A stretch of DNA of 64,000 nucleotides from Microtetraspora niveoalba (lineage in GTDB: Bacteria; Actinomycetota; Actinomycetes; Streptosporangiales; Streptosporangiaceae): positions 62,001 to 126,000 of the forward strand of contig NZ_BBYM01000021.1 in the NCBI RefSeq assembly GCF_001570405.1, read 5' to 3'. A model generated the notes under the pieces. It did not search any database. It had not been told where the DNA came from and was given only the letters and a program-made list of their open reading frames with translations. A program made the translations under genes and the position numbers. Positions 1-64,000 of the stretch are shown here, piece after piece. Within the stretch, counting starts at the first letter, position 1. The number at the start of each line of letters is the position of its first letter.

Positions 1-1
1 C

Positions 2-331
2 GGGCTCTTCGCCGGGCTCACCCACCGCGCGCTGCCCGCGGTCGTGGCCAGCGCCGTCATGGGCGTCGCGTCCCTCGGCCTGCTCTGGGCGCGCCGCTAC
101 CTGCTGGTGCGCGTCACGGCGGTGCTCGCGGTCACGGCGGTCATGTGGGGGTGGCCGCTCGCGCAGTATCCGGTGATGCTGCCGCCGTCCTACACGTACG
201 CGCAGGCGGCGGCGGGGCCCGAGGTGCTCCTGATCACGCTGATCGTGCTCGGCGCGGGCGCGCTGCTGGTCCTGCCGTCGATCGGGTGGCTACTCCTCAT
301 CCAGCGGCGGCTGCCGTACGACTCCGGCTGA
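2..331 (+). CDS. cydB: Cytochrome bd oxidase subunit II, 3' part
   Basis: Open at the left edge, so only the last 109 codons are present; the true start lies outside. The reading frame runs from base 2 to a TGA at 329-331. It encodes hydrophobic membrane segments followed by the motif WGWPLAQYPVMLPP, which is typical of the periplasm-side C-terminal region of CydB, and ends with a last membrane helix and a short basic tail (IQRRLPYDSG). CydB with CydA forms the high-affinity quinol:O2 oxidoreductase of the cytoplasmic membrane. It converges on the AraC gene and their 3' ends overlap by 42 bases. The identification rests on the C-terminal motif only, but that motif is distinctive. Confidence 0.85.
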   Translation, partial: GLFAGLTHRALPAVVASAVMGVASLGLLWARRYLLVRVTAVLAVTAVMWGWPLAQYPVMLPPSYTYAQAAAGPEVLLITLIVLGAGALLVLPSIGWLLLIQRRLPYDSG

Positions 332-1279
332 CCTGGCCTCGCTCGGGGTGTGGCCGAAGCTGGCGCGGAACACCCGGGCGAAGTGCGCCTGGCTGGAGAA
401 CCCCCACCGGTAGGCGACGTCGGCGATGGTCGTCTCCCGCGCCCGGGGCGCGAGGAGGTCGGCCCGGGCCCGGCGCAGCCGCCGGTCGAGGATGTAGCGC
501 GCGGGGGTGGTCCCGGACGCCTCGAAGATCCGGGCGAGCTGCCGCACGGAGATGCCCATGGCGCGGGCGACCTCGCCGGCGTTCAGGTGGGGGTCGTGCA
601 GGCGCCGCTCGATGTGGTCCTCGGCGATGATGAGCTGGGTCAGCGAGGTCGGCGGCCCGCCGGCGCGCTCCAGCGCGAGCAGGCGGATCAGGCCGAGCAC
701 GGCCCGCTGCGTGTCCTCGGGGGCGTCCCCGCGCGCCCGCATCGCGGCGAGGTCGCCGAGCAGGCCGCGCAGGGCCGACATGAGCGACCCCTCGCGGGCC
801 GACCCCCTGCCGAACACCATCGGCACCGGCACGCCTCCGGACAGGCATGCCTCGGCGAACACGTCGCGGGGGACGTCCACGAGGATCTGCCGCATCGAGG
901 AGGAGAAACCGAAGAGGTACGGCCGGCGGGTGTCGTACAGCACCAGGTCGCCGGCGGTCGCGGACAGGCAGCCGTTCTCGTGGAAGAAGACGGCGTCGCC
1001 CTTGAGCAGCAGGCTGGCGAACACCGAGTCCTTGGGGGTGGACCTGGCCATCTGCGGCGTGCGCTCGATGACGTGCGCGTTGCCCGAGATGTCCGCGAGC
1101 CGCACGTCGCCGAGCCTGATGTTCGTCTGGGTGGCCAGCAGGCCCTCGTCGGAGTACGACCGGCAGGTGAGGCCGACCAGCGCCCTGCGGTTGTACTCCT
1201 CCCAGAAGCCGATGCGTTCCGCGGGCGCGACGTTCTCGGTCGTGGCCCGGGAGATGACGGAGACGACGTTCGCGGGCAT
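290..1279 (-). CDS. AraC family transcriptional regulator
   Basis: About 329 aa. The N-terminal two thirds is an AraC ligand-binding domain of the cupin-like type seen in FeaR/TetD-like regulators. Residues about 215-315 form the double helix-turn-helix (GEVARAMGISVRQLARIFEA and the second element IADVAYRWGFSSQAHFARVF). ATG at 1279 follows GGAGGAG; an in-frame GTG at 1282 is equally spaced and cannot be excluded. It is the last gene of a minus-strand run with an SDR, an alcohol dehydrogenase, an MFS transporter and a cupin, about 48 bases downstream of the SDR. It is therefore the likely activator of this catabolic operon (inference). Its 3' end overlaps cydB on the opposite strand. Confidence 0.88.
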   Translation of the reverse strand: MPANVVSVISRATTENVAPAERIGFWEEYNRRALVGLTCRSYSDEGLLATQTNIRLGDVRLADISGNAHVIERTPQMARSTPKDSVFASLLLKGDAVFFHENGCLSATAGDLVLYDTRRPYLFGFSSSMRQILVDVPRDVFAEACLSGGVPVPMVFGRGSAREGSLMSALRGLLGDLAAMRARGDAPEDTQRAVLGLIRLLALERAGGPPTSLTQLIIAEDHIERRLHDPHLNAGEVARAMGISVRQLARIFEASGTTPARYILDRRLRRARADLLAPRARETTIADVAYRWGFSSQAHFARVFRASFGHTPSEARSAGVVRQPPLDEE

Positions 1280-1327
1280 CACGGGTCTCCTCCTTGTGAG
1301 GCGCTCAGCGTCTCAGTATGTCCAGAT

Positions 1328-2068
1328 TTATACGGATAGATAACCCCCGTCTACCGGCAGGATCGTGCCGGTGACATAGGACGCGGCGGGGGAGCAGAGG
1401 AACGCGATGACCGTGGCGACGTCGCGCGGCCTGCCGTAGCGCCCGATCGGGATGCGGGCCAGCACCTCCGCGGCGGCCCGCTCGTCGTCGAGCAGGCCCC
1501 GGGCGAGCTGCGTCTCCACGAAACCGGGGGCGACCGCGTTCACCCGGACACCCTCGGCGGCGTATTCGGCGGCGAGCGACCGGGTGAGCTGGGAGACCCC
1601 TCCCTTGCTCGCGCTGTACGCCGGCCGGTCCCCGCTGCCGAAGAAGGCGAACATGGAAGAGACGTTGACGATGCTGCCGGCCGCCTTTCCGAGCGCCGGC
1701 CGGGCGGCCTCGCACGCCACCATCGTGGCGGTCAGGTTGACGTCGATCACCCGCCGCCACCGGTCCAGGTCGTACTCGTCGCGGTCGTGGCTGACGCCCG
1801 CGCAGTTCACCAGTACGTCGAGCCGCTCCTCAGCGCGGACGTGCCGGGCCAGGCCGTCCCGGTCGAGGACGTCGTGCTCGACCACGCGTACGCGCGGGTG
1901 GGCGGGCGACTCGGCGGCGACCTCCGGCGCGAGGCCGAGGGCGACCACACGCGCGCCCAGCTCGGCGAACACGGTGGCCGTCGCGGCGCCGATCCCCGAG
2001 GTGCCGCCGGTGACGAACACCGTGCGACCGGTGAACAGGTCCTCCCGAAACCCCGTGGCCGTCGTCAT
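1328..2068 (-). CDS. SDR family NAD(P)-dependent oxidoreductase
   Basis: 246 aa, the normal length for a classical short-chain dehydrogenase. The nucleotide-binding motif TGGTSGIG is at residues 20-27, NCAG at 88-91, and the catalytic tetrad is N111, S138, Y151 and K155 (YSASK). The C-terminus LPVDGGYLSV is typical of the 3-oxoacyl-ACP reductase-like branch. The ATG overlaps the stop of the upstream alcohol dehydrogenase as ATGA, so the two are translationally coupled. The substrate is unknown; context suggests oxidation or reduction of a ketone or alcohol intermediate from the same catabolic operon. Confidence 0.9.
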   Translation of the reverse strand: MTTATGFREDLFTGRTVFVTGGTSGIGAATATVFAELGARVVALGLAPEVAAESPAHPRVRVVEHDVLDRDGLARHVRAEERLDVLVNCAGVSHDRDEYDLDRWRRVIDVNLTATMVACEAARPALGKAAGSIVNVSSMFAFFGSGDRPAYSASKGGVSQLTRSLAAEYAAEGVRVNAVAPGFVETQLARGLLDDERAAAEVLARIPIGRYGRPRDVATVIAFLCSPAASYVTGTILPVDGGYLSV

Positions 2069-3138
2069 CGCGCACTCCCTTCGCCCGGCCGTACCAGGAC
2101 CTTGATCTGGTCGCCGCCCGCGAGCAGGGCCTCGAAGCCGTCGCGCACCACGTCGTCGAGAGCGATGGTCGAGGTGACGATCGCGGTCAGGTCGAGGCCC
2201 TCCTCGACGAGCCGGACCAGCTCGGGATAGACGTCGCGATAGCCGACGCTGGCGATGACGGACTGCTCGTTGTTGACCATGGCGAACGCGTCGAGGCTCA
2301 CCGTCCCGGCCAGGCCGACCAGCACGACCCGGCCGCCGTTCCTGGTCCCGGCCAGGCAGGTGCGCAGGGTCCGCTCCGAGCCGACCGCCTCGAACGCGAC
2401 GTCCGCCCCCTCGCCGCCGGACGCCTCCCGGATCAGGTCCGGCACGGCGTCGCCCTCGCGGGCGTCCACCAGGTGCGTCGCGCCGAGCCGTCCGGCCAGG
2501 TCGAGCCGGGCGGGGGACAGGTCGGCGGCGACGATCCGGGTGACGCCCCGCCGCGCGGCCAGCATCACGATGAGCAGGCCGATCGGGCCGAGGCCGAGCA
2601 CCGCGACGGTCTCGCCCTCCCCGATCGCCGCCTGCCGCAGCGCGTGCAGCGCGACGGCGGCGGGCTCGAACACGGCCGCCTGCTCCAGGGGCACCGAGTC
2701 CGGCAGCCGGTGCAGCATGTACGCGGGGACGGTGGCCCGTTCGGCCAGCCCCCCGTCACCCATCAGCCCGGCGAATCCGAAGTGGCGGCAGATGTTGTAC
2801 TCGCCCGCGCGGCAGCGGGGGCAGGAGCCGCACCGGTAGTGCGGCTCCACCGCGACCCGGTCGCCCGGCGCCACCCCGGTGACGCCGGGGCCGACGGCGG
2901 TGACCGTGCCGCAGAACTCGTGTCCGAGGACGAGCGGGGCGGTCGCGCCGGACTCGGGGTGCGGCGCGTCCACCGGGATGGCGTGCGGGCCGTCGGCGTA
3001 CTCGTGCAGGTCGCTTCCGCAGATCCCGCAGTAGGCCACCGCGACCGTCGCCTCGCCGGGGCCCGGCTCCGGGACGTCCACGTCGACCACGCGGACGTCC
3101 CGCGCGCCGTACCAGACGGCCGCCTTCGCGGTGCTCAC
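2065..3138 (-). CDS. Zinc-dependent alcohol dehydrogenase (MDR superfamily)
   Basis: 357 aa. The catalytic zinc site has CGICGSDLHE near residue 40 and GHE at the start of GHEFCGTV. A structural zinc lobe carries four cysteines (CGSCPRCRAGEYNIC). A Rossmann fold has GLGPIG. The whole resembles 2,3-butanediol, sorbitol or threonine dehydrogenases, with NAD(P)-linked oxidation of a secondary alcohol. I chose the GTG at 3138 because it overlaps the stop of the upstream MFS gene (GTGA) and gives the family length; the open frame extends further upstream but that part is not homologous. The stop overlaps the SDR start. The exact substrate is not readable from the sequence. Confidence 0.9.
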   Translation of the reverse strand: MSTAKAAVWYGARDVRVVDVDVPEPGPGEATVAVAYCGICGSDLHEYADGPHAIPVDAPHPESGATAPLVLGHEFCGTVTAVGPGVTGVAPGDRVAVEPHYRCGSCPRCRAGEYNICRHFGFAGLMGDGGLAERATVPAYMLHRLPDSVPLEQAAVFEPAAVALHALRQAAIGEGETVAVLGLGPIGLLIVMLAARRGVTRIVAADLSPARLDLAGRLGATHLVDAREGDAVPDLIREASGGEGADVAFEAVGSERTLRTCLAGTRNGGRVVLVGLAGTVSLDAFAMVNNEQSVIASVGYRDVYPELVRLVEEGLDLTAIVTSTIALDDVVRDGFEALLAGGDQIKVLVRPGEGSAR

Positions 3139-4415
3139 GCCGCCCCCTGCACGGCCGCGGCACGGCGGCGCAGGACGGCGGGAGCGGTCTCCCGGAGGGA
3201 GAACGAGAGCACGACGACGATCGCCGCGCTGCCTGCCGCGATGAACATCGCGGTCTGCAGGCCCCACAGGTCCGAGGCCCAGCCGGAGATCATCGGGCCG
3301 AGGAAACCGCCGGCCAGCTCGCCCACGCCCATGATCACGCCGAGGGCGGTGGCCAGCGCGCCGGCCGGCACGGTCTCGGCCGGGATCGTCGCCATGAACA
3401 GGGTGAAGCAGCCGAGCCCGGTGTACGTGAGGACCATGAGCACGCCGAGCAGCGTCGGGCTCGACACGAACACGACCGAGAGCGGGCAGAACACGGCGAG
3501 CGTGGTGAAGCCGATCAGCGCGGGCTTCCTGCCGATCCGGTCGGAGATCGCCGGGGTGGCGAAGCCCCAGAGCACCCAGGCCACGCCGAGGCAGGTCATG
3601 ACGCCGCTCATCGTGCCGGGCGCGAAGCCCTTGACGTCGGTCAGGTAGGTGGGGGTGAACGTGATCAGCGTGACGAACCACGTCAGGTAGAAGCAGGCGA
3701 TCAGCATGCAGACCAGCACGTTCCGCAGCTTCAGCACGTCCTTCAGGGCCGGCTTGGGAAGCGCGGGCGCGGCGGCCGCCGCCGCCGGGGCCGGCGGCTT
3801 CTCCCGGACCAGCTTCGCGATCAGCGCGGCGATCACCAGACCGGGGACGATCGTCACGTAGAACGCGGTCTGCCAGCCGTGGTTCTCGGCGAACCAGACC
3901 ACGACGACCGGCGCGACGATGCCGCCGAGGAGGCCGGCCGACGAGCCCTGCAGCAGGCCCATGTTGAGCCCGCGCCTGCTCTCCCGCGACGCCTCGACCA
4001 TCAGGGACTGGGCCATCGGGAGCACCGCGCCCTCCGCCGTGCCCATCAGGGCGCGCGCGGCGAGCAGGCCGCCGAACCCCGCCATGAGGCCGGACGCCGA
4101 GGAGAAGACCGAGAAGAGCACCACGGCGCCGATCAGGATCGGCTTGCGGCGGCCCAGCTTGTCCGACAGGCGTCCGGCGAACATGCCCGCCACCGCCCAG
4201 GTGAGCGCCAGCACACCGGAGAGGGTGCCGAGCTGTCCGTTGGACAGGCCGAAGTCCTTGTCCATGTACGGCGCGAGGAAGGCCAGGGCCTGACGGTCGA
4301 AGAAGACGAAGCCGAAGGCCAGGAAGAGGATGAGGAGCAGGCGGTTCTCGTACCGCTTCGCTTCGCGGTCCGCGACGGCGCCGGGCGACCGTGTGGACGT
4401 CTTGGTGTCAGTCAT
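3135..4415 (-). CDS. MFS transporter
   Basis: 426 aa with about 12 hydrophobic segments. The cytoplasmic loop motif between TM2 and TM3 is GRLSDKLGRRKP, repeated in the second half as SDRIGRKPA, both hallmarks of the major facilitator superfamily. The N-terminus begins FFDRQALAFLAPYMDKDFGLS, like aromatic-acid/anion:proton symporters. It sits between a cupin dioxygenase-like gene (28 bases upstream) and an alcohol dehydrogenase whose start overlaps its stop, so it is probably the uptake system for the operon substrate. A charged alanine/proline-rich loop (about residues 208-225) lies between the two halves. Confidence 0.9.
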   Translation of the reverse strand: MTDTKTSTRSPGAVADREAKRYENRLLLILFLAFGFVFFDRQALAFLAPYMDKDFGLSNGQLGTLSGVLALTWAVAGMFAGRLSDKLGRRKPILIGAVVLFSVFSSASGLMAGFGGLLAARALMGTAEGAVLPMAQSLMVEASRESRRGLNMGLLQGSSAGLLGGIVAPVVVVWFAENHGWQTAFYVTIVPGLVIAALIAKLVREKPPAPAAAAAAPALPKPALKDVLKLRNVLVCMLIACFYLTWFVTLITFTPTYLTDVKGFAPGTMSGVMTCLGVAWVLWGFATPAISDRIGRKPALIGFTTLAVFCPLSVVFVSSPTLLGVLMVLTYTGLGCFTLFMATIPAETVPAGALATALGVIMGVGELAGGFLGPMISGWASDLWGLQTAMFIAAGSAAIVVVLSFSLRETAPAVLRRRAAAVQGAA

Positions 4416-4443
4416 GGCGCTCTCTCAGGGGGCGGCGGGGAGA

Positions 4444-4977
4444 TCAGCGGAACAGCGAGTTGACGTAGTCGGCCCCGATGCCGACCTTCTCGTAGTGCTC
4501 GCGGCACATCTTGATGTAGTCGTGGACGTCGAAGACGCCCTCGGGCTCGCCGTTCTCGTCCAGCCAGATCAGCGGGCCCTTGACGATGAAGAACGCCTTC
4601 ATCGGCTCGCCGCTGTCGTAGGCGACCAGGGTGTGGCCCTCGCCCGGGGACTCGTAGATGAAGTCGCCGGCGGTCGCCGTCCAGTCGCGCTCCAGGTAGC
4701 CCCACTTGCCGGAGATCGTGTACGCGAAGACCTCGTGCGGGTGGTAGTGCCGGTTGACCAGGCCGGCCTCCTTGGCACGCAGCACGTCGGCCCAGGTGTT
4801 GTCCTTGACGTTGATCCACAGGGGCCGCGAGCCGACCGTCTCGCTGAACGGCACGTAGTAGCGGTCGTCGTCCGTCGCGATCTTCGGAATGTAGACTTCC
4901 GGCAGCGCGTCGGGGCGCAGCGAGTCCTTGATCGGCTTGAGGTCCTTCCAGAACTCTGACGTGGGGATTTCCGGCAT
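4444..4977 (-). CDS. Cupin protein, 2,4'-dihydroxyacetophenone dioxygenase-like
   Basis: 177 aa. It has a single cupin barrel with the metal-ligand pattern NRHYHPHEVFAYTISGKWGY and the later ESPGEGHTLV. This pattern and the overall length match the family that includes 2,4'-dihydroxyacetophenone dioxygenase, an Fe-dependent ring-chain cleaving enzyme; a related acetylacetone-cleaving or isomerase role is possible. ATG at 4977 follows AAAGGAG. It is the first gene of the minus-strand operon ahead of MFS, ADH, SDR and AraC, so it probably performs the key catabolic step. The family assignment is fairly sure, the substrate is not. Confidence 0.8.
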   Translation of the reverse strand: MPEIPTSEFWKDLKPIKDSLRPDALPEVYIPKIATDDDRYYVPFSETVGSRPLWINVKDNTWADVLRAKEAGLVNRHYHPHEVFAYTISGKWGYLERDWTATAGDFIYESPGEGHTLVAYDSGEPMKAFFIVKGPLIWLDENGEPEGVFDVHDYIKMCREHYEKVGIGADYVNSLFR

Positions 4978-5072
4978 GTCGAGCACTCCTTTCGTGTGCT
5001 GAGAGTGAACCCCGTCAGCCGTCCGGTCGTCTTTCCTCTCTCGGACATCGCCGTTTGCATATTCCGGACATG

Positions 5073-5897
5073 TCACACGATTTGGCGTGCCTGGGCGATG
5101 ATCTCCTCCAGCCGGCCGCCGTGCGCGCCGCGCCAGTAGACCCGGTGGCAGGCGCGGCAGCGGGCGAACGTCTCGTACGTGCGGCGGGTCCCCGGCGGCA
5201 GCCTCCGCTCCACCTCGGCCTTGCCCGCCGCCACCAGCGGCCCGTTGCACGCCGTGCACCGGGTCCACGGCGCCAGCGGCGGCGCGAAGCGCTCCAGCAC
5301 GTCGGCGAGCTGCTCGTCCGGCCGCGACCCCCGGACGTACGCCCCCAGCCACAAAGCGCGGCGTCTGAGCAGCCCGCGGTCCTGCGTCAGCAGCACCCGC
5401 CGCTCGGCGTTCGCCCGCTCGACAAGCACGTCGTCGTCCAGGTCGTTCCGGTACGCGGCGTCCACGCCGACCACGCGCAGCCGCCGGGCCAGCGTGCCCA
5501 GATGCACGTCGAGCAGGAAGCGGGCGGAGGGGACCCGCTGCGGGCGCTCGACCCCGAGCACCCGTACGGCCTCGCCCGGCGCGGGCCGGTACGACGGCGG
5601 CACCGTGTGGCCGTCCGCCGTCAGCGCGCCGACCTCCGTGAGCGGCACGCCGATCGACTCGACGACGTGTCCGAGCGACGACGTCCCGTCGTAGGGGACC
5701 CGGACCGCCGTCTCCGCCGCCCCGCCGCCCGGTTCCGCCGTTCCCGAGGGCGGCTTCTCCACCCTGCCGCCGCCCGGTTCCCCCGCTCCGGCCCGCACTC
5801 CCCCCGTGCCGCCTCGCGGTTCGGCACGCCGCAGGCGAGGTGACAGGAAAAGCCGCAGCTCGGGCGCGAGGGTGACGGACAGCTCCCGTCCGGCCAT
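5073..5897 (-). CDS. Mut7-C RNase-fold domain protein with N-terminal ubiquitin-like domain
   Basis: About 274 aa from ATG 5897. An N-terminal ubiquitin-like (Mut7-C_ub) segment (RELSVTLAPELRLFLSP, later GVPLTEVGALTADG) contains a Gly/Pro-rich insertion. The PIN-like Mut7-C domain starts at FLLDVHLGTLARRLRVVGVDA, with acidic residues (RNDLDDD, LTQDRGLL), and ends in a zinc finger CTACNG...CRACHRVYWRG. The family is predicted to be an RNase acting with translation or RNA decay; I know of no defined role in actinomycetes. An upstream start at 5909 is possible. It is divergent from cobD with 114 bases between them. Confidence 0.8.
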   Translation of the reverse strand: MAGRELSVTLAPELRLFLSPRLRRAEPRGGTGGVRAGAGEPGGGRVEKPPSGTAEPGGGAAETAVRVPYDGTSSLGHVVESIGVPLTEVGALTADGHTVPPSYRPAPGEAVRVLGVERPQRVPSARFLLDVHLGTLARRLRVVGVDAAYRNDLDDDVLVERANAERRVLLTQDRGLLRRRALWLGAYVRGSRPDEQLADVLERFAPPLAPWTRCTACNGPLVAAGKAEVERRLPPGTRRTYETFARCRACHRVYWRGAHGGRLEEIIAQARQIV

Positions 5898-6011
5898 GTC
5901 TCCCAGCATGCCAGCCCCCGCTCGTACGGCCCGGCGTGGGCCGGGCGGCCGGGCTTGACAGATCATCAAGACCGACGATCACATTTCCCGCCGTCGCGAG
6001 ACAATTCCCCC

Positions 6012-6986
6012 GTGACACGCACGGACAGGTACAGGTACACCGCCGCCGGGATGGCGATCGGGACCGTCGTCGACGCCCTCGTCGGCGACCCTCGCAAGGG
6101 GCATCCGGTCGCCGTCTTCGGCGGCCGCGTCGCCGCCCTGGAAAACCGGATATATGCCGACTCGCGGGCGCGCGGGGCGCTGTTCACCGCGCTCTGCGTG
6201 GGCGCGGTCACCGGGATCGGGGTCGCGGCGGACCGGCTCACCCGCCGCAGCCCGCTGGCGCGTACCGCCGTCACCGCCGCCGCCACCTGGGCCGTGCTCG
6301 GAGGGACCACCCTCGGCCGGGAGGGCGGGCACATGGCCGCGTCACTGGAGTCCGGCGACCTTCCCACCGCCCGCGTACGGCTGCCGCACCTGTGCGGGCG
6401 GGACCCCTCCCGGCTGGACGCGCCGGAGCTGGCCAGGGCCACGGTCGAGTCGATCGCGGAGAACACCTCCGACGCCGCCGTGGCGCCGCTCTTCTGGGGT
6501 GCCGTGGCCGGGGTGCCCGGCCTGCTCGCCTACCGCGCGGTCAACACGCTCGACGCCATGGTGGGGCACCGCTCCCCGCGGCACGAGCGCTTCGGCTGGG
6601 CGTCCGCCCGGCTCGACGACGCGGCCAACCTCGTGCCCGCCCGGCTGACCGGCCTGCTCGCCGCCGCCCTCGCGCCGGTGGCGGGCGGATCGCCGCGCCG
6701 GGCGCTGGCCGCGCTGCGCAGAGACGGGCACCGGCATCCGAGCCCCAACTCCGGCCGGTGCGAGGCCGCCTTCGCCGGGGCCCTCGGCGTACGGCTCGGC
6801 GGCGTGAACGACTACGGCGGGCGGCTCGAGGCGCGGCCCGAGCTGGGGGACGGGCCGCGTCCCGCCGTCCCGGACATCCGCCGCGCCGTACGGCTCGCGC
6901 GGGCGGTGTCCTGGACGGCGGCGGCGCTCGCGGTCACCGCCCGCTGGGCCGCCGGCGCCCGGCGAGAGGCGGCTCGAACCCGCTGA
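6012..6986 (+). CDS. cobD: Adenosylcobinamide-phosphate synthase CobD/CbiB
   Basis: 324 aa, membrane protein. It carries the family motifs GDPRKGHPVAVFG near the N-terminus, VESIAENTSDAAVAPLFW, NTLDAMVGH and PNSGRCEAAFAGALGVRLGG. CobD attaches aminopropanol (or its phosphate) to adenosylcobyric acid in cobalamin synthesis. GTG 6012 was chosen by homology; an ATG at 6051 would remove part of the conserved N-terminus, and a TTG further upstream looks too long. No other cobalamin gene adjoins it; cbiX, cobT and cysG are about 15 kb away. I see no cobalamin riboswitch in the 114-base leader. Confidence 0.9.
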   Translation: MTRTDRYRYTAAGMAIGTVVDALVGDPRKGHPVAVFGGRVAALENRIYADSRARGALFTALCVGAVTGIGVAADRLTRRSPLARTAVTAAATWAVLGGTTLGREGGHMAASLESGDLPTARVRLPHLCGRDPSRLDAPELARATVESIAENTSDAAVAPLFWGAVAGVPGLLAYRAVNTLDAMVGHRSPRHERFGWASARLDDAANLVPARLTGLLAAALAPVAGGSPRRALAALRRDGHRHPSPNSGRCEAAFAGALGVRLGGVNDYGGRLEARPELGDGPRPAVPDIRRAVRLARAVSWTAAALAVTARWAAGARREAARTR

Positions 6987-7054
6987 CCCGGCGGCCCGAG
7001 TCCGTCCGGGACCCCACGGCCCGTGTCCGTGCGGGCGTGACGACCCGTTCGGGC

Positions 7055-8014
7055 TCAGGGGATGAGCAGGAGCTTCCCGGTCGTGCGGCGGCCCTCCAGG
7101 TCGTCGTGCGCCCGGCGGGCCTCCTCCAGCGGGTAGCGCCCGGTGATGTGCACCCTGACCGCGCCCGACGCGACCCAGCCGAGCAGTTCGCCCGCACGCC
7201 CGAGCAGTTCCTCGCGCGTCGCGATGTAGTGGGCGAGCGACGGCCGGGTCAGGAACAGCGAGCCGCCCTGGTTCAGCCGCTGCGGGTCGAACGGCGGGAC
7301 CGGGCCGCTCGCCGCGCCGTACAGCGCCATCATGCCGCGCGGGCGCAGCGCCGCCAGCGAGCCGTCGAACGTGGCCGCGCCGACGCCGTCGTAGACGACG
7401 TGGACGCCCGCGCCGGTGATCTCGCGGACCGCCTCGCCGAAGTTCTCGTAGCGCAGCACCTCGTCGGCGCCCGCCTCCCGCGCGAGCTTCTCCTTCGCCT
7501 CCGTGGAGACGGTGCCGATCACCCGCGCGCCGAGCAGCTTGGCGATCTGGGTGAGGAGCAGCCCCACGCCGCCCGCCGCCGCGTGGACCAGCACGTCGTC
7601 CCCGGGCCGCACCGCGTACACCGAGTGGGTCAGGTAGTGGGCGGTCAGCCCCTGGAGCAGCACCCCGGCCGCGAGATCGGGCGCGAGGCCACGGGGGAGC
7701 GGCACCGCCATGTTCGCCGGGATCACCGCCCGCGTGGCGTAGGAGCCGATGCTGCTCGCCCAGCCGACGGCGTCGCCGACGACCAGGTCGGTCACGCCGT
7801 CCCCGGTCGCGATCACCGTGCCCGCACCCTCGGAACCGGGGACGAACGGCAGGGGCAGCGGGTAGCGCCCCTGCCGGTGGTAGACGTCGATGAAGTTGAC
7901 GCCGCTCGCCGCGACCTGGACGAGCACCTCGCCCGGCCCGGGCACCGGATCGGGCCGCTCGGCGTACTCCAGGACGGAGGAGTCACCGGGGGTGGAGACG
8001 ACTATGGCACGCAT
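7055..8014 (-). CDS. Quinone oxidoreductase (zeta-crystallin type, MDR)
   Basis: 319 aa. The zinc-less MDR fold shows GVNFIDVYHRQGRYPLPLPFVPGSEGAG, the hallmark of NADPH:quinone reductases, followed by the cofactor motif AAAGGVG in VHAAAGGVGLLLTQIAK. It is expected to reduce quinones by one electron with NADPH in the cytoplasm. ATG 8014 follows GGGAG at good spacing. It converges on cobD and lies downstream of an ABC-ATPase remnant with 73 bases between. Confidence 0.9.
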   Translation of the reverse strand: MRAIVVSTPGDSSVLEYAERPDPVPGPGEVLVQVAASGVNFIDVYHRQGRYPLPLPFVPGSEGAGTVIATGDGVTDLVVGDAVGWASSIGSYATRAVIPANMAVPLPRGLAPDLAAGVLLQGLTAHYLTHSVYAVRPGDDVLVHAAAGGVGLLLTQIAKLLGARVIGTVSTEAKEKLAREAGADEVLRYENFGEAVREITGAGVHVVYDGVGAATFDGSLAALRPRGMMALYGAASGPVPPFDPQRLNQGGSLFLTRPSLAHYIATREELLGRAGELLGWVASGAVRVHITGRYPLEEARRAHDDLEGRRTTGKLLLIP

Positions 8015-8087
8015 GAAAACTCCCGTTGCGAGACTTCCTTGCTCGTGCCCAACCCCCGCCCCGCCACGCCTTGTTCCCGCCCGGCCG

Positions 8088-8690
8088 CTACCCGTGGCCG
8101 GCCGCCGACACCAGGACGGGGCGGTCGACGAGGGTGACGGTCACGGTGACGCCGAAAGCGAGGCGTACGGACTCGTGGCCGGGGACGTCGGCGAGCAGCT
8201 CCGTGCCGTCGGCGAGCCGCACGCGCGGGCGGGCGGTCGAGCCGCGGAAGGACGAGGCGACCACGGTCGCCGTGCCGTCCGGATCAGGCGTGACGATCAT
8301 CGCTTCCGGGCGGACCAGCACCTCGACGGCTCCCTCGCGGCGCGGACCCTCCACCGGCAGGGTCCGCCCGAGCACGGCGACCCGGTCGCCGGAGGCGGCT
8401 CCCGGGACGTGGTTCATCGTGCCGACGAACTACGCGACGAACGGCGTGGCCGGCCGGTCGTACAGCGTGGCCGGGGCGGCGACCTGCTCCAGGCGGCCGA
8501 CGCGGAGCACGGCCACCCGGTCGGCGATCGACAACGCCTCCTCCTGGTCGTGCGTCACGAAGATCGTCGTGATGCCGAGGGAGAGCTGGAGCCGCCGGAT
8601 CTCCTCGCGGAGCGCGACCCGGACCTTGGCGTCCAGGGCGGACAGCGGCTCGTCGAGCAGCAGCACCCGGGGCGGCAGACACGCTTTTGT
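8088..8690 (-). pseudogene. ABC transporter ATP-binding protein remnant (PotA/UgpC type)
   Basis: On the minus strand, homology begins abruptly at about 8690 with [18 protein letters not shown] (Walker B region). It continues through the H-loop ([19 protein letters not shown]) to PATPFVA, then meets an in-frame TAG at 8430-8432, and resumes in the same frame as FVGTMNHVPG and the TOBE-like C-terminal domain to a TGA at 8088. Family members have Glu at the TAG position, so a single G-to-T change would explain it. Walker A and the signature motif are absent: the upstream sequence is unrelated. No permease or binding-protein gene is adjacent. This is a 5'-truncated, nonsense-mutated remnant of an importer ATPase. 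Confidence 0.85.
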
Positions 8691-8853
8691 CTCCCGCTGT
8701 CGTACGTGGGTCGAACCTGGGCGGACTCGATGCAACAGGCAGACCCGATTGGCCCTGCGCGGATTGCTCGTTGATGAACGGAAGGGCCTCGGACGATGGC
8801 GTTTTGTGAACGGATTCCGGCGCGGATCCCCGCCGAGTTGCGGTCGATCTTCT

Positions 8854-8869
8854 GAGAACATATGTTCGA
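8854..8869. promoter_or_regulatory. LexA (SOS) box
   Basis: The core GAAC-ATAT-GTTC is at 8856-8867, flanked by G/A as in the actinobacterial SOS consensus TCGAAC-N4-GTTCGA; the right half matches fully (GTTCGA). It lies about 58 bases upstream of the DUF6504 start and so controls DUF6504-dnaE2. LexA repression with induction after DNA damage is established for dnaE2 in mycobacteria; the assignment here is by motif and position. Confidence 0.85.
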
Positions 8870-8926
8870 AGTAGCACGTAGCGCCCGCCTTCCCCCGGGT
8901 GCCGATTCATGGGGGGAAGATCCGTC

Positions 8927-9193
8927 TTGAGCAGACTTTACGGCGACCCGATCGAGGTGTGGGTCAGGGACGGCCGGCCCGCGCAGTTCGTGTGGCGTGA
9001 CCGGCTCTACGGGATCCGCCAGGTCCAGGACCACTGGGTGGTGGCCCGCGAGTGGTGGAAGACCTCCGACACCGACCCCGGTGAGCGGCGGTTCTGGCGG
9101 GTCGAGGCCGGCGCGAGCACCGGCGTCGGGACGTACGAGCTGCGCTTCGACACCGCGAGCAGCGGCTGGCTGCTGCTGAGGGCGTGGGACTGA
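8927..9193 (+). CDS. DUF6504 family protein
   Basis: 88 aa from a TTG start. The sequence LSRLYGDPIEVWVRDGRPAQ...RLYGIRQVQDHWVVAREWW...WRVEA is the small DUF6504 protein commonly found just before dnaE2 in actinomycetes. TTG 8927 is preferred to ATG 8909 because a GGGGGGAAG ribosome site lies 8 bases upstream of it and homologues begin at this point. Its TGA shares one base with the dnaE2 ATG (TGATG), so expression is coupled. The function is unknown; association with the mutasome is inferred from position under the SOS box. Confidence 0.82.
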   Translation: MSRLYGDPIEVWVRDGRPAQFVWRDRLYGIRQVQDHWVVAREWWKTSDTDPGERRFWRVEAGASTGVGTYELRFDTASSGWLLLRAWD

Positions 9194-12100
9194 TGGGCCC
9201 CTTCGTCCACCTCCACGTGGCCTCGGCCTACTCCCTCCGGTACGGCACGGCCTTCCCACCCGCCCTGGTCGCCCGCGCGGCGGCCCACGGCATGGACGCG
9301 CTCGCGCTGACCGACCGGGACGGGCTCTACGGCGTGATCAAGCACATCCGGGCCTGCCACGCCGAGGGCGTCGCTCCCGTCGCCGGCGTCGACCTGGTCC
9401 TCCGCGCCCATGGCGGGCACGAGGGGTCCGCCCGGGGCGGGCGCGGGAGCGGCCGGAGCACGGCCGCGGGATCCCGGGGACACCGCGCCGGGGAGATCGC
9501 CGGGGCCGAGGAGATCTGGGACGGCCGTGCCGGGGAGGTCTGGGGCCGCCGGGCCGAGGAGATCAGGCGTGACGCCGAGCGGCCGGAGGACGAGCGGCGG
9601 GTCGTCGTCCTGGCCCGCGCCGATGGCTGGGGCGCGCTGTGCCGCCTCGTCACCGCCGCACACCACGCGGGCGAGCGCGGCGCGCCGTACGTGACGCGCG
9701 AGATGCTCGCCGAGCACGCGAGCGGGCACTCGGGCGACGCCCGGCTGGTCGTGCTGCTCGGGCCCAGGTCCGACGTCGGCCGCGCCGCGGCCGGGCACCG
9801 CGACGACGAGGCGCGGGCGCTGCTGGCCGCTTGGCGCGCGGCGGTGCCCGACGTCGTGGTCGAGGTGACCGACCAGTACGGCTACCGCGACGCGAACGTC
9901 GCCGCCCGGATGCTCGGCCTGGCCGACTGGGCCGGCGTCCCCGCCGTGCTGACCAACGCGGTGCGCCACCTCGACGCCGCCGACCACCAGGTCGGCAACG
10001 TGCTGGACGCCGCGCGCCGGCTCGCGCCGCTGCACGCCCGCCACCTGGAGCAGTCCTCCCAGGCGTACTTCAAGAGCGGCGAGGAGATGGGCCGGGTGGC
10101 GGACCGGGTCTGCGGCGGCGACCGGGCCCGCACGGCCCGGCTCCTGGCCGAGACGCGCCGCGTCGCGGAGCGGTGCGCGCTCGACCCGGTCGAGATCGTG
10201 CCGCTCCTGTCCGACCCGCCGGGCGCGCTGCACCTGCCGGAGATCGGCGGCGACCCGGTCCCGATGCTGCGGAGCCGCTGCGAGGAAGGGCTGCGCCGCC
10301 GGGGCCTGGAACGTTCGAAAGAGGCCGGGGAACGGCTCGCCGCCGAGCTGGACATCATCGAGCGGAAGCGGCTGTCCGGCTACTTCGTCGCGGTGGCGGG
10401 CATCACCGACATGATCCGCGGCATGGGGGTGCGCTGCGCGATCCGCGGCTCCGGCGCGGGCAGCCTGGTCAACTACCTCGCCGGCATCGGCGAGGTGAAC
10501 CCCCTCGAACACGGCCTGCTCATGGAACGCTTCCTGTCCGAGGGCCGCCACGGCCTGCCGGACATCGACGTGGACGTCGAGTCCGCGCGCCGGCTCGACT
10601 GCTACCGCGCCATCCTCGACCGGTACGGCGAGGCCCGGGTGGCCTGCGTCTCCATGATGGAGACCTACCGCGCGCGCAGCGCGATCAGGGACGTCGGCTC
10701 CGCCATGGGGCTCCCTCCGCACGAGATCGACGCGATCGCCAAGGCGTTCCCGCACATCCGCGCCAAGCAGATCCGGGCCGCCCTGACCGACCTGCCCGAG
10801 CTGCGCGACAGCGGGCTGAACGACCGGTCGCTCGAGACCGTGTTCCGGCTCGCGGAGAAGCTCGACGGGCTGCCCCGGCACATCGCGCTGCACCCGTGCG
10901 GCGTGCTGGTCGGCAACGCGGCGCTGCGCGACCGCACGCCCGTGGAGCGCAGCATGCTCGACTTCCCGATGTCGCAGTTCGACAAGGACGACGTCGAGGA
11001 GGCGGGCCTGCTCAAGCTGGACGTGCTCGGCGTGCGCATGCAGTCCGCGATGGCCCACGCGCTGGACGAGGTCGAGCGGGTCGACGGCCTGCGGATCGAT
11101 CTGGACGGCGGCGTCCCGCGCGACGACACGGCCACCTACGACATGATCTGCTCCGGCCGCACGATCGGCTGCTTCCAGATCGAGTCGCCCGGTCAGCGGG
11201 AGCTGGTCGCCAAGCTGGAGCCGCGCACGATGCACGACCTGATCGTGGACATCTCGCTGTTCCGGCCCGGCCCGGTCAACTCCGACATGGTCACGCCGTA
11301 CCTGGAGGCCAGGCACGGCTTCCGGCGGCCGTCGTACGCGCACGAGGAGCTGCGCGGGCCGCTGCGGGAGACCCACGGCGTGGTCGTCTTCCACGAGCAG
11401 GTGCTGAAGGTCATCGACGTCATGACCGGATGCGGGCTGTCGGAGGCGGAGAAGGCCCGCCGCGCCCTCGACACGCCGGAGGGCAGGGAGGCGGTCCACG
11501 ACTGGTTCGTGCCGCTGGCCGGGGAGCGGGGGTTCGACCCCGGCACGGTGGAGAAGGCGTGGAAGGTCCTCGACGCGTTCGGCGCGTTCGGGTTCTGCAA
11601 GGCGCACGCGGCGGCGTTCGCGCTGCCGACCTACCAGTCGGCGTGGCTCAAGCGGCACCACGCGGCCGCCTTCTTCGCGGGCGTGCTCACCCACGAGCCG
11701 GGCATGTACCCGGGCCGGGTGATCCTCGACGAGGCCCGCCGCTGCGGCGTCGAGATCCTGGCCCTGGACGTCAACCGCTCCGGCAGGGACTGGCGGATCG
11801 AGAGGACCGGTGACGGCGCGGGCGACGGGGCGGGCCCGGAGGCGACCGGATCGCAGGCCGGCCCGGCGGCGGGGGAGGCGGCCGGGGAAGACGGCGGAAA
11901 GGCGGGAGAGCCGCTGACCCTCCGCGTCCGGCCCGGCGATCTGGAGCCCGCGGGCGAGGACGGCCGGGGTCCCCGCCGGGAGAACGGCGGAAAGGCTGGC
12001 GAAAAGGACGGCGGAACGGACGGCGGTCTCGACGGGGACGCCGGGGAGACCGAGGAGATCAGGGAGACCGGGGAGATCAGGGAGACCGGGGAGTTCGGCC

Positions 12101-13116
12101 GGGGCTACGGCCTGCGCGTGCCGTTCTCCGCGGTGCGCGGGGCCAGCGAGGCCGAGATCGACCGGATGGTCGCCGGCCAGCCGTACACCTCGGTGGCCGA
12201 CTTCTGGGAGCGGGCCCGCCCGTCCCGGCCGGTCGCGGAGCGGATCGTCGAGGTCGGCGGCCTCGACGCCATGTACGGCCTGCACCCCGGCGGCCCCCGG
12301 TGGCGGCCGGGCCGGCTGACCAGAAGGGACCTGATCGCCCAGGTGGGAGCGCTCGACCGTTCGTCGGCGGCCGGGGTGGCTGCCAAGGGCGACGCGGTGG
12401 CGGTGCAGCTCCCGATGGGGTTCACCGAGCGGGTCGCCCCCGGCGAGCTGCCGGAGATGACCGAGGCCGAGGTGGTCGAGGCGGAGCTCGCCGTCCTCGG
12501 CATGGACGTCAGCCGGCACGTGATCGGCTTCCACGACGAGCTGCTCGACGCGATCGGCGTGGTCCGGGCGAAAGACCTGCTGAGGCAGCGCAACGGAGCC
12601 GAGATCCTGGTCGCCGGAGTCAAGGTGGCCACCCAGACGCCCGCGGTGCGGTCGGGCCAGCGGGTCATCTTCCTGACCCTCGACGACTCCACCGGCCCGA
12701 TCGACCTGACGTTCTTCGAGTCGGTGCAGGCGCACACGGCGGCGACCGTGTTCGGGTCGTGGCTGCTGGTCGCGAAGGGGGTGGTCCGGCGGACCGGCGC
12801 GCGGGCCGTCTCGCTGCGCGCCCTGCACTGCTGGGACCTCGTCGACCTCGACGAGCTGTGGCGCGCCCCGGCGCCCCGCGGAGGCATCGACGCCGTACGC
12901 GCCCTGCTGGACGAGAAGCCGGAGCCCGGCGGCGGCGTGGGCGGCCGCCGCATCGAGTACGGAAACGGCTACCGGCTCTCGCCCTACTCCGACATCGGGC
13001 CGACGCCGGGGGTGCGGGACGCCGCCGCCTTCCTGGCCCACCCCGGCGAGCCCCAGCGCCGGCTCTGGCACGCGAGCTCCGGCAGCTCGGGGGCCACCCG
13101 CGCCCGCAGGCGGTGA
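9193..13116 (+). CDS. dnaE2: Error-prone DNA polymerase III alpha subunit DnaE2
   Basis: 1307 aa. An N-terminal PHP domain begins FVHLHVASAYSLRYGTAFPP. The palm has GSGAGSLVNYLAG, the catalytic PDIDVDVE with D457 and D459, and a third acidic residue near D610 (LLKLDVLGV). The C-terminal region ends RLSPYSDIGPTP...RRLWHASSGSSG, typical of DnaE2 rather than DnaE1. It performs translesion synthesis and damage-induced mutagenesis. ATG 9193 overlaps the DUF6504 stop by one base, and an SOS box lies upstream. There are two low-complexity insertions, residues about 74-136 and about 872-970, the second unusually long with ETGEIRETGEF-type repeats. No imuA'/imuB gene is adjacent. The 3' end overlaps the DUF4328 gene by 133 bases. 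Confidence 0.95.
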   Translation: MGPFVHLHVASAYSLRYGTAFPPALVARAAAHGMDALALTDRDGLYGVIKHIRACHAEGVAPVAGVDLVLRAHGGHEGSARGGRGSGRSTAAGSRGHRAGEIAGAEEIWDGRAGEVWGRRAEEIRRDAERPEDERRVVVLARADGWGALCRLVTAAHHAGERGAPYVTREMLAEHASGHSGDARLVVLLGPRSDVGRAAAGHRDDEARALLAAWRAAVPDVVVEVTDQYGYRDANVAARMLGLADWAGVPAVLTNAVRHLDAADHQVGNVLDAARRLAPLHARHLEQSSQAYFKSGEEMGRVADRVCGGDRARTARLLAETRRVAERCALDPVEIVPLLSDPPGALHLPEIGGDPVPMLRSRCEEGLRRRGLERSKEAGERLAAELDIIERKRLSGYFVAVAGITDMIRGMGVRCAIRGSGAGSLVNYLAGIGEVNPLEHGLLMERFLSEGRHGLPDIDVDVESARRLDCYRAILDRYGEARVACVSMMETYRARSAIRDVGSAMGLPPHEIDAIAKAFPHIRAKQIRAALTDLPELRDSGLNDRSLETVFRLAEKLDGLPRHIALHPCGVLVGNAALRDRTPVERSMLDFPMSQFDKDDVEEAGLLKLDVLGVRMQSAMAHALDEVERVDGLRIDLDGGVPRDDTATYDMICSGRTIGCFQIESPGQRELVAKLEPRTMHDLIVDISLFRPGPVNSDMVTPYLEARHGFRRPSYAHEELRGPLRETHGVVVFHEQVLKVIDVMTGCGLSEAEKARRALDTPEGREAVHDWFVPLAGERGFDPGTVEKAWKVLDAFGAFGFCKAHAAAFALPTYQSAWLKRHHAAAFFAGVLTHEPGMYPGRVILDEARRCGVEILALDVNRSGRDWRIERTGDGAGDGAGPEATGSQAGPAAGEAAGEDGGKAGEPLTLRVRPGDLEPAGEDGRGPRRENGGKAGEKDGGTDGGLDGDAGETEEIRETGEIRETGEFGRGYGLRVPFSAVRGASEAEIDRMVAGQPYTSVADFWERARPSRPVAERIVEVGGLDAMYGLHPGGPRWRPGRLTRRDLIAQVGALDRSSAAGVAAKGDAVAVQLPMGFTERVAPGELPEMTEAEVVEAELAVLGMDVSRHVIGFHDELLDAIGVVRAKDLLRQRNGAEILVAGVKVATQTPAVRSGQRVIFLTLDDSTGPIDLTFFESVQAHTAATVFGSWLLVAKGVVRRTGARAVSLRALHCWDLVDLDELWRAPAPRGGIDAVRALLDEKPEPGGGVGGRRIEYGNGYRLSPYSDIGPTPGVRDAAAFLAHPGEPQRRLWHASSGSSGATRARRR

Positions 13117-13739
13117 CGCTCCGCCTCGGCCCGCCCCGCGGACGTCCGCAGGCGGCGGAACCCGGTGATCCGGTGGACGGTGGCGGCGCACAGCGCGGCC
13201 GCCACCGCCGCCGTCACCACTTCGAGCAGCCCCACGCCGGTCAGGTCGGCCGGGCCGCGCGTGCGCGGCAGCCGCACCAGGACGAGCCAGATCAGGGCCA
13301 GCCAGCTCAGCCACCAACCGATGAGCAGCGGCAGCCAGCGGGACCGGTCTCCCCGGCCGTGCGCCGCCTCCCGCCAGGCCCGGTCGGCGATGATCGGGGG
13401 CGCCACGAGGTTCACGCCCGGCACCAGCCAGGCGCCGAGCGCGTAGACGCCGGAGGAGGCGGGCCGCACCCGCCGCAGCCAGCTCAGATAGGCCACGGCG
13501 CAGGTGAGGGTGGCCGCGGCGAGCAGCAGCATCAGAAGCGCGAACACGGTCACGGCCCCGACCACCTCGCGCGCGGCCGGATCGTGCGGATCGCCGCCGA
13601 ACGCGGCGATCTCCCGGATCAGCCGCCGCCCGCGCACGTGCTCGAAGACGACGAGCGCGGCCATCGAGGCGACCTGCGCGCCGAGGCTCGCGTAGACAGC
13701 CACGGCCGACCGGCTCACTTCCGACGAGGCGGACCGCAT
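12984..13739 (-). CDS. DUF4328 domain membrane protein
   Basis: 251 aa. It has four to five hydrophobic segments and the DUF4328 signature (YLSWLRRVRPASSGVYALGAWLVPGVNLVAPPIIADRAWRE, split here in description as the loop and helix preceding the Trp-rich segment). The function of DUF4328 is unknown; it is an integral membrane protein. The last 45 or so codons are antisense to the dnaE2 3' end and are basic and low in conservation, as expected for a read-through tail. ATG 13739 lies after a short AT-poor leader. No operon partner. Confidence 0.75.
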   Translation of the reverse strand: MRSASSEVSRSAVAVYASLGAQVASMAALVVFEHVRGRRLIREIAAFGGDPHDPAAREVVGAVTVFALLMLLLAAATLTCAVAYLSWLRRVRPASSGVYALGAWLVPGVNLVAPPIIADRAWREAAHGRGDRSRWLPLLIGWWLSWLALIWLVLVRLPRTRGPADLTGVGLLEVVTAAVAAALCAATVHRITGFRRLRTSAGRAEAERHRLRARVAPELPELACQSRRWGSPGWARKAAASRTPGVGPMSE

Positions 13740-13979
13740 GTGTTTCTCCCCCCGGCCTCCGTGTCACTTGCCCCTCTCGTATCCCATTGGTACCTGGGCT
13801 AATCGGGGCCGATTCGGTGCTCGTCGCAGGCCATAGAAAGGTTTGGCACGCGCTTCCCCCCGCTTGGCCGGTCGATCGATCCCCGCTGGTGAAAGAGCCG
13901 GTCAAAGACCCGGCGCCCGTACGGCCCGCGACCGGGGGGCGGGGACCGAGGCGCCGTCCTGGGGCGTGCCGGACGCTCC
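13740..13979. other. Intergenic region, no gene seen
   Basis: 240 bases between the DUF4328 start and the stop of the F420 oxidoreductase gene. It holds the DUF4328 promoter region. Reading frames here have poor codon bias and no recognisable product, so I see no gene. Confidence 0.5.
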
Positions 13980-14993
13980 CTAGCCGAGGACGAGGTCGCG
14001 CACCGTGCGCAGCGTCTCCTCGTCGCGCGGTCCCATGACGAGGAGGTTCGTCACCGGGCTCGCCCGCCACGGCGCCAGCCGCTCGCGGATCCGGCCGGGC
14101 GGGCCGACCAGGGAGATGCCGTCGGCCAGTTCGTCCGGGATCGCGGCGAACGCCTCCTCCTTGCGCCCGGAGAGGTAGAGCGCCTGGATGTGCTCCGCCG
14201 CCTCGGCGTACCCCATGCGGCCGATGATGTCGGCGTGGAAGTTGCGCGTCTTCGCGCCCATGCCCCCGATGTAGAGCGTGAGCATCATCTTGACGCCGTC
14301 CAGGGCGGCCCTGACGTCGTCGGTGACCAGCACCATGACCATGGCCGCGACGTCGAAGCCCGGCCGCGCCCCGGCGAGCGAGGAGCCGTACATCGGGCCG
14401 ATCTTCTCCGGGAAGGTGAACAGCGGCAGCCAGCCCTGGGCGATCTCGGCGGCGAGGGCGACGTTCTTCGGACCCTCAGCGCCGAGATAGACGGGGATGT
14501 CGTCGCGGAGCGGGTGGGTGATGAGCTTCAACGGTTTTCCGAGGCCGCCGGGAAGCGGCAGCGGATAGTGCGGCCCGTCGTTCGTCACGGGTTCCTCGCG
14601 GCGCCAGATCTTGCGCATGATCTCGACGTACTCGCGGGTCCTGGCCAGCGGCCGGGCGAACGGCCGGCCGTACCAGCCCTCGACGACCTGCGGGCCGGAC
14701 GCGCCGACGCCGAGAATCAGCCGGCCGCCGGTGAGGTGGTCCAGCGTCATCGCGGTCATCGCGGTTGCCGCCGGGGTGCGCGCGGAGAGCTGCGCCACAC
14801 TCGTGCCGAGCTTGATCCTGCTGGTCCGCGCGCCGTACCAGGCGAGCGGGGTGAACGCGTCGCTTCCGTACGCCTCGGCCGTCCACACCGAGTCGTATCC
14901 GAGGCGCTCGGCGGCTTGGACGAGCGCGGTCGCGTCGTCGGCGGTCCGCTGCCAGTAGCCCAGATTCAGTCCCAGCCTCAGGTCCTCGGCCAC
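13980..14993 (-). CDS. LLM class F420-dependent oxidoreductase
   Basis: 337 aa, luciferase-like TIM barrel. It starts LRLGLNLGYWQ, with WTAEAYGSDAFTPLAWYGARTSRIKLGTSV-type strands and the GRLILGVGASGPQVVEGWYG motif, and ends in GPPGRIRERLAPW. It belongs to the branch that includes mycobacterial Rv3520c. Coenzyme F420 is the expected hydride carrier. GTG 14993 follows AGGAGG at 5-base spacing. A KstR-like palindrome lies about 40 bases upstream, which fits lipid or steroid-linked regulation (inference). The substrate is unknown. Confidence 0.88.
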   Translation of the reverse strand: MAEDLRLGLNLGYWQRTADDATALVQAAERLGYDSVWTAEAYGSDAFTPLAWYGARTSRIKLGTSVAQLSARTPAATAMTAMTLDHLTGGRLILGVGASGPQVVEGWYGRPFARPLARTREYVEIMRKIWRREEPVTNDGPHYPLPLPGGLGKPLKLITHPLRDDIPVYLGAEGPKNVALAAEIAQGWLPLFTFPEKIGPMYGSSLAGARPGFDVAAMVMVLVTDDVRAALDGVKMMLTLYIGGMGAKTRNFHADIIGRMGYAEAAEHIQALYLSGRKEEAFAAIPDELADGISLVGPPGRIRERLAPWRASPVTNLLVMGPRDEETLRTVRDLVLG

Positions 14994-15033
14994 CCGGTCC
15001 TCCTCAGGTCGCGTCGTGCGCGTGGAACCTGAT

Positions 15034-15047
15034 TAGAACACGTTCTA
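15034..15047. promoter_or_regulatory. KstR/TetR-type operator-like palindrome
   Basis: TAGAACACGTTCTA matches the TNNAACNNGTTNNA pattern of the mycobacterial KstR operator; only the two central bases break the symmetry. It lies 41 bases upstream of the F420 oxidoreductase start and overlaps the stop codon of the GntR gene. Control by a KstR-like TetR repressor is an inference from motif and gene type. Confidence 0.5.
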
Positions 15048-15758
15048 GCCCGGATAGGCACGGGCCAGATGGTCGGCGACGGCGGCGATCGCGGCGTCGG
15101 CGTCACCGTCCCGCACCGCGGCGTGAATGCGCCGGTGGTCGGCCTGGAGACCGGCGGTGTCGCCGAGGCGGAGCACGGCGTCGATGGCGTAGCGCCGTAC
15201 GGCGTCGCGGAGCGCGCGCATGATCGCGGAGGTGAGCCGGTTGCCCGACGCGGCGGCGAGCGCCATGTGGAACGCGATGTCGTGCGCGACGAACTCCTCG
15301 GGCGTGGCCGCCGCGTCCATGGCGTCGACGGCCCGGGCCATCTCGCCGAGCGCGGCGCCGCCGTCGCGCGCCGCCCGGCCGGCCGCCCACTGCTCGATCA
15401 TCAGGCGGGTGTCGACCACCTCGCGCATGGAGAGCGTGGACAGGCCCAGGTTGAGGCGGAGCAGGTCGGTGAGCGCGGTGTCCGGCCGCGAGGTCAGCAC
15501 CGCTCCGGCGTCCGGGCCCCGGCCGACCTGCGACGACACCACGCCGAGGGTCGCGAGCGCGCGCAGGGCCTCGCGGACCGACGAGCGGCTCACCTGGAGC
15601 TGCTCGGCGAGCTGCCGCTCACCGGGCAGCCGGTCGCCGACGGTGAGCCCGTCGGCGGCGATCCGCTCCTCGATCCGGTCGAGGACCTCCTCGAAGGCCC
15701 GCGTACGGGCGCCCGCCGGGGCGCGCCGCGGCTCCCGGGAACCATCGCCGCCGTTCAA
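15045..15758 (-). CDS. FadR/GntR family transcriptional regulator (LldR/LutR-like)
   Basis: 237 aa. The winged HTH is GDRLPGERQLAEQLQVSRSSVREALRAL near residues 30-60, followed by an FCD ligand-binding domain (VDTRLMIEQWAAG, HDIAFHMALAAASGN, DHRRIHAAVRDGD) with the usual Asp/His metal ligands. I chose the TTG at 15758 because GGAGGAGG lies 7 bases upstream; no in-frame ATG/GTG fits. It is divergent from lutABC, and two TGGTC-N-GACCA palindromes lie between them. It is therefore the likely lactate-responsive repressor of lutABC. Confidence 0.88.
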   Translation of the reverse strand: MNGGDGSREPRRAPAGARTRAFEEVLDRIEERIAADGLTVGDRLPGERQLAEQLQVSRSSVREALRALATLGVVSSQVGRGPDAGAVLTSRPDTALTDLLRLNLGLSTLSMREVVDTRLMIEQWAAGRAARDGGAALGEMARAVDAMDAAATPEEFVAHDIAFHMALAAASGNRLTSAIMRALRDAVRRYAIDAVLRLGDTAGLQADHRRIHAAVRDGDADAAIAAVADHLARAYPG

Positions 15759-15800
15759 CGTCCGTCCTCCTCCGCGCTGTCCCGGCCCCACGCCGGGTGT

Positions 15801-15827
15801 ATGGTCAGACCATATTTGGTCCGACCA
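15801..15827. promoter_or_regulatory. Double FadR-type operator for lutABC
   Basis: Two palindromes: ATGGTCAGACCAT at 15801-15813 and TGGTCCGACCA at 15817-15827, centres 15 bases apart. TGGTC-N-GACCA is the known half-site arrangement of FadR-subfamily GntR regulators. The sites lie 19 bases upstream of the lutA GTG and 43 bases upstream of the divergent regulator start, so binding would block both promoters. Lactate as effector is inferred from the operon. Confidence 0.82.
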
Positions 15828-15845
15828 TACATGCGGGAGCCGTAC

Positions 15846-16712
15846 GTGCGGGTCGCCTTGTTCATCACCTGCGTCAACGACACGCTCTTCCCCGGGACGG
15901 GGAAGGCGACCGTGACGCTGCTGCGCCGCCTCGGCGTCGACGTCGACTTCCCCCGCGCCCAGACCTGCTGCGGGCAGATGCACGTCAACACGGGCTACCC
16001 CGAGGAGGGCGTACGGCTGGCGCGCCACTTCGCGGACGTCTTCGGCGGGTACGACGCGGTGGTCGTGCCCTCGGGCTCGTGCGGGGCCATGGTGCGCGAG
16101 CAATATCCGCGGCTGGCGCCCGGCGTGACGGACGACGTGGTGCCGAAGGTCTACGAGCTCTCCGAGTTCCTGGTCGACGTGCTCGGCGTGACCGACGTGG
16201 GGGCGTACTTCCCGCATCGGGTGACCTACCACCCCACCTGCCACTCGCTGCGCGGCCTCCACCTCGGGGACCGGCCGCTGCGGCTGCTGCGCGACGTCCG
16301 GGGGCTGGAGCTCGTCCCCCTTCCCGGAGCCGACGAATGTTGCGGCTTCGGAGGCACCTTCGCCGTGAAGAATCCCGCCATCTCCGCCGCGATGTGTTCC
16401 GACAAAGTAGGAAATGTCATGACCACGGGGGCGGAAGTCCTGTGCGCGGCCGACAACTCCTGCCTGATGCACATCGGGGGAACGCTCACCCGCCAGAAGA
16501 CCGGAGTCAAGATCATGCATCTGGCCGAGATCCTCACCGCGACCGAGGCCACCGAAGCGGCGAGGGCGTTCGCGCCGACGAGGGCCACCCAGGTGATCGA
16601 GGCGACCGGGACGCCTCAGGACACCGAGGCGACGACCGGGCCGACGACGGGGCCGACGACCGGGCCGACGACCGGGACGGCCGGCCGCGGGACCGAGGGG
16701 GGCGAGCCGTGA
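15846..16712 (+). CDS. lutA: Lactate utilization protein A, (Fe-S)-binding
   Basis: 288 aa. Two cysteine-rich CCG motifs are present: TCCGQMH in the N-terminal half and ECCGFGG in the C-terminal half, as in LutA/YkgE/LldE. It is part of the cytoplasmic LutABC complex that oxidises L-lactate to pyruvate. GTG 15846 is chosen for its GGGAG site 6 bases upstream and homologues starting VRVALFITC; an ATG at 15831 sits on the operator flank with no ribosome site. The C-terminal tail after about residue 245 is a Thr/Pro/Gly repeat (TTGPTTGPTTGPTTGT) not needed for the fold. The stop overlaps lutB. Confidence 0.92.
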   Translation: MRVALFITCVNDTLFPGTGKATVTLLRRLGVDVDFPRAQTCCGQMHVNTGYPEEGVRLARHFADVFGGYDAVVVPSGSCGAMVREQYPRLAPGVTDDVVPKVYELSEFLVDVLGVTDVGAYFPHRVTYHPTCHSLRGLHLGDRPLRLLRDVRGLELVPLPGADECCGFGGTFAVKNPAISAAMCSDKVGNVMTTGAEVLCAADNSCLMHIGGTLTRQKTGVKIMHLAEILTATEATEAARAFAPTRATQVIEATGTPQDTEATTGPTTGPTTGPTTGTAGRGTEGGEP

Positions 16713-18133
16713 GCCGCACCTTCCTCGGCATGCCGGCCCGCGCGCTCGAACGCGGCTTCCCCTCCAACGCGGCCATCGCCGTAGGCGACTCGCAACTGCG
16801 GTTCAACCTGCGCAAGGCGACCCGTACGATCCGCGGCAAGCGGGCGGCGGTCGTATCCGAGCTCCCCGACTGGGAGGGGCTGCGCCAGGCCGGCAAGGCG
16901 ATCAAGGATCACACGCTGCGCAACCTCGACCGCTACCTGGAGCAGCTCGAAGCCGCGGTCACCGCCGCGGGCGGGCACGTCCACTGGGCCGCGGACGCGG
17001 ACGAGGCCAACCGCATCGTCGCCGTCCTGGTCAGGGCCACCGGCGAGACCGAGGTGGTCAAGGTCAAGTCGATGGCCACCCAGGAGATCGGACTGAACGA
17101 GGCCCTCGCCGCCGAGGGCGTCACCGCGTACGAGACCGACCTGGCCGAGCTGATCGTCCAGCTCGGAGACGACTGGCCCTCGCACATCCTGGTCCCGGCC
17201 ATCCACCGCAACCGGGCCGAGATCCGCGAGATCTTCCAGGAGCGGATGGGCGAGTGGGGCAGACCCGCGCCGGAGGACCTCACCGACGACCCGCGCGCGC
17301 TCGCCGAGGCCGCCCGGCTGCACCTGCGCGAGCGCTTCCTCTCCACCAAGGTCGCGATCTCCGGGGCGAACTTCATGATCGCCGAGACGGGAACCCTGGT
17401 CGTGCTGGAGTCCGAGGGCAACGGCCGCATGTGCCTCACCCTGCCCCGCACGCTGATCAGCGTCGTCGGCATCGAGAAGATCCTGCCGACCTGGCGCGAT
17501 CTGGAGGTCTTCCTCCAACTCCTGCCGAGAAGCTCGACCGGTGAGCGGATGAACCCCTACACCTCCACCTGGACCGGCGCGACCGAGGGGCAGGAGTTCC
17601 ACCTCGTCCTGCTCGACAACGGCCGCACCGACGTCCTCGCCGACGAGGTCGGCCGCCAGGCGCTGCGCTGCATCCGCTGCTCCGCCTGCCTCAACGTCTG
17701 CCCGGTCTACGAGCGCGCCGGCGGCCACGCGTACGGGTCCGTCTATCCCGGGCCGATCGGGGCGATCCTCACTCCCCAGCTCCGGGGCATGGGCTCCGAG
17801 CTGGACCGCTCGCTGCCGTACGCGTCGTCGTTGTGCGGGGCCTGCTACGAGGTGTGCCCGGTGGCCATCGACATCCCGCAGGTGCTGGTGGATCTGCGGG
17901 CCAAGGCCAGGCACCCGCGCGCGGAGCGTCTCGGCATGGCGGCCGCGGGCTGGATCTTCAACCGGCCGGAACGGCTGGCGCGCGCGCAGCGGGCCGGCGG
18001 CCGGCTGCGCCGGTTCGTGCCGAAGCGGCTGCCCGGCCCGATGTCCGCCTGGACCGACACCCGCGACATCCCTGACATTCCCCGTGAATCGTTCCGCGAC
18101 TGGTGGGACCGTACCGACGGAGGCGGCCGATGA
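16709..18133 (+). CDS. lutB: Lactate utilization protein B, 4Fe-4S
   Basis: 474 aa. It has an N-terminal LUD domain and a C-terminal pair of ferredoxin-like clusters, CIRCSACLNVCPVY and CGACYEVCPVAIDIP, at about residues 315-395. This is the iron-sulfur electron-transfer subunit of the LutABC lactate dehydrogenase. GTG 16709 overlaps the lutA stop (GTGA) with a GAGGGGGG site upstream. Its own stop overlaps the lutC ATG. Confidence 0.94.
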   Translation: MSRTFLGMPARALERGFPSNAAIAVGDSQLRFNLRKATRTIRGKRAAVVSELPDWEGLRQAGKAIKDHTLRNLDRYLEQLEAAVTAAGGHVHWAADADEANRIVAVLVRATGETEVVKVKSMATQEIGLNEALAAEGVTAYETDLAELIVQLGDDWPSHILVPAIHRNRAEIREIFQERMGEWGRPAPEDLTDDPRALAEAARLHLRERFLSTKVAISGANFMIAETGTLVVLESEGNGRMCLTLPRTLISVVGIEKILPTWRDLEVFLQLLPRSSTGERMNPYTSTWTGATEGQEFHLVLLDNGRTDVLADEVGRQALRCIRCSACLNVCPVYERAGGHAYGSVYPGPIGAILTPQLRGMGSELDRSLPYASSLCGACYEVCPVAIDIPQVLVDLRAKARHPRAERLGMAAAGWIFNRPERLARAQRAGGRLRRFVPKRLPGPMSAWTDTRDIPDIPRESFRDWWDRTDGGGR

Positions 18134-18843
18134 ACTCGCGCGACCTGATCCTCGCCCGCGTCCGCCGCGCCGTCGCGGGCGCGCCCGACGCCGAGGTGCC
18201 CCGCGCCTACCGCGGCGCGACCGGTGCCGTGGCGGGGAGCACCGTGCCCGGGAACGCCGGGGCGGAGAGCGCGGTGGCCGGCGGGGTCGCCACCGGGGAC
18301 GGCGGCCGGGCGGCCGGCGAGCGGCTGATCGACCTGCTCGCCGAGCGGCTCCGCGACTACCGGGCGATCGTCCACGTGGTCGCCGAGGCCGAGGCCGCCT
18401 CCGTCGTCGAGGAGGCGCTCGCCCGCCGGAAGGCCGCCCGCCTCGTCGTCCCGGACGGTCTCCCGCCTTCCTGGCTCCACCCCCGCAAGGCCGGCGTGCC
18501 GTACGAGACCGTGGGGGACGACCCCGAGCTGAGCCCGGCAGACCTCGACCGCGTGGACGGCGTGATCACCGGATGCGCGGTGGCGATCGCGGAGACCGGG
18601 ACGATCGTCCTGGACGCCGGGCCCGGCCAGGGACGGCGGGCGCTGACGCTGCTGCCGGACTACCACCTGTGCGTCGTGTCCGCCGACCGGATCGTGGCGG
18701 GCGTGCCGGACGCCGTGGCGCGGCTGTCTCCCGAACGGCCGCTGACCTGGATCAGCGGCCCGTCGGCGACCAGCGACATCGAGCTCGACCGGGTCGAGGG
18801 CGTGCACGGCCCGCGCACACTCGAAGTCGTGATCGCCACGTGA
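18130..18843 (+). CDS. lutC: Lactate utilization protein C
   Basis: 237 aa LUD-domain protein. GVITGCAVAIAETGTIVLDAGPGQGRRALTLLPDYHLCVV is the family core (quoted here in parts: AETGTIVLD and LLPDYHLCVV are the conserved strands). It is the third subunit of the lactate-oxidising complex. ATG 18130 overlaps the lutB stop as ATGA. A variable Ala/Gly-rich stretch lies at residues about 32-60. The convergent gene downstream is 35 bases away. Confidence 0.92.
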   Translation: MNSRDLILARVRRAVAGAPDAEVPRAYRGATGAVAGSTVPGNAGAESAVAGGVATGDGGRAAGERLIDLLAERLRDYRAIVHVVAEAEAASVVEEALARRKAARLVVPDGLPPSWLHPRKAGVPYETVGDDPELSPADLDRVDGVITGCAVAIAETGTIVLDAGPGQGRRALTLLPDYHLCVVSADRIVAGVPDAVARLSPERPLTWISGPSATSDIELDRVEGVHGPRTLEVVIAT

Positions 18844-18878
18844 GGCGCGGCTCCGGCGAGTGATCGGCAGACGGACGA

Positions 18879-19949
18879 TCAGTATCTGAGCACCGCGCCG
18901 ACCCCGTCGGGAGCGTCGAGGTCCGGCACGAACCAGAGCTCGGCGTCGGTCACGGCGACGGCGCGGGCCAGGGCGGCGTCGGCGCGCTCCTCGACCGGCA
19001 GCTCCACGCCCAGGTCGTTCAGCTCGCCGGGCTCGGCGGCGAGCTGGGTGCCCTCCGGGCCGATCCACAGCGTGGCGTCGGAGGACGGGTCGTCGCGCAG
19101 GAGCAGCGTCGCCACCCGCCCGTCGCGCAGCGCCCGCGCGGTCTCCGCCAGCCCCGTCGCGTACGGCCCGGAATGGTAGGCGTCGAGCAGCGCGGCGTGG
19201 CGTTTCCTCTGCCAGACCTCGATGGCGTGGTCCACCTCCGCCTGGAACGGCTCGTCGGCGGACCCCGGAGCGCGGCTGCCGCGCTCGGCCACCACGACAC
19301 GCCCGGCCGTCTCCTTGCCGAGGGCATCCATGATCATGCGGCGGGTCTGCGGCTCGCCCGCCAGCACGACGAGCTCGGCGCCGATGCCGTGCGCCTCCTT
19401 GTCGATCACCTCGGCGGCCGCGACGGCGTTGCGCCGCCAGGTCTCCTCGGCGTCCCGCTCGTACCGGGTCTGCGACCACCCTCCCTGGCCGGTCTTCTGG
19501 ATGGGCCAGTCGGCGGCGGCCTCCACTGTCAGCTCGCGCTTCGGCCCGCCGCAGGACACGATCACCTCCGCGCCCGCGTGGTCGGCCAGGACCTCCAGGT
19601 GCGGCACCGTCTCCCCGCGCTGGGCCAGCATGGGCACCACATGGGGCAGCGGCGACCAGCGGGCGATCTCGCGCCGGGGCGGCGCGGCCAGAGGCTCGGT
19701 CAGCACGACGGACCCGCCCTCGGCGAACACCGCGCGCCCGGGGGCGGCCTGCGCGGGCTCGGTGACCAGTTCTCCGATGGGCGCGCGGACATCGGGCGGG
19801 GCGCCCCGCGCCGCCAGCTCCTCGTCGATCCGCCGCCAGCGCAGCTCGACCGCGGTCGCGGCGTCCTCGGTCACGCGGGCGGTGTCCAGATAGACCGAGA
19901 CGAAAGGTCCACGGCGCTCGTACAGATGACGGACTGAGGCCAGTCTCAC
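18879..19949 (-). CDS. Rv2629-type baeRF2/Vms1-like ribosome-associated factor
   Basis: 356 aa. It begins with SVRHLYERRGPFVSVYLDT, the hallmark of the bacterial eRF1-like (baeRF2) family that includes M. tuberculosis Rv2629 and the ribosome hibernation factor Balon. The C-terminal part has the eRF1 domain-3-like region (ALRDGRVATLLLRDD, TLWIGPEG). Related proteins bind the ribosomal A site during dormancy; that this one does so is inference. GTG 19949 is preferred because AGGGGAG lies 5 bases upstream; another GTG at 19964 is possible. It is 11 bases downstream of the DUF2795 gene and probably co-transcribed. Confidence 0.82.
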   Translation of the reverse strand: MRLASVRHLYERRGPFVSVYLDTARVTEDAATAVELRWRRIDEELAARGAPPDVRAPIGELVTEPAQAAPGRAVFAEGGSVVLTEPLAAPPRREIARWSPLPHVVPMLAQRGETVPHLEVLADHAGAEVIVSCGGPKRELTVEAAADWPIQKTGQGGWSQTRYERDAEETWRRNAVAAAEVIDKEAHGIGAELVVLAGEPQTRRMIMDALGKETAGRVVVAERGSRAPGSADEPFQAEVDHAIEVWQRKRHAALLDAYHSGPYATGLAETARALRDGRVATLLLRDDPSSDATLWIGPEGTQLAAEPGELNDLGVELPVEERADAALARAVAVTDAELWFVPDLDAPDGVGAVLRY

Positions 19950-19960
19950 GTGGTCTCCCC

Positions 19961-20377
19961 TCACCAGCGGTGGCGTTCCACGCCGAGCCCGAGAGCCTCG
20001 GCCACCTCACCGACGTTGTGGAACATGAGCTCGGGAAGCTGGCGCACGGCATCGACCACGGCGTCGGGAGCGCTCTTGCCCTCGGCGTGGGCCAGCAGGT
20101 TCTCGCGGTTGGCGGGATATTCGGCGTCGCTCAGCCACTTCGCCAGGTTGCTGCGGCGCTCGACGTCGGCGGGGGTGATGCCGGCGGGCGTCCCCGGCTC
20201 GTGCCCCGGCGGCCGGCGGGGCGGCGCCAGGTCGTCCTCCGCCCGCTGCGTCGGCTCGGGCTCCTTCCACTCCTCCGCGTGCGAGGTGCCTCCACCCCGT
20301 GTGAGACCCTCCGTCTCGTGCTTCTGCTCGTCATCCACCCGGGGGCTGTGCTTGTCGCTGCCGCGTTGGATACTCAT
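19961..20377 (-). CDS. DUF2795 domain protein
   Basis: 138 aa. A hydrophilic N-terminal 70 residues, rich in Glu/Arg/Pro, precedes a DUF2795 domain (NLAKWLSDAEYPANRENLLAHAEGKSAPDAVVDAVRQLP, with LPELMFHNVGEVAEALG at the end). The fold is small and helical; the function is unknown. ATG 20377 follows GGGAGGTGAGG. It is the first gene of a two-gene unit with the Rv2629/Balon-like protein, which suggests a stress or dormancy role (inference). Confidence 0.82.
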   Translation of the reverse strand: MSIQRGSDKHSPRVDDEQKHETEGLTRGGGTSHAEEWKEPEPTQRAEDDLAPPRRPPGHEPGTPAGITPADVERRSNLAKWLSDAEYPANRENLLAHAEGKSAPDAVVDAVRQLPELMFHNVGEVAEALGLGVERHRW

Positions 20378-20456
20378 GACCTCACCTCCCGAATCGGGTC
20401 ATGTGGAGGCCCGTACCCGCCCCGTCCCCCCCAAACATCGCACCCGGAGGGAATCC

Positions 20457-21530
20457 ATGTTCGACGAGCGCCTCACGATCGCCACCGAGAGGCTCGTCCT
20501 GCGGCCCTTCGGCCCCGGTGACTCCGCCCAGGTACGGGAGATCCTCAAGGAGGGAGGAGAGACCGGCCTGCCTCCGGGCGCGCCCGGGCACGCCGCCGGC
20601 ATCGGCCCCTGGCTCTCCCAGGGCGTACACGACCTGTGGCGCTCCGGACAGGGCATCCACCTCGCGATGGACGCCGGAGGCGTGATCGTCGGGGCCATCA
20701 GCCTCTTCAAGACGCAGTGGGAGGCGGGCACGACCGAGGTCGGCTACGGCGTCCGCCCCGCCCACCGGGGCCGCGGGTACGCGCCCGAGGCCGTCAGGGG
20801 GCTGACCGAGCGGGTGCTCGGCGGCGGGACGCTGCGCCGGGTCGAGCTGCGCGCGAACCTGGACAACACCGCCTCCATCCGGGTCGCCGAGAAGGCCGGG
20901 TTCGTCCGGGAAGGCGTGCTGCGCGGCGCCGGGTTCGAGGACGACGGCCCGCACGACCTGGTCGTCTTCGGCCTGCTGCGCGGCGACGGCCGCACCCTCG
21001 TCGAGCGCAGGCTGAGCGGCGACCACGTCGTGCTGCGGCCGTTCGACCGGCGGGACGCCTTCGACGTGCTCGCCGCGGTGCGGGACGACCCCGAGATCGC
21101 CCGCTGGATGCCGTGGGCCGCCGGATACACCCTGGAGCGGGCGGTCGAGTGGTGCACCCGCCACGCCCACATGCCCGGCCTCTCCGGCGCCAACTTCGCG
21201 ATCGAGCCGCGTGAAGGGGGACGGCTGGCCGGAGCCGTGGGCGTGCACCGGGCGGACCGGGAGCGCCGCGACGTGGAGGTGGGCTACTGGATCTCGCCGT
21301 GGGCCCGCAGGCGGGGCTACGCGGCGGAGGCGACGCGGATCGTCACCGCCCACCTGTTCGGCCTCGGCTTCGACCGCGTCCAGCTCGTCATCGCCACCGG
21401 AAACCACGCGAGCCGGGCGGTGGCGAAGCGGGCCGGATTCGTCCAGGAAGGCATACTCAGGCAGGCGGTTCCGGTGCCCGGCGGGCGCTCCGATGCCGTA
21501 ATGTTCAGTGTGCTCAGAGGGGAAATGTAA
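20457..21530 (+). CDS. Tandem GNAT N-acetyltransferase (RimJ/RimL type, two domains)
   Basis: 357 aa made of two complete GNAT domains. Domain 1 (about 1-175) has VGYGVRPAHRGRGYAPEAVRGL and ELRANLDNTASIRVAEKAGFVREG; domain 2 (about 183-357) has VGYWISPWARRRGYAAEATRI and TGNHASRAVAKRAGFVQEG. Both keep the acetyl-CoA loop R-x-x-G-x-A/G and the NxxSxxxxxKxGF motif. The two halves are clearly related, which indicates a duplication and fusion. The acceptor is unknown, with protein N-terminal or small-molecule amines both possible. ATG 20457 follows GGAGGG. Divergent from the DUF2795 gene. Confidence 0.9.
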   Translation: MFDERLTIATERLVLRPFGPGDSAQVREILKEGGETGLPPGAPGHAAGIGPWLSQGVHDLWRSGQGIHLAMDAGGVIVGAISLFKTQWEAGTTEVGYGVRPAHRGRGYAPEAVRGLTERVLGGGTLRRVELRANLDNTASIRVAEKAGFVREGVLRGAGFEDDGPHDLVVFGLLRGDGRTLVERRLSGDHVVLRPFDRRDAFDVLAAVRDDPEIARWMPWAAGYTLERAVEWCTRHAHMPGLSGANFAIEPREGGRLAGAVGVHRADRERRDVEVGYWISPWARRRGYAAEATRIVTAHLFGLGFDRVQLVIATGNHASRAVAKRAGFVQEGILRQAVPVPGGRSDAVMFSVLRGEM

Positions 21531-21631
21531 TGAAATTTCCTATGCGTGGAGCGGCCACCGGCCGGATGATCGTCTCGCCCTCCTGACCCTCGCCGACGGC
21601 GCGAGCAGTGCCCGTCGTCGGCACGGTCGGC

Positions 21632-21659
21632 TATCCTCGCGAGCCGGATTACAAATCCG
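21632..21659 (+). promoter_or_regulatory. Putative promoter and operator of cbiX
   Basis: A TATCCT hexamer at 21632-21637 could be a -10 box. It is followed at 21645-21659 by a perfect palindrome CGGATT-ACA-AATCCG, 28 bases upstream of the cbiX ATG. A three-base loop makes an RNA hairpin possible, but a DNA operator close to the start of transcription is equally likely. No match to a known regulator is claimed. Confidence 0.3.
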
Positions 21660-21686
21660 CAGGTCAAGGCATGGGAGATCAGGCAG

Positions 21687-22586
21687 ATGAAACCGCCGCT
21701 GCTGCTCGTCGGGCACGGGACCCACGATGAGACGGGCGTCGCCGAGTTCGGCAGGTTCGTCCATCGGCTCCGCTGCCGGCTCGACCGGCGCGTCGCCGAG
21801 GTGACCGGAGGCTTCATCACCAAGGCGAGGCCGCAGCTCAGCGACTCCGTCTCCTCACTGATCGCGCACGGCCACCACCACGTCATCGCGCTGCCGCTCA
21901 GCCTCACCGGCGACCGGGAGGCCCTCGGCGACATCCCCGGCACCATGGCGCTGGAGCAGGAACGCCACCCGACCCTGGAGTTCGACCTCGCCCGGCCGCT
22001 CGGCCCCGACCCCCGCATCCTCGAACTGCTCGCCGAGCGCCTCGCGGACGCCCAGGCGGACATGCCCCGCCTCGTCACCGAGGAGATGCCCGAGGACGTC
22101 GACCCCGCCGAGACCGCCGTCGTCCTCGTCGGCCACGGCGCCGCCGACCCCGCCGTCAACGCCGAGGTCCACCGGGTCTCCCGGCTGTTCTGGGAGACCC
22201 ACGCCTCCGACATGCTCACCGTCGAGACCGCGTACGTCTCGCACAACCGGCCCGGCGTCCCCGGCGGCCTGGAGCGCTGCCGCAGGCTCGGGGCCAAGCG
22301 TGTGATCGTCCTGCCGTACATCCTGTTCGCCGGCGGCGTCCTCGAGCGCATCTGGGCCCAGGCCCTCGCCTACGGGGCGAACCACGAGGGCCTGGACATC
22401 CGCTGCGCCGAGGTCATCGGCGACTGCGAGGGCCTCGCCGACGTCGTCATCGACCGATACGAGGAGGCGCTCTCCGGCGCGGCCGACACCGGCGTGTGGA
22501 CCGCCCGCCGCCGCTTCACCGAGGCGCTGGCCGTCGAGCGGATCGCCAGGGACGAGCCCGAGTCGGAGATCCCCACCCCCGTCTGA
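21687..22586 (+). CDS. cbiX: Sirohydrochlorin chelatase (CbiX/SirB family)
   Basis: 299 aa, two CbiX half-domains: LLLVGHGTHDETGVAEF at the N-terminus and VVLVGHGAADPAVNAEV at about residue 147. Each has the metal-binding His of the VGHG motif. GGVLERI and the second-half His residues are consistent with a ferrochelatase/cobaltochelatase. It inserts Fe (siroheme) or Co (cobalamin) into sirohydrochlorin. It is followed 16 bases later by cobT and then cysG, so the cluster can supply either pathway. ATG 21687 follows a GGGAGATCAGG stretch. Confidence 0.9.
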   Translation: MKPPLLLVGHGTHDETGVAEFGRFVHRLRCRLDRRVAEVTGGFITKARPQLSDSVSSLIAHGHHHVIALPLSLTGDREALGDIPGTMALEQERHPTLEFDLARPLGPDPRILELLAERLADAQADMPRLVTEEMPEDVDPAETAVVLVGHGAADPAVNAEVHRVSRLFWETHASDMLTVETAYVSHNRPGVPGGLERCRRLGAKRVIVLPYILFAGGVLERIWAQALAYGANHEGLDIRCAEVIGDCEGLADVVIDRYEEALSGAADTGVWTARRRFTEALAVERIARDEPESEIPTPV

Positions 22587-22602
22587 CATTGGAGAGCACG
22601 CG

Positions 22603-23691
22603 TTGACACCGCTTGATGAGACGATCTCGGCGATCCGCCCGGCCGACCAGGACGCGATGGCACGGGCCAGAGAGCACCAGGACCGGCTCACCAAGCCGCG
22701 CGGCGCGCTCGGCGCGCTCGAGGACGTCGCCGTACGGCTCGCCGGGGCGGCGGGCGCCTGCCCGCCGCCGATGCCGGTGCCCGCCGCGCTCGCGATCTTC
22801 GCCGCCGACCACGGTGTCCACGCGCAGGGCGTCTCCCCCTGGCCGCAGGAGGTCACCACCCAGATGGTGGCCAACTTCCTGGCAGGAGGGGCCGTGGCCA
22901 ACGCGTTCGCCGCCTCCGCCGGCGCCTCCGTGACCGTGGTCGACGTGGGCGTCGCCGCCGACCTGCCCGGAGCGCCCGGCCTGCGCGCCCGCAAGGTCGC
23001 GTACGGCACGGCCGACCTGTCCCTCGGCCCCGCCATGACCGCCGACCAGGCCGCCGCTGCGCTCCATACCGGCGTCGAGACGGCCCGCGACCTGATCGAG
23101 GCCGGCGCCCGCTGCCTGATCACCGGGGACATGGGCATCGCCAACACCACCGCCTCCGCCGCGCTGATCTGCGCGTACACGGGGCGCGACGCGGCGGAGG
23201 TGACCGGGCGCGGCACCGGCATCGACGACGCCACCCACCAGCACAAGATCGGGATCGTGCGCCGGGCGCTGGAGGTCAACCGGCTGCGCGAGACCGACGG
23301 CTTCGCGCCGGAACGCCGCGACGACGCGCTGCGCGCCCTCGCCGCCGTCGGAGGGCTGGAGCACGCCGCGATCGCCGGGTTCATCCTCGCCGCGGCCGCG
23401 GCGCGCGTGCCGGTCATCCTCGACGGCGTGATCGCCGGGTCCGCCGCGCTCGCCGCCGTGGCCCTCGCCCCCGCCGCCGCCGCGTACTGCGTCGCCGGGC
23501 ACCGCTCGGCCGAGCCCGGCCACGCCGCCACGCTCGACCACCTCGGCCTGCGGCCGCTCGTGGACCTCGAACTCCGCCTCGGCGAGGGCACCGGCGGCCT
23601 GCTCGCCCACCCGCTCGTCAGCGCCGCCGTACGCGTGATGCACGAGGTCGCCACCTTCGACTCCGCCGGTGTGACCGACAAGGAGAGCTGA
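22603..23691 (+). CDS. cobT: Nicotinate-nucleotide-dimethylbenzimidazole phosphoribosyltransferase
   Basis: 362 aa, the usual family length. It has TKPRGALGALEDVAVRLAG near residue 28, IFAADHGV, CLITGDMGIANTTASAAL, VTGRGTGIDD and GLEHAAIAGFILAAAAARVPV, all CobT signatures. It activates the lower ligand base of cobalamin using NaMN. The start is a TTG at 22603 with GGAG about 8 bases upstream; no in-frame ATG gives the conserved N-terminus. Closely follows cbiX. Confidence 0.92.
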   Translation: MTPLDETISAIRPADQDAMARAREHQDRLTKPRGALGALEDVAVRLAGAAGACPPPMPVPAALAIFAADHGVHAQGVSPWPQEVTTQMVANFLAGGAVANAFAASAGASVTVVDVGVAADLPGAPGLRARKVAYGTADLSLGPAMTADQAAAALHTGVETARDLIEAGARCLITGDMGIANTTASAALICAYTGRDAAEVTGRGTGIDDATHQHKIGIVRRALEVNRLRETDGFAPERRDDALRALAAVGGLEHAAIAGFILAAAAARVPVILDGVIAGSAALAAVALAPAAAAYCVAGHRSAEPGHAATLDHLGLRPLVDLELRLGEGTGGLLAHPLVSAAVRVMHEVATFDSAGVTDKES

Positions 23692-24009
23692 CCCCGCTGC
23701 CATAGGATCTACCGCGGGCTCCACGAGGGAGTGTCTGACAAATGTTGTCCGTCGCAGGCGCGGATCCCGATGGATGCATCGCAAGGCGGAGGAGGAGGCC
23801 GTAGCGCCAGCTACGGCCGACGACGACAACGCGGCGAGGCGCCATCTGGGCCGCGCGCAGCAGGGCATGATTCGTCAGACACGACCTAGGACGGGCGTCA
23901 TGGGGACGCCCGTCCGCCGAAGCCTGATCCGCTGAGCCGCCGGTCACCGGCCAACCGGTAAATTTGCCTCCTAACACAGCACGCTTGACGCATTAGGGAG
24001 ATTGGGGTC
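23692..24009. other. Intergenic region holding a MITE-like palindrome
   Basis: 318 bases between cobT and cysG. About half is the 152-base element annotated separately. The remaining 127 bases before cysG include TCACCGGCCAACCGGTAA, a small inverted repeat (CCGGCCAACCGG), and the AT-richer stretch CTCCTAACACAGC that may be a promoter. No gene is supported. Confidence 0.5.
23731..23882. mobile_element. 152-bp palindromic MITE-like element
   Basis: The ends are inverted copies: GTGTCTGACAAAT at 23731-23743 and ATTCGTCAGACAC at 23870-23882 (one mismatch over 13 bases). The whole length folds back on itself imperfectly, with a central GGCCGTAGC-GCCA-GCTACGGCC (bases near 23798-23819) and further matching blocks between. 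It encodes no protein I accept. This structure is that of a non-autonomous element or large intergenic palindrome. No clear target duplication is visible. Confidence 0.65.
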
Positions 24010-25242
24010 ATGGCGCCCTACCTGCTCGGCCTTCGCCTCGACGGGCGGCGGGTCCTGGTCGTGGGCGGCGGCCGCGTCGCCCAGCGGAGGATCCCCGCAC
24101 TGCTCGACGCCGGGGCGTCCGTCGTCCTCGTCTCGCCCAGCGCCACCCCCGCCCTCGACGATCTGATCGCCGACGGCCGTGTCACGTGGGAGCGCAGGCC
24201 GTACCAGGTGGGCGACTGCGACGGGGCGTGGCTCGTGCACGCCTGCACCGACCGGCGCGAGGTGAACGCGGCGGTCGCCGCGGAGGCCGAGGCCAAGCGC
24301 ATCTGGTGCGTACGCGCGGACGACAAGGAGGCGTCCGCCGCGTGGACGCCCGCGAGCGGCCGCGTCGGGGAGATCGGCGTCGCCGTCACGGCCGGGGGCG
24401 ACCCGCGCCGGGCCGCGGGCATCCGCGACGAGGTCGTCAACGCGCTCCGCGACGGCACCGTGGACGCGCGACGGCATCGCGGCAAGCCCGTCGGCGTCGC
24501 GCTCGTGGGCGGCGGGCCGGGAGACCCCGGGCTGATCACCGTCCGGGGCCGGCAGCTCCTCGCGCAGGCGGACGTCGTCGTGGCCGACCGGCTCGCCCCG
24601 CGCGGCCTCCTCGACGAGCTGCCGCCCGACGTCGAGCTCATCGACGCCGCCAAGATCCCGTACGGGCGCTACCTGGCGCAGGAGCGCATCAACGAGCTGC
24701 TGGTCGAGCACGCCCGGCAGGGCAAGTTCGTCGTCCGGCTCAAGGGCGGCGACCCGTTCGTCTTCGGCCGCGGCGGCGAGGAGATGCTCGCCTGCGCCCG
24801 CGCCGGCATCCCCGTCACGGTCGTTCCCGGCGTGACCAGCGCGGTCGCCGTGCCCGCCGCCGCAGGGGTGCCCGTCACCCATCGAGGGGTCAGCCAGGAG
24901 TTCCATGTGATCTCCGTACACGTGCCTCCGGGTGACCCGAAGTCGACCGTCGACTGGCAGGGGCTCGCACGATCCAAGGGAACCCTCATCCTGCTGATGG
25001 GCGTCGAACGGATCGAGGAGATCGCCGACGCGCTCGTCCGAGACGGACGTTCGCCGGAAACTCCCGTGATGGTGGTGCAGGACGGTACTCTTCCCACCCA
25101 ACGAGCTCTCGCCGCCACGCTCTCCACGGTGGCCGAGCGCGTGACCGCGACCGGGGTGCGGCCACCGGCGATCGTGATCGTCGGCGACGTCGTCAGAGTC
25201 GGCCAGGAGATCGAGATGGTGCGAGCGGAGCGGATCCCGTGA
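24010..25242 (+). CDS. cysG: Siroheme synthase CysG-like: precorrin-2 dehydrogenase fused to uroporphyrinogen-III methyltransferase
   Basis: 410 aa. Residues 1-155 form the precorrin-2 oxidase/ferrochelatase-like domain (VLVVGGGRVAQRRIPALLDAGASV). Residues about 158-405 form the SUMT domain (GVALVGGGPGDPGLITVRG, GRGGEEMLACARAGIPVTVVPGVTSA). It makes precorrin-2 and sirohydrochlorin, the branch point to siroheme and cobalamin, and so feeds the upstream cbiX. ATG 24010 follows AGGGAG. The N-terminal domain is shorter than in enterobacterial CysG. The stop overlaps the next GTPase gene (GTGA). Confidence 0.93.
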   Translation: MAPYLLGLRLDGRRVLVVGGGRVAQRRIPALLDAGASVVLVSPSATPALDDLIADGRVTWERRPYQVGDCDGAWLVHACTDRREVNAAVAAEAEAKRIWCVRADDKEASAAWTPASGRVGEIGVAVTAGGDPRRAAGIRDEVVNALRDGTVDARRHRGKPVGVALVGGGPGDPGLITVRGRQLLAQADVVVADRLAPRGLLDELPPDVELIDAAKIPYGRYLAQERINELLVEHARQGKFVVRLKGGDPFVFGRGGEEMLACARAGIPVTVVPGVTSAVAVPAAAGVPVTHRGVSQEFHVISVHVPPGDPKSTVDWQGLARSKGTLILLMGVERIEEIADALVRDGRSPETPVMVVQDGTLPTQRALAATLSTVAERVTATGVRPPAIVIVGDVVRVGQEIEMVRAERIP

Positions 25243-28200
25243 AGCCGCCTGCCAGGAAGACGCCCGACGACGGGCCCGTCGACCGGTTCGGCCACGCGGA
25301 GAACGAGGAGCAGGCCATCGATCACGCCGATGAGCACAGGGAGACCCCGGGGGAGCAGACCGTCGCCTTCCGGCCCATCCGGGACGCCGATCTCTCCGGC
25401 ACCGGTTCCGGGGGCGACGACCAGCCGGCCGTGAGCGGTCCCGCCCGTGCCGGCTGGGACAGCGGCGACACCTGGGACGGTTTCACCGTGCGCCCCTCCG
25501 CCCCCGCCGGTTCGGCCGTCTCTCCCGGGCGGGACGACGACGACCGTTGGGACGCCTTCGCCCCTAAGGACGCACACGCGTCCGACACGCCGGGAGGCGG
25601 CGCGCCCGAGCGTATGCCCGACCGCATGTCCGATCGCGCGTCACGGCCGCGCATCGGCGACCGTACGGCATGGGCGACCCCGGAATGGGACGCCTTCGCC
25701 AACCGGCAGCCGAGGCGGACGCCGCCGCTGGGCGGCGACGCGGCATCGGGTGCGGGGGAGCGGCCGCGCGCCCCGCGGCCCGGCGTCCCCACCCACGATT
25801 CCCCCGCCCAGGATCCCTTCGTACGGGATGCCTCGGCCCGCAGGCTCCCGGCGGAGCGGACGCCGGCCGACGCGCCCGAGCGCGAGAACACCCGGGGAGA
25901 GCCGGGGGAGCGGGCGGAGCCGTCCCTGTGGGACGCGATCGCCCGCGACACGCCCGCTTCGGAGGCGTCCGAGCACGCCGACGCGGGGCGGCGGGCTCCG
26001 GCGGAGGGGACGTCCCTCTGGGATCGGCCGGTTCACGACGGCTCCGGCGACGAGAGTGCGCCCGAAGAGACCTCCCTGTGGGACGTCCCGGCGAAGGGCT
26101 CCGCGCAGCGTGTTGAGGGCCCCGCTCGTGACGGCCTGGGGCGTGCTGCCGAGGAAGCCGAGACCTCCGTCTGGGAGAGGCCCGAGCGGGCCGCCCCGGC
26201 AGGGGAGGCGCCGGAGCGGAAGGCTTCCGTCTGGGACGCTCCCTCACTCCGGGAACGACCCGAGGAGCCGGCGCAATGGGATGCGTTCACGCCGCGCTCC
26301 ACGTCCGGTTCCTTACCTGACGGCGCCGGGACTTCCGGAGCCGCCGCGTCACCGGATCCGGCTGATGTGGTGATCGCCGGCTTCGCCGCCGTCGCCAAGG
26401 ACGTCCCCGGCTGGGACGCCTTCAGCGCGCCCACGCCGCCCAGGACGGCCGGCGACCGCGGTGCTGACGAGGCGCCCGGCGACTCGGACGAGCCCCGGAC
26501 ATCGGGAGAGACCACCGACGACGCCGCGCCCGCCCGCCCAGAGGTCGCCACCACACCTGCCCCCGACGACGCCGCGGAACCCGGCCACGATGGCGCGCTC
26601 GCCCAGGATGAGGCGGCGGAGCCTGGCCACGGTGGCGCGTTCGTCCAGGATGAGGCGGCGGGACCTGCCTCCGAGACGGGTTTCGCGCCGGCTGATGGCG
26701 AGGTGGCGGAGCCTGCCCATGGTGAGGTGGTGGAGCCCGGTCACGGTGGTGCGTTCGTCCAGGATGAGGCGGCGGAACTTGCCCACGAGGGGGGCTCCGC
26801 GCCGGCTCATGACGAGACGGCGGCTTGGTCGGTCGACGGCGAGACGGTGGCCGGTCCGGCCCCTGGCGAGATGCCGGAAGGCGCGCAACGCGGGCCGGAC
26901 GACGTTCTCGACGTCCCCGCTGACACCGGCCACGACGAGAGCGCCTCTGACGACGCGCCGTTCGATGACGGCGGGCTGAGCGGCGAGTCCGCGAGCCCTC
27001 GGGCTCCCGAAGGCACCGAAGATGTCGCCGATCCGCACGAGATTGACGGATCCCGTGGCATCGACGGGGGCCAGGACGACGAGCATCCCTGGCTGACCGA
27101 GGACCGCCTGGAGGCGGAAAGCGGCATCGCAGCGCGGGACACGGAGTCGCCTGAGGCGACCGAAGCGGCCGAGGAGCCCGCCGCGATCCCGGGGCCCCTT
27201 CCCGGCACCGGTCGGACAACCCACACGGAGCAATCCCCGCACGCCGGGGAGATCGAGGACGGCGGGCTCACAGAGTGGGGGCAGCGGTCCGCGTACGCCG
27301 GAGAGACCGAGAACGACGCGGACGCCGCACAGGGGCCGTCGGCGGAGGCCGCCGATGATGTGGCCGGCGACGTTCAGTCCGTGACGAGCGCCGATGGCGT
27401 GACCGGCGATGGCGAATACGGAACCGAGGGCGCGGAAAGCAGGCTCTACTCCGATGATGTGATCGGGGATGGCGAGTCCGTGACGAGCGCCGATGGCCTG
27501 CCCGGCGCGACAGGGTCTGGAGCCGAGGTCGCGGAGGATGAGCCTCACGCCGATGATGTGGCCGACGATGGCGTGTCCGGGACCGGCGTCGACGGTGAGA
27601 ACGGCGACGGCGGGCGTGCGACGGGCGTCGGCGATGCGACCGACGATGCCAGCGATGCGACCGGCGGTTCGAATGGCGACGTGGCGGATGAGGTCGAAGA
27701 GGACCCGGTGGCGCGGGTGCGCGCGGTCCCGATTCCGGATCCCGTCTCCGCGGCGCTGACCGAGTCGCTCGCCCAGCTCCGGCTGGCCGTCGAGGACCTG
27801 CACTTCGGCCTGGACGTGCCAGGAGCGGAGGAGGCGCGCAAGGCGCAGGCCTCGGTGCTGGCGCAGCTTGAGGACTACGTCATCCCGCGTGTGCACATGA
27901 GCACCGCCCCCGCGTTGATCGTCGTCGCGGGCTCCACCGGTGCGGGGAAGTCCACACTGGTCAACACGCTGGCCGCCCAGCGCGTGAGCGCGACGGGGGT
28001 GCGCCGGCCGACCACGGGGACGCCGGTGCTGGTCTGCCACCCCGACGACCACGAGTGGTTCGCCGAGGGCGACCTGCTCGGCGGGCTGACCCGGCTGGAG
28101 CGTCCGGCCAAGGGGGCGGGTGTGGACAGCATCGTGCTCTCCACCACCGAACGACTTCCCCCGGGTGTGGCGCTCCTCGACACCCCGGACATCGACTCGG

Positions 28201-29402
28201 TGGTGGAGGAGCACCACGAGATCGCGCACCGGATGCTCGACGCCGCCGATTTGTGGGTGTTCGTGACCACCGCCTCCCGGTACGCGGACGCGCCCTCGTG
28301 GAACCTGCTGCGGCTGGCCAAGGAACGCGGCGCGCGCCTGGTCATCGTGTTGTCGCGGGTGCCGGAGAAGTCGCGCGACGTCATCGTCAAGCATTTCGGC
28401 CGCATGCTCGACGAGTACGGCCTGGCCGACGCCGAGCGCTTCGTGATCAAGGAGACGACGGTCGCCGACGGACGGCTTCCCGACAAGGAGGTCACCGACC
28501 TGCGGATGTGGCTGGCCCACCTCTCCGTGGACGACGAGCGTCGCGCCGCCGCCATCCGGACGACCCTGAACGGCGTCCTGGACAGCTTCCGGCACCGGCT
28601 TCCCGCGCTGGCCCGGCATCTGGAGACACAGGTGGCGCTGCGCGCGGATCTGCGGTCCGACGTGGACGCCGCCTACATGGGTGCGCTGGCCGACATCGAC
28701 GAGGCCACCAGGAACGGCTCGCTGCTGCGCGGCGAGGTGCTGGCCCGCTGGCAGGACTTCGCCGGGTCCGGCGACCTGATCCGCACCCTTCAGCTCCGCC
28801 GCGGCGGCAAGGGCGGCCAGCGGGGGCCGCAGCGCCTCCGCGCGCTCAGGACGGCGATCAGGAACGCGCTCGAAAGTATGATCAACTCTGCGGCTCAGCG
28901 AGCGGCGGAGGAAGTCGTCGCCCGGTGGAAGCAGCGCGCGGGCGCGGGCGACCGGCTCGCCACCACCCCGGGCCTCGGCCGTTCCTCCGACGAGGCCGTG
29001 CAGCGCACCTCCCGGGCCATCGGCGCCTGGCAGGACCACGTCACCGAGTTGATCAGGACCGAGGGCGTGACCAAGCGGTCGGTGGCGCGGCTCGTCTCGT
29101 TCGACGTGGAGTCGCTCGCGCTGATCTTCACGGTGGGCCTGCTCGGCTACGGCGCCACGGACGTCTCGTCCGGGCCGGGCGCCGGCGCGCTGCCGCAACG
29201 CCTGCTGCGCGCGCTCCTCGGCGCAGAGTCCCTCCGCAACATCAGCGCCAAGGCCCGCAGCGATCTGCGCGCCCGCATCGGCATGGTCTTCGACGAGGAG
29301 ACCCTGCGCTACGTCGACACGCTCGACGGCGCCGGCATTCCGGACGAGGCAGCAGCCACCCGCCTGTACCAGGCGACGTACAACCTCGAGGTCGCACGAT
29401 GA
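25239..29402 (+). CDS. Dynamin-like/YfjP-type GTPase with very long disordered N-terminus
   Basis: 1387 aa from a GTG overlapping the cysG stop. Residues 1 to about 830 are predicted disordered, acidic and low-complexity. They contain 11 Trp-Asp/Glu motifs (W73, W79, W104, W150, W231, W261, W281, W312, W332, W347, W392; WDAF four times), EPGHGGAFVQDE repeats at 446-510 and three 33-residue repeats at 706-804. The GTPase domain follows, with Walker A GSTGAGKST at 898-906, an Arg/Pro-rich switch (VRRPTTGTP) and DTPD at 981-984. The G4 position reads LSRVPEK and lacks the N/TKxD motif. A long helical part follows, with a hydrophobic stretch near 1294-1306. It is coupled to a second GTPase. The role is unknown; membrane remodelling is inferred. 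Confidence 0.8.
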   Translation: MKPPARKTPDDGPVDRFGHAENEEQAIDHADEHRETPGEQTVAFRPIRDADLSGTGSGGDDQPAVSGPARAGWDSGDTWDGFTVRPSAPAGSAVSPGRDDDDRWDAFAPKDAHASDTPGGGAPERMPDRMSDRASRPRIGDRTAWATPEWDAFANRQPRRTPPLGGDAASGAGERPRAPRPGVPTHDSPAQDPFVRDASARRLPAERTPADAPERENTRGEPGERAEPSLWDAIARDTPASEASEHADAGRRAPAEGTSLWDRPVHDGSGDESAPEETSLWDVPAKGSAQRVEGPARDGLGRAAEEAETSVWERPERAAPAGEAPERKASVWDAPSLRERPEEPAQWDAFTPRSTSGSLPDGAGTSGAAASPDPADVVIAGFAAVAKDVPGWDAFSAPTPPRTAGDRGADEAPGDSDEPRTSGETTDDAAPARPEVATTPAPDDAAEPGHDGALAQDEAAEPGHGGAFVQDEAAGPASETGFAPADGEVAEPAHGEVVEPGHGGAFVQDEAAELAHEGGSAPAHDETAAWSVDGETVAGPAPGEMPEGAQRGPDDVLDVPADTGHDESASDDAPFDDGGLSGESASPRAPEGTEDVADPHEIDGSRGIDGGQDDEHPWLTEDRLEAESGIAARDTESPEATEAAEEPAAIPGPLPGTGRTTHTEQSPHAGEIEDGGLTEWGQRSAYAGETENDADAAQGPSAEAADDVAGDVQSVTSADGVTGDGEYGTEGAESRLYSDDVIGDGESVTSADGLPGATGSGAEVAEDEPHADDVADDGVSGTGVDGENGDGGRATGVGDATDDASDATGGSNGDVADEVEEDPVARVRAVPIPDPVSAALTESLAQLRLAVEDLHFGLDVPGAEEARKAQASVLAQLEDYVIPRVHMSTAPALIVVAGSTGAGKSTLVNTLAAQRVSATGVRRPTTGTPVLVCHPDDHEWFAEGDLLGGLTRLERPAKGAGVDSIVLSTTERLPPGVALLDTPDIDSVVEEHHEIAHRMLDAADLWVFVTTASRYADAPSWNLLRLAKERGARLVIVLSRVPEKSRDVIVKHFGRMLDEYGLADAERFVIKETTVADGRLPDKEVTDLRMWLAHLSVDDERRAAAIRTTLNGVLDSFRHRLPALARHLETQVALRADLRSDVDAAYMGALADIDEATRNGSLLRGEVLARWQDFAGSGDLIRTLQLRRGGKGGQRGPQRLRALRTAIRNALESMINSAAQRAAEEVVARWKQRAGAGDRLATTPGLGRSSDEAVQRTSRAIGAWQDHVTELIRTEGVTKRSVARLVSFDVESLALIFTVGLLGYGATDVSSGPGAGALPQRLLRALLGAESLRNISAKARSDLRARIGMVFDEETLRYVDTLDGAGIPDEAAATRLYQATYNLEVAR
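27354..27650 (+). repeat. Three 99-bp in-frame tandem repeats
   Basis: Within the disordered region of the large GTPase. Units begin GATGATGTG at 27354, 27453 and 27552 and encode 33-residue repeats that start DDV. Units 1 and 2 share SVTSADG at the same offset; unit 3 is more diverged. The exact 33-codon spacing shows duplication without loss of frame. Confidence 0.75.
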
Positions 29403-31030
29403 CTGCCAGCACCACCGACGTCCAGTACGGCCTCGGGGCCAGGTTCGCCGCCCTCACGCGGCTCGTCGAGCTGGGCCAGGGGCGCGCCGACCAGGCGGCG
29501 CTCGCCGAGGCCGCCCAGTTGCTCGCACGCGCCGGCGATCGGCTCAGGCTGTCCCCGGATCACACGGTGGTCGCGCTGGCGGGAGGCACGGGCAGTGGCA
29601 AGTCGTCCCTGTTCAACTCCGTGTCCGGCCTCGAACTCTCACCGACCGGGGTGCGCAGGCCGACCACCGCCCGCACCCACGCCTGCGTATGGGGTCTGGA
29701 CGGAGCCGGTCCGCTCCTCGACTGGCTGCAGATCCAGTGGCGGCACCGCTTCGCCCGGGCCAGCGCCCTGGACAAGGGGGAGAGTCAGCTTCACGGGCTC
29801 ATCCTGCTCGACCTGCCCGACCACGACTCGATCCGGGCGCTCACCGACACCGAGGCCGATCGGCTGATCAAGGTCTCCGACCTCGTGGTATGGGTGCTCG
29901 ACCCCCAGAAGTACGCGGACGCCTCCGTACATCGCCGGTACGTCACCGAACTGGCGGGGCACGACGCCGTGACGGTCTTCGTCCTGAACCAGGCCGACCG
30001 GCTGTCGCAGGAGGACCGCGAGATCTGCGTGGCCGACCTGAGAGAGCTGCTCTCCACCGAGGGGGTGGACACCCCGCAGGTGGTCGTGACCTCCGCGCTC
30101 ACGGGCGAGGGCGTCGACGATCTCAAGGCGGTGCTCGCCGAGTCGGTGGTCCGGCGTCGCGCCGCGTTCCAGAGGTTGGAGGCGGATCTCGACCGGCTGA
30201 TGACCCCCCTCGCCAAGGACATCACCGACGTCCCGAGCGTCGAGCCCGTCGTGGACGGCGCACGCCGCGAAGGGCTGGCCGACGCCCTCTGCGACGCGGT
30301 CGGCGTCTCCGCCGTCGGCGAGGCCATGGAGAACGTGTACGGGGTCCGCTCTGCCGACTGGGTCGGCTGGCCGTACGCGCGATGGGCGGCCAAGCTGCGA
30401 CCCGACCCGCTGAGCAGCCTTCGGCTCGGCGACGTGAAGGAGGAGATCCGCAGCCTGGTGGGCAGCGCCGTCAGCGCGCAGCCCGCCGAGGTGGACAACG
30501 CGGTGCAGGCGCTGGCCGACGGCATCACCCCCGGAATGCCGGAGGTCTGGCAGGCGGGCGTGCGCGACGCAGCGCGGTCGAGTTCCGCCGAGCTGCCCGC
30601 GACCCTTTCCGACGAACTGTCGCAGGTCGCTCCACCGCTGGACCGGGTCCCCGGCTGGTGGTGGCTGCTCAAGATCTGGCAGTACCTCCTCGTCGTGCTG
30701 TTCGTGGTGGGAGTCGCCTGGGCCGGAGCGATCCTCGCGTACGGCGTGCTGGAGCTGGGCAAGGCGCCGGTGGAGATCCTCGGCGACGTCGGAGTGCTTC
30801 CGTGGCTCGCGTTGATGATCGTCGGCGTATTGGGGCTGGGCGCCCTGTCGGGCATGGCGAGCCGGAACTTCGTCGTCCTCGCCGCCGCGAACGAGCGGGA
30901 GCGCCTGGAGAAGGACATGCGGCGCCGAGTGGCCGGTGTGGCGGAGCGGATGGTGATCGCGCCGGTCGAGAGCGAACTGCGGCGCTACAACGACTACTTC
31001 GGAGCGGTGGCCGCCGCTTCCCGGAAGTAG
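29399..31030 (+). CDS. Membrane-anchored dynamin-like/YfjP-type GTPase
   Basis: 543 aa. The G1 motif AGGTGSGKSS is at about residues 60-70. The switch RRPTTARTH follows, then G3 DLPDHDS and G4 NQAD (in VFVLNQADRLS), so unlike its partner it keeps all main GTPase motifs. Two membrane helices lie at about 420-445 and 463-482, followed by a basic, helical C-terminus. ATG 29399 overlaps the stop of the first GTPase (ATGA). Paired GTPases of this kind occur in streptomycetes (the DynA/DynB pair in sporulation septation is a possible comparison, not established here). The next gene encodes an SSB paralogue. Confidence 0.85.
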   Translation: MTASTTDVQYGLGARFAALTRLVELGQGRADQAALAEAAQLLARAGDRLRLSPDHTVVALAGGTGSGKSSLFNSVSGLELSPTGVRRPTTARTHACVWGLDGAGPLLDWLQIQWRHRFARASALDKGESQLHGLILLDLPDHDSIRALTDTEADRLIKVSDLVVWVLDPQKYADASVHRRYVTELAGHDAVTVFVLNQADRLSQEDREICVADLRELLSTEGVDTPQVVVTSALTGEGVDDLKAVLAESVVRRRAAFQRLEADLDRLMTPLAKDITDVPSVEPVVDGARREGLADALCDAVGVSAVGEAMENVYGVRSADWVGWPYARWAAKLRPDPLSSLRLGDVKEEIRSLVGSAVSAQPAEVDNAVQALADGITPGMPEVWQAGVRDAARSSSAELPATLSDELSQVAPPLDRVPGWWWLLKIWQYLLVVLFVVGVAWAGAILAYGVLELGKAPVEILGDVGVLPWLALMIVGVLGLGALSGMASRNFVVLAAANERERLEKDMRRRVAGVAERMVIAPVESELRRYNDYFGAVAAASRK

Positions 31031-31477
31031 CCGCATACCGGAACAGGCGGCGTCTTACGGAGCGGCCTGGGCCGGAACGCAGCCGCGTACGTGATGCGGC
31101 GGCGTCTCCGGGCGCGGAAAAGCAGCCGGCTCAGGAAGGGGCAGGGGCACAGACCCGCCTGGCCCGAAAGCCAGCCGAGTACGTGATGCGGCGAAGTCTC
31201 GTGAGCAGTCGGTATGCGGCAGCTACCTGGCCCGAAAGGTGGCTGGGTGGGGCGGCGGCGTTTCGGGAGCAGCCGGCGTCGGAGAGTGACCTGATCCGGA
31301 CGATGGCGGGCGCCGATTAGGCGGGCCTCGGGAGTCGTCGTGGCTCGAAGTCGGCGGCCCAGCCGTCCCCAGGCCCGCGGTTGTCCACAGAACCAAATTC
31401 GGCACCGTGGCGCCGGGCGGGGCAGGGCCAGAGTTGTGCCCGAAGTCCGGCGAGGGCCCGGACCTGGGGAGGACTCC
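31031..31477. other. Intergenic region with degenerate direct repeats
   Basis: 447 bases between the second GTPase and the SSB gene, with no supported gene. Two 43-base direct repeats at 31066-31108 and 31158-31200 (36 of 43 bases identical, both containing TACGTGATGCGGCG) are followed by a degenerate third copy at 31226-31264. The last 100 bases contain a CCACAGAACC segment and the SSB ribosome site. Confidence 0.6.
31066..31264. repeat. Direct repeats, 43 bp, two good and one degenerate copy
   Basis: Copies at 31066-31108, 31158-31200 and (degenerate, sharing CCTGGCCCGAAAG) 31226-31264. The spacing of copies is 92 and then 68 bases. No coding frame spans them with host-like codon bias. Confidence 0.6.
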
Positions 31478-32386
31478 ATGAGCGACGTCTACGTCACGCT
31501 GAGCGGCAACGTCACCGCCGACCCCCGGCAGTACCAGTTCCCCGACGGCTCGCGCGCGACGAGCCTGCGTCTCGCGGTCAACCGGAGGGTGCTCGACCGG
31601 CAGTCCCAGACATGGACCACGGAGGACACGACGTACTACCTGGTCCGGTGTTACCGGGCGCTCGCCGACAACGTCGCCCAGTCGGTCCGCAAGGGCCATC
31701 CACTCGTCGTGTACGGCAGACTCCGGATCAGGCAGTTCGAAGACCGGCAGGGCGAGCGGAGATTCTCGGCCGAGGTCGAGGCCAGCTCGGTCGGCCATGA
31801 CCTCAAATGGGGCATCGCCAGTTTCGAGAAGCCCATCCGGTCCTACGCGGGAGCGCCTGGTGCCGACCAGCGACGGGGCATGGAGGACGCTACTCGCGAG
31901 TGGGAGTTGCGGGCCGTGTCGTACGCGGAGGGGCGGCCCGCCCATCCGGTGGAGGCGCCGTCGTCCTCGGGCGATGAGAGCACGCGGCCGAGCGAGGCTG
32001 TGGAGCGCGATGCTGAGGTGGCGAGGCGAGCAGATCAGGCTGCGGAAGAGGTTGCCGAGGTAGTGGGGCAGTCGGACAAGGTCATGGAGCGGGGGGCCGA
32101 GCTGGCGCCGCCGTCGGGCGAGGCGACCAGGCAAGGCGTGGCGACCGGGCGACGCGAGGCGACAGGGCAAGGCGCGGGGCAAGGCGCGGCGATGGGGCAA
32201 GGCGCGGGGCAAGGCGTGGCGATGGAGCACGGCGAGGCGACCGGGCAAGCGGGCGAGGCCGTGAGGCGGGCAGCCCGGACGCCCAGGCGAGGGGACGAGC
32301 GTCCGTTGTCGGGAGACGAGGGGAAGGACCGGGATGATCTCGCGCCATGGCCGGTGGAGACCGTACCGGAGAAGCTCGCGGCCTGA
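31478..32386 (+). CDS. Single-stranded DNA-binding protein, long-tailed paralogue
   Basis: 302 aa. An OB fold (residues 1-115) begins MSDVYVTLSGNVTADPRQYQFPDG and has LRLAVNRRVLDRQ, YYLVRCYRALADNVAQS and GHPLVVYGRLRIRQFEDRQG. The remaining about 185 residues are Ala/Glu/Gly/Arg-rich and contain GQGAGQGAAMGQGAGQG; the canonical acidic DDDIPF tip is absent. ATG 31478 follows GGGGAGG. It is probably not the replicative SSB, which normally sits with rpsF/rpsR. Proximity to the two GTPases suggests a shared role (inference). Confidence 0.85.
   Translation: MSDVYVTLSGNVTADPRQYQFPDGSRATSLRLAVNRRVLDRQSQTWTTEDTTYYLVRCYRALADNVAQSVRKGHPLVVYGRLRIRQFEDRQGERRFSAEVEASSVGHDLKWGIASFEKPIRSYAGAPGADQRRGMEDATREWELRAVSYAEGRPAHPVEAPSSSGDESTRPSEAVERDAEVARRADQAAEEVAEVVGQSDKVMERGAELAPPSGEATRQGVATGRREATGQGAGQGAAMGQGAGQGVAMEHGEATGQAGEAVRRAARTPRRGDERPLSGDEGKDRDDLAPWPVETVPEKLAA
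32164..32223 (+). repeat. 30-bp tandem duplication in the SSB tail
   Basis: Two adjacent 30-base units (32164-32193 and 32194-32223) that differ at two bases, built from GGGCAAGGCG sub-repeats. They encode GQGAGQG-type sequence and keep the frame. Confidence 0.7.
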
Positions 32387-32821
32387 CGCGATGCCGGAGT
32401 GCGAAGGCGCTGAGTCGGGAGGTGGGGACTCGGGAGGTGGGGACTCGGGAGGTGGAGCGCCGGGAGGTGGGGACTTGGGAGGTGGAGCGTGGAGGCTGCT
32501 GGGGGTGGGAGAGGTGAGCTAGGGGAGGGCATCGGCCGTGCGCGGCCGGTGCCCCACGATGGAACGTCCGGGGATCGGCCGATGGCGACTTCCACGTCGC
32601 TGCGAGAGCACCCTTGCTAGGTCCAGGTCACACCCCGCACCATGGCTGCTCCTTTCCCACACGGGCCCCCTGTGAAGGAGCGATTACCGTCAGCCGCCCG
32701 GTCGCCCGGATGGCCAGACTGCCAAAGGTAGCGGTTCCCGTCGCGCGACGCACACTCCGCAATTATTGTGTTACACATCGTGAGACGCTGGAAGCAGCGC
32801 ACGGACGCGTGGGGAGACTGG
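32387..32821. other. Intergenic region between SSB gene and diguanylate cyclase
   Basis: 435 bases without a supported gene. It begins with a 15-base tandem repeat (annotated separately). It then has a GC-rich stretch and an AT-richer segment near 32760 (CGCAATTATTGTGTTACACATC) that may hold the diguanylate cyclase promoter. Confidence 0.5.
32416..32490 (+). repeat. Five tandem 15-bp G-rich repeats
   Basis: Units CGGGAGGTGGGGACT at 32416, 32431 and 32461, with variants CGGGAGGTGGAGCGC at 32446 and TGGGAGGTGGAGCGT at 32476. Runs of GGG/GG/GGGG on the plus strand could form G-quadruplexes. It lies 30 bases after the SSB stop codon. Confidence 0.75.
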
Positions 32822-34117
32822 ATGACGGCACCCAGCCAGACCTCGGCCACACCGCGGGACGGATCGCCCTCGCGGCGCGGTCGGTGGCCTCTGCTGGCCC
32901 AGCGTCGTCCTCTGGTGGTCTACTTCTGCGGCATCGTCGCGCTGGATCTGGCCGCGATCGCGTACCTGCTGACCTCGACGGACTTCCGCCTCTCCCATGT
33001 CGCCGCGTTCGCCGCTCTGACGGCGTGCGGCGCGGTGTGCATCGAGGCCACGCGCCGGCTCGGAATGCCTGCCGGGGTGTCCCGCGACCTGCTGTCGGCC
33101 TGGTGGCTTCCGGTCGTGCTGCTGCTCCCGCCGTTGTACGCCCTGCTCGCCCCCATCCCGCTGCAGATCCTCCTGCAGGTGCGAGTGCGGGCCACGGTCG
33201 TCTACCGGAGGGTCTTCAGCGCGGCCGCGATCGGCGTGGCCGCCTGCGCCGCCTCCGTGGCGTTCCACGCGTGGATACCGGTGCCGGCCGAGCTGTCCAG
33301 CGGCCGCGCGTCGCCCATCGTCGCGGCGGTGGCCTGCGCGGCCATGTTCACCGTGCTCAACACCGCTCTCATCGCGATCGCCGTGCGCACCGCGGACCCC
33401 GACACTCGGTGGCGGGAGTTCCTGTGGAACCGCGAGAGCGCGCTGCTCGACGCCGTGGAACTCTGCCTCGGCGTGACGGTCGCCATCGCCTGCGGGCTCA
33501 ACCTGGCCCTGCTGGTGCTCGCGCTGCCGCCGGTGGTGCTGCTGCAACGCAGCCTGCTCCACGCGCAGTTGCAGGCGGCCGCGCGCACCGACCCCAAGAC
33601 GGGGCTGCTCAACGCCGCCGCCTGGCAACGCGAGGCCGACACCGAGATCGTCCGCGCCCGGCGCACCGGCGAGTCGCTCGCGCTGCTCATCGTCGACATC
33701 GACCACTTCAAGCGGGTCAACGACACCTACGGCCATCTCGTCGGCGACCAGGTGCTGATCGGAGTGGCCGCCACGCTGCGGAGCCAGCTTCGCGACTACG
33801 ACGTCGTCGGCCGGTTCGGCGGCGAGGAGTTCGTGATCCTTCTGCCGCGCGCCGACGTCACCGAGGCCCGGCGGGTGGCCGAGCGGCTGCGTTCTCGGGT
33901 GGGGCGCATGGCGGTCCCGGCCGACCACGCGATGGTCACGGTGACGATCTCGGCCGGGGTGGCCATCATGAACATGCACGGCCACGACCTGATCGAGCTG
34001 CTCGCCGCCGCTGATCTCGCGCTCTACCGCGCCAAGGAGCTCGGGCGCGACCGCATCTGCCTCCCCGCCCGTCCGTCCGCTCCTCCACCCCGCACAGGTG
34101 AGGAAATGACCGGCTGA
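32822..34117 (+). CDS. Membrane-bound diguanylate cyclase (GGDEF)
   Basis: 431 aa from ATG 32822, which follows GGGGAG at 5 bases; upstream GTGs at 32768 and 32780 would add a short basic leader. Residues about 25-255 contain several hydrophobic helices. The GGDEF domain (about 265-420) has TDPKTGLLNAAAW, the metal site DIDHFKRVND, the catalytic GGEEF, and an I-site RDYD five residues before it. The protein therefore probably makes c-di-GMP and is feedback-inhibited. No PAS or EAL domain is present. c-di-GMP controls development in streptomycetes (known); a like role here is inferred. ettA follows after 31 bases. Confidence 0.92.
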   Translation: MTAPSQTSATPRDGSPSRRGRWPLLAQRRPLVVYFCGIVALDLAAIAYLLTSTDFRLSHVAAFAALTACGAVCIEATRRLGMPAGVSRDLLSAWWLPVVLLLPPLYALLAPIPLQILLQVRVRATVVYRRVFSAAAIGVAACAASVAFHAWIPVPAELSSGRASPIVAAVACAAMFTVLNTALIAIAVRTADPDTRWREFLWNRESALLDAVELCLGVTVAIACGLNLALLVLALPPVVLLQRSLLHAQLQAAARTDPKTGLLNAAAWQREADTEIVRARRTGESLALLIVDIDHFKRVNDTYGHLVGDQVLIGVAATLRSQLRDYDVVGRFGGEEFVILLPRADVTEARRVAERLRSRVGRMAVPADHAMVTVTISAGVAIMNMHGHDLIELLAAADLALYRAKELGRDRICLPARPSAPPPRTGEEMTG

Positions 34118-34148
34118 AGCTGCCGTGGGTGCCACTACCCTTGGAGAC

Positions 34149-35813
<1,665 letters not shown>

Positions 35814-35818
35814 TCACC

Positions 35819-35843
35819 CCTCCCGGCGGAGTCCGCCGGGAGG
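35819..35843 (+). terminator. Hairpin after ettA
   Basis: A perfect 11-bp stem CCTCCCGGCGG / CCGCCGGGAGG with a 3-base AGT loop, starting 5 bases after the ettA stop codon. There is no U-tract, as is common for actinomycete terminators. Confidence 0.75.
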
Positions 35844-35920
35844 ACGGGCCCTCGGCCCGGCCGGCGCTCGTCGCGACCCCGCCCGTGTGCGGAAAACGCG
35901 GGTGGAATACGGTTTCCGGT

Positions 35921-36403
35921 GTGTCCGGACAACCTCTTCCCGACGGCGCCGGCCGTGCCGCCGACCCCGGTGTCACGAGTGCCGCCGCCCCCGCCGACCG
36001 GCGGCACGTCTTTCACCGGCAGGTCCGCTTCGCGGACATCGACAGCCTCGGCCACGTCAACAACGTGCGGTTCTTCGACTTCCTCGAGGACGCGCGCCTC
36101 GGCATGTTGTTCGTGGACCCGGTCCGCGAGGGCGGCCGTCCGCACCAGGGCCTCGTGGTCGCCCGGCACGAGATCGACTACCGCCGCCCGCTGATGTTCC
36201 GCCCCGACCCGGTACGCGTCGAGACCTGGGTGACCGAGATCAAGCCGGTGCGCTTCACCCTCGCGTACGAGATCAAGGACGACGAGCAGGTCTTCGTCGA
36301 GGCACGTTCCGTGATGGTGGCCTACGACGTCGAGAGCGCCCGCCCGCGCAGGCTCACCGAGGACGAGCTGGCCTACCTGAAGCGCTTCTCCATCGAGGAC
36401 TGA
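35921..36403 (+). CDS. Acyl-CoA thioesterase (4HBT hotdog family)
   Basis: 160 aa hotdog-fold protein with FRQVRFADIDSLGHVNNVRFFDFLEDAR-type catalytic motif (here VRFADIDSLGHVNNVRF) and the second strand pair RHEIDYRRPLMFRPDPV. The 4HBT family hydrolyses acyl-CoA thioesters; the chain length is not predictable. The GTG at 35921 gives a short unconserved leader; no good ribosome site is visible, so the start is uncertain. It is separated from ettA by a terminator-like hairpin and converges on the GH13 gene. Confidence 0.82.
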   Translation: MSGQPLPDGAGRAADPGVTSAAAPADRRHVFHRQVRFADIDSLGHVNNVRFFDFLEDARLGMLFVDPVREGGRPHQGLVVARHEIDYRRPLMFRPDPVRVETWVTEIKPVRFTLAYEIKDDEQVFVEARSVMVAYDVESARPRRLTEDELAYLKRFSIED

Positions 36404-36423
36404 GGGGACTGAGGGGACGGAGA

Positions 36424-37965
36424 TCAGTCCCGCAGCAGCCACGCGCCCGTGTCCGGTGGCAACGCGCCGCCGTCGAGGGGGCCGCTGGAGATCAGGACCC
36501 GGTCGTGGGGCGGCAGCCGTACAGGATCGGTGCCGCAGTTGACCACGCACGTCAGCGGTCCCCGGGACAGGAACAGGGCGTCGGCGGGGGAGTCGGGCCA
36601 GGCGACCGCGTCCGGCAGCGTACCGTGCAGCGAGCGGCGCGCGGCCAGCGTACGGCGATAGAACGACAGGGTGGAGCCGGGGTCCGCCATCTGCCGCTCC
36701 ACGGTCAGCTCCGCCCATCCGGGCGGTTGCGGCAGCCACGACCCGCCCGGACCGAAGCCGAACGGCGGAGCCGCCCCGGACCAGGGGATCGGCACCCGGC
36801 AGCCGTCCCGGCCAGGCTTCGCCCCTTTTGTCCGGAAATAGACGGGATCTCGGCGGACTTCCGGTGGAAGGTCCTCTACCTCGGTTAGCCCTAATTCCTC
36901 CCCTTGGTAGAGATATGCCGACCCGGGGAGGGCGAGCATCGCCAGCAGGGCGGCGCGGGCACGGGCCGAACCGGCGGCGGGGTCGGCCGCCCCCACGCCA
37001 TATCGGGTGGCGTGCCGTACGACGTCATGGTTGGACAACACCCACGTGGGGGCGCGCATCGCGGCCAGCGTGGCGCCGATGACCTCCCGGAACGCGGCAG
37101 CCGACCAGGGCGCCTCCAGCCAGGCGAAGTTGAAGCTCTGGTGCAGCTCGTCCGGGCGTACGTAGAGGGCGAGGTCATCGGCCGAATCCGTCCAGACCTC
37201 GCCCACGGCGGCGCGATCGCCGGGATAGGAGTCGAGCACCGCCCGCCACTCGCGGTAGACCTGGTGGACCTCGGGGCGGCTCCAGATCGGCGACCGGGCA
37301 CCGAAGCCGACGGTGGTGTCGGGCAGCCCCTCGGCCTTGTGCAGGCCCATCGCGACGTCGATGCGGAAACCGTCCACGCCTCGATCGAGCCAGAACCGCA
37401 GCGTGGCGAGGAAGTCCTCGCGGACTTCGGAGTTGTTCCAGTTGAAGTCCGGCTGCTGGGGCGCGAAGAGGTGGAGGTACCACTGGCCGTCCGGCAGCCG
37501 GGTCCACGCGGGCCCGCCGAAGACCGAGAGCCAGTTGTTCGGCTCCGCGTCGGGCCGTCCGGGTGGGGAGGACCGGAAGATGTACCGGTCGCGCTCAGGC
37601 GACCCCTCAGGCGCGTTCAGGGCCTTCTGGAACCACGGGTGGGCGGCGGAGCTGTGGTTGGGGACGATGTCCACTATCAGCCGCAGCCCGTAATCGTGCG
37701 CGTCGGCCACCAGGTCGTCGAAGTCGTCGAGGGTGCCGAAGAGCGGATCGACGTCGCGGTAGTCCGCGACGTCGTAGCCGCCGTCGGCCATCGGGGAGCG
37801 GTAGAACGGCGTCAGCCAGATCGCGTCGACGCCCAGTTCCGCGAGGTAGGGGAGGCGCGACCGCACGCCGGCGAGGTCGCCGACTCCGTCGCCCGTGGAG
37901 TCGGCGAAGCTCCGTACGTAGATCTCGTAGACGACGGCGTCATGCCACCAGGGGGTTTCACGCAT
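36424..37965 (-). CDS. Alpha-glucosidase, GH13
   Basis: 513 aa. It starts WWHDAVVYEIYVRSFADSTGDGVGDLAGV. Conserved region I is DIVPNHSS, region II GFRIDVAMG with the nucleophile Asp, region III VGEVW with the acid/base Glu, and region IV LSNHDVVRH with the transition-state Asp. The pattern is that of oligo-1,6-/alpha-1,4-glucosidases (GH13 subfamilies 23/30), acting on maltose, sucrose or short oligosaccharides in the cytoplasm. No sugar transporter adjoins. The hemoglobin gene lies 29 bases upstream in the same direction. Confidence 0.9.
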   Translation of the reverse strand: MRETPWWHDAVVYEIYVRSFADSTGDGVGDLAGVRSRLPYLAELGVDAIWLTPFYRSPMADGGYDVADYRDVDPLFGTLDDFDDLVADAHDYGLRLIVDIVPNHSSAAHPWFQKALNAPEGSPERDRYIFRSSPPGRPDAEPNNWLSVFGGPAWTRLPDGQWYLHLFAPQQPDFNWNNSEVREDFLATLRFWLDRGVDGFRIDVAMGLHKAEGLPDTTVGFGARSPIWSRPEVHQVYREWRAVLDSYPGDRAAVGEVWTDSADDLALYVRPDELHQSFNFAWLEAPWSAAAFREVIGATLAAMRAPTWVLSNHDVVRHATRYGVGAADPAAGSARARAALLAMLALPGSAYLYQGEELGLTEVEDLPPEVRRDPVYFRTKGAKPGRDGCRVPIPWSGAAPPFGFGPGGSWLPQPPGWAELTVERQMADPGSTLSFYRRTLAARRSLHGTLPDAVAWPDSPADALFLSRGPLTCVVNCGTDPVRLPPHDRVLISSGPLDGGALPPDTGAWLLRD

Positions 37966-37994
37966 GCCCCATGGCTGCCCCGCGGCCGAGCGTC

Positions 37995-38363
37995 TTATGC
38001 GTTGATCATGCTGTGCGCGGCGTAGACGAGGTAGCGCAGCAGTTGCTCCTCGTGCTCGGGGGCGAGCTCCAGGGAGCGGACGGCGTCGTCCATGTGCTTC
38101 AGCCAGGCGTCCCGCTCCACCTCGCCGATCGTGAACGGCACGTGCCGCATGCGGAGCCGGGGGTGGCCGCGCTCCTGGCTGTAGGTGTTGGGGCCGCCCC
38201 AGTATTGGATGAGGAACATGCGCAGCCGGTCCTCGGCCCCCGTGAGGTCGTCTTCGGGGTACATCGGGCGCAGCACCGGATCCTCGGCGACGCCTTCGTA
38301 GAACCGGTGGACGAGCCGCCGGAACGTCTCCTCGCCTCCGACGGCCTCATAGAAGGTTGTCAC
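37995..38363 (-). CDS. glbO: Group II truncated hemoglobin (trHbO)
   Basis: 122 aa, 2-on-2 globin. [29 protein letters not shown] carries the B10 Tyr region, and the proximal His lies in [12 protein letters not shown]. The G8 Trp in RDAWLKHM and the phrase [21 protein letters not shown] are typical of GlbO. It binds O2/NO and is linked to oxidative or nitrosative stress. ATG 38363 is the only sensible start. It lies between the GH13 gene and the MscS channel gene, all on the minus strand. Confidence 0.93.
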
Positions 38364-38397
38364 CGCTTCAGCCTAGGCCAGTTACCGGCGAGTAGGT

Positions 38398-39408
38398 TCA
38401 GCCGGCGAAGGCCAGGCTCTTCTCGTCGAACGCGTGCTTGATCCGGATCCGCAGCTCGCGGGCCACCTCGGCCTGCTGGGCCGGGGTGGTCTTCGCGCTG
38501 ACCCGGAAGACGACCGCCGTGCCGGAGATCTGCTCCAGGCCGAACACCTGCGGCTCCTCGACCAGGAGGACGTCGCGGAACTCCGGGTGCTCCCACATCG
38601 CGGCGGAGACGCTCACGAGCAGCTCGCGCACCGTGGGGATGTCCGCGTCGTACGGCGCGGGCACGTCGACGACCGCCCGCGACCAGCCCTGGGACTCGTT
38701 GCCCACCCGGCTGATCGTGCCGTTGCGGACGTACCACACCTTGCCGTCGGCGTCGCGGATGCGCGTGATCCGCAGGGTGACGGCCTCGACCGTGCCGATC
38801 GCGACGCCGGTGTCGATCACGTCGCCGACGCCGTACTGGTCCTCGAGCAGCATGAACATGCCGGCGATGAAGTCCTTGACCAGCTCCTGGGCGCCGAAGC
38901 CGACCGCGACGCCGATGATGCCGACGCTGGTGAGCAGGGGGGCGAGCTCGATGCCCAGATTGGAGAGGATCATCAGGGCGGCGGTGCCGAGGATCACGAC
39001 CGAGGACAGGCTCCGCAGCACCGATCCCATGGTCTCGGCGCGCTGCCTGCGGCGCTCGGTGAGGATCGCGGTGGTCGCCTCGCTCGGGTTGGGCGTCCTG
39101 TTCCTGAGCCGCTCCGGCAGCACGCCCTCGCTGGCCCGCAACGTCACCCGGGTGATGAGCCGGTGCGCGATGCCCCGCACCACCAGAGCGATGGCGAGGA
39201 TCATGCACAGGGTGAGCAGGGCGTCGACGATCCCGGCCACGAGCGGGACCCAGGGATACACGCCGTCGGGGAAGGACGCGTTGAGGATCGCGCAGGTCAG
39301 GCCCTTGCCGCTCTTGCACGTCTCAGTCACCGCGGTGACCGCCTCACCCACCGTGTCGGCGATGTCCCCTTCAGGGGACGGTGTCGGCGTGGGAGCGTAC
39401 GGGAACAC
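38398..39408 (-). CDS. Mechanosensitive ion channel (MscS family)
   Basis: 336 aa from GTG 39408, which has GGGGGGAT about 8 bases upstream. The N-terminus is short and polar, then three membrane helices follow. The pore helix/beta junction reads VGFGAQELVKDFIAGMFMLLEDQYGVGDVI, the MscS signature (Q-x-x-x-D-F and E-x-Q-Y-x-VGD). The C-terminal alpha/beta domain ends in HAFDEKSLAF. It releases osmolytes on hypo-osmotic shock. An open frame continues upstream to 39579, but that part is not channel-like. Confidence 0.9.
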   Translation of the reverse strand: MFPYAPTPTPSPEGDIADTVGEAVTAVTETCKSGKGLTCAILNASFPDGVYPWVPLVAGIVDALLTLCMILAIALVVRGIAHRLITRVTLRASEGVLPERLRNRTPNPSEATTAILTERRRQRAETMGSVLRSLSSVVILGTAALMILSNLGIELAPLLTSVGIIGVAVGFGAQELVKDFIAGMFMLLEDQYGVGDVIDTGVAIGTVEAVTLRITRIRDADGKVWYVRNGTISRVGNESQGWSRAVVDVPAPYDADIPTVRELLVSVSAAMWEHPEFRDVLLVEEPQVFGLEQISGTAVVFRVSAKTTPAQQAEVARELRIRIKHAFDEKSLAFAG

Positions 39409-39811
39409 GAGGCGGATCCCCCCGGATCGGTTCGGTCGGCAACGGGCAGGTAAACCTAACTCATTGTGCAGACTGAACCGGCCGTCGTCACATCGCCGGG
39501 GAAGGCGGATCGCCCCCGCCGCCGTCGGGACGACGGACGGGGCTCTCGCTGCGACGAACGGCAGGACCGGCGTGCGCACCCGGACGCGCGCGCCGTGTCG
39601 TTCTCCGGGAGGGGATCCTCCTCGATGGCCGTCCGGGCCGGCCTGTCACGGCCGGATCGGGCGGCGGTCAACCGTGCCCGGCGGGCGTTCCGCCGTACAC
39701 GAGCGTGTTGGGGGCCGGGGGCGCACAGCGTCCCGGGTGGGCCGCGTCTCCGCGTCCACGTCCCGGGGCGCTCCGCACCGTGCGCTCCGCCGGCCCCGGA
39801 GCCGGGGTGGG
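39409..39811. other. Intergenic region, no gene seen
   Basis: 403 bases between the MscS start and the stop of the small downstream gene. It contains an AT-richer patch near 39455 (AAACCTAACTCATTG), probably the MscS promoter. The short inverted repeat CCCCGGAGCCGGGG near 39797-39810 could be the 3' hairpin of the next minus-strand gene. Frames through it are low in coding bias. Confidence 0.5.
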
Positions 39812-40072
39812 CTACTCGCTCACCGCGGCGAGCACTCGGGCGACCTTGCGCGCCGCACCGGCCGGGTCGTCCGCCCGGTGCATCCTCTCTCCCCAGGACC
39901 ACCAGTAGTCCGCGGCTCTGCACACGACGTTCTCCGCGAGGCTCGTGGCGTTCGGATTGATCACCCGTACGAAGGGGCGGCCGGACTGGGTGCGCACGAC
40001 CCGCGCGAGAAGGCCGCGGGAGTCGAGTTCGGATACCAGGAGTTCCAGGCGCCGGAAATCGTCCTCCTCCAC
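39812..40072 (-). CDS. Small conserved hypothetical protein next to XRE regulator
   Basis: 86 aa from a GTG with AGGAGG 8 bases upstream. Residues 1-45 resemble a small alpha/beta unit (RRLELLVSELDSRGLLARVVRTQSGRPFVRVINPNA). The conserved-looking end has CRAADYWWSWGERMHRADDPAGAARKV. Proteins of this type lie beside XRE-like regulators in many actinomycetes; the function is not known to me. It is divergent from the XRE-TPR gene with 338 bases between. Confidence 0.7.
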   Translation of the reverse strand: MEEDDFRRLELLVSELDSRGLLARVVRTQSGRPFVRVINPNATSLAENVVCRAADYWWSWGERMHRADDPAGAARKVARVLAAVSE

Positions 40073-40410
40073 TTCGGTGTCCTCCTTGGTTTCGACTGAG
40101 CCGACGCGCGGAGATCCTTTTCCCCGCGCATTCGGTCCTGGTGGGCTGAAGATGACTCACCAAGCATGAACGGGTCAACGAGGTCCGCCGGCTCAGCGGT
40201 TAGGCAAACCCCCAAGCAGGTTGAAGAAAACCACCTGCTGAGGGACGATCCTTAGTCAGCACGTTCAAGCGCCCGCCCTGGCCGCGCAAAATCTGGTCCA
40301 TCATTCATGTGTAGTCGCAGCGCGACAGAGACGTTACGCTGCGTCAGCAGATGAGGACCCTTCGAGATGCGCGGTCGGCACCATCACCCGATCGCGAGAG
40401 AGGGGCCGGA
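40073..40410. promoter_or_regulatory. Divergent regulatory region of XRE-TPR gene
   Basis: 338 bases, AT-richer than its surroundings. It holds an inverted repeat AGCAGGT-N11-ACCTGCT at 40215-40239 that can form a hairpin. A second inverted repeat, CGCAGCG ... CGCTGCG, is at about 40316-40342 and flanks a possible -10 (TTACGCT). These could be operators for the regulator itself. No gene seen. Confidence 0.4.
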
Positions 40411-42036
40411 ATGTCCGGCAGGCAACACAGAGAGACGGAGATCGCGCGGCAGATCCGGGCACGTGGCCTGGCCGCGGGGCGAAGCCTCGCTCTGATCGCC
40501 GACGAGATCCATCTTGCGTGTGGACCGAAGTTCGGCACCACGAAGATCAAAGCGCACCGCCTGTCGAACGGCATCGCACTCGCGGATGTGATCGAGCAGG
40601 TACGGGCGCTATTCGAGCGGGACGGCAAGTCCGTCCCCGGGATCGGCGAGACGCTTCTGTCCGCCTACGAGTCCGGGCTGAAGAAGCCCGGCCCCGAATA
40701 CCTCCACTACCTGTGTTCCGTCTACCGGGTCGAACCGGCCGCTCTCGGCTACGAAGGGCCGTGCATCTGTGGTCATGGCCACGGTATGCCCGGCAATGTC
40801 CGCAGCTGCGATTTCGAAGAGGGAATACCTGACACTTCCCCCAATGTGCGTGAGCTGTGGATACAGCCGGATGGCGGCCCTTCCGCGGACGGGGGCGAGG
40901 AGGACGAGAACGTGCTACGGAGGACGCTGCTGAAGATCCTCACCGTCGGAACCGGCGCTGTGGCGCTGGACGGGCCGATGCTCGGTGCGGTGGAGAACAT
41001 ACGGCGCCACATGGACGAGACGATGGCCTCGGCCACCGTCTCGCCCGCCATGCTGGACCAGTGGGAGGAGACGACCACCGGCTTCGGCAGGCAGTACATG
41101 AACGCCCCGCCGCTGCGTCTGCTCTGCGACGTACTGCTGGAATTCTCCACGGTGCGCAAGGCGATGGAGCGGCGCCAGCCGGTCGACATCCAGGAACGGC
41201 TCTGCCGCATGACGGCCCAGCTCTCCGGGCTCTGCGGCATGATCATGATCGACCTGGGCGACCACCGGATGGCCCGGTCGTTCTTCCGCACCGGGCGCAC
41301 CGCCGCCGACGAGACCGGCGACCGCGCCCTGCGGGCCTGGGTGAGCGCCCGCGAGGCGCTGGTCCCGCTCTACTACGGCGACCCGCGCGAGGCGCTCGCG
41401 CTGGCCAAGAAGAGCCGTGACATGGCGGGGCACACGCCCTGCGCGGCCAAGACCATGGCGCCGGTCGTCGAGGCCAGGGCGCTCGCCATGCTGGCCGGCA
41501 ACGCCGGAGCCAAGAAGGAGGTCGTCGACCAGGCCAAGCGGGCGCTGTCCCGGGCTCGGGCGGCCTTCGCGCAGATGAGCACCAGTGACCAGGAGGACCC
41601 GGCCTTCGGATACACCGAGCGGCAGCTCTACTTCTACCAGGGCGACGTCCTGGTCAAGCTGGGGCAGACGCTGGAGGCGGACGTCATCCTCGAGCAGGCG
41701 CTCGGCAAGTACTCGAACGAGGACCTGCTCGACCAGACCCTGATCCGGTTCGACCGCGCCCAGTGCCGCCTGATCGAGGGCGAGGTCGAGGAGGCGCTCG
41801 ACATGGGCCGCAAGGCCATCGAGCTGATCGAACCCGAATACCGCACCGAGCTGCTCATGCGCCCCGCGCACAACCTGCTCAAGGCGGTCCAGGCGAAGTA
41901 CGGCGAGACGCCCGCGCTGACCGCGTACCGCGAGTGCCTGCAGTCCGCACCCGTGGACACCGAGAGCGCCGCTGCCGCCGCCGCGGCGGCAGCGGCCGCG
42001 ATCGCCGCCATCGAGCGGGACAGGCAGCAGACGTGA
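40411..42036 (+). CDS. XRE-type HTH regulator with C-terminal TPR domain
   Basis: 541 aa. The N-terminal XRE-like HTH region spans about 15-110 (LSAYESGLKKPGPEYLHYLCSVYRV is the recognition end). A Cys/His cluster C118-x-C120-x-H122-x-H124 with another Cys near 137 follows. Then come an Arg-rich/hydrophobic segment RRTLLKILTVGTGAVAL and a long helical TPR-like domain (about 210-510). It ends with an 11-Ala tract. The architecture is the Streptomyces-type XRE-TPR regulator, which may sense a peptide or small ligand through the TPR. ATG 40411 follows GAGAGGGG. Its stop overlaps the GNAT gene start. Confidence 0.82.
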   Translation: MSGRQHRETEIARQIRARGLAAGRSLALIADEIHLACGPKFGTTKIKAHRLSNGIALADVIEQVRALFERDGKSVPGIGETLLSAYESGLKKPGPEYLHYLCSVYRVEPAALGYEGPCICGHGHGMPGNVRSCDFEEGIPDTSPNVRELWIQPDGGPSADGGEEDENVLRRTLLKILTVGTGAVALDGPMLGAVENIRRHMDETMASATVSPAMLDQWEETTTGFGRQYMNAPPLRLLCDVLLEFSTVRKAMERRQPVDIQERLCRMTAQLSGLCGMIMIDLGDHRMARSFFRTGRTAADETGDRALRAWVSAREALVPLYYGDPREALALAKKSRDMAGHTPCAAKTMAPVVEARALAMLAGNAGAKKEVVDQAKRALSRARAAFAQMSTSDQEDPAFGYTERQLYFYQGDVLVKLGQTLEADVILEQALGKYSNEDLLDQTLIRFDRAQCRLIEGEVEEALDMGRKAIELIEPEYRTELLMRPAHNLLKAVQAKYGETPALTAYRECLQSAPVDTESAAAAAAAAAAAIAAIERDRQQT

Positions 42037-42539
42037 CGGAAGACATCCGGATCCGCCGCTACCGCTGGTCTGATCTGGACGAGGTCCTGGCGTTGCACCA
42101 GATCGGCCTCGCCCAGGTCGGACTCATGCCGGGTGACGGCGTCTACTACGACGACGACTTCCCGCGGATCCAGGCGGTGTACCTCGCCGACCGGGGCGAG
42201 TTCCTGGTCGGCGAGGAGCCGGGCGGCGGCCGGATCGTCGCGATGGGCGGCCTGCGCAGGATCGACGACGAGACCGCGGAGATGTGCCGGCTCCGGGTCC
42301 ACCCGGAGTTCCAGCGCCGGGGTTATGGCCGGATGGTCCTCGAACGGCTGGAGGACCGCGCCCGCGAGCTCGGCTACCACGTCCTGCGCGGGGACACCAC
42401 CCTGCAACAGGGAGCCGCGATCGAGCTGTACCGCAGGTACGGCTGGCACGAGGTGCGGCGCGAGACCCGCGGCGGAAGCGTAGTGCTGTACGGGGAGAAA
42501 TACCTTACTCCCGTTGTTTCGCCGCAATTAATCAGATAA
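42033..42539 (+). CDS. GNAT family N-acetyltransferase
   Basis: 168 aa. The acetyl-CoA binding loop is LRVHPEFQRRGYGRMVLERLEDRARELG, preceded by a beta bulge (EMCRLRV), and ends LYRRYGWHEVRRETRGGS. GTG 42033 overlaps the XRE-TPR stop (GTGA), so the two are coupled. The last codons and the following bases are unusually AT-rich. The acceptor is unknown. Confidence 0.87.
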   Translation: MTEDIRIRRYRWSDLDEVLALHQIGLAQVGLMPGDGVYYDDDFPRIQAVYLADRGEFLVGEEPGGGRIVAMGGLRRIDDETAEMCRLRVHPEFQRRGYGRMVLERLEDRARELGYHVLRGDTTLQQGAAIELYRRYGWHEVRRETRGGSVVLYGEKYLTPVVSPQLIR

Positions 42540-42555
42540 ACCACCCTGCCGGGCC

Positions 42556-42585
42556 TTGCGGATTACCGGTTTGTGCCAATACTTA
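42556..42585 (+). promoter_or_regulatory. Candidate promoter before the peptide gene
   Basis: TTGCGG at 42556-42561 and TACTTA at 42580-42585 with an 18-base spacer, in an AT-rich stretch directly after the GNAT gene. The ATG of a basic 34-codon frame is only 10 bases further, which would fit a leaderless start. By eye only. Confidence 0.35.
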
Positions 42586-42594
42586 TTCCTTGTC

Positions 42595-42699
42595 ATGAGC
42601 GGCGAGGGCCGCGGTGAGCGGAGCGGTAGGCGAGGAAAGCCTCCCGTGAAGCGAACGAGGACCCGAGCGCGACCGTGTCACGGAAAAGAGGCACGATGA
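42595..42699 (+). CDS. Possible small basic peptide (34 aa), uncertain
   Basis: The frame starts at ATG 42595, has no ribosome site and encodes an Arg/Lys/Gly-rich peptide (MSGEGRGERSGRRGKPPVKR...). Its TGA overlaps the ATG of the next small frame (ATGA). The position just after a possible -10 and the stop/start overlap favour translation as a leaderless leader peptide. The codon third-position bias is weak, so it may be chance. Confidence 0.25.
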   Translation: MSGEGRGERSGRRGKPPVKRTRTRARPCHGKEAR

Positions 42700-42770
42700 A
42701 AAAGATCATTATCCGCAAGCCCGGCACGGTGCGGCTCACCGGAACGTCGAGCGTGATTCACAAAGGGTGA
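42696..42770 (+). CDS. 24-aa peptide gene coupled to TPR protein
   Basis: ATG 42696 has AAAAGAGG 4 bases upstream. The peptide begins MKKIIIRKPGTVRL and continues with a Thr/Ser-rich TGTSS core and ends VIHKG. Its TGA (42768-42770) overlaps the GTG start of the TPR gene (42767), a coupled arrangement unlikely by chance. The codon bias (about 80% G/C at third position) is host-like. The beta-strand-like basic N-terminus and Ser/Thr-containing end recall a RiPP leader/core or a signalling peptide. I do not recognise the family, and no modifying enzyme is adjacent. Confidence 0.6.
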   Translation: MKKIIIRKPGTVRLTGTSSVIHKG

Positions 42771-44749
42771 CCTGGAGCCCTCGGCGGAACGTACGCCATG
42801 TCTGGGTCCAGGGAAGGCATTCCCGTGATCGCCTGGCCGCGCTCCACGTGCTGGAGCTTCCTCCGCCCGCGGCGCCGCTGATCAACGGGCATCGGCGGCT
42901 GCGCGGCCCCTACACCATCGGCGGCGCACTGCTGCGCGTGCTCGTCCCGGCCGCGTTGGAACACGCCCCCGACCTGGTCGCCGCGCACGCCGTCGCGATC
43001 CGGGCGGCCGCCCCCGACCTCCGGCCGCTCCTGCCGCACCGAGAGGAGCCCCTCGGCCCGGGCCTGCACGAGGACGAGCGCATCCTGGTGCCGGCCCCCC
43101 GGCGGACGTTGCGCGTCGCCAACGGCATCGCCGAGTTCGTCCGGGACCGCCTCGACGGGCCGCGCGCGCTGCGGGTCGAGAACGTCCACGAGGCCGACGC
43201 CACCGACCGCGAGCTCCTGGCCGTCCTCATGCGCCGGGTGCCCGGCCTGACCGTGGCCGCCGCGGCGCCCACACCGCCCGATAGCTGGAGCGGCGAGGAC
43301 GTCGTCCTGGTCACGGCGCCTCCCGCCGAGGGCCCGGTCGAGGACTACGTCGCCTCGGACGGCACCACGGACGACCCCCGGGCGTACGCGGCCTATCTGG
43401 CGCTGCCGCCCGCCGAGCGGGCCCGCGCGCACGACCGGAGGGCCGGCGAGCTGTCCGGCGAGCACCTGCTCGGTGCGGTGCCGTACCACCGGGAGCTGGG
43501 CGGCGACCGGGAGGCCGCGCTGTCCGCGCTGTGGGCGGCGGTGGACCACTGCGTGGGCGAGGGGTTCCTGCACGCGGTGACCGAGCTGGGCCCGCGCGGG
43601 CTGCGCCTGGCCACGCCCGGATCCGACCTCTGGTGGAGGTTCATCCACCGGACGGCCACCGCGCTGGCCGGGATCGGCCGCCGCGCGGAGGCGTTCGAGC
43701 TCTACGAGAGCGCCCGGCGCGCCAGCATCGACCCGGCCGTCCACGCCGCCGCCGCGTACGGCACGGCGATGCTCGACGCGCGCGACCCCGATCCGGCCAG
43801 GCGCGACCTCGGCCGTGCCATGGGGTGGATCAACGAGGCGATCGCCGTCTCCACTCTGCTGCCCGACCGCCGGGAACGGGCCTTCAAGCTCGGCTTCGAC
43901 CGCAACGGGCGCGCGCTGATCGAGCTGCGGCAGGGGCGGACCGACGAGGCGCTGCGCCTGGTCGAGTCCGCGATCGAGCTGGCCGAGCGGGACCTCGCCC
44001 CCGATGCCCACCCCCTGCACCGGATGGTGCTGTTCGCCAACCGGGCGCAGCTCCTGGCCCGGTCGGGCCGGCCCGCCGAGGCCCTGACGGACTTCGACCG
44101 GGCCATCGCCATCGATCCCGCGTTCCCGGACCACTACCTGGACCGGGGCAACCTGCTCCTCGCCATGGGACGGCCGGATGACGCGCTCGCCGACTACGAG
44201 ACCGCGATCAGTCTCGGCCCGCCCCTTCCCGAGGCGTACTACAACCGGGCCGAGCTGCGCCTGTCGGTGGGAGACCTGGAACGCGCCCTGGCCGACCTGG
44301 ACCACGTTCTGGAACTGGACCCGGCCTTCCTCGACGCCTACGTGAACCGCGCGGGCGTCCTGGAGATGCTCGACGAGCACGAGGCGGCCCGGCGCGACGT
44401 CGAGGCCGGGCTGGAGATCGATCCCGGCAACCCGCACCTGCACGGGGTGCTCGGGCAGCTCGAAACCGCGGCCGGCCGGTACGCCGAGGCCCGGACGGCG
44501 TTCGACACGGCGCTGGCGCGGGATCCCGCCCTGGCCGGAGCCTGGGCGAACCGGGCGATCCTGCGCCATCGGACCGGCGACCTCGAGGGCGCCGTCGCGG
44601 ACCTGACCCGGGCCATCGAACTCGGCGAGGACGCCGCGCTGTACGCGAACCGCGCGGTCGCGTTGCGCGACCTCGGCCGGGTGGACGAGGCGGCCGCCGA
44701 TCTGGCCCGGGCGCGGGAACTCGATCCCGGCGTCGACGCGGGGAACTGA
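42767..44749 (+). CDS. TPR protein with degenerate AAA/STAND-like N-terminus
   Basis: 660 aa from a GTG overlapping the peptide gene stop. The N-terminal part (about 1-160) starts VTWSPRRNVRHVWVQ and contains LRVENVHEADATDRELLAVLMRRVPGLTV. This resembles the Walker B region of LuxR/STAND ATPases (LVVDDAHWAD type), but no Walker A is present. Residues about 205-265 look like the post-ATPase helical region (LPPAERARAHDRRAGELSGEHLLGAVPYH). About eight TPR units fill 290-655 (for example PEALTDFDRAIAIDPAFPDHYLDRGNLLLAMGR in parts). It has no HTH domain, so it is probably a binding scaffold or sensor for the coupled peptide (inference). Confidence 0.8.
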   Translation: MTWSPRRNVRHVWVQGRHSRDRLAALHVLELPPPAAPLINGHRRLRGPYTIGGALLRVLVPAALEHAPDLVAAHAVAIRAAAPDLRPLLPHREEPLGPGLHEDERILVPAPRRTLRVANGIAEFVRDRLDGPRALRVENVHEADATDRELLAVLMRRVPGLTVAAAAPTPPDSWSGEDVVLVTAPPAEGPVEDYVASDGTTDDPRAYAAYLALPPAERARAHDRRAGELSGEHLLGAVPYHRELGGDREAALSALWAAVDHCVGEGFLHAVTELGPRGLRLATPGSDLWWRFIHRTATALAGIGRRAEAFELYESARRASIDPAVHAAAAYGTAMLDARDPDPARRDLGRAMGWINEAIAVSTLLPDRRERAFKLGFDRNGRALIELRQGRTDEALRLVESAIELAERDLAPDAHPLHRMVLFANRAQLLARSGRPAEALTDFDRAIAIDPAFPDHYLDRGNLLLAMGRPDDALADYETAISLGPPLPEAYYNRAELRLSVGDLERALADLDHVLELDPAFLDAYVNRAGVLEMLDEHEAARRDVEAGLEIDPGNPHLHGVLGQLETAAGRYAEARTAFDTALARDPALAGAWANRAILRHRTGDLEGAVADLTRAIELGEDAALYANRAVALRDLGRVDEAAADLARARELDPGVDAGN

Positions 44750-44769
44750 GCTCAGGCCGATGGGGGCGG

Positions 44770-44775
44770 TATCAT
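44770..44775 (+). promoter_or_regulatory. Possible -10 box of purU
   Basis: TATCAT, 45 bases before the purU ATG in the 70-base gap after the TPR gene. No convincing -35 is seen. Confidence 0.3.
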
Positions 44776-44819
44776 GCACTGTTCGAGGCGAGAGCGCCAA
44801 GGAACCCAAGGATCAAGGC

Positions 44820-45668
44820 ATGACTGCTGACTATGTGCTGACCCTCTCCTGTCCGGATCGTCCCGGCGTCGTCGCCGCCGTCTCGGGACTGCTGGCCGGA
44901 CACGGTTGCAACATCACCGAGAGCCAGCAGTTCGGCGACCCGGTGGCCAAGCGCTTCTTCATGCGGGTCCAGTTCACCGGCGGTCTGCCGCTCGACGATC
45001 TGCGCGCGGCCTTCGCCGCGCTGGCCCCCGAGTACGGCATGGACGTCCAGCTCTTCGACCAGGCGGTCAAGCCGCGGGTGCTGGTGCTGGTCAGCAAGTT
45101 CGACCACTGCCTCAACGACCTGCTCTACCGGGTGCGGTCCGGGCTGCTGGACATCGAGATCGTCGCCGTCGCCTCCAACCACCCCGACCTGCGGCCGCTC
45201 ACCCAGTCGTACGGCATCGACTATCACCACCTGCCGATCACGCCGGAGACCAAGCCGCAGCAGGAGGCCGAGATCCTCGCGCTGGTCGCGCACTACCAGG
45301 CCGACCTGGTGGTGCTCGCCCGGTACATGCAGGTGCTCTCCGAGGACCTGTGCGCCAAGCTGGCGGGCCGAGTGATCAACATCCACCACTCGTTCCTGCC
45401 GTCGTTCAAGGGCGCCAAGCCGTACCACCAGGCGTACGCGCGCGGGGTCAAGCTGATCGGCGCGACCGCCCACTATGTGACCCACGACCTGGACGAGGGG
45501 CCGATCATCGAGCAGGAGGTCGCGCGGGTCAACCACACCCACTCGCCCGAGGACCTCGCCGCGATCGGCCGCGACGTCGAGCGGCAGGCCCTGGCCCGGG
45601 CAGTACGGTGGCACGCCGAGCGCCGGGTGCTGCTCGACGGCCACAAGACCGTGGTCTTCCCCCGATAG
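44820..45668 (+). CDS. purU: Formyltetrahydrofolate deformylase
   Basis: 282 aa, the family length. An N-terminal ACT domain (about 4-80, VLTLSCPDRPGVVAAVSGLLAGHGCNI in part) is followed by the formyltransferase-like domain. That domain has INIHHSFLPSFKGAKPYHQAY, holding the catalytic Asn/His pair, and THDLDEGPIIEQ with the catalytic Asp. PurU releases formate from 10-formyl-THF to balance the one-carbon pool and supply purine synthesis. ATG 44820 has a weak AAGG site; the family start fits. Confidence 0.95.
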   Translation: MTADYVLTLSCPDRPGVVAAVSGLLAGHGCNITESQQFGDPVAKRFFMRVQFTGGLPLDDLRAAFAALAPEYGMDVQLFDQAVKPRVLVLVSKFDHCLNDLLYRVRSGLLDIEIVAVASNHPDLRPLTQSYGIDYHHLPITPETKPQQEAEILALVAHYQADLVVLARYMQVLSEDLCAKLAGRVINIHHSFLPSFKGAKPYHQAYARGVKLIGATAHYVTHDLDEGPIIEQEVARVNHTHSPEDLAAIGRDVERQALARAVRWHAERRVLLDGHKTVVFPR

Positions 45669-45707
45669 GGCGCGGCCGGGCCCGCGCGGGCCCGGCCGTA
45701 CCGGCGG

Positions 45708-47765
45708 TCAGGCGAGCCCGGTGTGCCGGGCCAGGAAGGCGAGCTGGTCGGCCGCGAGGTCCACGGTCCGGCTGACGGCGCGCGCGCCGTGCCCGACCTC
45801 GGCCTCGTTGCGCAGCAGGATCGGGCGGTCGGACGCCTGGGCGTGCTGCAGAGCCGCGGCCATCTTCCACGCGTGCAGCGGATGGACCCGGGTGTCGGAC
45901 GCGAAGACGGTGAACAGCGTCGCCGGATAGGAGACGCCCTCGCGGACGTGATGGTACGGCGAGTAGCTCCAGAGCCAGCCGAACTCCTCCGGGACGTCCG
46001 CGGAGCCGTACTCGACGTTCCAGGTCTCGCCGAGACCGAACTTCTCGTACCGGATCATGTCCAGCAGCGGCGCCGAGCAGACCACGGCGGCGTACAGGTC
46101 GGGCCGCTGGGTGAGCGCCGCGCCGACCAGCAGGCCGCCGTTGGAACCGCCGGAGATGCCGAGCCGGTCAGGCGTCGTGACGCCGGTCGCGATCAGGTGC
46201 TCGGCCGCCGAGTGCAGGTCGTCGAAGACGTTCTGCTTCTTGCCCAGCATGCCGTCGCGGTGCCACTGCTCGCCCTGCTCGCCGCCGCCGCGAAGCTGGG
46301 CGATGGCGTAGACCCCGCCCGCCTCCACCCAGGCCAGGATCGACCCCGAGTAGCCCGGGGTCATGGAGATGCCGAAGCCGCCGTAACCGTACAGGATGGT
46401 CGGCCGGGGGCCGGAGCCCTCGCGGGAGATCACCAGCATGTGGACCTCGGTGCCGTCCTTGGAGCGGTAGACCACCTGCTCGGTGTTCACCGAGGGCACC
46501 TCGACCGCGCCCGGCGAGGCGGCCCAGAGCGAGGTCTCGCCCGTGCGCGCGTCGAAGCGGTGGACGCTCGGCGGCGTGGTGTTGTCCGTGTAGGAGAACC
46601 ACGCCTCGTGGCCGCCCTCGGGACGCTCGGTGATGCCGCCGATGGAGCCGAGGCCGGGGATCGGCACCTCGCCGACGCGGGCGCCCGTCTCCAGCGAGTG
46701 GATCGAGATCTCGGAGACGGCGTGCCGGGTCCAGCCGACGAGCATGACCGGCTCGTCCAGGTCGTCGAGGATCGCGAAGTCGGACAGGACCGCCTCGGCG
46801 TCCTCCGGGATGAGGTCGCGCCAGTGCTCGTGCGTCGGCGTCTCCGGGGAGGTGACGCAGATCCGGGCCCGCGGCGCGTCCCGGTCGGTGAACACGTACA
46901 GCCGGCCGTCGCGGCCGAAGTGCAGGCCCGTCTGCGCGTCGACGCCCTCCTGAACGGTGACCAGCGCCGGCGCGTCGAGCGGCGAGGCGGTCAGGTCGGC
47001 CACCCACAGGTCGTTGCGCGGCGCCGTGCCCTGGGAGGCGGAGACGGTCAGCCAGCGGCCGTCGCGGGAGACCGAGACGCCGTAGTAGTTCGTCTTCTCC
47101 AGCCCCGCGCCGAAGATCAGCACGTCGTCGTCGGGCGAGGTGCCCACCCGGTGCAGGTAGACGCGGCGGTGGAACTGCTCCTCGCCCTCGGGGACCTCGG
47201 ACGGCGGCAGCTTGCGCACGTAGTAGAACGCCTCGCCGCCGGGCAGCCAGGCGATCGGGGAGTAGCGGCACCGGTCGATCGGCCCCTCGACGACCTCTCC
47301 CGTCTCGACGTCGAGCACGTGGAGCCGGGACTCCTCGTCGCCGCCGACCGAGATCTGGCAGGCGAGCCGGGCGCCCTCCTTGTCCGGCTGGTAGGTGTCC
47401 AGCGTGGTCAGGCCGGACGGGTCGAGCGCCATCGGGTCGAGCAGCGCCCGCTCGCCCCGCTCGTCCGCGACGTACAGGACGGCGTGCTCCTGGTCGGGTG
47501 TGCGGCGCATGAAGAACCGCCGCTCCCCCCGCCACGCCGGCGGCCCGACGGAGCCGGACCGCAGCAGCGCGGCGACGCGCTCCCGGAAGCGCTCGCGACC
47601 GGAGAGCTCGGCGCCCTTGAAGAGGACGTCCTGCGCGTCCAGCCACTCCTTGGCTGCGGGGTCGTCCGCGTCCTCCAGCCATCGGTAGGGGTCGGGGACG
47701 GGCGTTCCGTGCAGGTCGTCGACGATGTCGTCGCGGCGGGCGGGTGGGTACGGCAGTCGGGTCAT
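45708..47765 (-). CDS. Prolyl oligopeptidase family serine peptidase (S9)
   Basis: 685 aa. It begins LPYPPARRDDIVDDLHGTPVPDPYRWLED, the S9A signature. A seven-bladed propeller region is followed by the alpha/beta hydrolase domain with nucleophile S541 in GGSNGG, Asp in FASDTRVHP and the likely His in EVGHGA. It is cytoplasmic and cuts after Pro in short peptides. ATG 47765 is chosen because upstream frame residues are unrelated. A short gap separates it from purU, with which it converges. Confidence 0.93.
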   Translation of the reverse strand: MTRLPYPPARRDDIVDDLHGTPVPDPYRWLEDADDPAAKEWLDAQDVLFKGAELSGRERFRERVAALLRSGSVGPPAWRGERRFFMRRTPDQEHAVLYVADERGERALLDPMALDPSGLTTLDTYQPDKEGARLACQISVGGDEESRLHVLDVETGEVVEGPIDRCRYSPIAWLPGGEAFYYVRKLPPSEVPEGEEQFHRRVYLHRVGTSPDDDVLIFGAGLEKTNYYGVSVSRDGRWLTVSASQGTAPRNDLWVADLTASPLDAPALVTVQEGVDAQTGLHFGRDGRLYVFTDRDAPRARICVTSPETPTHEHWRDLIPEDAEAVLSDFAILDDLDEPVMLVGWTRHAVSEISIHSLETGARVGEVPIPGLGSIGGITERPEGGHEAWFSYTDNTTPPSVHRFDARTGETSLWAASPGAVEVPSVNTEQVVYRSKDGTEVHMLVISREGSGPRPTILYGYGGFGISMTPGYSGSILAWVEAGGVYAIAQLRGGGEQGEQWHRDGMLGKKQNVFDDLHSAAEHLIATGVTTPDRLGISGGSNGGLLVGAALTQRPDLYAAVVCSAPLLDMIRYEKFGLGETWNVEYGSADVPEEFGWLWSYSPYHHVREGVSYPATLFTVFASDTRVHPLHAWKMAAALQHAQASDRPILLRNEAEVGHGARAVSRTVDLAADQLAFLARHTGLA

Positions 47766-48081
47766 GCCTCGCACTTTAAAGCAGGTGGACGACAGGAGCG
47801 CGCCGCTCGACAGGAGTAAAAAGAGCCTCGAAAGGGGATAAACGGCAACAGGCGTCCCAATCGTGAACCTCGCTCGCGGTTTATGGGGTGGCGGATGGGA
47901 CGCGGCAAAGGCCACACTTTGGTGGAGGGCGGGACCGTGGTGACCATCCGCTGGACCGTCCGGCGGAGGTCCCTGTGACGGAAGCACCCGGGTCCCAACC
48001 GACGGGACCACAACCAGGGCGCACAGTCGTGCTCCCGCGCCATCTCATCCCGGCTCCCGAGATGGCGACGGAGGTCGGCTG
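47766..48081. other. Divergent intergenic region upstream of HNH gene
   Basis: 316 bases. A small frame from GTG 47975 ends in TGATG overlapping the HNH start (listed separately). A 9-bp inverted repeat CGCCATCTC / GAGATGGCG (48038-48046 and 48059-48067) lies directly before the HNH ribosome site GGAGG. Promoters for both flanking genes must lie here. Confidence 0.5.
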
Positions 48082-48082
48082 A
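47975..48082 (+). CDS. Possible 35-aa leader peptide of HNH gene, uncertain
   Basis: GTG 47975 has GGAGG 5 bases upstream. The peptide starts VTEAPGSQPTGPQPGRTVVL and its TGA shares a base with the HNH ATG. The frame stays open to a further GTG at 47888. The codon bias is weak (about 70% G/C third positions) and the sequence is Pro/Gly-rich, so it may not be a real gene. Confidence 0.25.
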   Translation: MTEAPGSQPTGPQPGRTVVLPRHLIPAPEMATEVG

Positions 48083-48591
48083 TGCGCCAAGTACTCCTTC
48101 TCAACGCCACCTACGAGCCGCTGACCACGTTGTCCCTGCACCGGGCGGTCATCCTGGTCCTGCGGGACAAGGCGGAGGTCGTGCACCAGGACGGCCGGGG
48201 CGCCGTGCTCCGCTCGGCCACCCGCACGCTCGACGTCCCCTCCGTGATCCGGCTGCGGCGGTATGTCCGCATCCCCTACCGGTCCCGCATCCCGCTGACC
48301 CGGGCCGCGCTCATGCGGCGGGACGACTTCCGCTGCGCGTACTGCGGGCAGCGGGCGGAGACCATCGACCACGTCATCCCGCGCTCCAAGGGCGGTCCCC
48401 ACACGTGGGAGAACTGCGTCGCCTCCTGCATGCCCTGCAACCATCGCAAGGCGGACAGACTGCTGGAGGAGCTGGGGTGGACGCTGCGCGTCACCCCGGT
48501 GGTGCCACGAGGCGCCCACTGGCGGCTCATCGGCGCGCAGCTCGACGGTGATCCCCAGTGGGCGCCGTACCTGGCGGAGTCGGCGGCCTGA
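48082..48591 (+). CDS. HNH endonuclease
   Basis: 169 aa. Residues 1-70 form the conserved leader found in this family (QVLLLNATYEPLTTLSLHRAVILVL). The HNH motif follows: FRCAYCGQRAETIDHVIPRSKGG, then WENCVASCMPCNHRKADR, with two CxxC zinc pairs. It is widely conserved in actinomycetes; a role in DNA repair or restriction is not established. ATG 48082 follows GGAGG. Confidence 0.92.
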   Translation: MRQVLLLNATYEPLTTLSLHRAVILVLRDKAEVVHQDGRGAVLRSATRTLDVPSVIRLRRYVRIPYRSRIPLTRAALMRRDDFRCAYCGQRAETIDHVIPRSKGGPHTWENCVASCMPCNHRKADRLLEELGWTLRVTPVVPRGAHWRLIGAQLDGDPQWAPYLAESAA

Positions 48592-48603
48592 GCACGGATC
48601 CGG

Positions 48604-49431
48604 ATGACCGATGAGCTGACGTGGACGTTCACCGCCGACGCGGAGACGTTCGCCGCGGCGGCGGAGGGCTGGCTGCTGCGCGACCCGGTGCGCAACACGG
48701 CCGCGCTCACCGTGCTCCGGAGCGTACGAGGCGGTCAGTTCTCGGAGGACCCGCTCATGGGCTGGCTCACCGAGGGCGGCTCGGTGGAGGGGGCGGTGAT
48801 CCACACCGCCCCCTATCCGCTGCTGCTCGCCGTCGTCCCCTTGGAGGCCATCCCGTCCCTGGTGAGTGAGCTGATCGCCCTCGGCAGGTCGCTGTCCGGC
48901 GTCAGAGGCCCCGCGGAGCAGGCGGAGGCGTTCGCCCGCGCCTGGTGGGAGCCGGAGCGGGGCCGCCGCTCCGAGCGTCTCTACCGGCTCGGGACGCTCA
49001 TCCGGCCCTCCGTCCGGGGTGCGGCCCGTACGGCCGTCGCCGCAGACGTGCCGAGGGCCGTCCGATGGATCCGCGAGTTCGAGGTGGAGGCGGCCGTCGA
49101 GACGAGCGCCGACCCGACTCCCGTGGTCTCCGCCCGGATCAACAGGAACGAGCTCATGTGGTGGGAGGACGGCGGCCGTCCCGTCGCGCTCGCCGGCGTC
49201 TCGGCGCCCATCGCCGGGATGTCGCGTGTGGGACCGGTCTACACCCCGCCGGAGTTCCGCGGCAGAGGGTACGGCTCGGCCGTGACGTACGCCGTCACCC
49301 GGAAGGCGCTGGAGGAGGGGGCAGGCGAGGTGCTGCTGTTCACCGACCTGGCCAACCCGCGCTCGAACTCCATCTATCAGGCCCTGGGGTACGAACCCGT
49401 CGCCGACTACGTCTCGATCGGCTTCCGTTGA
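48604..49431 (+). CDS. GNAT family N-acetyltransferase
   Basis: 275 aa. The C-terminal GNAT core has GPVYTPPEFRGRGYGSAVTYAVTRKAL and TDLANPRSNSIYQALGYEPV, as in the family that often ends YEPVADY. The N-terminal 130 residues are a degenerate GNAT-like half (AAVP-type substrate domain). The start ATG lies 12 bases after the HNH gene, so the two may be co-transcribed. The acceptor is unknown. Confidence 0.85.
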   Translation: MTDELTWTFTADAETFAAAAEGWLLRDPVRNTAALTVLRSVRGGQFSEDPLMGWLTEGGSVEGAVIHTAPYPLLLAVVPLEAIPSLVSELIALGRSLSGVRGPAEQAEAFARAWWEPERGRRSERLYRLGTLIRPSVRGAARTAVAADVPRAVRWIREFEVEAAVETSADPTPVVSARINRNELMWWEDGGRPVALAGVSAPIAGMSRVGPVYTPPEFRGRGYGSAVTYAVTRKALEEGAGEVLLFTDLANPRSNSIYQALGYEPVADYVSIGFR

Positions 49432-49558
49432 GGGCTCGCGCGCACACCGGCCGGACCTCGGCTCCACCCGTGACGAGGCCCTACGCGAGGCGCGACCGTC
49501 GCTCCACGTGCTGACCCGGCTCGACGCCACCGCCCGACCGAGGCCGTACGCTACGGGC

Positions 49559-49768
49559 ATGCCTCGTTATGACTACCGTTGCCGCTCCTGCGGATCGACC
49601 TTCGAACTGAACAGATCCATGGCCGAGGCCAACGCGCCGGCGACCTGCCCCTCCGGACACGACGACACGGTGAAGCTGCTCTCGACCGTGGCCGTCACGG
49701 GCGGCGCCGCCGCCCCGCGTTCCGGCGGTGGCGGCGGCGGTTGCTGCGGCGGCGGTTGTTGCGGCTGA
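49559..49768 (+). CDS. FmdB-family zinc ribbon protein
   Basis: 69 aa. MPRYDYRCRSCGSTFELNRSM starts the FmdB/SSF regulatory zinc ribbon, with CPSGH as the second knuckle. A Gly/Cys tail (GGGGCCGGGCCG) follows. ATG 49559 gives the canonical MP start. Small zinc-binding proteins of this type are abundant in actinomycetes; the role is uncertain. It converges on the WYL gene with 7 bases between stops. The absence of a ribosome site suggests a leaderless transcript. Confidence 0.9.
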   Translation: MPRYDYRCRSCGSTFELNRSMAEANAPATCPSGHDDTVKLLSTVAVTGGAAAPRSGGGGGGCCGGGCCG

Positions 49769-49775
49769 CCTGGCG

Positions 49776-50252
49776 TCAGGCCGCCCTGCGGCGCTGGAAC
49801 GGCAGGTAACGCTCGGGAAGGTGGGGGCGGGCCGGCAGGTCCGTGGGCTCGACCGCGACGATGCGGTCCAGCCGGAAGGCCCTGATCCCGCCCCGCATCC
49901 GGCACCAGCCCACGAGGTACCAGTGATCGCGGTGCACCAGGCAGGTGACCGGCTCGATGTCGCGCGTCGTCGGGTGGCCGGCGGCGTCGCGGTACTGGAC
50001 GCGGAGCACCAGCCGGGCGGTGACCGCGTTGGCGATCACCCGGGCGCGCCGGGCGACGTCGGTGGGGAGCGGCGTGGTCAGGGTGGTCAGCGTGGTGGCG
50101 ATGACGTCATCGTTCGGGTCGAGGTGCTGGAAGGCGTGGCGCAGCCCGCGGCGGGCGGTGACGGACTGCGGACCGGCCCCGAGGTGGGCCAGGGACAGGG
50201 CCAGTGCGGCGAGCTCAGCGGTCGTCAGGGTGTTCCTAATGACGTTGGCCAT
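49776..50252 (-). CDS. WYL domain protein lacking an HTH
   Basis: 158 aa. Residues 10-30 match the hinge that follows the HTH in WYL regulators (TAELAALALSLAHLGAGP). The WYL domain proper (about 75-150) has LRVQYRDAAGHPTTRDIEPV, HWYLVGWCRMRGGIRAFRLDRIVAVEP. The N-terminal DNA-binding domain is missing and is not encoded upstream: the region before ATG 50252 is AT-rich with TAAAATTATGGT. It may be a ligand-binding partner or a truncated regulator. Confidence 0.82.
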   Translation of the reverse strand: MANVIRNTLTTAELAALALSLAHLGAGPQSVTARRGLRHAFQHLDPNDDVIATTLTTLTTPLPTDVARRARVIANAVTARLVLRVQYRDAAGHPTTRDIEPVTCLVHRDHWYLVGWCRMRGGIRAFRLDRIVAVEPTDLPARPHLPERYLPFQRRRAA

Positions 50253-50343
50253 ACCATAATTTTAGATCGCGACACCGACATTTTTTCGAACGCGTTGTCG
50301 GCGGAGAGGTGATTGTGCCCTCCTGGGCAGGCCGTACGCGAAG

Positions 50344-50389
50344 CCTCCGGAAAACGCCGGAGGGGACCGGGGCGGTGGCCCCGATCCCC
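50344..50389 (-). terminator. Terminator hairpins after ilvD
   Basis: Two adjacent stems: CCTCCGG-AAAACG-CCGGAGG (50344-50363) and GGGG-ACC-GGGGC ... GCCCC-GAT-CCCC (50362-50389). They lie 20-65 bases past the ilvD stop codon (50409 side, minus strand). Confidence 0.72.
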
Positions 50390-50408
50390 TCCTGAACGTG
50401 GGTGACGG

Positions 50409-52247
50409 CTAGCGCGAGAGCTGCGACAGGTCGCGCGACGCCCCGGTCGAGGCGGAGGTCGTCAGCGCCGCGTACGCCTGGAGGGCCGCCGAGACCGGGC
50501 GGTGGCGGTCCCGCGGACGGTAGCCGCCCAGCTCGGCGAGCAGCCTCTCCCGGCGGGCGGCCAGCTCGCTCTCGGCCACCTTCAGCTCGATCGAGCGGCC
50601 CGGAATGTCGATCTCGACGAGGTCGCCGTTCTCGACCAGGGCGATGATCCCGCCCTCGGCCGCCTCGGGGGAGGCGTGGCCGATGGACAGGCCGGACGTG
50701 CCGCCGGAGAAGCGGCCGTCGGTGACCAGCGCGCACGCCTTGCCGAGGCCCTTGCCCTTGAGGAAGCTCGTGGGGTAGAGCATCTCCTGCATGCCCGGGC
50801 CGCCCTTGGGGCCCTCGTAGCGGATCACGACCACGTCGCCGGCCACGACCTTGCCGGCGAGGATGCCGTCGACCGCCTCCTCCTGCGACTCGAACACGAC
50901 GGCCGGACCCGAGAACTTCCAGATCGACTCGTCCACGCCCGCCGTCTTGACGATGCACCCGTCCGGGGCGATGTTGCCGTACAGCACGGCGAGGCCGCCG
51001 TCCTTGGTGTACGCGTGCTCGGCGTCGCGGATGCAGCCCTCGGACCGGTCGAGGTCGAGCGAGTCCCACCGGGCGTCCTGCGAGTACGCCTTGACGGTGC
51101 GGACGTTGCCGGGGGCCGCGTGCCAGAGCTCGACCGCCTCGTCCCGCACCTGCGGGGACTTGGGATCCCAGGCGGAGAGGTAGTCGCCGAGCGAGGACGC
51201 GTGGATGCTGTGCGTGTCCCGGTGCAGCAGCCCGGCGCGGTCGAGCTCGCCGAGGATGCCGGGGATGCCGCCGGCGCGGTGCACGTCCTCGACGTGGTAC
51301 TTCGCGGTCGCCGGCGCGACCTTGCACAGGCAGGGCACCCGCAGCGACAGCTCGTTGATCTCCTTGAGCCCGAAGTCCACGCCGGCCTCGCGGGCGGCGG
51401 CGAGCAGGTGGAGGATCGTGTTCGTGGAGCCGCCCATGGCGACGTCGAGCGCCATCGCGTTCTCGAACGCGTCGCGGGTGGCGATGCTCCTCGGCAGCAC
51501 CGACTCGTCGTCCTGCTCGTAGTAACGGCGGGCGATCTCGACGACCGTGCGGCCGGCCTCCTCGAACAGGGCCTTGCGCGCCTTGTGGGTGGCCAGGGTG
51601 GTGCCGTTGCCGGGCAGGGCCAGGCCGATCGCCTCGGTGAGGCAGTTCATCGAGTTGGCGGTGAACATGCCGCTGCAGGAGCCGCAGGTCGGGCAGGCGT
51701 TCTCCTCCATCTCGAGGAGGGCCTGGTCGCTCACGCTCTCGTCGGCCGCCGCGATCATCGGGTCGATCAGGTCGAGCTTGCGGCCGGGGGTCTTGCCCGC
51801 CTCCATGGGGCCGCCGGAGACGAACACCGTCGGGATGTTCAGCCGGAACGCGGCGAGCAGCATGCCCGGGGTGATCTTGTCGCAGTTGGAGACGCAGATC
51901 AGCGCGTCCGCGCAGTGGGCGTTGACCATGTACTCGACCGCGTCGGCGATGAGCTCGCGGGACGGCAGCGAGTACAGCATGCCGCCGTGACCCATGGCGA
52001 TGCCGTCGTCCACCGCGATCGTGTTGAACTCGCGGGGGATGGCCCCGGCCTCGCGCACCGCGGCGGCGACGACGTCGCCGACCTCGCGGAGGTGGACGTG
52101 ACCGGGGACGAACTGGGTGAAGCTGTTGGCCACCGCCACGATGGGCTTCCCGAAGTCACTCCCGGCTACACCGGTCGCCCGGAGCAGGGCCCGGGCACCG
52201 ACCATGTTTCTGCCGTGTGTGACCGTACGAGACCTGAGGGCTGGCAT
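50409..52247 (-). CDS. ilvD: Dihydroxy-acid dehydratase
   Basis: 612 aa, full length. It has [14 protein letters not shown] and [20 protein letters not shown] with the Fe-S cysteines, GLALPGNG, and the C-terminal [20 protein letters not shown]. It dehydrates dihydroxy acids to the 2-oxo acids of valine, isoleucine and pantothenate synthesis, with a 4Fe-4S (or 2Fe-2S) cluster. ATG 52247 is the only start that gives the family N-terminus ([18 protein letters not shown]). Hairpins follow it. Confidence 0.97.
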
Positions 52248-52317
52248 GACGTCGCTCCCATCGAAGACAGTGAGTCCTCAAATGGTACGGCCGTCGCCGG
52301 AGGAAACCGGACGGCCC

Positions 52318-53151
52318 TCAGCTCTCCGGGTAACGCGGCGGCAGGACGCGCTCGGCGGCGCGGTAGATCGACTCGATCTCCGCCGTGGTGAGCGACCGCT
52401 CCCGCTTGGTGATCCACTTGCGGACCAGGCTGCCGGAGAAGACGTCCACCTCGCGGACGTTGAGAATGCGCCAGGGGATGGACGGCCCGTAGATCGCCAG
52501 GGAGGGGACCACCTGGATCTCGCGCCCGAGCGCCTTGCCGATCAGCTCGCTCGCCTGGGACGCCTCCCAGCGCGCCTCGTCCAGACGCGGCTTCTGGTTG
52601 AACGGCCCGTGGAACAGCTTGCGGTGTGACTGCACCCGCACCGGCAGCCGCTTGTCCCACTTCTCGGAGTCGACGGCGTAGACACCGGTCGGGCCGATCA
52701 CCAGATGGTCGATCTGCGCGTCGCTGCCCGGGACGGCGCGGGCGTGGAGCGTGCGGTAGCCGCTGCGCTCCAGCCGCTTGAGCTGGTACTCGGTGCGCCG
52801 CTCGGCCGCCGAGGGGCGCCGCCACGCGGGGATCGAGGAGACGCTGCGCGCCCGATACACGGTGTCGGCGATGGCGGCGACGATCGCCGCGGTCAGGCCG
52901 ATGCGCCAGCCGCCGAGCAGGAACCCGACCACCACGCCGGCGGCGAGGGCGATCAGCGCGCGTCGGCCCAGGTGGTGGTACTCGGGCCGCCTGACGAGAC
53001 CCTTGAGCGAGGCCCGCTCCACAGGAGCGTGGGTGGTCGCGGGAGCCTCTTCTGGCTGCGTCGAGGGTCGCTCTGACGACTGGTCACTCACCCAGATCGG
53101 TGACGTATCGTGACCGTCTTCTGGCGCTAGACCGGTATCCACATCACTCAC
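52318..53151 (-). CDS. NERD domain membrane protein
   Basis: 277 aa from a GTG. A polar, acidic N-terminus (about 1-60) is followed by two hydrophobic segments (ALIALAAGVVVGFLLGGW and IGLTAAIVAAIADTV). The NERD nuclease-related domain follows, with ERRTEYQLKRLERSGYRTLHARAVPGSDAQIDHLVIGPTGVYAVD in part (QIDHLVIGPTGVYAVD is diagnostic). NERD relates to endonuclease folds, but activity here is unproven. It is divergent from the amidase gene. Confidence 0.85.
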   Translation of the reverse strand: MSDVDTGLAPEDGHDTSPIWVSDQSSERPSTQPEEAPATTHAPVERASLKGLVRRPEYHHLGRRALIALAAGVVVGFLLGGWRIGLTAAIVAAIADTVYRARSVSSIPAWRRPSAAERRTEYQLKRLERSGYRTLHARAVPGSDAQIDHLVIGPTGVYAVDSEKWDKRLPVRVQSHRKLFHGPFNQKPRLDEARWEASQASELIGKALGREIQVVPSLAIYGPSIPWRILNVREVDVFSGSLVRKWITKRERSLTTAEIESIYRAAERVLPPRYPES

Positions 53152-53284
53152 CGTAGTTGAGCTCTCGGCGGCTTGCCTAGTGTTGGGGGGTTCATACTTT
53201 TGTGGCGGGCTTCACCGGATTGATCGGCCCAGTAGGTGGGTATCGTCTCTAGATATCTTCGCGCCGCGGGCCTACCGTTCGGGA

Positions 53285-54706
53285 GTGGCCCACATTCACG
53301 ATCTTACTGCGCTGGAGCAGGCGGCAGCCGTGCGAAACGGGGAACTGTCGCCTGTGGAGATCACCGAGCACTATCTGGAGCGCGCCGAGCGGTTGAACGG
53401 CGAGGTGGGCGCCTTCGTCACCCTCACCGCCGACCGGGCCCTCGACGAGGCGCGCAAACTGGAGGCGCGGGTCCTCGACGCGGAGGACGCGCCCCCGCTC
53501 CTCGGCGTGCCGATCCCGATCAAGGACCTCAACCTGGTTAAGGACGTGCCGACCTTCTTCGGCTCCGCCACGTACGAGGGGTTCGTCGCGCCGGTGGACG
53601 ACAGCGTCGTCGAGCGGCTGCGCGACGCGGGCACCGTCATGCTCGGCAAGACGAGCACGCCCGAGTTCGGGCTGCCGTGCTACACGGAGACCGCCGTGGG
53701 CCCGCCCGCGCGTACGCCCTGGGACCTGTCACGGTCCGCCGGCGGGTCGAGCGGGGGAGCGGCCGCCGCCGTCGCCGCCGGCCTGGCCCCCGCCGCGCAC
53801 GGCAGCGACGGGGCCGGCTCCATCCGCATCCCCTCGTCGGTGTGCGGCCTGTACGGCATCAAGCCGACCCGGGGCCGCATCTCGTTCGCGCCGATCGTCC
53901 CGGATCTCGCGGGCCTGTCCACCAACGGCCCGATCGCGCGCGACGTCGCCGACGCGGCGGCGCTGCTCGACGTGATGACCCACAACAACCCCGGCGACCT
54001 GTACTGGGCTCCGCCGCCGGAGCGCGGCTCGTTCTCCGCCTACGTGGGGGTCGATCCCGGCCGGCTGCGGATCGCGAGGTACGCCACCCCGGCCGTCCCC
54101 GACGCGGACGTGCACCCGGAGGTCCTGGCCGCATACGAGAGCGCGTCGGCGGTGCTGGAGTCCCTCGGGCACGAGGTGGTGGACATCGCGCCCCCGTTCG
54201 GCGCCGACATGGTGCCCGAGTTCGTGAAGCTGTGGTTCACGTTCGCGTGCATGCACCCGGTGGCCGAGGGCATGGAGTCCCGGCTGCGCCCGCTCACGGC
54301 CTGGCTGCGGGAGCGCGGCTTCGCGACCCCGGCCCCCGACTTCCTCAAGGCGCAGGCCGCGCTCCAGCTCGCCACCCGTTTCGCGCTGCTCGTCACCGAC
54401 GAGTACGACGCGGTGCTGACACCCACCGTCACCCGGCCGCCGGTCCCGGTCGGCTGGTTCGAGGACGTGGACACGCCGGAGGAGACCTTCGAACGGATGA
54501 AGCGCTTCGCGCCGTTCGCCGCCACGTACAACATCAGCGGGCAGCCGGCGGTCAACCTGCCGCTGTACTGGACGCCCGACGGGCTGCCGATCGGCGTCAT
54601 GCTGGCCGGGCGGTTCGGCGACGAGGGGACGCTCATCTCGCTCTCCGCTCAGGTGGAGGCGTCCGTGGGCGGCTTCTGGGGCGAGCGCCGCCCGTCCGTG
54701 TGGTAG
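53285..54706 (+). CDS. Amidase (amidase signature family)
   Basis: 473 aa. The signature has IPIKDLN with the catalytic Lys, then SAGGSSGGAAAAVAAG and HGSDGAGSIRIPSS holding the cis-Ser and nucleophilic Ser. The C-terminus has TYNISGQPAVNLPLYW. It hydrolyses an amide bond of an unknown compound and is not GatA-like in its neighbours (no gatB/C). GTG 53285 is chosen because homologues begin near AHIHDLTALEQAAAV; the ribosome site is poor, so the start is uncertain. Confidence 0.92.
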   Translation: MAHIHDLTALEQAAAVRNGELSPVEITEHYLERAERLNGEVGAFVTLTADRALDEARKLEARVLDAEDAPPLLGVPIPIKDLNLVKDVPTFFGSATYEGFVAPVDDSVVERLRDAGTVMLGKTSTPEFGLPCYTETAVGPPARTPWDLSRSAGGSSGGAAAAVAAGLAPAAHGSDGAGSIRIPSSVCGLYGIKPTRGRISFAPIVPDLAGLSTNGPIARDVADAAALLDVMTHNNPGDLYWAPPPERGSFSAYVGVDPGRLRIARYATPAVPDADVHPEVLAAYESASAVLESLGHEVVDIAPPFGADMVPEFVKLWFTFACMHPVAEGMESRLRPLTAWLRERGFATPAPDFLKAQAALQLATRFALLVTDEYDAVLTPTVTRPPVPVGWFEDVDTPEETFERMKRFAPFAATYNISGQPAVNLPLYWTPDGLPIGVMLAGRFGDEGTLISLSAQVEASVGGFWGERRPSVW

Positions 54707-54766
54707 CCGCGCGGCGGGCGGGAGGCGGGCTCGACCCGCTCTCATCTGCGGAGTTACGTTGATGAG

Positions 54767-55060
54767 GTGCACAGTGAGCTGCAGATCGCCGGATTCCTCA
54801 TCGGGACGGCGGCGGGACTGTTCCTGCTGATCTCCGTGGTGGTCCTCGCGTTCGGGCGCCCGGCCAGGACGCGGGAGGTCTCGGACGGGGTGGTCTGGTT
54901 CGGCGGGCCGGGGGAGACCGAGCACGGGGCCGAAACGAACATCCTCGTGCTCACGGGCCGGCCGCCGCACTGGCTGCCGTCGTACGAGGTCGACTGGAGG
55001 GCGATGGCCGCGGCGGCGGAGCCGCGGCGCCATACCGGCGGCGCCTCCATGGGGTGGTGA
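54767..55060 (+). CDS. Small membrane protein upstream of DUF5130 gene
   Basis: 97 aa from GTG. One N-terminal transmembrane helix (IAGFLIGTAAGLFLLISVVVLAF) precedes a short polar region with WFGGPGETEHGAE and LVLTGRPPHWLPSYEVDWRAM. Its TGA overlaps a GTG start of the DUF5130 gene. Such a pair is common in Streptosporangiales, as far as I recall. The function is unknown. Confidence 0.72.
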   Translation: MHSELQIAGFLIGTAAGLFLLISVVVLAFGRPARTREVSDGVVWFGGPGETEHGAETNILVLTGRPPHWLPSYEVDWRAMAAAAEPRRHTGGASMGW

Positions 55061-55425
55061 GGGCCGTGCGTACGCTGACCCCGTTGCAGATCGACGACAT
55101 CCGGTCCGTGCAGAAGGCGGCCGAGGCCCGCACCGGGCTGCGCTTCGCCGTCTATGTGGGGCGGGCCGACGGAGCCGGGCGGGAGTTCGCCGAGCGGCTC
55201 CACGCCGCGCTCGACGACGACGCCGACAAGGCGGTCCTCATCACGGTGGACGTGGAGGCCCGGGCACTGGAGATCGTGACGGGCGAGCGGGCCAGGAAGT
55301 TCGTCACGGACGCCGAGTGCCGGCTGGTGGCGGCCTCCATGGTGGGCGCCTTCGGCGCGGGCGACCTGGCCGGCGGCCTGATCACCGGGATCGCCGCCCT
55401 CGCCGACTGCGCCGCCCGGGTCTAG
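55057..55425 (+). CDS. DUF5130 family protein (TPM-like)
   Basis: 122 aa. It reads LTPLQIDDIRSVQKAAEARTGLRFAVYVG, AVLITVDVEARALEIVTGERARKFV and GDLAGGLITGIAALADCA. This resembles the TPM/DUF5130 fold, which often associates with membrane processes. GTG 55057 (overlap GTGA) is chosen; GTG 55054 or 55066 are alternatives. It ends 4 bases into the convergent unknown gene. Confidence 0.82.
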   Translation: MRAVRTLTPLQIDDIRSVQKAAEARTGLRFAVYVGRADGAGREFAERLHAALDDDADKAVLITVDVEARALEIVTGERARKFVTDAECRLVAASMVGAFGAGDLAGGLITGIAALADCAARV

Positions 55426-56396
55426 CTCTCCTCCAGCAGCTTCACCAGGTGGGCGGACACGTCGGCCAGCAGGGAGGCCGGCCGTACGGGGGAGGCGGCG
55501 ACGGCGGAGAACAGGCCGGGCAGCCCGGGCAGGGCGAAACCGTCGTCCTCGGTGGCCCGGTGGCCGACCTCGTTCTTGTCCAGGGCCGAGCGGCTGCGCT
55601 GCCACGCCTCCTGGACCTCCTCCGGCGACGGCACGCCGAACCCGTGGCCGACCGGGGCCGCGTGGCGCAGCCGTACGAGCGGGGTCTCGGCGAAGGCGAG
55701 CGCGACCCGGGCGCGGAGCGCGAGATCGTCCCTGCCGGGCACCCAGTCCATCGCCGTGCAGGGGGTGCGGCATCGGGCCACGCAGGTGGCGAGGGCGCCC
55801 GCGACCTGGCTGTGCTGCCGGTCGAAGTAGGCGCGCCAGCCCTGGCCCGGCTCGACCGCCACCCGGAGCGTCCGCTCGGCCGCGGACTGCTCCGACCTCG
55901 TGTGGTCGCACTCCCGGTCGCCGATCGAGCCGAACCTGCTGCCCGGGGCGCGCAGCCCCTCCGGCCAGAGCACCGGGTCGCCCGCATGGCCGAGGGCGGG
56001 CTCGAAGGCGAGCAGCGGGAGGTACTCGCTGGCGATGTGGACGGCCGAGATCATCGCGCTGAGCTCGCGCCGCCGCCAGCGGATGTCGATCACCTCGAGG
56101 AGCAGCGCGTACGAGGGCCGCAGCGACTCCAGCGCGCCGCGAGGCTGCTCACGGGGCGTCTGCGGCATGTGGCAGGCGCGGGCGCGGCGGCGCAGGTCGC
56201 CCGGGACGCTGCGCGCGTCGCTGTCGTCGGCGAAGTCCTCGGCGTCGAGGGTGAGGAGCCGCTGGCCGAACTCGCACACGAAGGCGACCTCGTCGGCGGG
56301 CCCTCCCGGACCGAGGACCTCGGGAGCGAGCGCTCCCACGTCACCGAACGAATACCTCTGGGCGAGCGCGATCAACAGGTCCCTGGCCGATTTCAT
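55422..56396 (-). CDS. Conserved protein of unknown function
   Basis: 324 aa, mostly helical by eye. It has a Cys-rich stretch ATCVARCRTPC near the middle, the phrase RWRRRELSAMISAVHIASEYLPLLAFEPALGHAGDP in part, and an acidic C-terminus. ATG 56396 has AAGGTGA upstream. I do not recognise the family. It lies downstream of and parallel to the DUF2207/LemA pair, 25 bases away, and its 3' end overlaps the DUF5130 gene. Confidence 0.65.
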   Translation of the reverse strand: MKSARDLLIALAQRYSFGDVGALAPEVLGPGGPADEVAFVCEFGQRLLTLDAEDFADDSDARSVPGDLRRRARACHMPQTPREQPRGALESLRPSYALLLEVIDIRWRRRELSAMISAVHIASEYLPLLAFEPALGHAGDPVLWPEGLRAPGSRFGSIGDRECDHTRSEQSAAERTLRVAVEPGQGWRAYFDRQHSQVAGALATCVARCRTPCTAMDWVPGRDDLALRARVALAFAETPLVRLRHAAPVGHGFGVPSPEEVQEAWQRSRSALDKNEVGHRATEDDGFALPGLPGLFSAVAASPVRPASLLADVSAHLVKLLEES

Positions 56397-56421
56397 CGAA
56401 TCACCTTCTCACGGCCCACCG

Positions 56422-57840
56422 TCATTCCTGACGGGTGTCGAAGATCCGCACCTCTCCGAGGTTCTCGGGGGCGTTCACGCGGTGCTCGCCGGTGTCGTCG
56501 TATCCGGCCGTTCCCCGCAGCCGGGACCGTTCGACCACCTCGATCGTGTGGATCCAGCCGAGCTTCCTGCCCACGCGGGCCCGGACCTTCTCTCCCTCGG
56601 ACAGGGAGCCCCACAGGTCCGCGCCGATGCCGTACGCCTTCACCTCGCGGGCGCGGCCGTCGTCGATCGCGCACCAGTGGGCGTACTTGGGGTCGTCGTT
56701 GCCCTTGGTGCCGACGCGGAAGCGGCGGAGCCGGACGATCTGCCCCTCGACCACGACCTTGCCCATCAGATCGACGATCGCGTACGCCAGCGGCACGCCC
56801 GCGGCGACGGCGGCGACGGCGAGGGCGCAGGGGAGGACGAGCGCGTCGGGCGCCAGGCCCACCGCCGACACGACGAGGAGCACGATCCAGGTCCAGAAGC
56901 CCGCGAAGAATCCCGCGGCCAGGGCGCGGAACAACATCGGCCCCGGCTCCCGCGCCCACAGGAGGCGCCGCGGATAGCGGACGTGCACGACGTGCCACAT
57001 GCCGCCGTAGTCGGACCAGGCCCGCCGGTCGTCGGCCGGGACGCTGACCGGGAGGCTGATCACGGCGCGCGGGGCGAGACCGAGCGCCGCCGCGTAGGCG
57101 AGGTGCCGTCCCCAGATCGTGACGGACGCCGCGGGCTGCTCCGCGAACCGGCCGGTGGCCGCCAGGTGCCCGCGCACGCCGAGCCACTCTCCGGCGGCCC
57201 GCGCGCCGCTCGCCGTGCCACGTTCCCCGTTGAGCCGGCCCATCAGCGCCATGAGCAGGGCGAAGGTCACCACCGCGCCGCCCAGGCCGCCCTCGTGCTC
57301 GTCGTCGCTCACCGTCACCGCGACGGCGACCGCGAGGGAGGGCACGGCCGCCGCCGCGGTGAGCACGGCGGCCTGCGCCCTGCTCCATCGGGGCCGGGAC
57401 AGGCCGAGCGCCCTGGCCTCCACGATGACCTTCCTGCGGAAGCTCTTCCACCACCGGCCGAGGTTCCGCGACCCCTCGGCCAGCGCGCCGGTCGCCACGA
57501 CGCCGTCCACCGCGAGCGACCTGACGTGGTCGTAGACGAGCTTCTCGTACGGCTTGAGGTCGCCGGGGTCGCGGCGGAGCCGTACGAGGGACAGCTCGGG
57601 GCCGATCTCCTCGATCCGCACGGCCCCCCTCGCGGCGAGGTCGAGCAGGGTCGCCGAGGCGGCCTCGTCGCACAGCCGCCAGCCGCCGGTGATCAGGTCG
57701 ACGATCGCGGGGGAGTGGGGGGCGAGCTCGCCGGTCGGCGGCGCCGCCGCGACCTCGGGGTTGCGGGTGGCGACGGCCAGCGCGGCCAGGAGCAGCAGCC
57801 AGAGCACGAGGGCCGCGGCGGCGGCCGTCCAGGCGAGCAT
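56422..57840 (-). CDS. DUF2207-type predicted membrane protein
   Basis: 472 aa. An N-terminal transmembrane helix is followed by the winged-helix-like region (AASATLLDLAARGAVRIEEIG, YEKLVYDHVRSLA) and pairs of helices with GRHLAYAAALGLA, features of the C-terminal half of DUF2207 proteins. The N-terminal DUF2207 beta domain is missing. ATG 57840 lies 2 bases after the lemA stop. Association with LemA is typical of this family; the function is unknown. Confidence 0.8.
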   Translation of the reverse strand: MLAWTAAAAALVLWLLLLAALAVATRNPEVAAAPPTGELAPHSPAIVDLITGGWRLCDEAASATLLDLAARGAVRIEEIGPELSLVRLRRDPGDLKPYEKLVYDHVRSLAVDGVVATGALAEGSRNLGRWWKSFRRKVIVEARALGLSRPRWSRAQAAVLTAAAAVPSLAVAVAVTVSDDEHEGGLGGAVVTFALLMALMGRLNGERGTASGARAAGEWLGVRGHLAATGRFAEQPAASVTIWGRHLAYAAALGLAPRAVISLPVSVPADDRRAWSDYGGMWHVVHVRYPRRLLWAREPGPMLFRALAAGFFAGFWTWIVLLVVSAVGLAPDALVLPCALAVAAVAAGVPLAYAIVDLMGKVVVEGQIVRLRRFRVGTKGNDDPKYAHWCAIDDGRAREVKAYGIGADLWGSLSEGEKVRARVGRKLGWIHTIEVVERSRLRGTAGYDDTGEHRVNAPENLGEVRIFDTRQE

Positions 57841-57842
57841 GG

Positions 57843-58394
57843 TCAGAACCGCACCTGGACGGGGCCGCGCTCCTCGCCGGGAGCCTGGAAGTACTCGCGG
57901 GCGGCGAAACCGGTCATGCCCGCGACGATGTTGGCCGGCACCGTCTGGATCGCGTTGTTGTAGGTGAGGACCGCGTCGTTGTAGTACTGCCGGGAGTAGG
58001 CGATGCGGTTCTCGGTGTCCGACAGCTCCTCCTGGAGCTCGGCGAAGTTCCGGCTGGCCTTGAGGTCGGGGTACGCCTCGGCCAGCGCGAACAGGCCCTT
58101 CAACGCGCCGGAGAGGGCGTCCTCCGCCGCCGCCTGGTCCTGCGGGGTCCGGGCGCCCACCGCCCGGGAGCGCGCGGCGACGACGGCTTCGAGCGCCTGC
58201 CGCTCGTGGGCGGCGTATCCATTGACGGTCTCGACGAGATTGGGGATCAGGTCGTGCCGGCGTCTGAGCTGCACGTCGATCTGGGCCCAGGCGTTGTCCA
58301 CCGCGCCCCGCCTGCGGACCAGGCCGTTGTAGAGCGACACGGCGGCGAGCAGGAGCAGCACGGCGACGACGGCGACGACGACGAGTGTGATCAC
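57843..58394 (-). CDS. LemA family protein
   Basis: 183 aa. One N-terminal transmembrane helix (ITLVVVAVVAVLLLLAAVSLYN) is followed by the LemA coiled helices: RRGAVDNAWAQIDVQLRRRHDLIPNLVETVNGYAAHE and SRNFAELQEELSDTENRIAYSRQYYNDAVLTYNN in parts. GTG 58394 is preferred (GAGGAGG upstream); an upstream start at 58421 is less likely. It precedes DUF2207 by 2 bases. Confidence 0.92.
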   Translation of the reverse strand: MITLVVVAVVAVLLLLAAVSLYNGLVRRRGAVDNAWAQIDVQLRRRHDLIPNLVETVNGYAAHERQALEAVVAARSRAVGARTPQDQAAAEDALSGALKGLFALAEAYPDLKASRNFAELQEELSDTENRIAYSRQYYNDAVLTYNNAIQTVPANIVAGMTGFAAREYFQAPGEERGPVQVRF

Positions 58395-58541
58395 GGGGGG
58401 CCTCCTCGGGGTCGGGCACACGGTAGACGCGGCGTGCCGCCCTGTAAACGGCTCGACGCCGCAATGTCACCCGCGGTGGCTTGCGCCGTGCTTGCGCCGG
58501 GCTTGCATCCGGCCCCGTGGGGACGCCGCCCGGAGGCGGAC

Positions 58542-58580
58542 ACGGGAAAGGCCCCGGCGGTGCGCCGGGGCCTTTCCCGT
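58542..58580 (-). terminator. Terminator hairpin after pepN
   Basis: A perfect 18-bp stem ACGGGAAAGGCCCCGGCG (58542-58559) and its complement at 58563-58580 with a 3-base GTG loop, 20 bases past the pepN stop. One of the strongest hairpins in the window. Confidence 0.88.
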
Positions 58581-58599
58581 CGGATCGGATGGAGCCGGG

Positions 58600-61167
58600 T
58601 CAGGCGACGGAGGCGTCCTTCTCGCGCGCGCGCAGCGCCCGGCCGATGCCGTCCGCGCCTTCGAGCACCAGGCGGCGCAGCGCGTGCGGCGGCTCGGTCG
58701 CCGAGATGTAGTCCTGCGTCCGCGCGATCGTCTCCGGCCTGATCAGCATGGCCGGGTAGCAGCCGATCGCGAAGTTCTGGGCGCTGTCGGACGTCCAGGT
58801 CTTCCAGATGCGGCCGACCTCCTCCAGGTACTTCTCGCCGTACGGCTCCAGCAGCTCGACGTGGGCCGGGTCCATGAAACCGGCGATCGTGGAGCGCAGC
58901 ACCGCGCCGCTCAGCGTGCCGCCGGTGATGGCCGCCCAGGTCTCCGCCTTGGCCTCCGGGGTGGGGATCGACGCCCGGCACATCGCGGCGGAGCGCTCGC
59001 CCTTGGCGGTCGCGTCCCGCCGGAGCTCGGCGTCGATGTCCGCGGCGCCCAGGACGCCGCCGGAGACCAGCGACTGCGTGAGCGTCCAGCGCAGGTCGGC
59101 GTCGACGGCGAGGCCCTCGGGGGTGGCGGTGCCGTCGAGGATGCCCTTGACGAACGCCAGGTCCTCGTCGGAGACCGCGACCGTGGTGAACGCGTTGACG
59201 TAGGCGAGCTGGTGGTCGGAGCCGGGCTCGGCCGAGGCGATCAGGCCGCGGAGCGCGCCGGCCAGCTCGGCGATGCCCTCGTCGATCCAGGCGGGGTCGG
59301 CGTACTGCTGCACGGCGAGCCGGGCCTGGCGCAGCACCGCCTGCACGACCGTGATGTCCTTCACCGAGTCGATGCCGGAGACGACCAGCTTGACGTAGTC
59401 GCGGGTGGCCATCTCGGCGTCCCGGGTCATGTCCCAGGCGGCCGACCAGCAGAGCGCGCGGGGCAGCGAGTCGGTGAACGCGGTGATGCCGCCGTTGATC
59501 AGGGTCTCCAGCGACCGCTCGTCGAGCCGGATCTTGGCGTAGGTCAGGTCGTCGTCGTTGACGAGGACCAGGTCGGGCCGGACCTCGCCGACCAGCTCGG
59601 GGACGGCCGTGCGGGCGCCGACGACGTCGAGCTCGACCCGCTTGGTCCGGGTGAGCACGCCGTCGATCATCGAGTAGAGGCCGATCGCGACCCGGTGCGA
59701 GCGGAGCGTCGGATGCTCCTGCGGGGCCTCCTGCAGCACGTCGAAGGTGAGGAAGCGGCCCTCGTCGTCGGTGGTGAAGGACGGGCGGAGCGTGTTGACC
59801 CAGGAGGTCTCCAGCCACTCCTTCGACCAGGACGACAGGTCGCGGCCGGAGGTGCGCTCCAGCGCGGACAGCAGGTCCTGCAGGGAGGTGTTGCGCCAGG
59901 CGTGCTCGTTGAAGTAGTCGCGGACTCCGGCGAGGAAGTTGTCCAGGCCCACGTAGGCCACGAGCTGCTTGAGCACCGACGCGCCCTTGGCGTACGTGAT
60001 GCCGTCGAAGTTGACCTCGACCGCCTGCATGTCCGGGATGTCGGCGGCGATCGGGTGGGTCGACGGGAGCTGGTCCTGCCGGTACGCCCACGCCTTCTCG
60101 ACGTTGGCGAACGTGGTCCACGCGCCCTGGCCCCACCGGGTGGCCTCGGCCTGGCACAGCACCGACATGTAGGTGGCGAACGACTCGTTCAGCCACAGGT
60201 CGTCCCACCACCGCATGGTGACCAGGTCGCCGAACCACATGTGCGCCATCTCGTGCAGGATCGTCTCGGCGCGGCGCTCGACCATCGCGTCGGTGACGCG
60301 GGAGCGGAAGACGTAGTCCTCCAGGAAGGTGACCGCGCCCGCGTTCTCCATCGCGCCCGCGTTGAACTCCGGCACGAAGAGCTGGTCGTACTTGCCGAAG
60401 GGGTAGCGCAGCTCGAAGACGCGGTGGAAGAAGTCGAAGCCCTGCTTGGTGACCTCGAAGATGTTGTCCGCGTCGAGGAACTCGGCCAGCGACTGGCGCA
60501 CGTAGACGCCGAGCGGGATCCCGTCGTGCTCGTCCCGGACCACGGCGTACGGCCCGGCGATCAGGGCGGTGATGTAGGTCGACATGACCGGCGTGGGCGG
60601 GAAGTGCCAGCGCCTGGCCGCCTGCAGCACGCCGTGGCGGCCCGCGTGCGCCTCCAGCTCCTCGACCGAGTCGGGGGCGGCGTTGGACACGGCCTCCCAG
60701 TCGGCGGGCGCGAGCACGGTCAGCTCGAAGGTCGCCTTCAGGTCGGGCTGGTCGAAGCAGGCGTACATCCGGTGGGCGTCGGCCGTCTCGAACTGGCTGT
60801 GCAGGTAGACCTTCTGGTCCACCGGGTCCACGAAGCGGTGGAGGCCCTCGCCGGTGCGCATGTAGGTGCAGTCGGCGTCGATCCGCAGCTCGTTGTGCTC
60901 GGCCAGGCCGGGCAGCGGGAGGCGGCCCTTCTCCGCGTCGTAGGTGTCCACGTCGAGCGCGACGCCGTTCAGCTTGGCGGACCTCACGTGCGCGCCGTGC
61001 AGGTCGATGAACGTGTCCGCCCCCGGCCGGCTGGAGGTGAAGTGGACCGTCGTGATGCTCTCGAACCGTTCCTCGCCCTCTGTGAGGTCGAGCTCGACCG
61101 CGTAGGACTGGACGGTCAGCAGCCGGGCGCGCTCCCGGGCCTCGTCACGGGTCAGATTGCCTGCCAC
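58600..61167 (-). CDS. pepN: Aminopeptidase N (M1 family)
   Basis: 855 aa. GAMEN occurs in NAGAMENAGAV, the zinc site is HEMAH (H305 and H309) with the third ligand E328 in WLNESFATY, and a long C-terminal ERAP-like domain follows. It is the major actinomycete lysyl/alanyl aminopeptidase. GTG 61167 has GAGGAG upstream. A strong terminator follows the gene. Confidence 0.96.
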   Translation of the reverse strand: MAGNLTRDEARERARLLTVQSYAVELDLTEGEERFESITTVHFTSSRPGADTFIDLHGAHVRSAKLNGVALDVDTYDAEKGRLPLPGLAEHNELRIDADCTYMRTGEGLHRFVDPVDQKVYLHSQFETADAHRMYACFDQPDLKATFELTVLAPADWEAVSNAAPDSVEELEAHAGRHGVLQAARRWHFPPTPVMSTYITALIAGPYAVVRDEHDGIPLGVYVRQSLAEFLDADNIFEVTKQGFDFFHRVFELRYPFGKYDQLFVPEFNAGAMENAGAVTFLEDYVFRSRVTDAMVERRAETILHEMAHMWFGDLVTMRWWDDLWLNESFATYMSVLCQAEATRWGQGAWTTFANVEKAWAYRQDQLPSTHPIAADIPDMQAVEVNFDGITYAKGASVLKQLVAYVGLDNFLAGVRDYFNEHAWRNTSLQDLLSALERTSGRDLSSWSKEWLETSWVNTLRPSFTTDDEGRFLTFDVLQEAPQEHPTLRSHRVAIGLYSMIDGVLTRTKRVELDVVGARTAVPELVGEVRPDLVLVNDDDLTYAKIRLDERSLETLINGGITAFTDSLPRALCWSAAWDMTRDAEMATRDYVKLVVSGIDSVKDITVVQAVLRQARLAVQQYADPAWIDEGIAELAGALRGLIASAEPGSDHQLAYVNAFTTVAVSDEDLAFVKGILDGTATPEGLAVDADLRWTLTQSLVSGGVLGAADIDAELRRDATAKGERSAAMCRASIPTPEAKAETWAAITGGTLSGAVLRSTIAGFMDPAHVELLEPYGEKYLEEVGRIWKTWTSDSAQNFAIGCYPAMLIRPETIARTQDYISATEPPHALRRLVLEGADGIGRALRAREKDASVA

Positions 61168-61330
61168 ATCCGCTCCTCATCACATGCCCCGTCGCCCCTT
61201 CGCGACGGGCTGACCTGATCCTGCCATGCCATGACGACGGAAATCGCCTCCAATTCGGCCGCTGGAATAGCGAGATCCGGTTTCCGGTTACGGACCGATG
61301 CAACCACATTGCCCAGCGAGAGGCGCGTTC

Positions 61331-61951
61331 ATGTCCGACACCAAGATCGTCGACTTCTGGTTCGATCCTTTCTGCCCGTGGGCCTGGATCACCTCCCGGT
61401 GGATGGTCGAGGTCGAGAAGGAGCGTCCGGTGCGTACGCGCTGGCGCATCATGAGCCTCGCCGTGCTCAACGAGGGCAAGGACATTCCGGAGGAGTACCG
61501 CCTGAAGCTCAGCCGGGCGATCGAGCCGGTGCGGGTGCTCGCCGCGGCCGCCGACAAGTACGGCGAGGACGTCCTCGGGACCCTCTACACCGAGCTGGGC
61601 ACCCGGTTCCACGACGGGGGCAGGCGCAAGAAGCCCGAGACGTGGACGGAGACGATCGCCGAGGCGCTGGAGGCCGCCGGACTCGCCCCCGAGCTCGTCG
61701 CGGCGATGGATTCGGACGAGTTCGACGGCGCGATCCGCGCGTCCCACGACGCGGGCATCGCGCTGGTCGGCGAGGAGGTCGGCACGCCGATCATCGCGGT
61801 GGACGGCGTGGCGTTCTTCGGCCCGGTCGTCTCGCCCATCCCGCGCGGCGCGGACGCGGCCCGGCTGTGGGACGGTGTGCTGCTCGTCGCGGGCACCGAC
61901 GGATTCTTCGAGCTCAAGCGGTCCCGCACCCGCGACCCGATCTTCGACTGA
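61331..61951 (+). CDS. Mycothiol-dependent nitroreductase/DsbA-like protein (Rv2466c family)
   Basis: 206 aa. The thioredoxin-fold start VDFWFDPFCPWAWITSRWM matches the Rv2466c family. Rv2466c has CPWC; here it is C15-P-W-A18, so the resolving Cys is replaced by Ala. EVGTPIIAVDGVAFFGPVVSPIPRG holds the cis-Pro region. It may act as a monothiol, using mycothiol to resolve (inference). ATG 61331 follows GAGAGG. Confidence 0.9.
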   Translation: MSDTKIVDFWFDPFCPWAWITSRWMVEVEKERPVRTRWRIMSLAVLNEGKDIPEEYRLKLSRAIEPVRVLAAAADKYGEDVLGTLYTELGTRFHDGGRRKKPETWTETIAEALEAAGLAPELVAAMDSDEFDGAIRASHDAGIALVGEEVGTPIIAVDGVAFFGPVVSPIPRGADAARLWDGVLLVAGTDGFFELKRSRTRDPIFD

Positions 61952-62077
61952 CCTGCCATATCGGGTAATGCGAATTTTGTAGTGCTCGTCAGGCTCCGTT
62001 GTGCTTTGGCGTTAGCCTGGACGCCGCGCCGGGGGCGCACCCTCACCACCTGAAGTTCTCTCGCGAGGATGAGGTTC

Positions 62078-63480
<1,403 letters not shown>

Positions 63481-63484
<4 letters not shown>

Positions 63485-63969
63485 GGGGTCTGCAGGAGGA
63501 TCTTCCTGCGGTCGTCCTTGGGCAGCCTGTCCACGTACAGCGTGCCGTTGAGGTGGTCGAACTCGTGCTGGAAGCAGCGGGCCAGCATGCCGCGCGCCTT
63601 GACGGTCACCGGGCGGCCGAGCCGGTCGAACCCGCGGAGCGTGACCCCGGCGGCGCGGGCGGTCGGCGCGTACAGCGGCTTGCCGGTCTCCTTGCCGGGC
63701 ACGGACAGGCACCCCTCCTCCTCGACGACCTGCTCGGGATCGTCGATCGTGAGCTCGGGGTTCACCACGTGGCCCTTGCGGTTGCTGATGTCGTAGACGA
63801 AGAGCCGCCGGCCGACGCCGATCTGCGGGCCGGCCAGGCCCACGCCGTCGGCCATGTACATCACCGAGAACATCTCGTCGATGAGGCGGCGCAGCTCCCG
63901 GTCGAAGTCGGTGACCGGCTCGGCCGGGGTGCGCAGGACGGGGTCGCCCACGTAACGGATCTCGCGCAT
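63481..63969 (-). CDS. def: Peptide deformylase
   Basis: 162 aa. Motifs [12 protein letters not shown] (motif 1), EGCLSVPG (motif 2, metal Cys) and QHEFDHLNG (motif 3, two metal His and catalytic Glu) are intact. It removes the N-formyl group from new proteins. ATG 63969 follows AGGAGA. The gene is convergent with the aldehyde dehydrogenase, overlapping its stop by 4 bases. No fmt gene is inside the window. Confidence 0.95.
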
Positions 63970-64000
63970 GACTCTCCTGGTCTGTCGGCCTCCGTGCGGC

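Follow-up and report, generated by a model that had tools for sequence, protein, structure and literature searches.

The window, a 64,000-nucleotide stretch of the Microtetraspora niveoalba genome (contig NZ_BBYM01000021.1), contains an overlooked 24-codon gene that is conserved in one bacterial family and is tied, through its leader, to a widespread and apparently undescribed cassette of precursor, putative protease and TPR genes in Actinomycetes. The gene, its family and the cassette are well supported. The reading that we favor, by a modest balance of probability, is that a RiPP-type precursor, no longer accompanied by its protease, has been retained inside the cell, where it is translated together with an OGT-like TPR superhelix and serves as its ligand. 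The features of the region are listed in Table 1.

The 24-residue product, MKKIIIRKPGTVRLTGTSSVIHKG, consists of a leader-like part (residues 1-15, MKKIIIRKPGTVRLT) and a tail (residues 16-24, GTSSVIHKG). A homologous short frame precedes the TPR gene at 75 of the 91 loci examined out of 109 places listed. The similarity scores of the peptide frames at these 75 loci are 68-123, compared to a maximum of 33 in the other sequence windows listed. The same genome carries a paralogous locus at which a homologous 24-mer lies ahead of the TPR paralogue. The majority-base frequencies at the three codon positions of the frame are 0.91, 0.91 and 0.72, and those of the flanks 0.37-0.61. The ratio pN/pS for 36 distinct DNA sequences of clade 1, to which the window locus belongs, is 0.26, indicating purifying selection. 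Judging by these patterns, the frame is a real, translated and selected gene product. The first-pass annotation had proposed a small coupled peptide gene whose stop overlaps the GTG of the 660-aa frame, to be abandoned if no frame were conserved or no purifying selection were found; the gene is confirmed, and neither of the two adverse outcomes was observed. Exceptions are few: four A-type TPR genes (A denoting the loci with the peptide but no adjoining HExxH gene) lack a peptide frame (L060, L084, L093 and L098), and two peptide frames (L108 and L128) have no TPR gene within 1.5 kb downstream.

Table 1. Features of the peptide/TPR region (window coordinates)
Feature	Position	Strand	Basis or remark
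NsdA-family TPR-like regulator	40351..42036	+	NF053720, 147.8 bits against a cut-off of 75
GNAT-like gene	42033..42539	+	GNAT matches below cut-off; synteny
85-bp repeat insert in the 5' region, TGTCA-flanked, outside the system	42596..42680	.	presence/absence among relatives
24-codon peptide gene, MKKIIIRKPGTVRLTGTSSVIHKG + TGA	42696..42770	+	conserved ahead of TPR loci; pN/pS 0.26 in clade 1
GTGA overlap of peptide stop and TPR start	42767..42770	+	4 nt
660-aa TPR-superhelix protein, putative partner of the peptide	42767..44749	+	Pfam TPR families; AlphaFold2 model
Alpha/beta domain at the N-terminus (residues 1-205), interpreted as degenerate AAA/STAND-like	42767..43381	+	pattern and model
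TPR superhelix, residues 248-652, with Asn ladder	43508..44722	+	AlphaFold2 model; alignment of 57 sequences
Gene that we take to be purU-like	44820..45668	+	downstream; at 22/44 clade-1 stretches as fetched

The AlphaFold2 model of the 660-aa protein (pLDDT 95.1, pTM 0.92) has about 11 helical hairpins, more than the eight or so TPR units counted originally, and its best Foldseek matches are OGT-type TPR superhelices (7ntf, 1w3b, 6eou). Along the superhelix runs a ladder of asparagines, of which N380, N425, N493 and N628 are invariant in all 57 aligned sequences, N356 is present in 55 and N527 in 52. In the window protein, as in the OGT superhelix (PMC5967971), several repeats carry a conserved Asn at position 6 of helix A. 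The earlier suggestion that the TPR array serves as a peptide receptor or scaffold is thus made plausible, as regards binding, by the four invariant asparagines and the modeled fold. The window protein differs from OGT in having no glycosyltransferase domain, an AAA-like N-terminus standing in its place. This domain has strands at residues 11-15, 133-138, 161-167 and 179-183 in the model, and D147, R156 and R157 are invariant in the 57 sequences. Pfam bore out the TPR content of what had been called a degenerate AAA/TPR protein and returned only TPR-type families for it, with no AAA, NTPase or HTH match; among its relatives, one (L193) has an AAA_16 match only, at E 0.083. The label "degenerate AAA" is therefore suggested by pattern, including a Walker-B-like stretch (LRVENVHEAD), and by the model. 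An ATPase function was rejected, as no NTPase domain with Walker motifs was recognized by Pfam.

Searching 296 genomes with a profile built solely from the 24-mers yielded four frames that share the leader, and at each of them an HExxH gene and a gene of the same TPR family follow. The genomes concerned are exactly the four that have a match to that HExxH protein at E<=1e-50, among them the genome from which the query was taken. Other matches of the peptide profile were set aside, from their translations, as due to chance: three in other families (G653, G702 and G766; E 0.001-0.006), whose frames run to 448, 95 and 88 residues, and two partial ones in the phylum sample (G423 and G394).

We refer to the clusters so found as cassette B. 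They combine one or more precursors with a membrane protein that carries HExxH and begins with an RRE-like domain, and with a TPR protein of the window protein's family, and they occur in Streptomyces, Kitasatospora, Lentzea, Actinokineospora, Nocardia and other Actinomycetes. The TPR gene is present at 80/80 cassette-B loci (tblastn count) and a leader-type frame at 78/80. The 74 distinct precursors are short, with a conserved leader (consensus MKKIxVRKxGxVRLT) and variable tails containing Cys and aromatic residues. A flavin reductase gene was found at 34 and a SARP gene at 40 of the 80 loci; neither was matched in the 75 A-type stretches, most of which end soon after the TPR gene and so provide a weak control. 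Literature searches returned no description of the cassette or of its peptide family, and cassette B is apparently an undescribed RiPP-like group.

At its N-terminus the HExxH protein of cassette B has a domain similar in fold to the RREs of TbiB1 (5v1v/5v1u) and TfuB1 (6jx3), which we take to be lasso-peptide RREs. The Foldseek probabilities are 0.90/0.85 but the E-values are weak (0.73/2.3), and a profile search with the domain reached TfuB1 at a weak E of 0.24; the domain also differs in being fused to a membrane HExxH protein, and the leader encoded beside it is a different one. Beyond this domain no credible Foldseek match was obtained (mostly low-probability TRPV). The protein appears to be M50/site-2-protease-like: its HExxH is invariant, it has a distal DG motif and helices of membrane type, and distant relatives in the window's own genome give Pfam M50 matches below threshold. 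In daptide clusters, too, a RiPP precursor is accompanied by an intramembrane metalloprotease with HExxH, but their precursors and gene content are unlike those of cassette B. The two cassette-B HExxH proteins scanned had no match to NF041824 (daptide_HExxH) at E<=1 and none in NCBIfam; one of the own-genome relatives (L134) matched NF041824 at 1.2e-6 and 27.9 bits, far below the cut-off of 300; none of the three is assigned to the daptide protease family. In the portion of PMC10885120 that describes them, epipeptides (M50 protease EpeP/YydH) and pearlins (TglG, TmoG) have short precursors, and cassette B similarly has a membrane HExxH protein beside its precursor. As far as that description goes, they differ from cassette B, where inspection of the gene calls at eight loci turned up neither a radical SAM epimerase nor a peptide aminoacyl-tRNA ligase, and from both cassette B and the window in the TPR partner; the window pair, moreover, has no protease gene. 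A model for cassette B is offered by TMcin, whose leader, in the sections of PMC13252029 on its maturation, is removed by the intramembrane HExxH S2P-clan protease TmcP with the help of the escort TmcE. In the same sections, TMcin differs in its Staphylococcus origin, in precursors with a transmembrane helix, and in an escort that is a membrane protein rather than a TPR protein.

The window leader is identical to those of the 74 cassette-B precursors at 10-13 of 15 positions (mean 11.4). The tails follow different regimes. At 45-60% TPR identity, leader and tail conservation are 0.76 and 0.25 in cassette B, a conserved leader with a variable core, compared to 0.66 and 0.76 in clade 1, where the tail is better conserved than the leader and nearly frozen. 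In clade 2 the tails vary more (0.39 for the last five residues at the same TPR identity). Every one of the 71 distinct B tails contains an aromatic residue, compared to 0/23 distinct A tails; Cys occurs in 1/23 of the latter. With its nearly invariant tail and no aromatics, the window peptide has no variable core of modifiable residues. In a midpoint-rooted tree, which does not fix the direction of change, the TPR proteins that have only the peptide beside them fall into a single clade (SH-aLRT 99). The tree is built on 79 TPR frames sampled from 158 collected, two of these being left out by start pattern and those B-type frames that began too early being cut at the GPY motif. Group C and L158/L165 join in this tree by long branches, and this grouping was not used. 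The lineage that includes the window is that of the Streptosporangiaceae, with two paralogous loci, one beside NsdA/GNAT genes and one linked to ftsY.

These observations can be reconciled as follows. The window peptide and the cassette-B precursors would have a common origin. In cassette B the RRE and the TPR superhelix probably hold the leader, and the HExxH protein would release the variable tail with its Cys and aromatic residues. In the lineage of the window, where no HExxH protease adjoins and the tail is without aromatics, nearly always without Cys, and in clade 1 nearly invariant, the protease would have been lost rather than never present. The peptide would be made by coupled translation just before its TPR partner, most likely stay in the cytoplasm, and lie extended in the Asn-lined TPR channel, stabilizing or switching the scaffold. 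The first-pass annotation's minimal RiPP-like system was close to the mark: the leader is that of RiPP-like precursors, and the clusters of these precursors also contain genes for an RRE-like/HExxH protein and for a TPR protein of the family seen here. Tentatively, with the arguments near balance, we extend this reading to an undescribed RiPP-like class across Actinomycetes, defined by its leader, an RRE-HExxH protease and a degenerate-AAA/TPR escort, whose precursor was domesticated once in Streptosporangiaceae and then duplicated to the NsdA/GNAT and ftsY-linked loci as an obligate intracellular TPR subunit. If this is true, the class has a recognizable leader usable for genome mining, degenerate-AAA/TPR proteins gain a candidate function as peptide escorts, and a peptide precursor has been converted to an internal ligand.

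It is unlikely, though it has points in its favor, that the peptide continues to act as a RiPP-like or signal precursor, cleaved in trans by another HExxH/RRE-type protein and exporting its tail as a conserved signal. The leader is retained, conservation of the tail would suit a signal, and the genome encodes three distant HExxH relatives, with ThiF-family genes nearby, that could act in trans, which counts against the internal-ligand reading. However, none of the three, the only HExxH relatives in the genome, shares a contig with the pair, and their identity to the cassette-B protein is only 30-35%; the neighbors of the window pair are the NsdA, GNAT-like and purU-like genes, with no protease, modifying enzyme or exporter seen among them; and the A tails lack the aromatic residue that every distinct B tail contains and nearly always lack Cys.

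Overlap of the two genes differs between the clades. An in-frame start codon overlaps the peptide frame at 42/44 clade-1 loci, by 4 nt (41 GTG, 1 TTG), compared to 7/31 clade-2 loci. At the other 24 clade-2 loci the peptide frame ends well before the TPR gene, and since the clade-2 peptide gene is often 50-600 nt ahead of the aligned TPR start, coupling is not general. The clade-1 arrangement would suit a regulatory upstream frame that sets the TPR level by coupling or by stalling of the ribosome on the nascent chain, the peptide having no further role, and stalling could explain the conservation of amino acids. We nonetheless regard this as distinctly improbable. The fixed position directly ahead of the regulated gene that characterizes an attenuator is confined to clade 1; in cassette B a whole HExxH gene separates precursor from TPR gene, and several precursors may stand in a row (L193, L211). 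An Rfam search of positions 42400-42900 found no RNA element at E<=1.

A small peptide gene adjoining a TPR gene, with an NsdA-family regulator close by, also recalls the RRNPP quorum-sensing systems, in which a peptide is secreted, re-imported and bound by a TPR receptor. In those systems the peptide gene follows the receptor gene; here it precedes it, the TPR protein has no HTH, and a reading of the 24-mer found no long hydrophobic segment or export signal. Such a system, one form of the peptide signaling raised at first, is very improbable here, and a secreted signal, with neither a protease nor an exporter seen beside the pair, is not supported. A toxin-antitoxin pair was considered from the gene layout alone and not adopted. 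That the 24-codon frame is no gene and arose by chance, as its shortness and its lack of a match to any family in Pfam or NCBIfam (none in NCBIfam for any of the 24-mers and cassette-B precursors scanned) might suggest, has a negligible probability given its conservation, its codon-phase signature and the 24-mer ahead of the same-genome paralogue.

The XRE-TPR regulator and GNAT gene reported just upstream were recovered as an NsdA-family regulator and a GNAT-like gene, and one or both lie upstream at 41/44 clade-1 loci. A second frame of 34 codons (42595-42699), originally put forward with some doubt, does not represent a gene. Nearly all of it falls inside the 85-bp insert, and it is rejected because its ATG is formed at the insert's left edge; among four close relatives compared, the insert is present in L013 and L014, as in the window, and absent from L015 and L016. 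Three copies of this insert, 88% identical, stand in tandem elsewhere in the genome (contig C15).

The simplest account of the window pair, in which the gene for a 24-residue peptide precedes that for a large TPR protein, is that it represents a RiPP-like cassette in reduced form. The first-pass annotation had claimed a 24-codon frame whose stop overlaps the GTG of a 660-aa protein, and this arrangement is present as GTGA, the TGA stop of the peptide overlapping the GTG start. The TPR content claimed for the large protein was borne out by Pfam, whose matches are TPR families plus some TPR-like models, and the regulator and GNAT gene placed upstream correspond to an NsdA-family regulator, which scores above the NF053720 cut-off, and a GNAT-like gene. 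Pfam gave no family match for the window peptide, nor did NCBIfam for the five peptides scanned.

Coordinates of the short frames, the TPR gene and the repeat copies
Feature	Position	Strand	Remarks
Peptide gene	42696-42770	+	product MKKIIIRKPGTVRLTGTSSVIHKG
TPR gene	42767-44749	+	660 aa, GTG start
27-residue frame before third TPR paralogue	L011 4105-4188	minus	also L099, L100
Tandem 85-bp repeat copies, three	L010 3630-3889, own genome, contig C15	minus

The search of 150 Streptosporangiaceae genomes gave matches in 70, with 109 TPR places listed at E<=1e-60. We examined 91 of these 109 loci (30 from the initial search, 60 fetched afterwards, and L009). A conserved short frame ahead of TPR homologues, the check suggested by the first-pass annotation, was found at 75 of the 91 by a sliding 24-residue scan of the upstream DNA; 44 of these frames belong to clade 1, ending in HKG, and 31 to clade 2. 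Length is 24 codons nearly throughout (23 in L090 and L094, 25 in L061). NsdA and/or GNAT genes lie upstream in 41 of the 44 clade-1 loci, a purU-like gene was also seen in 22 of the 44, and ftsY was seen in 11 of the 31 clade-2 stretches as fetched. The 16 loci that carry no short frame comprise nine preceded by an HExxH gene, three of the C10-type group, and four with neither; these last (L060, L084, L093 and L098) are A-type by BLAST, that is, of the kind that pairs peptide and TPR protein. At L060, near a contig end, what we take to be a transposase-like frame occupies the expected peptide site. Leader-type short frames with A-like tails were also seen at L108 (1501-1590) and L128 (minus strand), and the TPR gene is absent from the fetched 1.5 kb downstream of both.

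A profile built from the 24-mers only (A1) had matches in 17 of 296 genomes of the class: family members, three chance-like matches, and four short leader-sharing frames. The chance-like matches sit in long frames and were rejected. The four short frames have residues 1-15 in common with the peptide and differ in their ends (leader and tail are MKKIVVRKPGTVRLT and AMACYCYGCCCCGGRAAI in L117, MKKIKIRKAGPVRLT and AAACSIYKNPN in L129, MKKITVRKAGSVRLT and ANANSLYAPFSCWPF in L103, and MKKIKVRKAGTVRLT and TSAAIYATPLCWPV in L118). Downstream of each comes a gene for an HExxH membrane protein, after which a window-like TPR protein begins. Relatives of the L118 HExxH protein at E<=1e-50 occur in exactly the same four of the 296 genomes, one being the source of the query.

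This arrangement, cassette B, was collected by scanning a named genome collection with seven HExxH proteins and taking the best 80 of 109 relatives' loci. Within these best 80 of 109, a TPR relative lies downstream on the same strand in all 80 (the weakest match scores 89.7 bits, the next 296 bits), and a leader-type frame lies upstream in 78 by a loose pattern, the exceptions being L195 and L199. A strict pattern recovered 90 leader-type frames, 74 of them distinct, in 75 of the 80 loci; K2, R7 and T15 are invariant across the 74 distinct precursors, and all 74 tails contain Cys and an aromatic residue. Cassette B is present in Streptomyces, Kitasatospora, Lentzea, Actinokineospora, Nocardia, Micromonospora, Streptosporangium, Sphaerisporangium and Planobispora, among other genera. 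Of the best 80 of 109 loci, 34 have a flavin-reductase match (PF01613 in the three that were checked) and 40 a match to SARP-type regulators, and both may be accessory genes of the cassette; in L155, L193 and L204 the TPR gene is followed by the flavin-reductase gene (PF01613), and SARP-type regulators are close by. By the loose pattern, precursors with differing tails stand in a row 5' of the HExxH gene in L193 (Phytomonospora endophytica, eight) and L211 (Candidatus Stackebrandtia excrementipullorum, six). Among the literature titles listed, which come mostly from open-access papers, none described the cassette, and an earlier report is possible.

The two kinds of locus share the leader and differ in the tail. 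Compared with the 74 B leaders, the window peptide is identical at 10-13 of 15 positions (mean 11.4). At 45-60% TPR identity, leader identity in cassette B is 0.76 and tail identity 0.25, whereas in clade 1 the values are 0.66 and 0.76, with 0.84 for the last five residues; clade 2 is intermediate (0.59, 0.52 and 0.39). His is present in all 23 distinct A tails, Cys in one and aromatic residues in none, whereas the 71 distinct B tails all contain Cys plus an aromatic residue, and nine of them contain His.

At E<=1, neither NCBIfam nor Pfam gave a match for the HExxH proteins of L117 and L118, the two that were scanned. Thirty such proteins, when aligned, share H168, E169, H172 and D222 without exception, and the AlphaFold2 model (pLDDT 86.5) opens with three strands and three helices. 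Foldseek matched this N-terminal part to TbiB1 in complex with a leader peptide (5v1v, probability 0.90 at E 0.73 and rmsd 5.4) and to TbiB1 in 5v1u (probability 0.85 at E 2.3 and rmsd 2.7). For the whole model all matches stayed above E 0.001, and the sole match in a PDB-sequence profile search was TfuB1 (E 0.24). The two methods thus suggest, each with weak statistics of its own, that the N-terminus may be an RRE of the lasso kind. According to PMC10885120, M50-type proteases free the RiPP products of the epipeptide and pearlin pathways. Elsewhere in the own genome (8.47 Mb, 98 contigs), on contigs other than that of the window pair, are genes for three distant HExxH relatives; the two of these that were scanned match Pfam M50 below threshold. 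That a protease acting in trans cuts the peptide, and that the tail is exported, seems to us rather unlikely. These relatives lie in L133 (C32), L134 (C36) and L135 (C11), candidate RiPP-type loci that also contain a ThiF-family gene (PF00899), which adjoins the HExxH gene in L133 and L135 and is one gene away in L134.

The peptide frame is under purifying selection, with pN/pS of 0.26 in clade 1 (36 distinct DNA sequences) and 0.45 in clade 2 (29), as the first-pass annotation had proposed to check. Majority-base frequency by codon position in clade 1 is 0.91, 0.91 and 0.72; in three flanking stretches it is 0.37, 0.51 and 0.61. In clade 1, 42 of 44 loci have an in-frame start codon that overlaps the peptide stop; in clade 2, 7 of 31 do. 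This overlap would make the peptide available during synthesis of the TPR protein. A role of the peptide as a regulatory upstream frame is improbable.

The AlphaFold2 model of the TPR protein (pLDDT 95.1, pTM 0.92) has an alpha/beta domain at the N-terminus followed by about 11 helical hairpins, and its top Foldseek matches are TPR superhelices, OGT first. Across 57 aligned TPR sequences of both kinds, Asn is found without exception at N380, N425, N493 and N628, in 55 sequences at N356 and in 52 at N527. In OGT an Asn ladder at helix A position 6 touches the backbone of bound substrate (PMC5967971), and the peptide may occupy an Asn-lined TPR channel here. RRNPP-like signalling by peptide and TPR protein, which would also join a peptide to a TPR array, we consider very improbable. 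In a midpoint-rooted tree of 79 sampled sequences, the peptide-only TPR group (clades 1 and 2) is a single clade (SH-aLRT 99) beside the cassette-B and C-type sequences. Under the reduced-cassette account, the leader and the TPR partner would have been retained, the protease and the Cys/aromatic core lost, and the tail fixed in clade 1; because the leader is retained where no RRE protein adjoins, the TPR protein would be its likeliest reader. Against this account stand the four A-type TPR genes without a frame, the two peptide frames without a nearby TPR gene, the looser conservation in clade 2, the low significance of the RRE matches, and the root of the tree, which midpoint placement leaves unproved.

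The own genome also carries a TPR paralogue on contig C3, 3' of what we take to be an ftsY-like gene and preceded by the 24-residue MKKVVVHKPGTVQLSGQASAKHHA, and a third TPR relative on contig C10, preceded by MKKMTVRRNSTLRLLSGARRLWFEWCW. The third paralogue is ~41% identical, and its 27-residue frame begins like a leader and has an aromatic end (..LLSGARRLWFEWCW); the L011 gene calls include no HExxH gene.

When the window 5' region is aligned with four close relatives, an 85-bp insert stands out at 42596-42680. TGTCA occurs both at the left edge and at the right end of this insert, which is present in the window, L013 and L014 and missing from L015 and L016. The second, 34-codon frame proposed by the first-pass annotation was rejected: its ATG depends on this insert, and the frame is therefore not conserved. 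Contig C15 holds three further tandem copies of the repeat, 88% identical. Adjoining them is a TPP riboswitch-like stretch (L010 3559-3641; 27.6 bits, E 0.0045, below the Rfam gathering score of 54.3), and by eye the copies seem to split a TPP aptamer 5' of a thiamine gene cluster.
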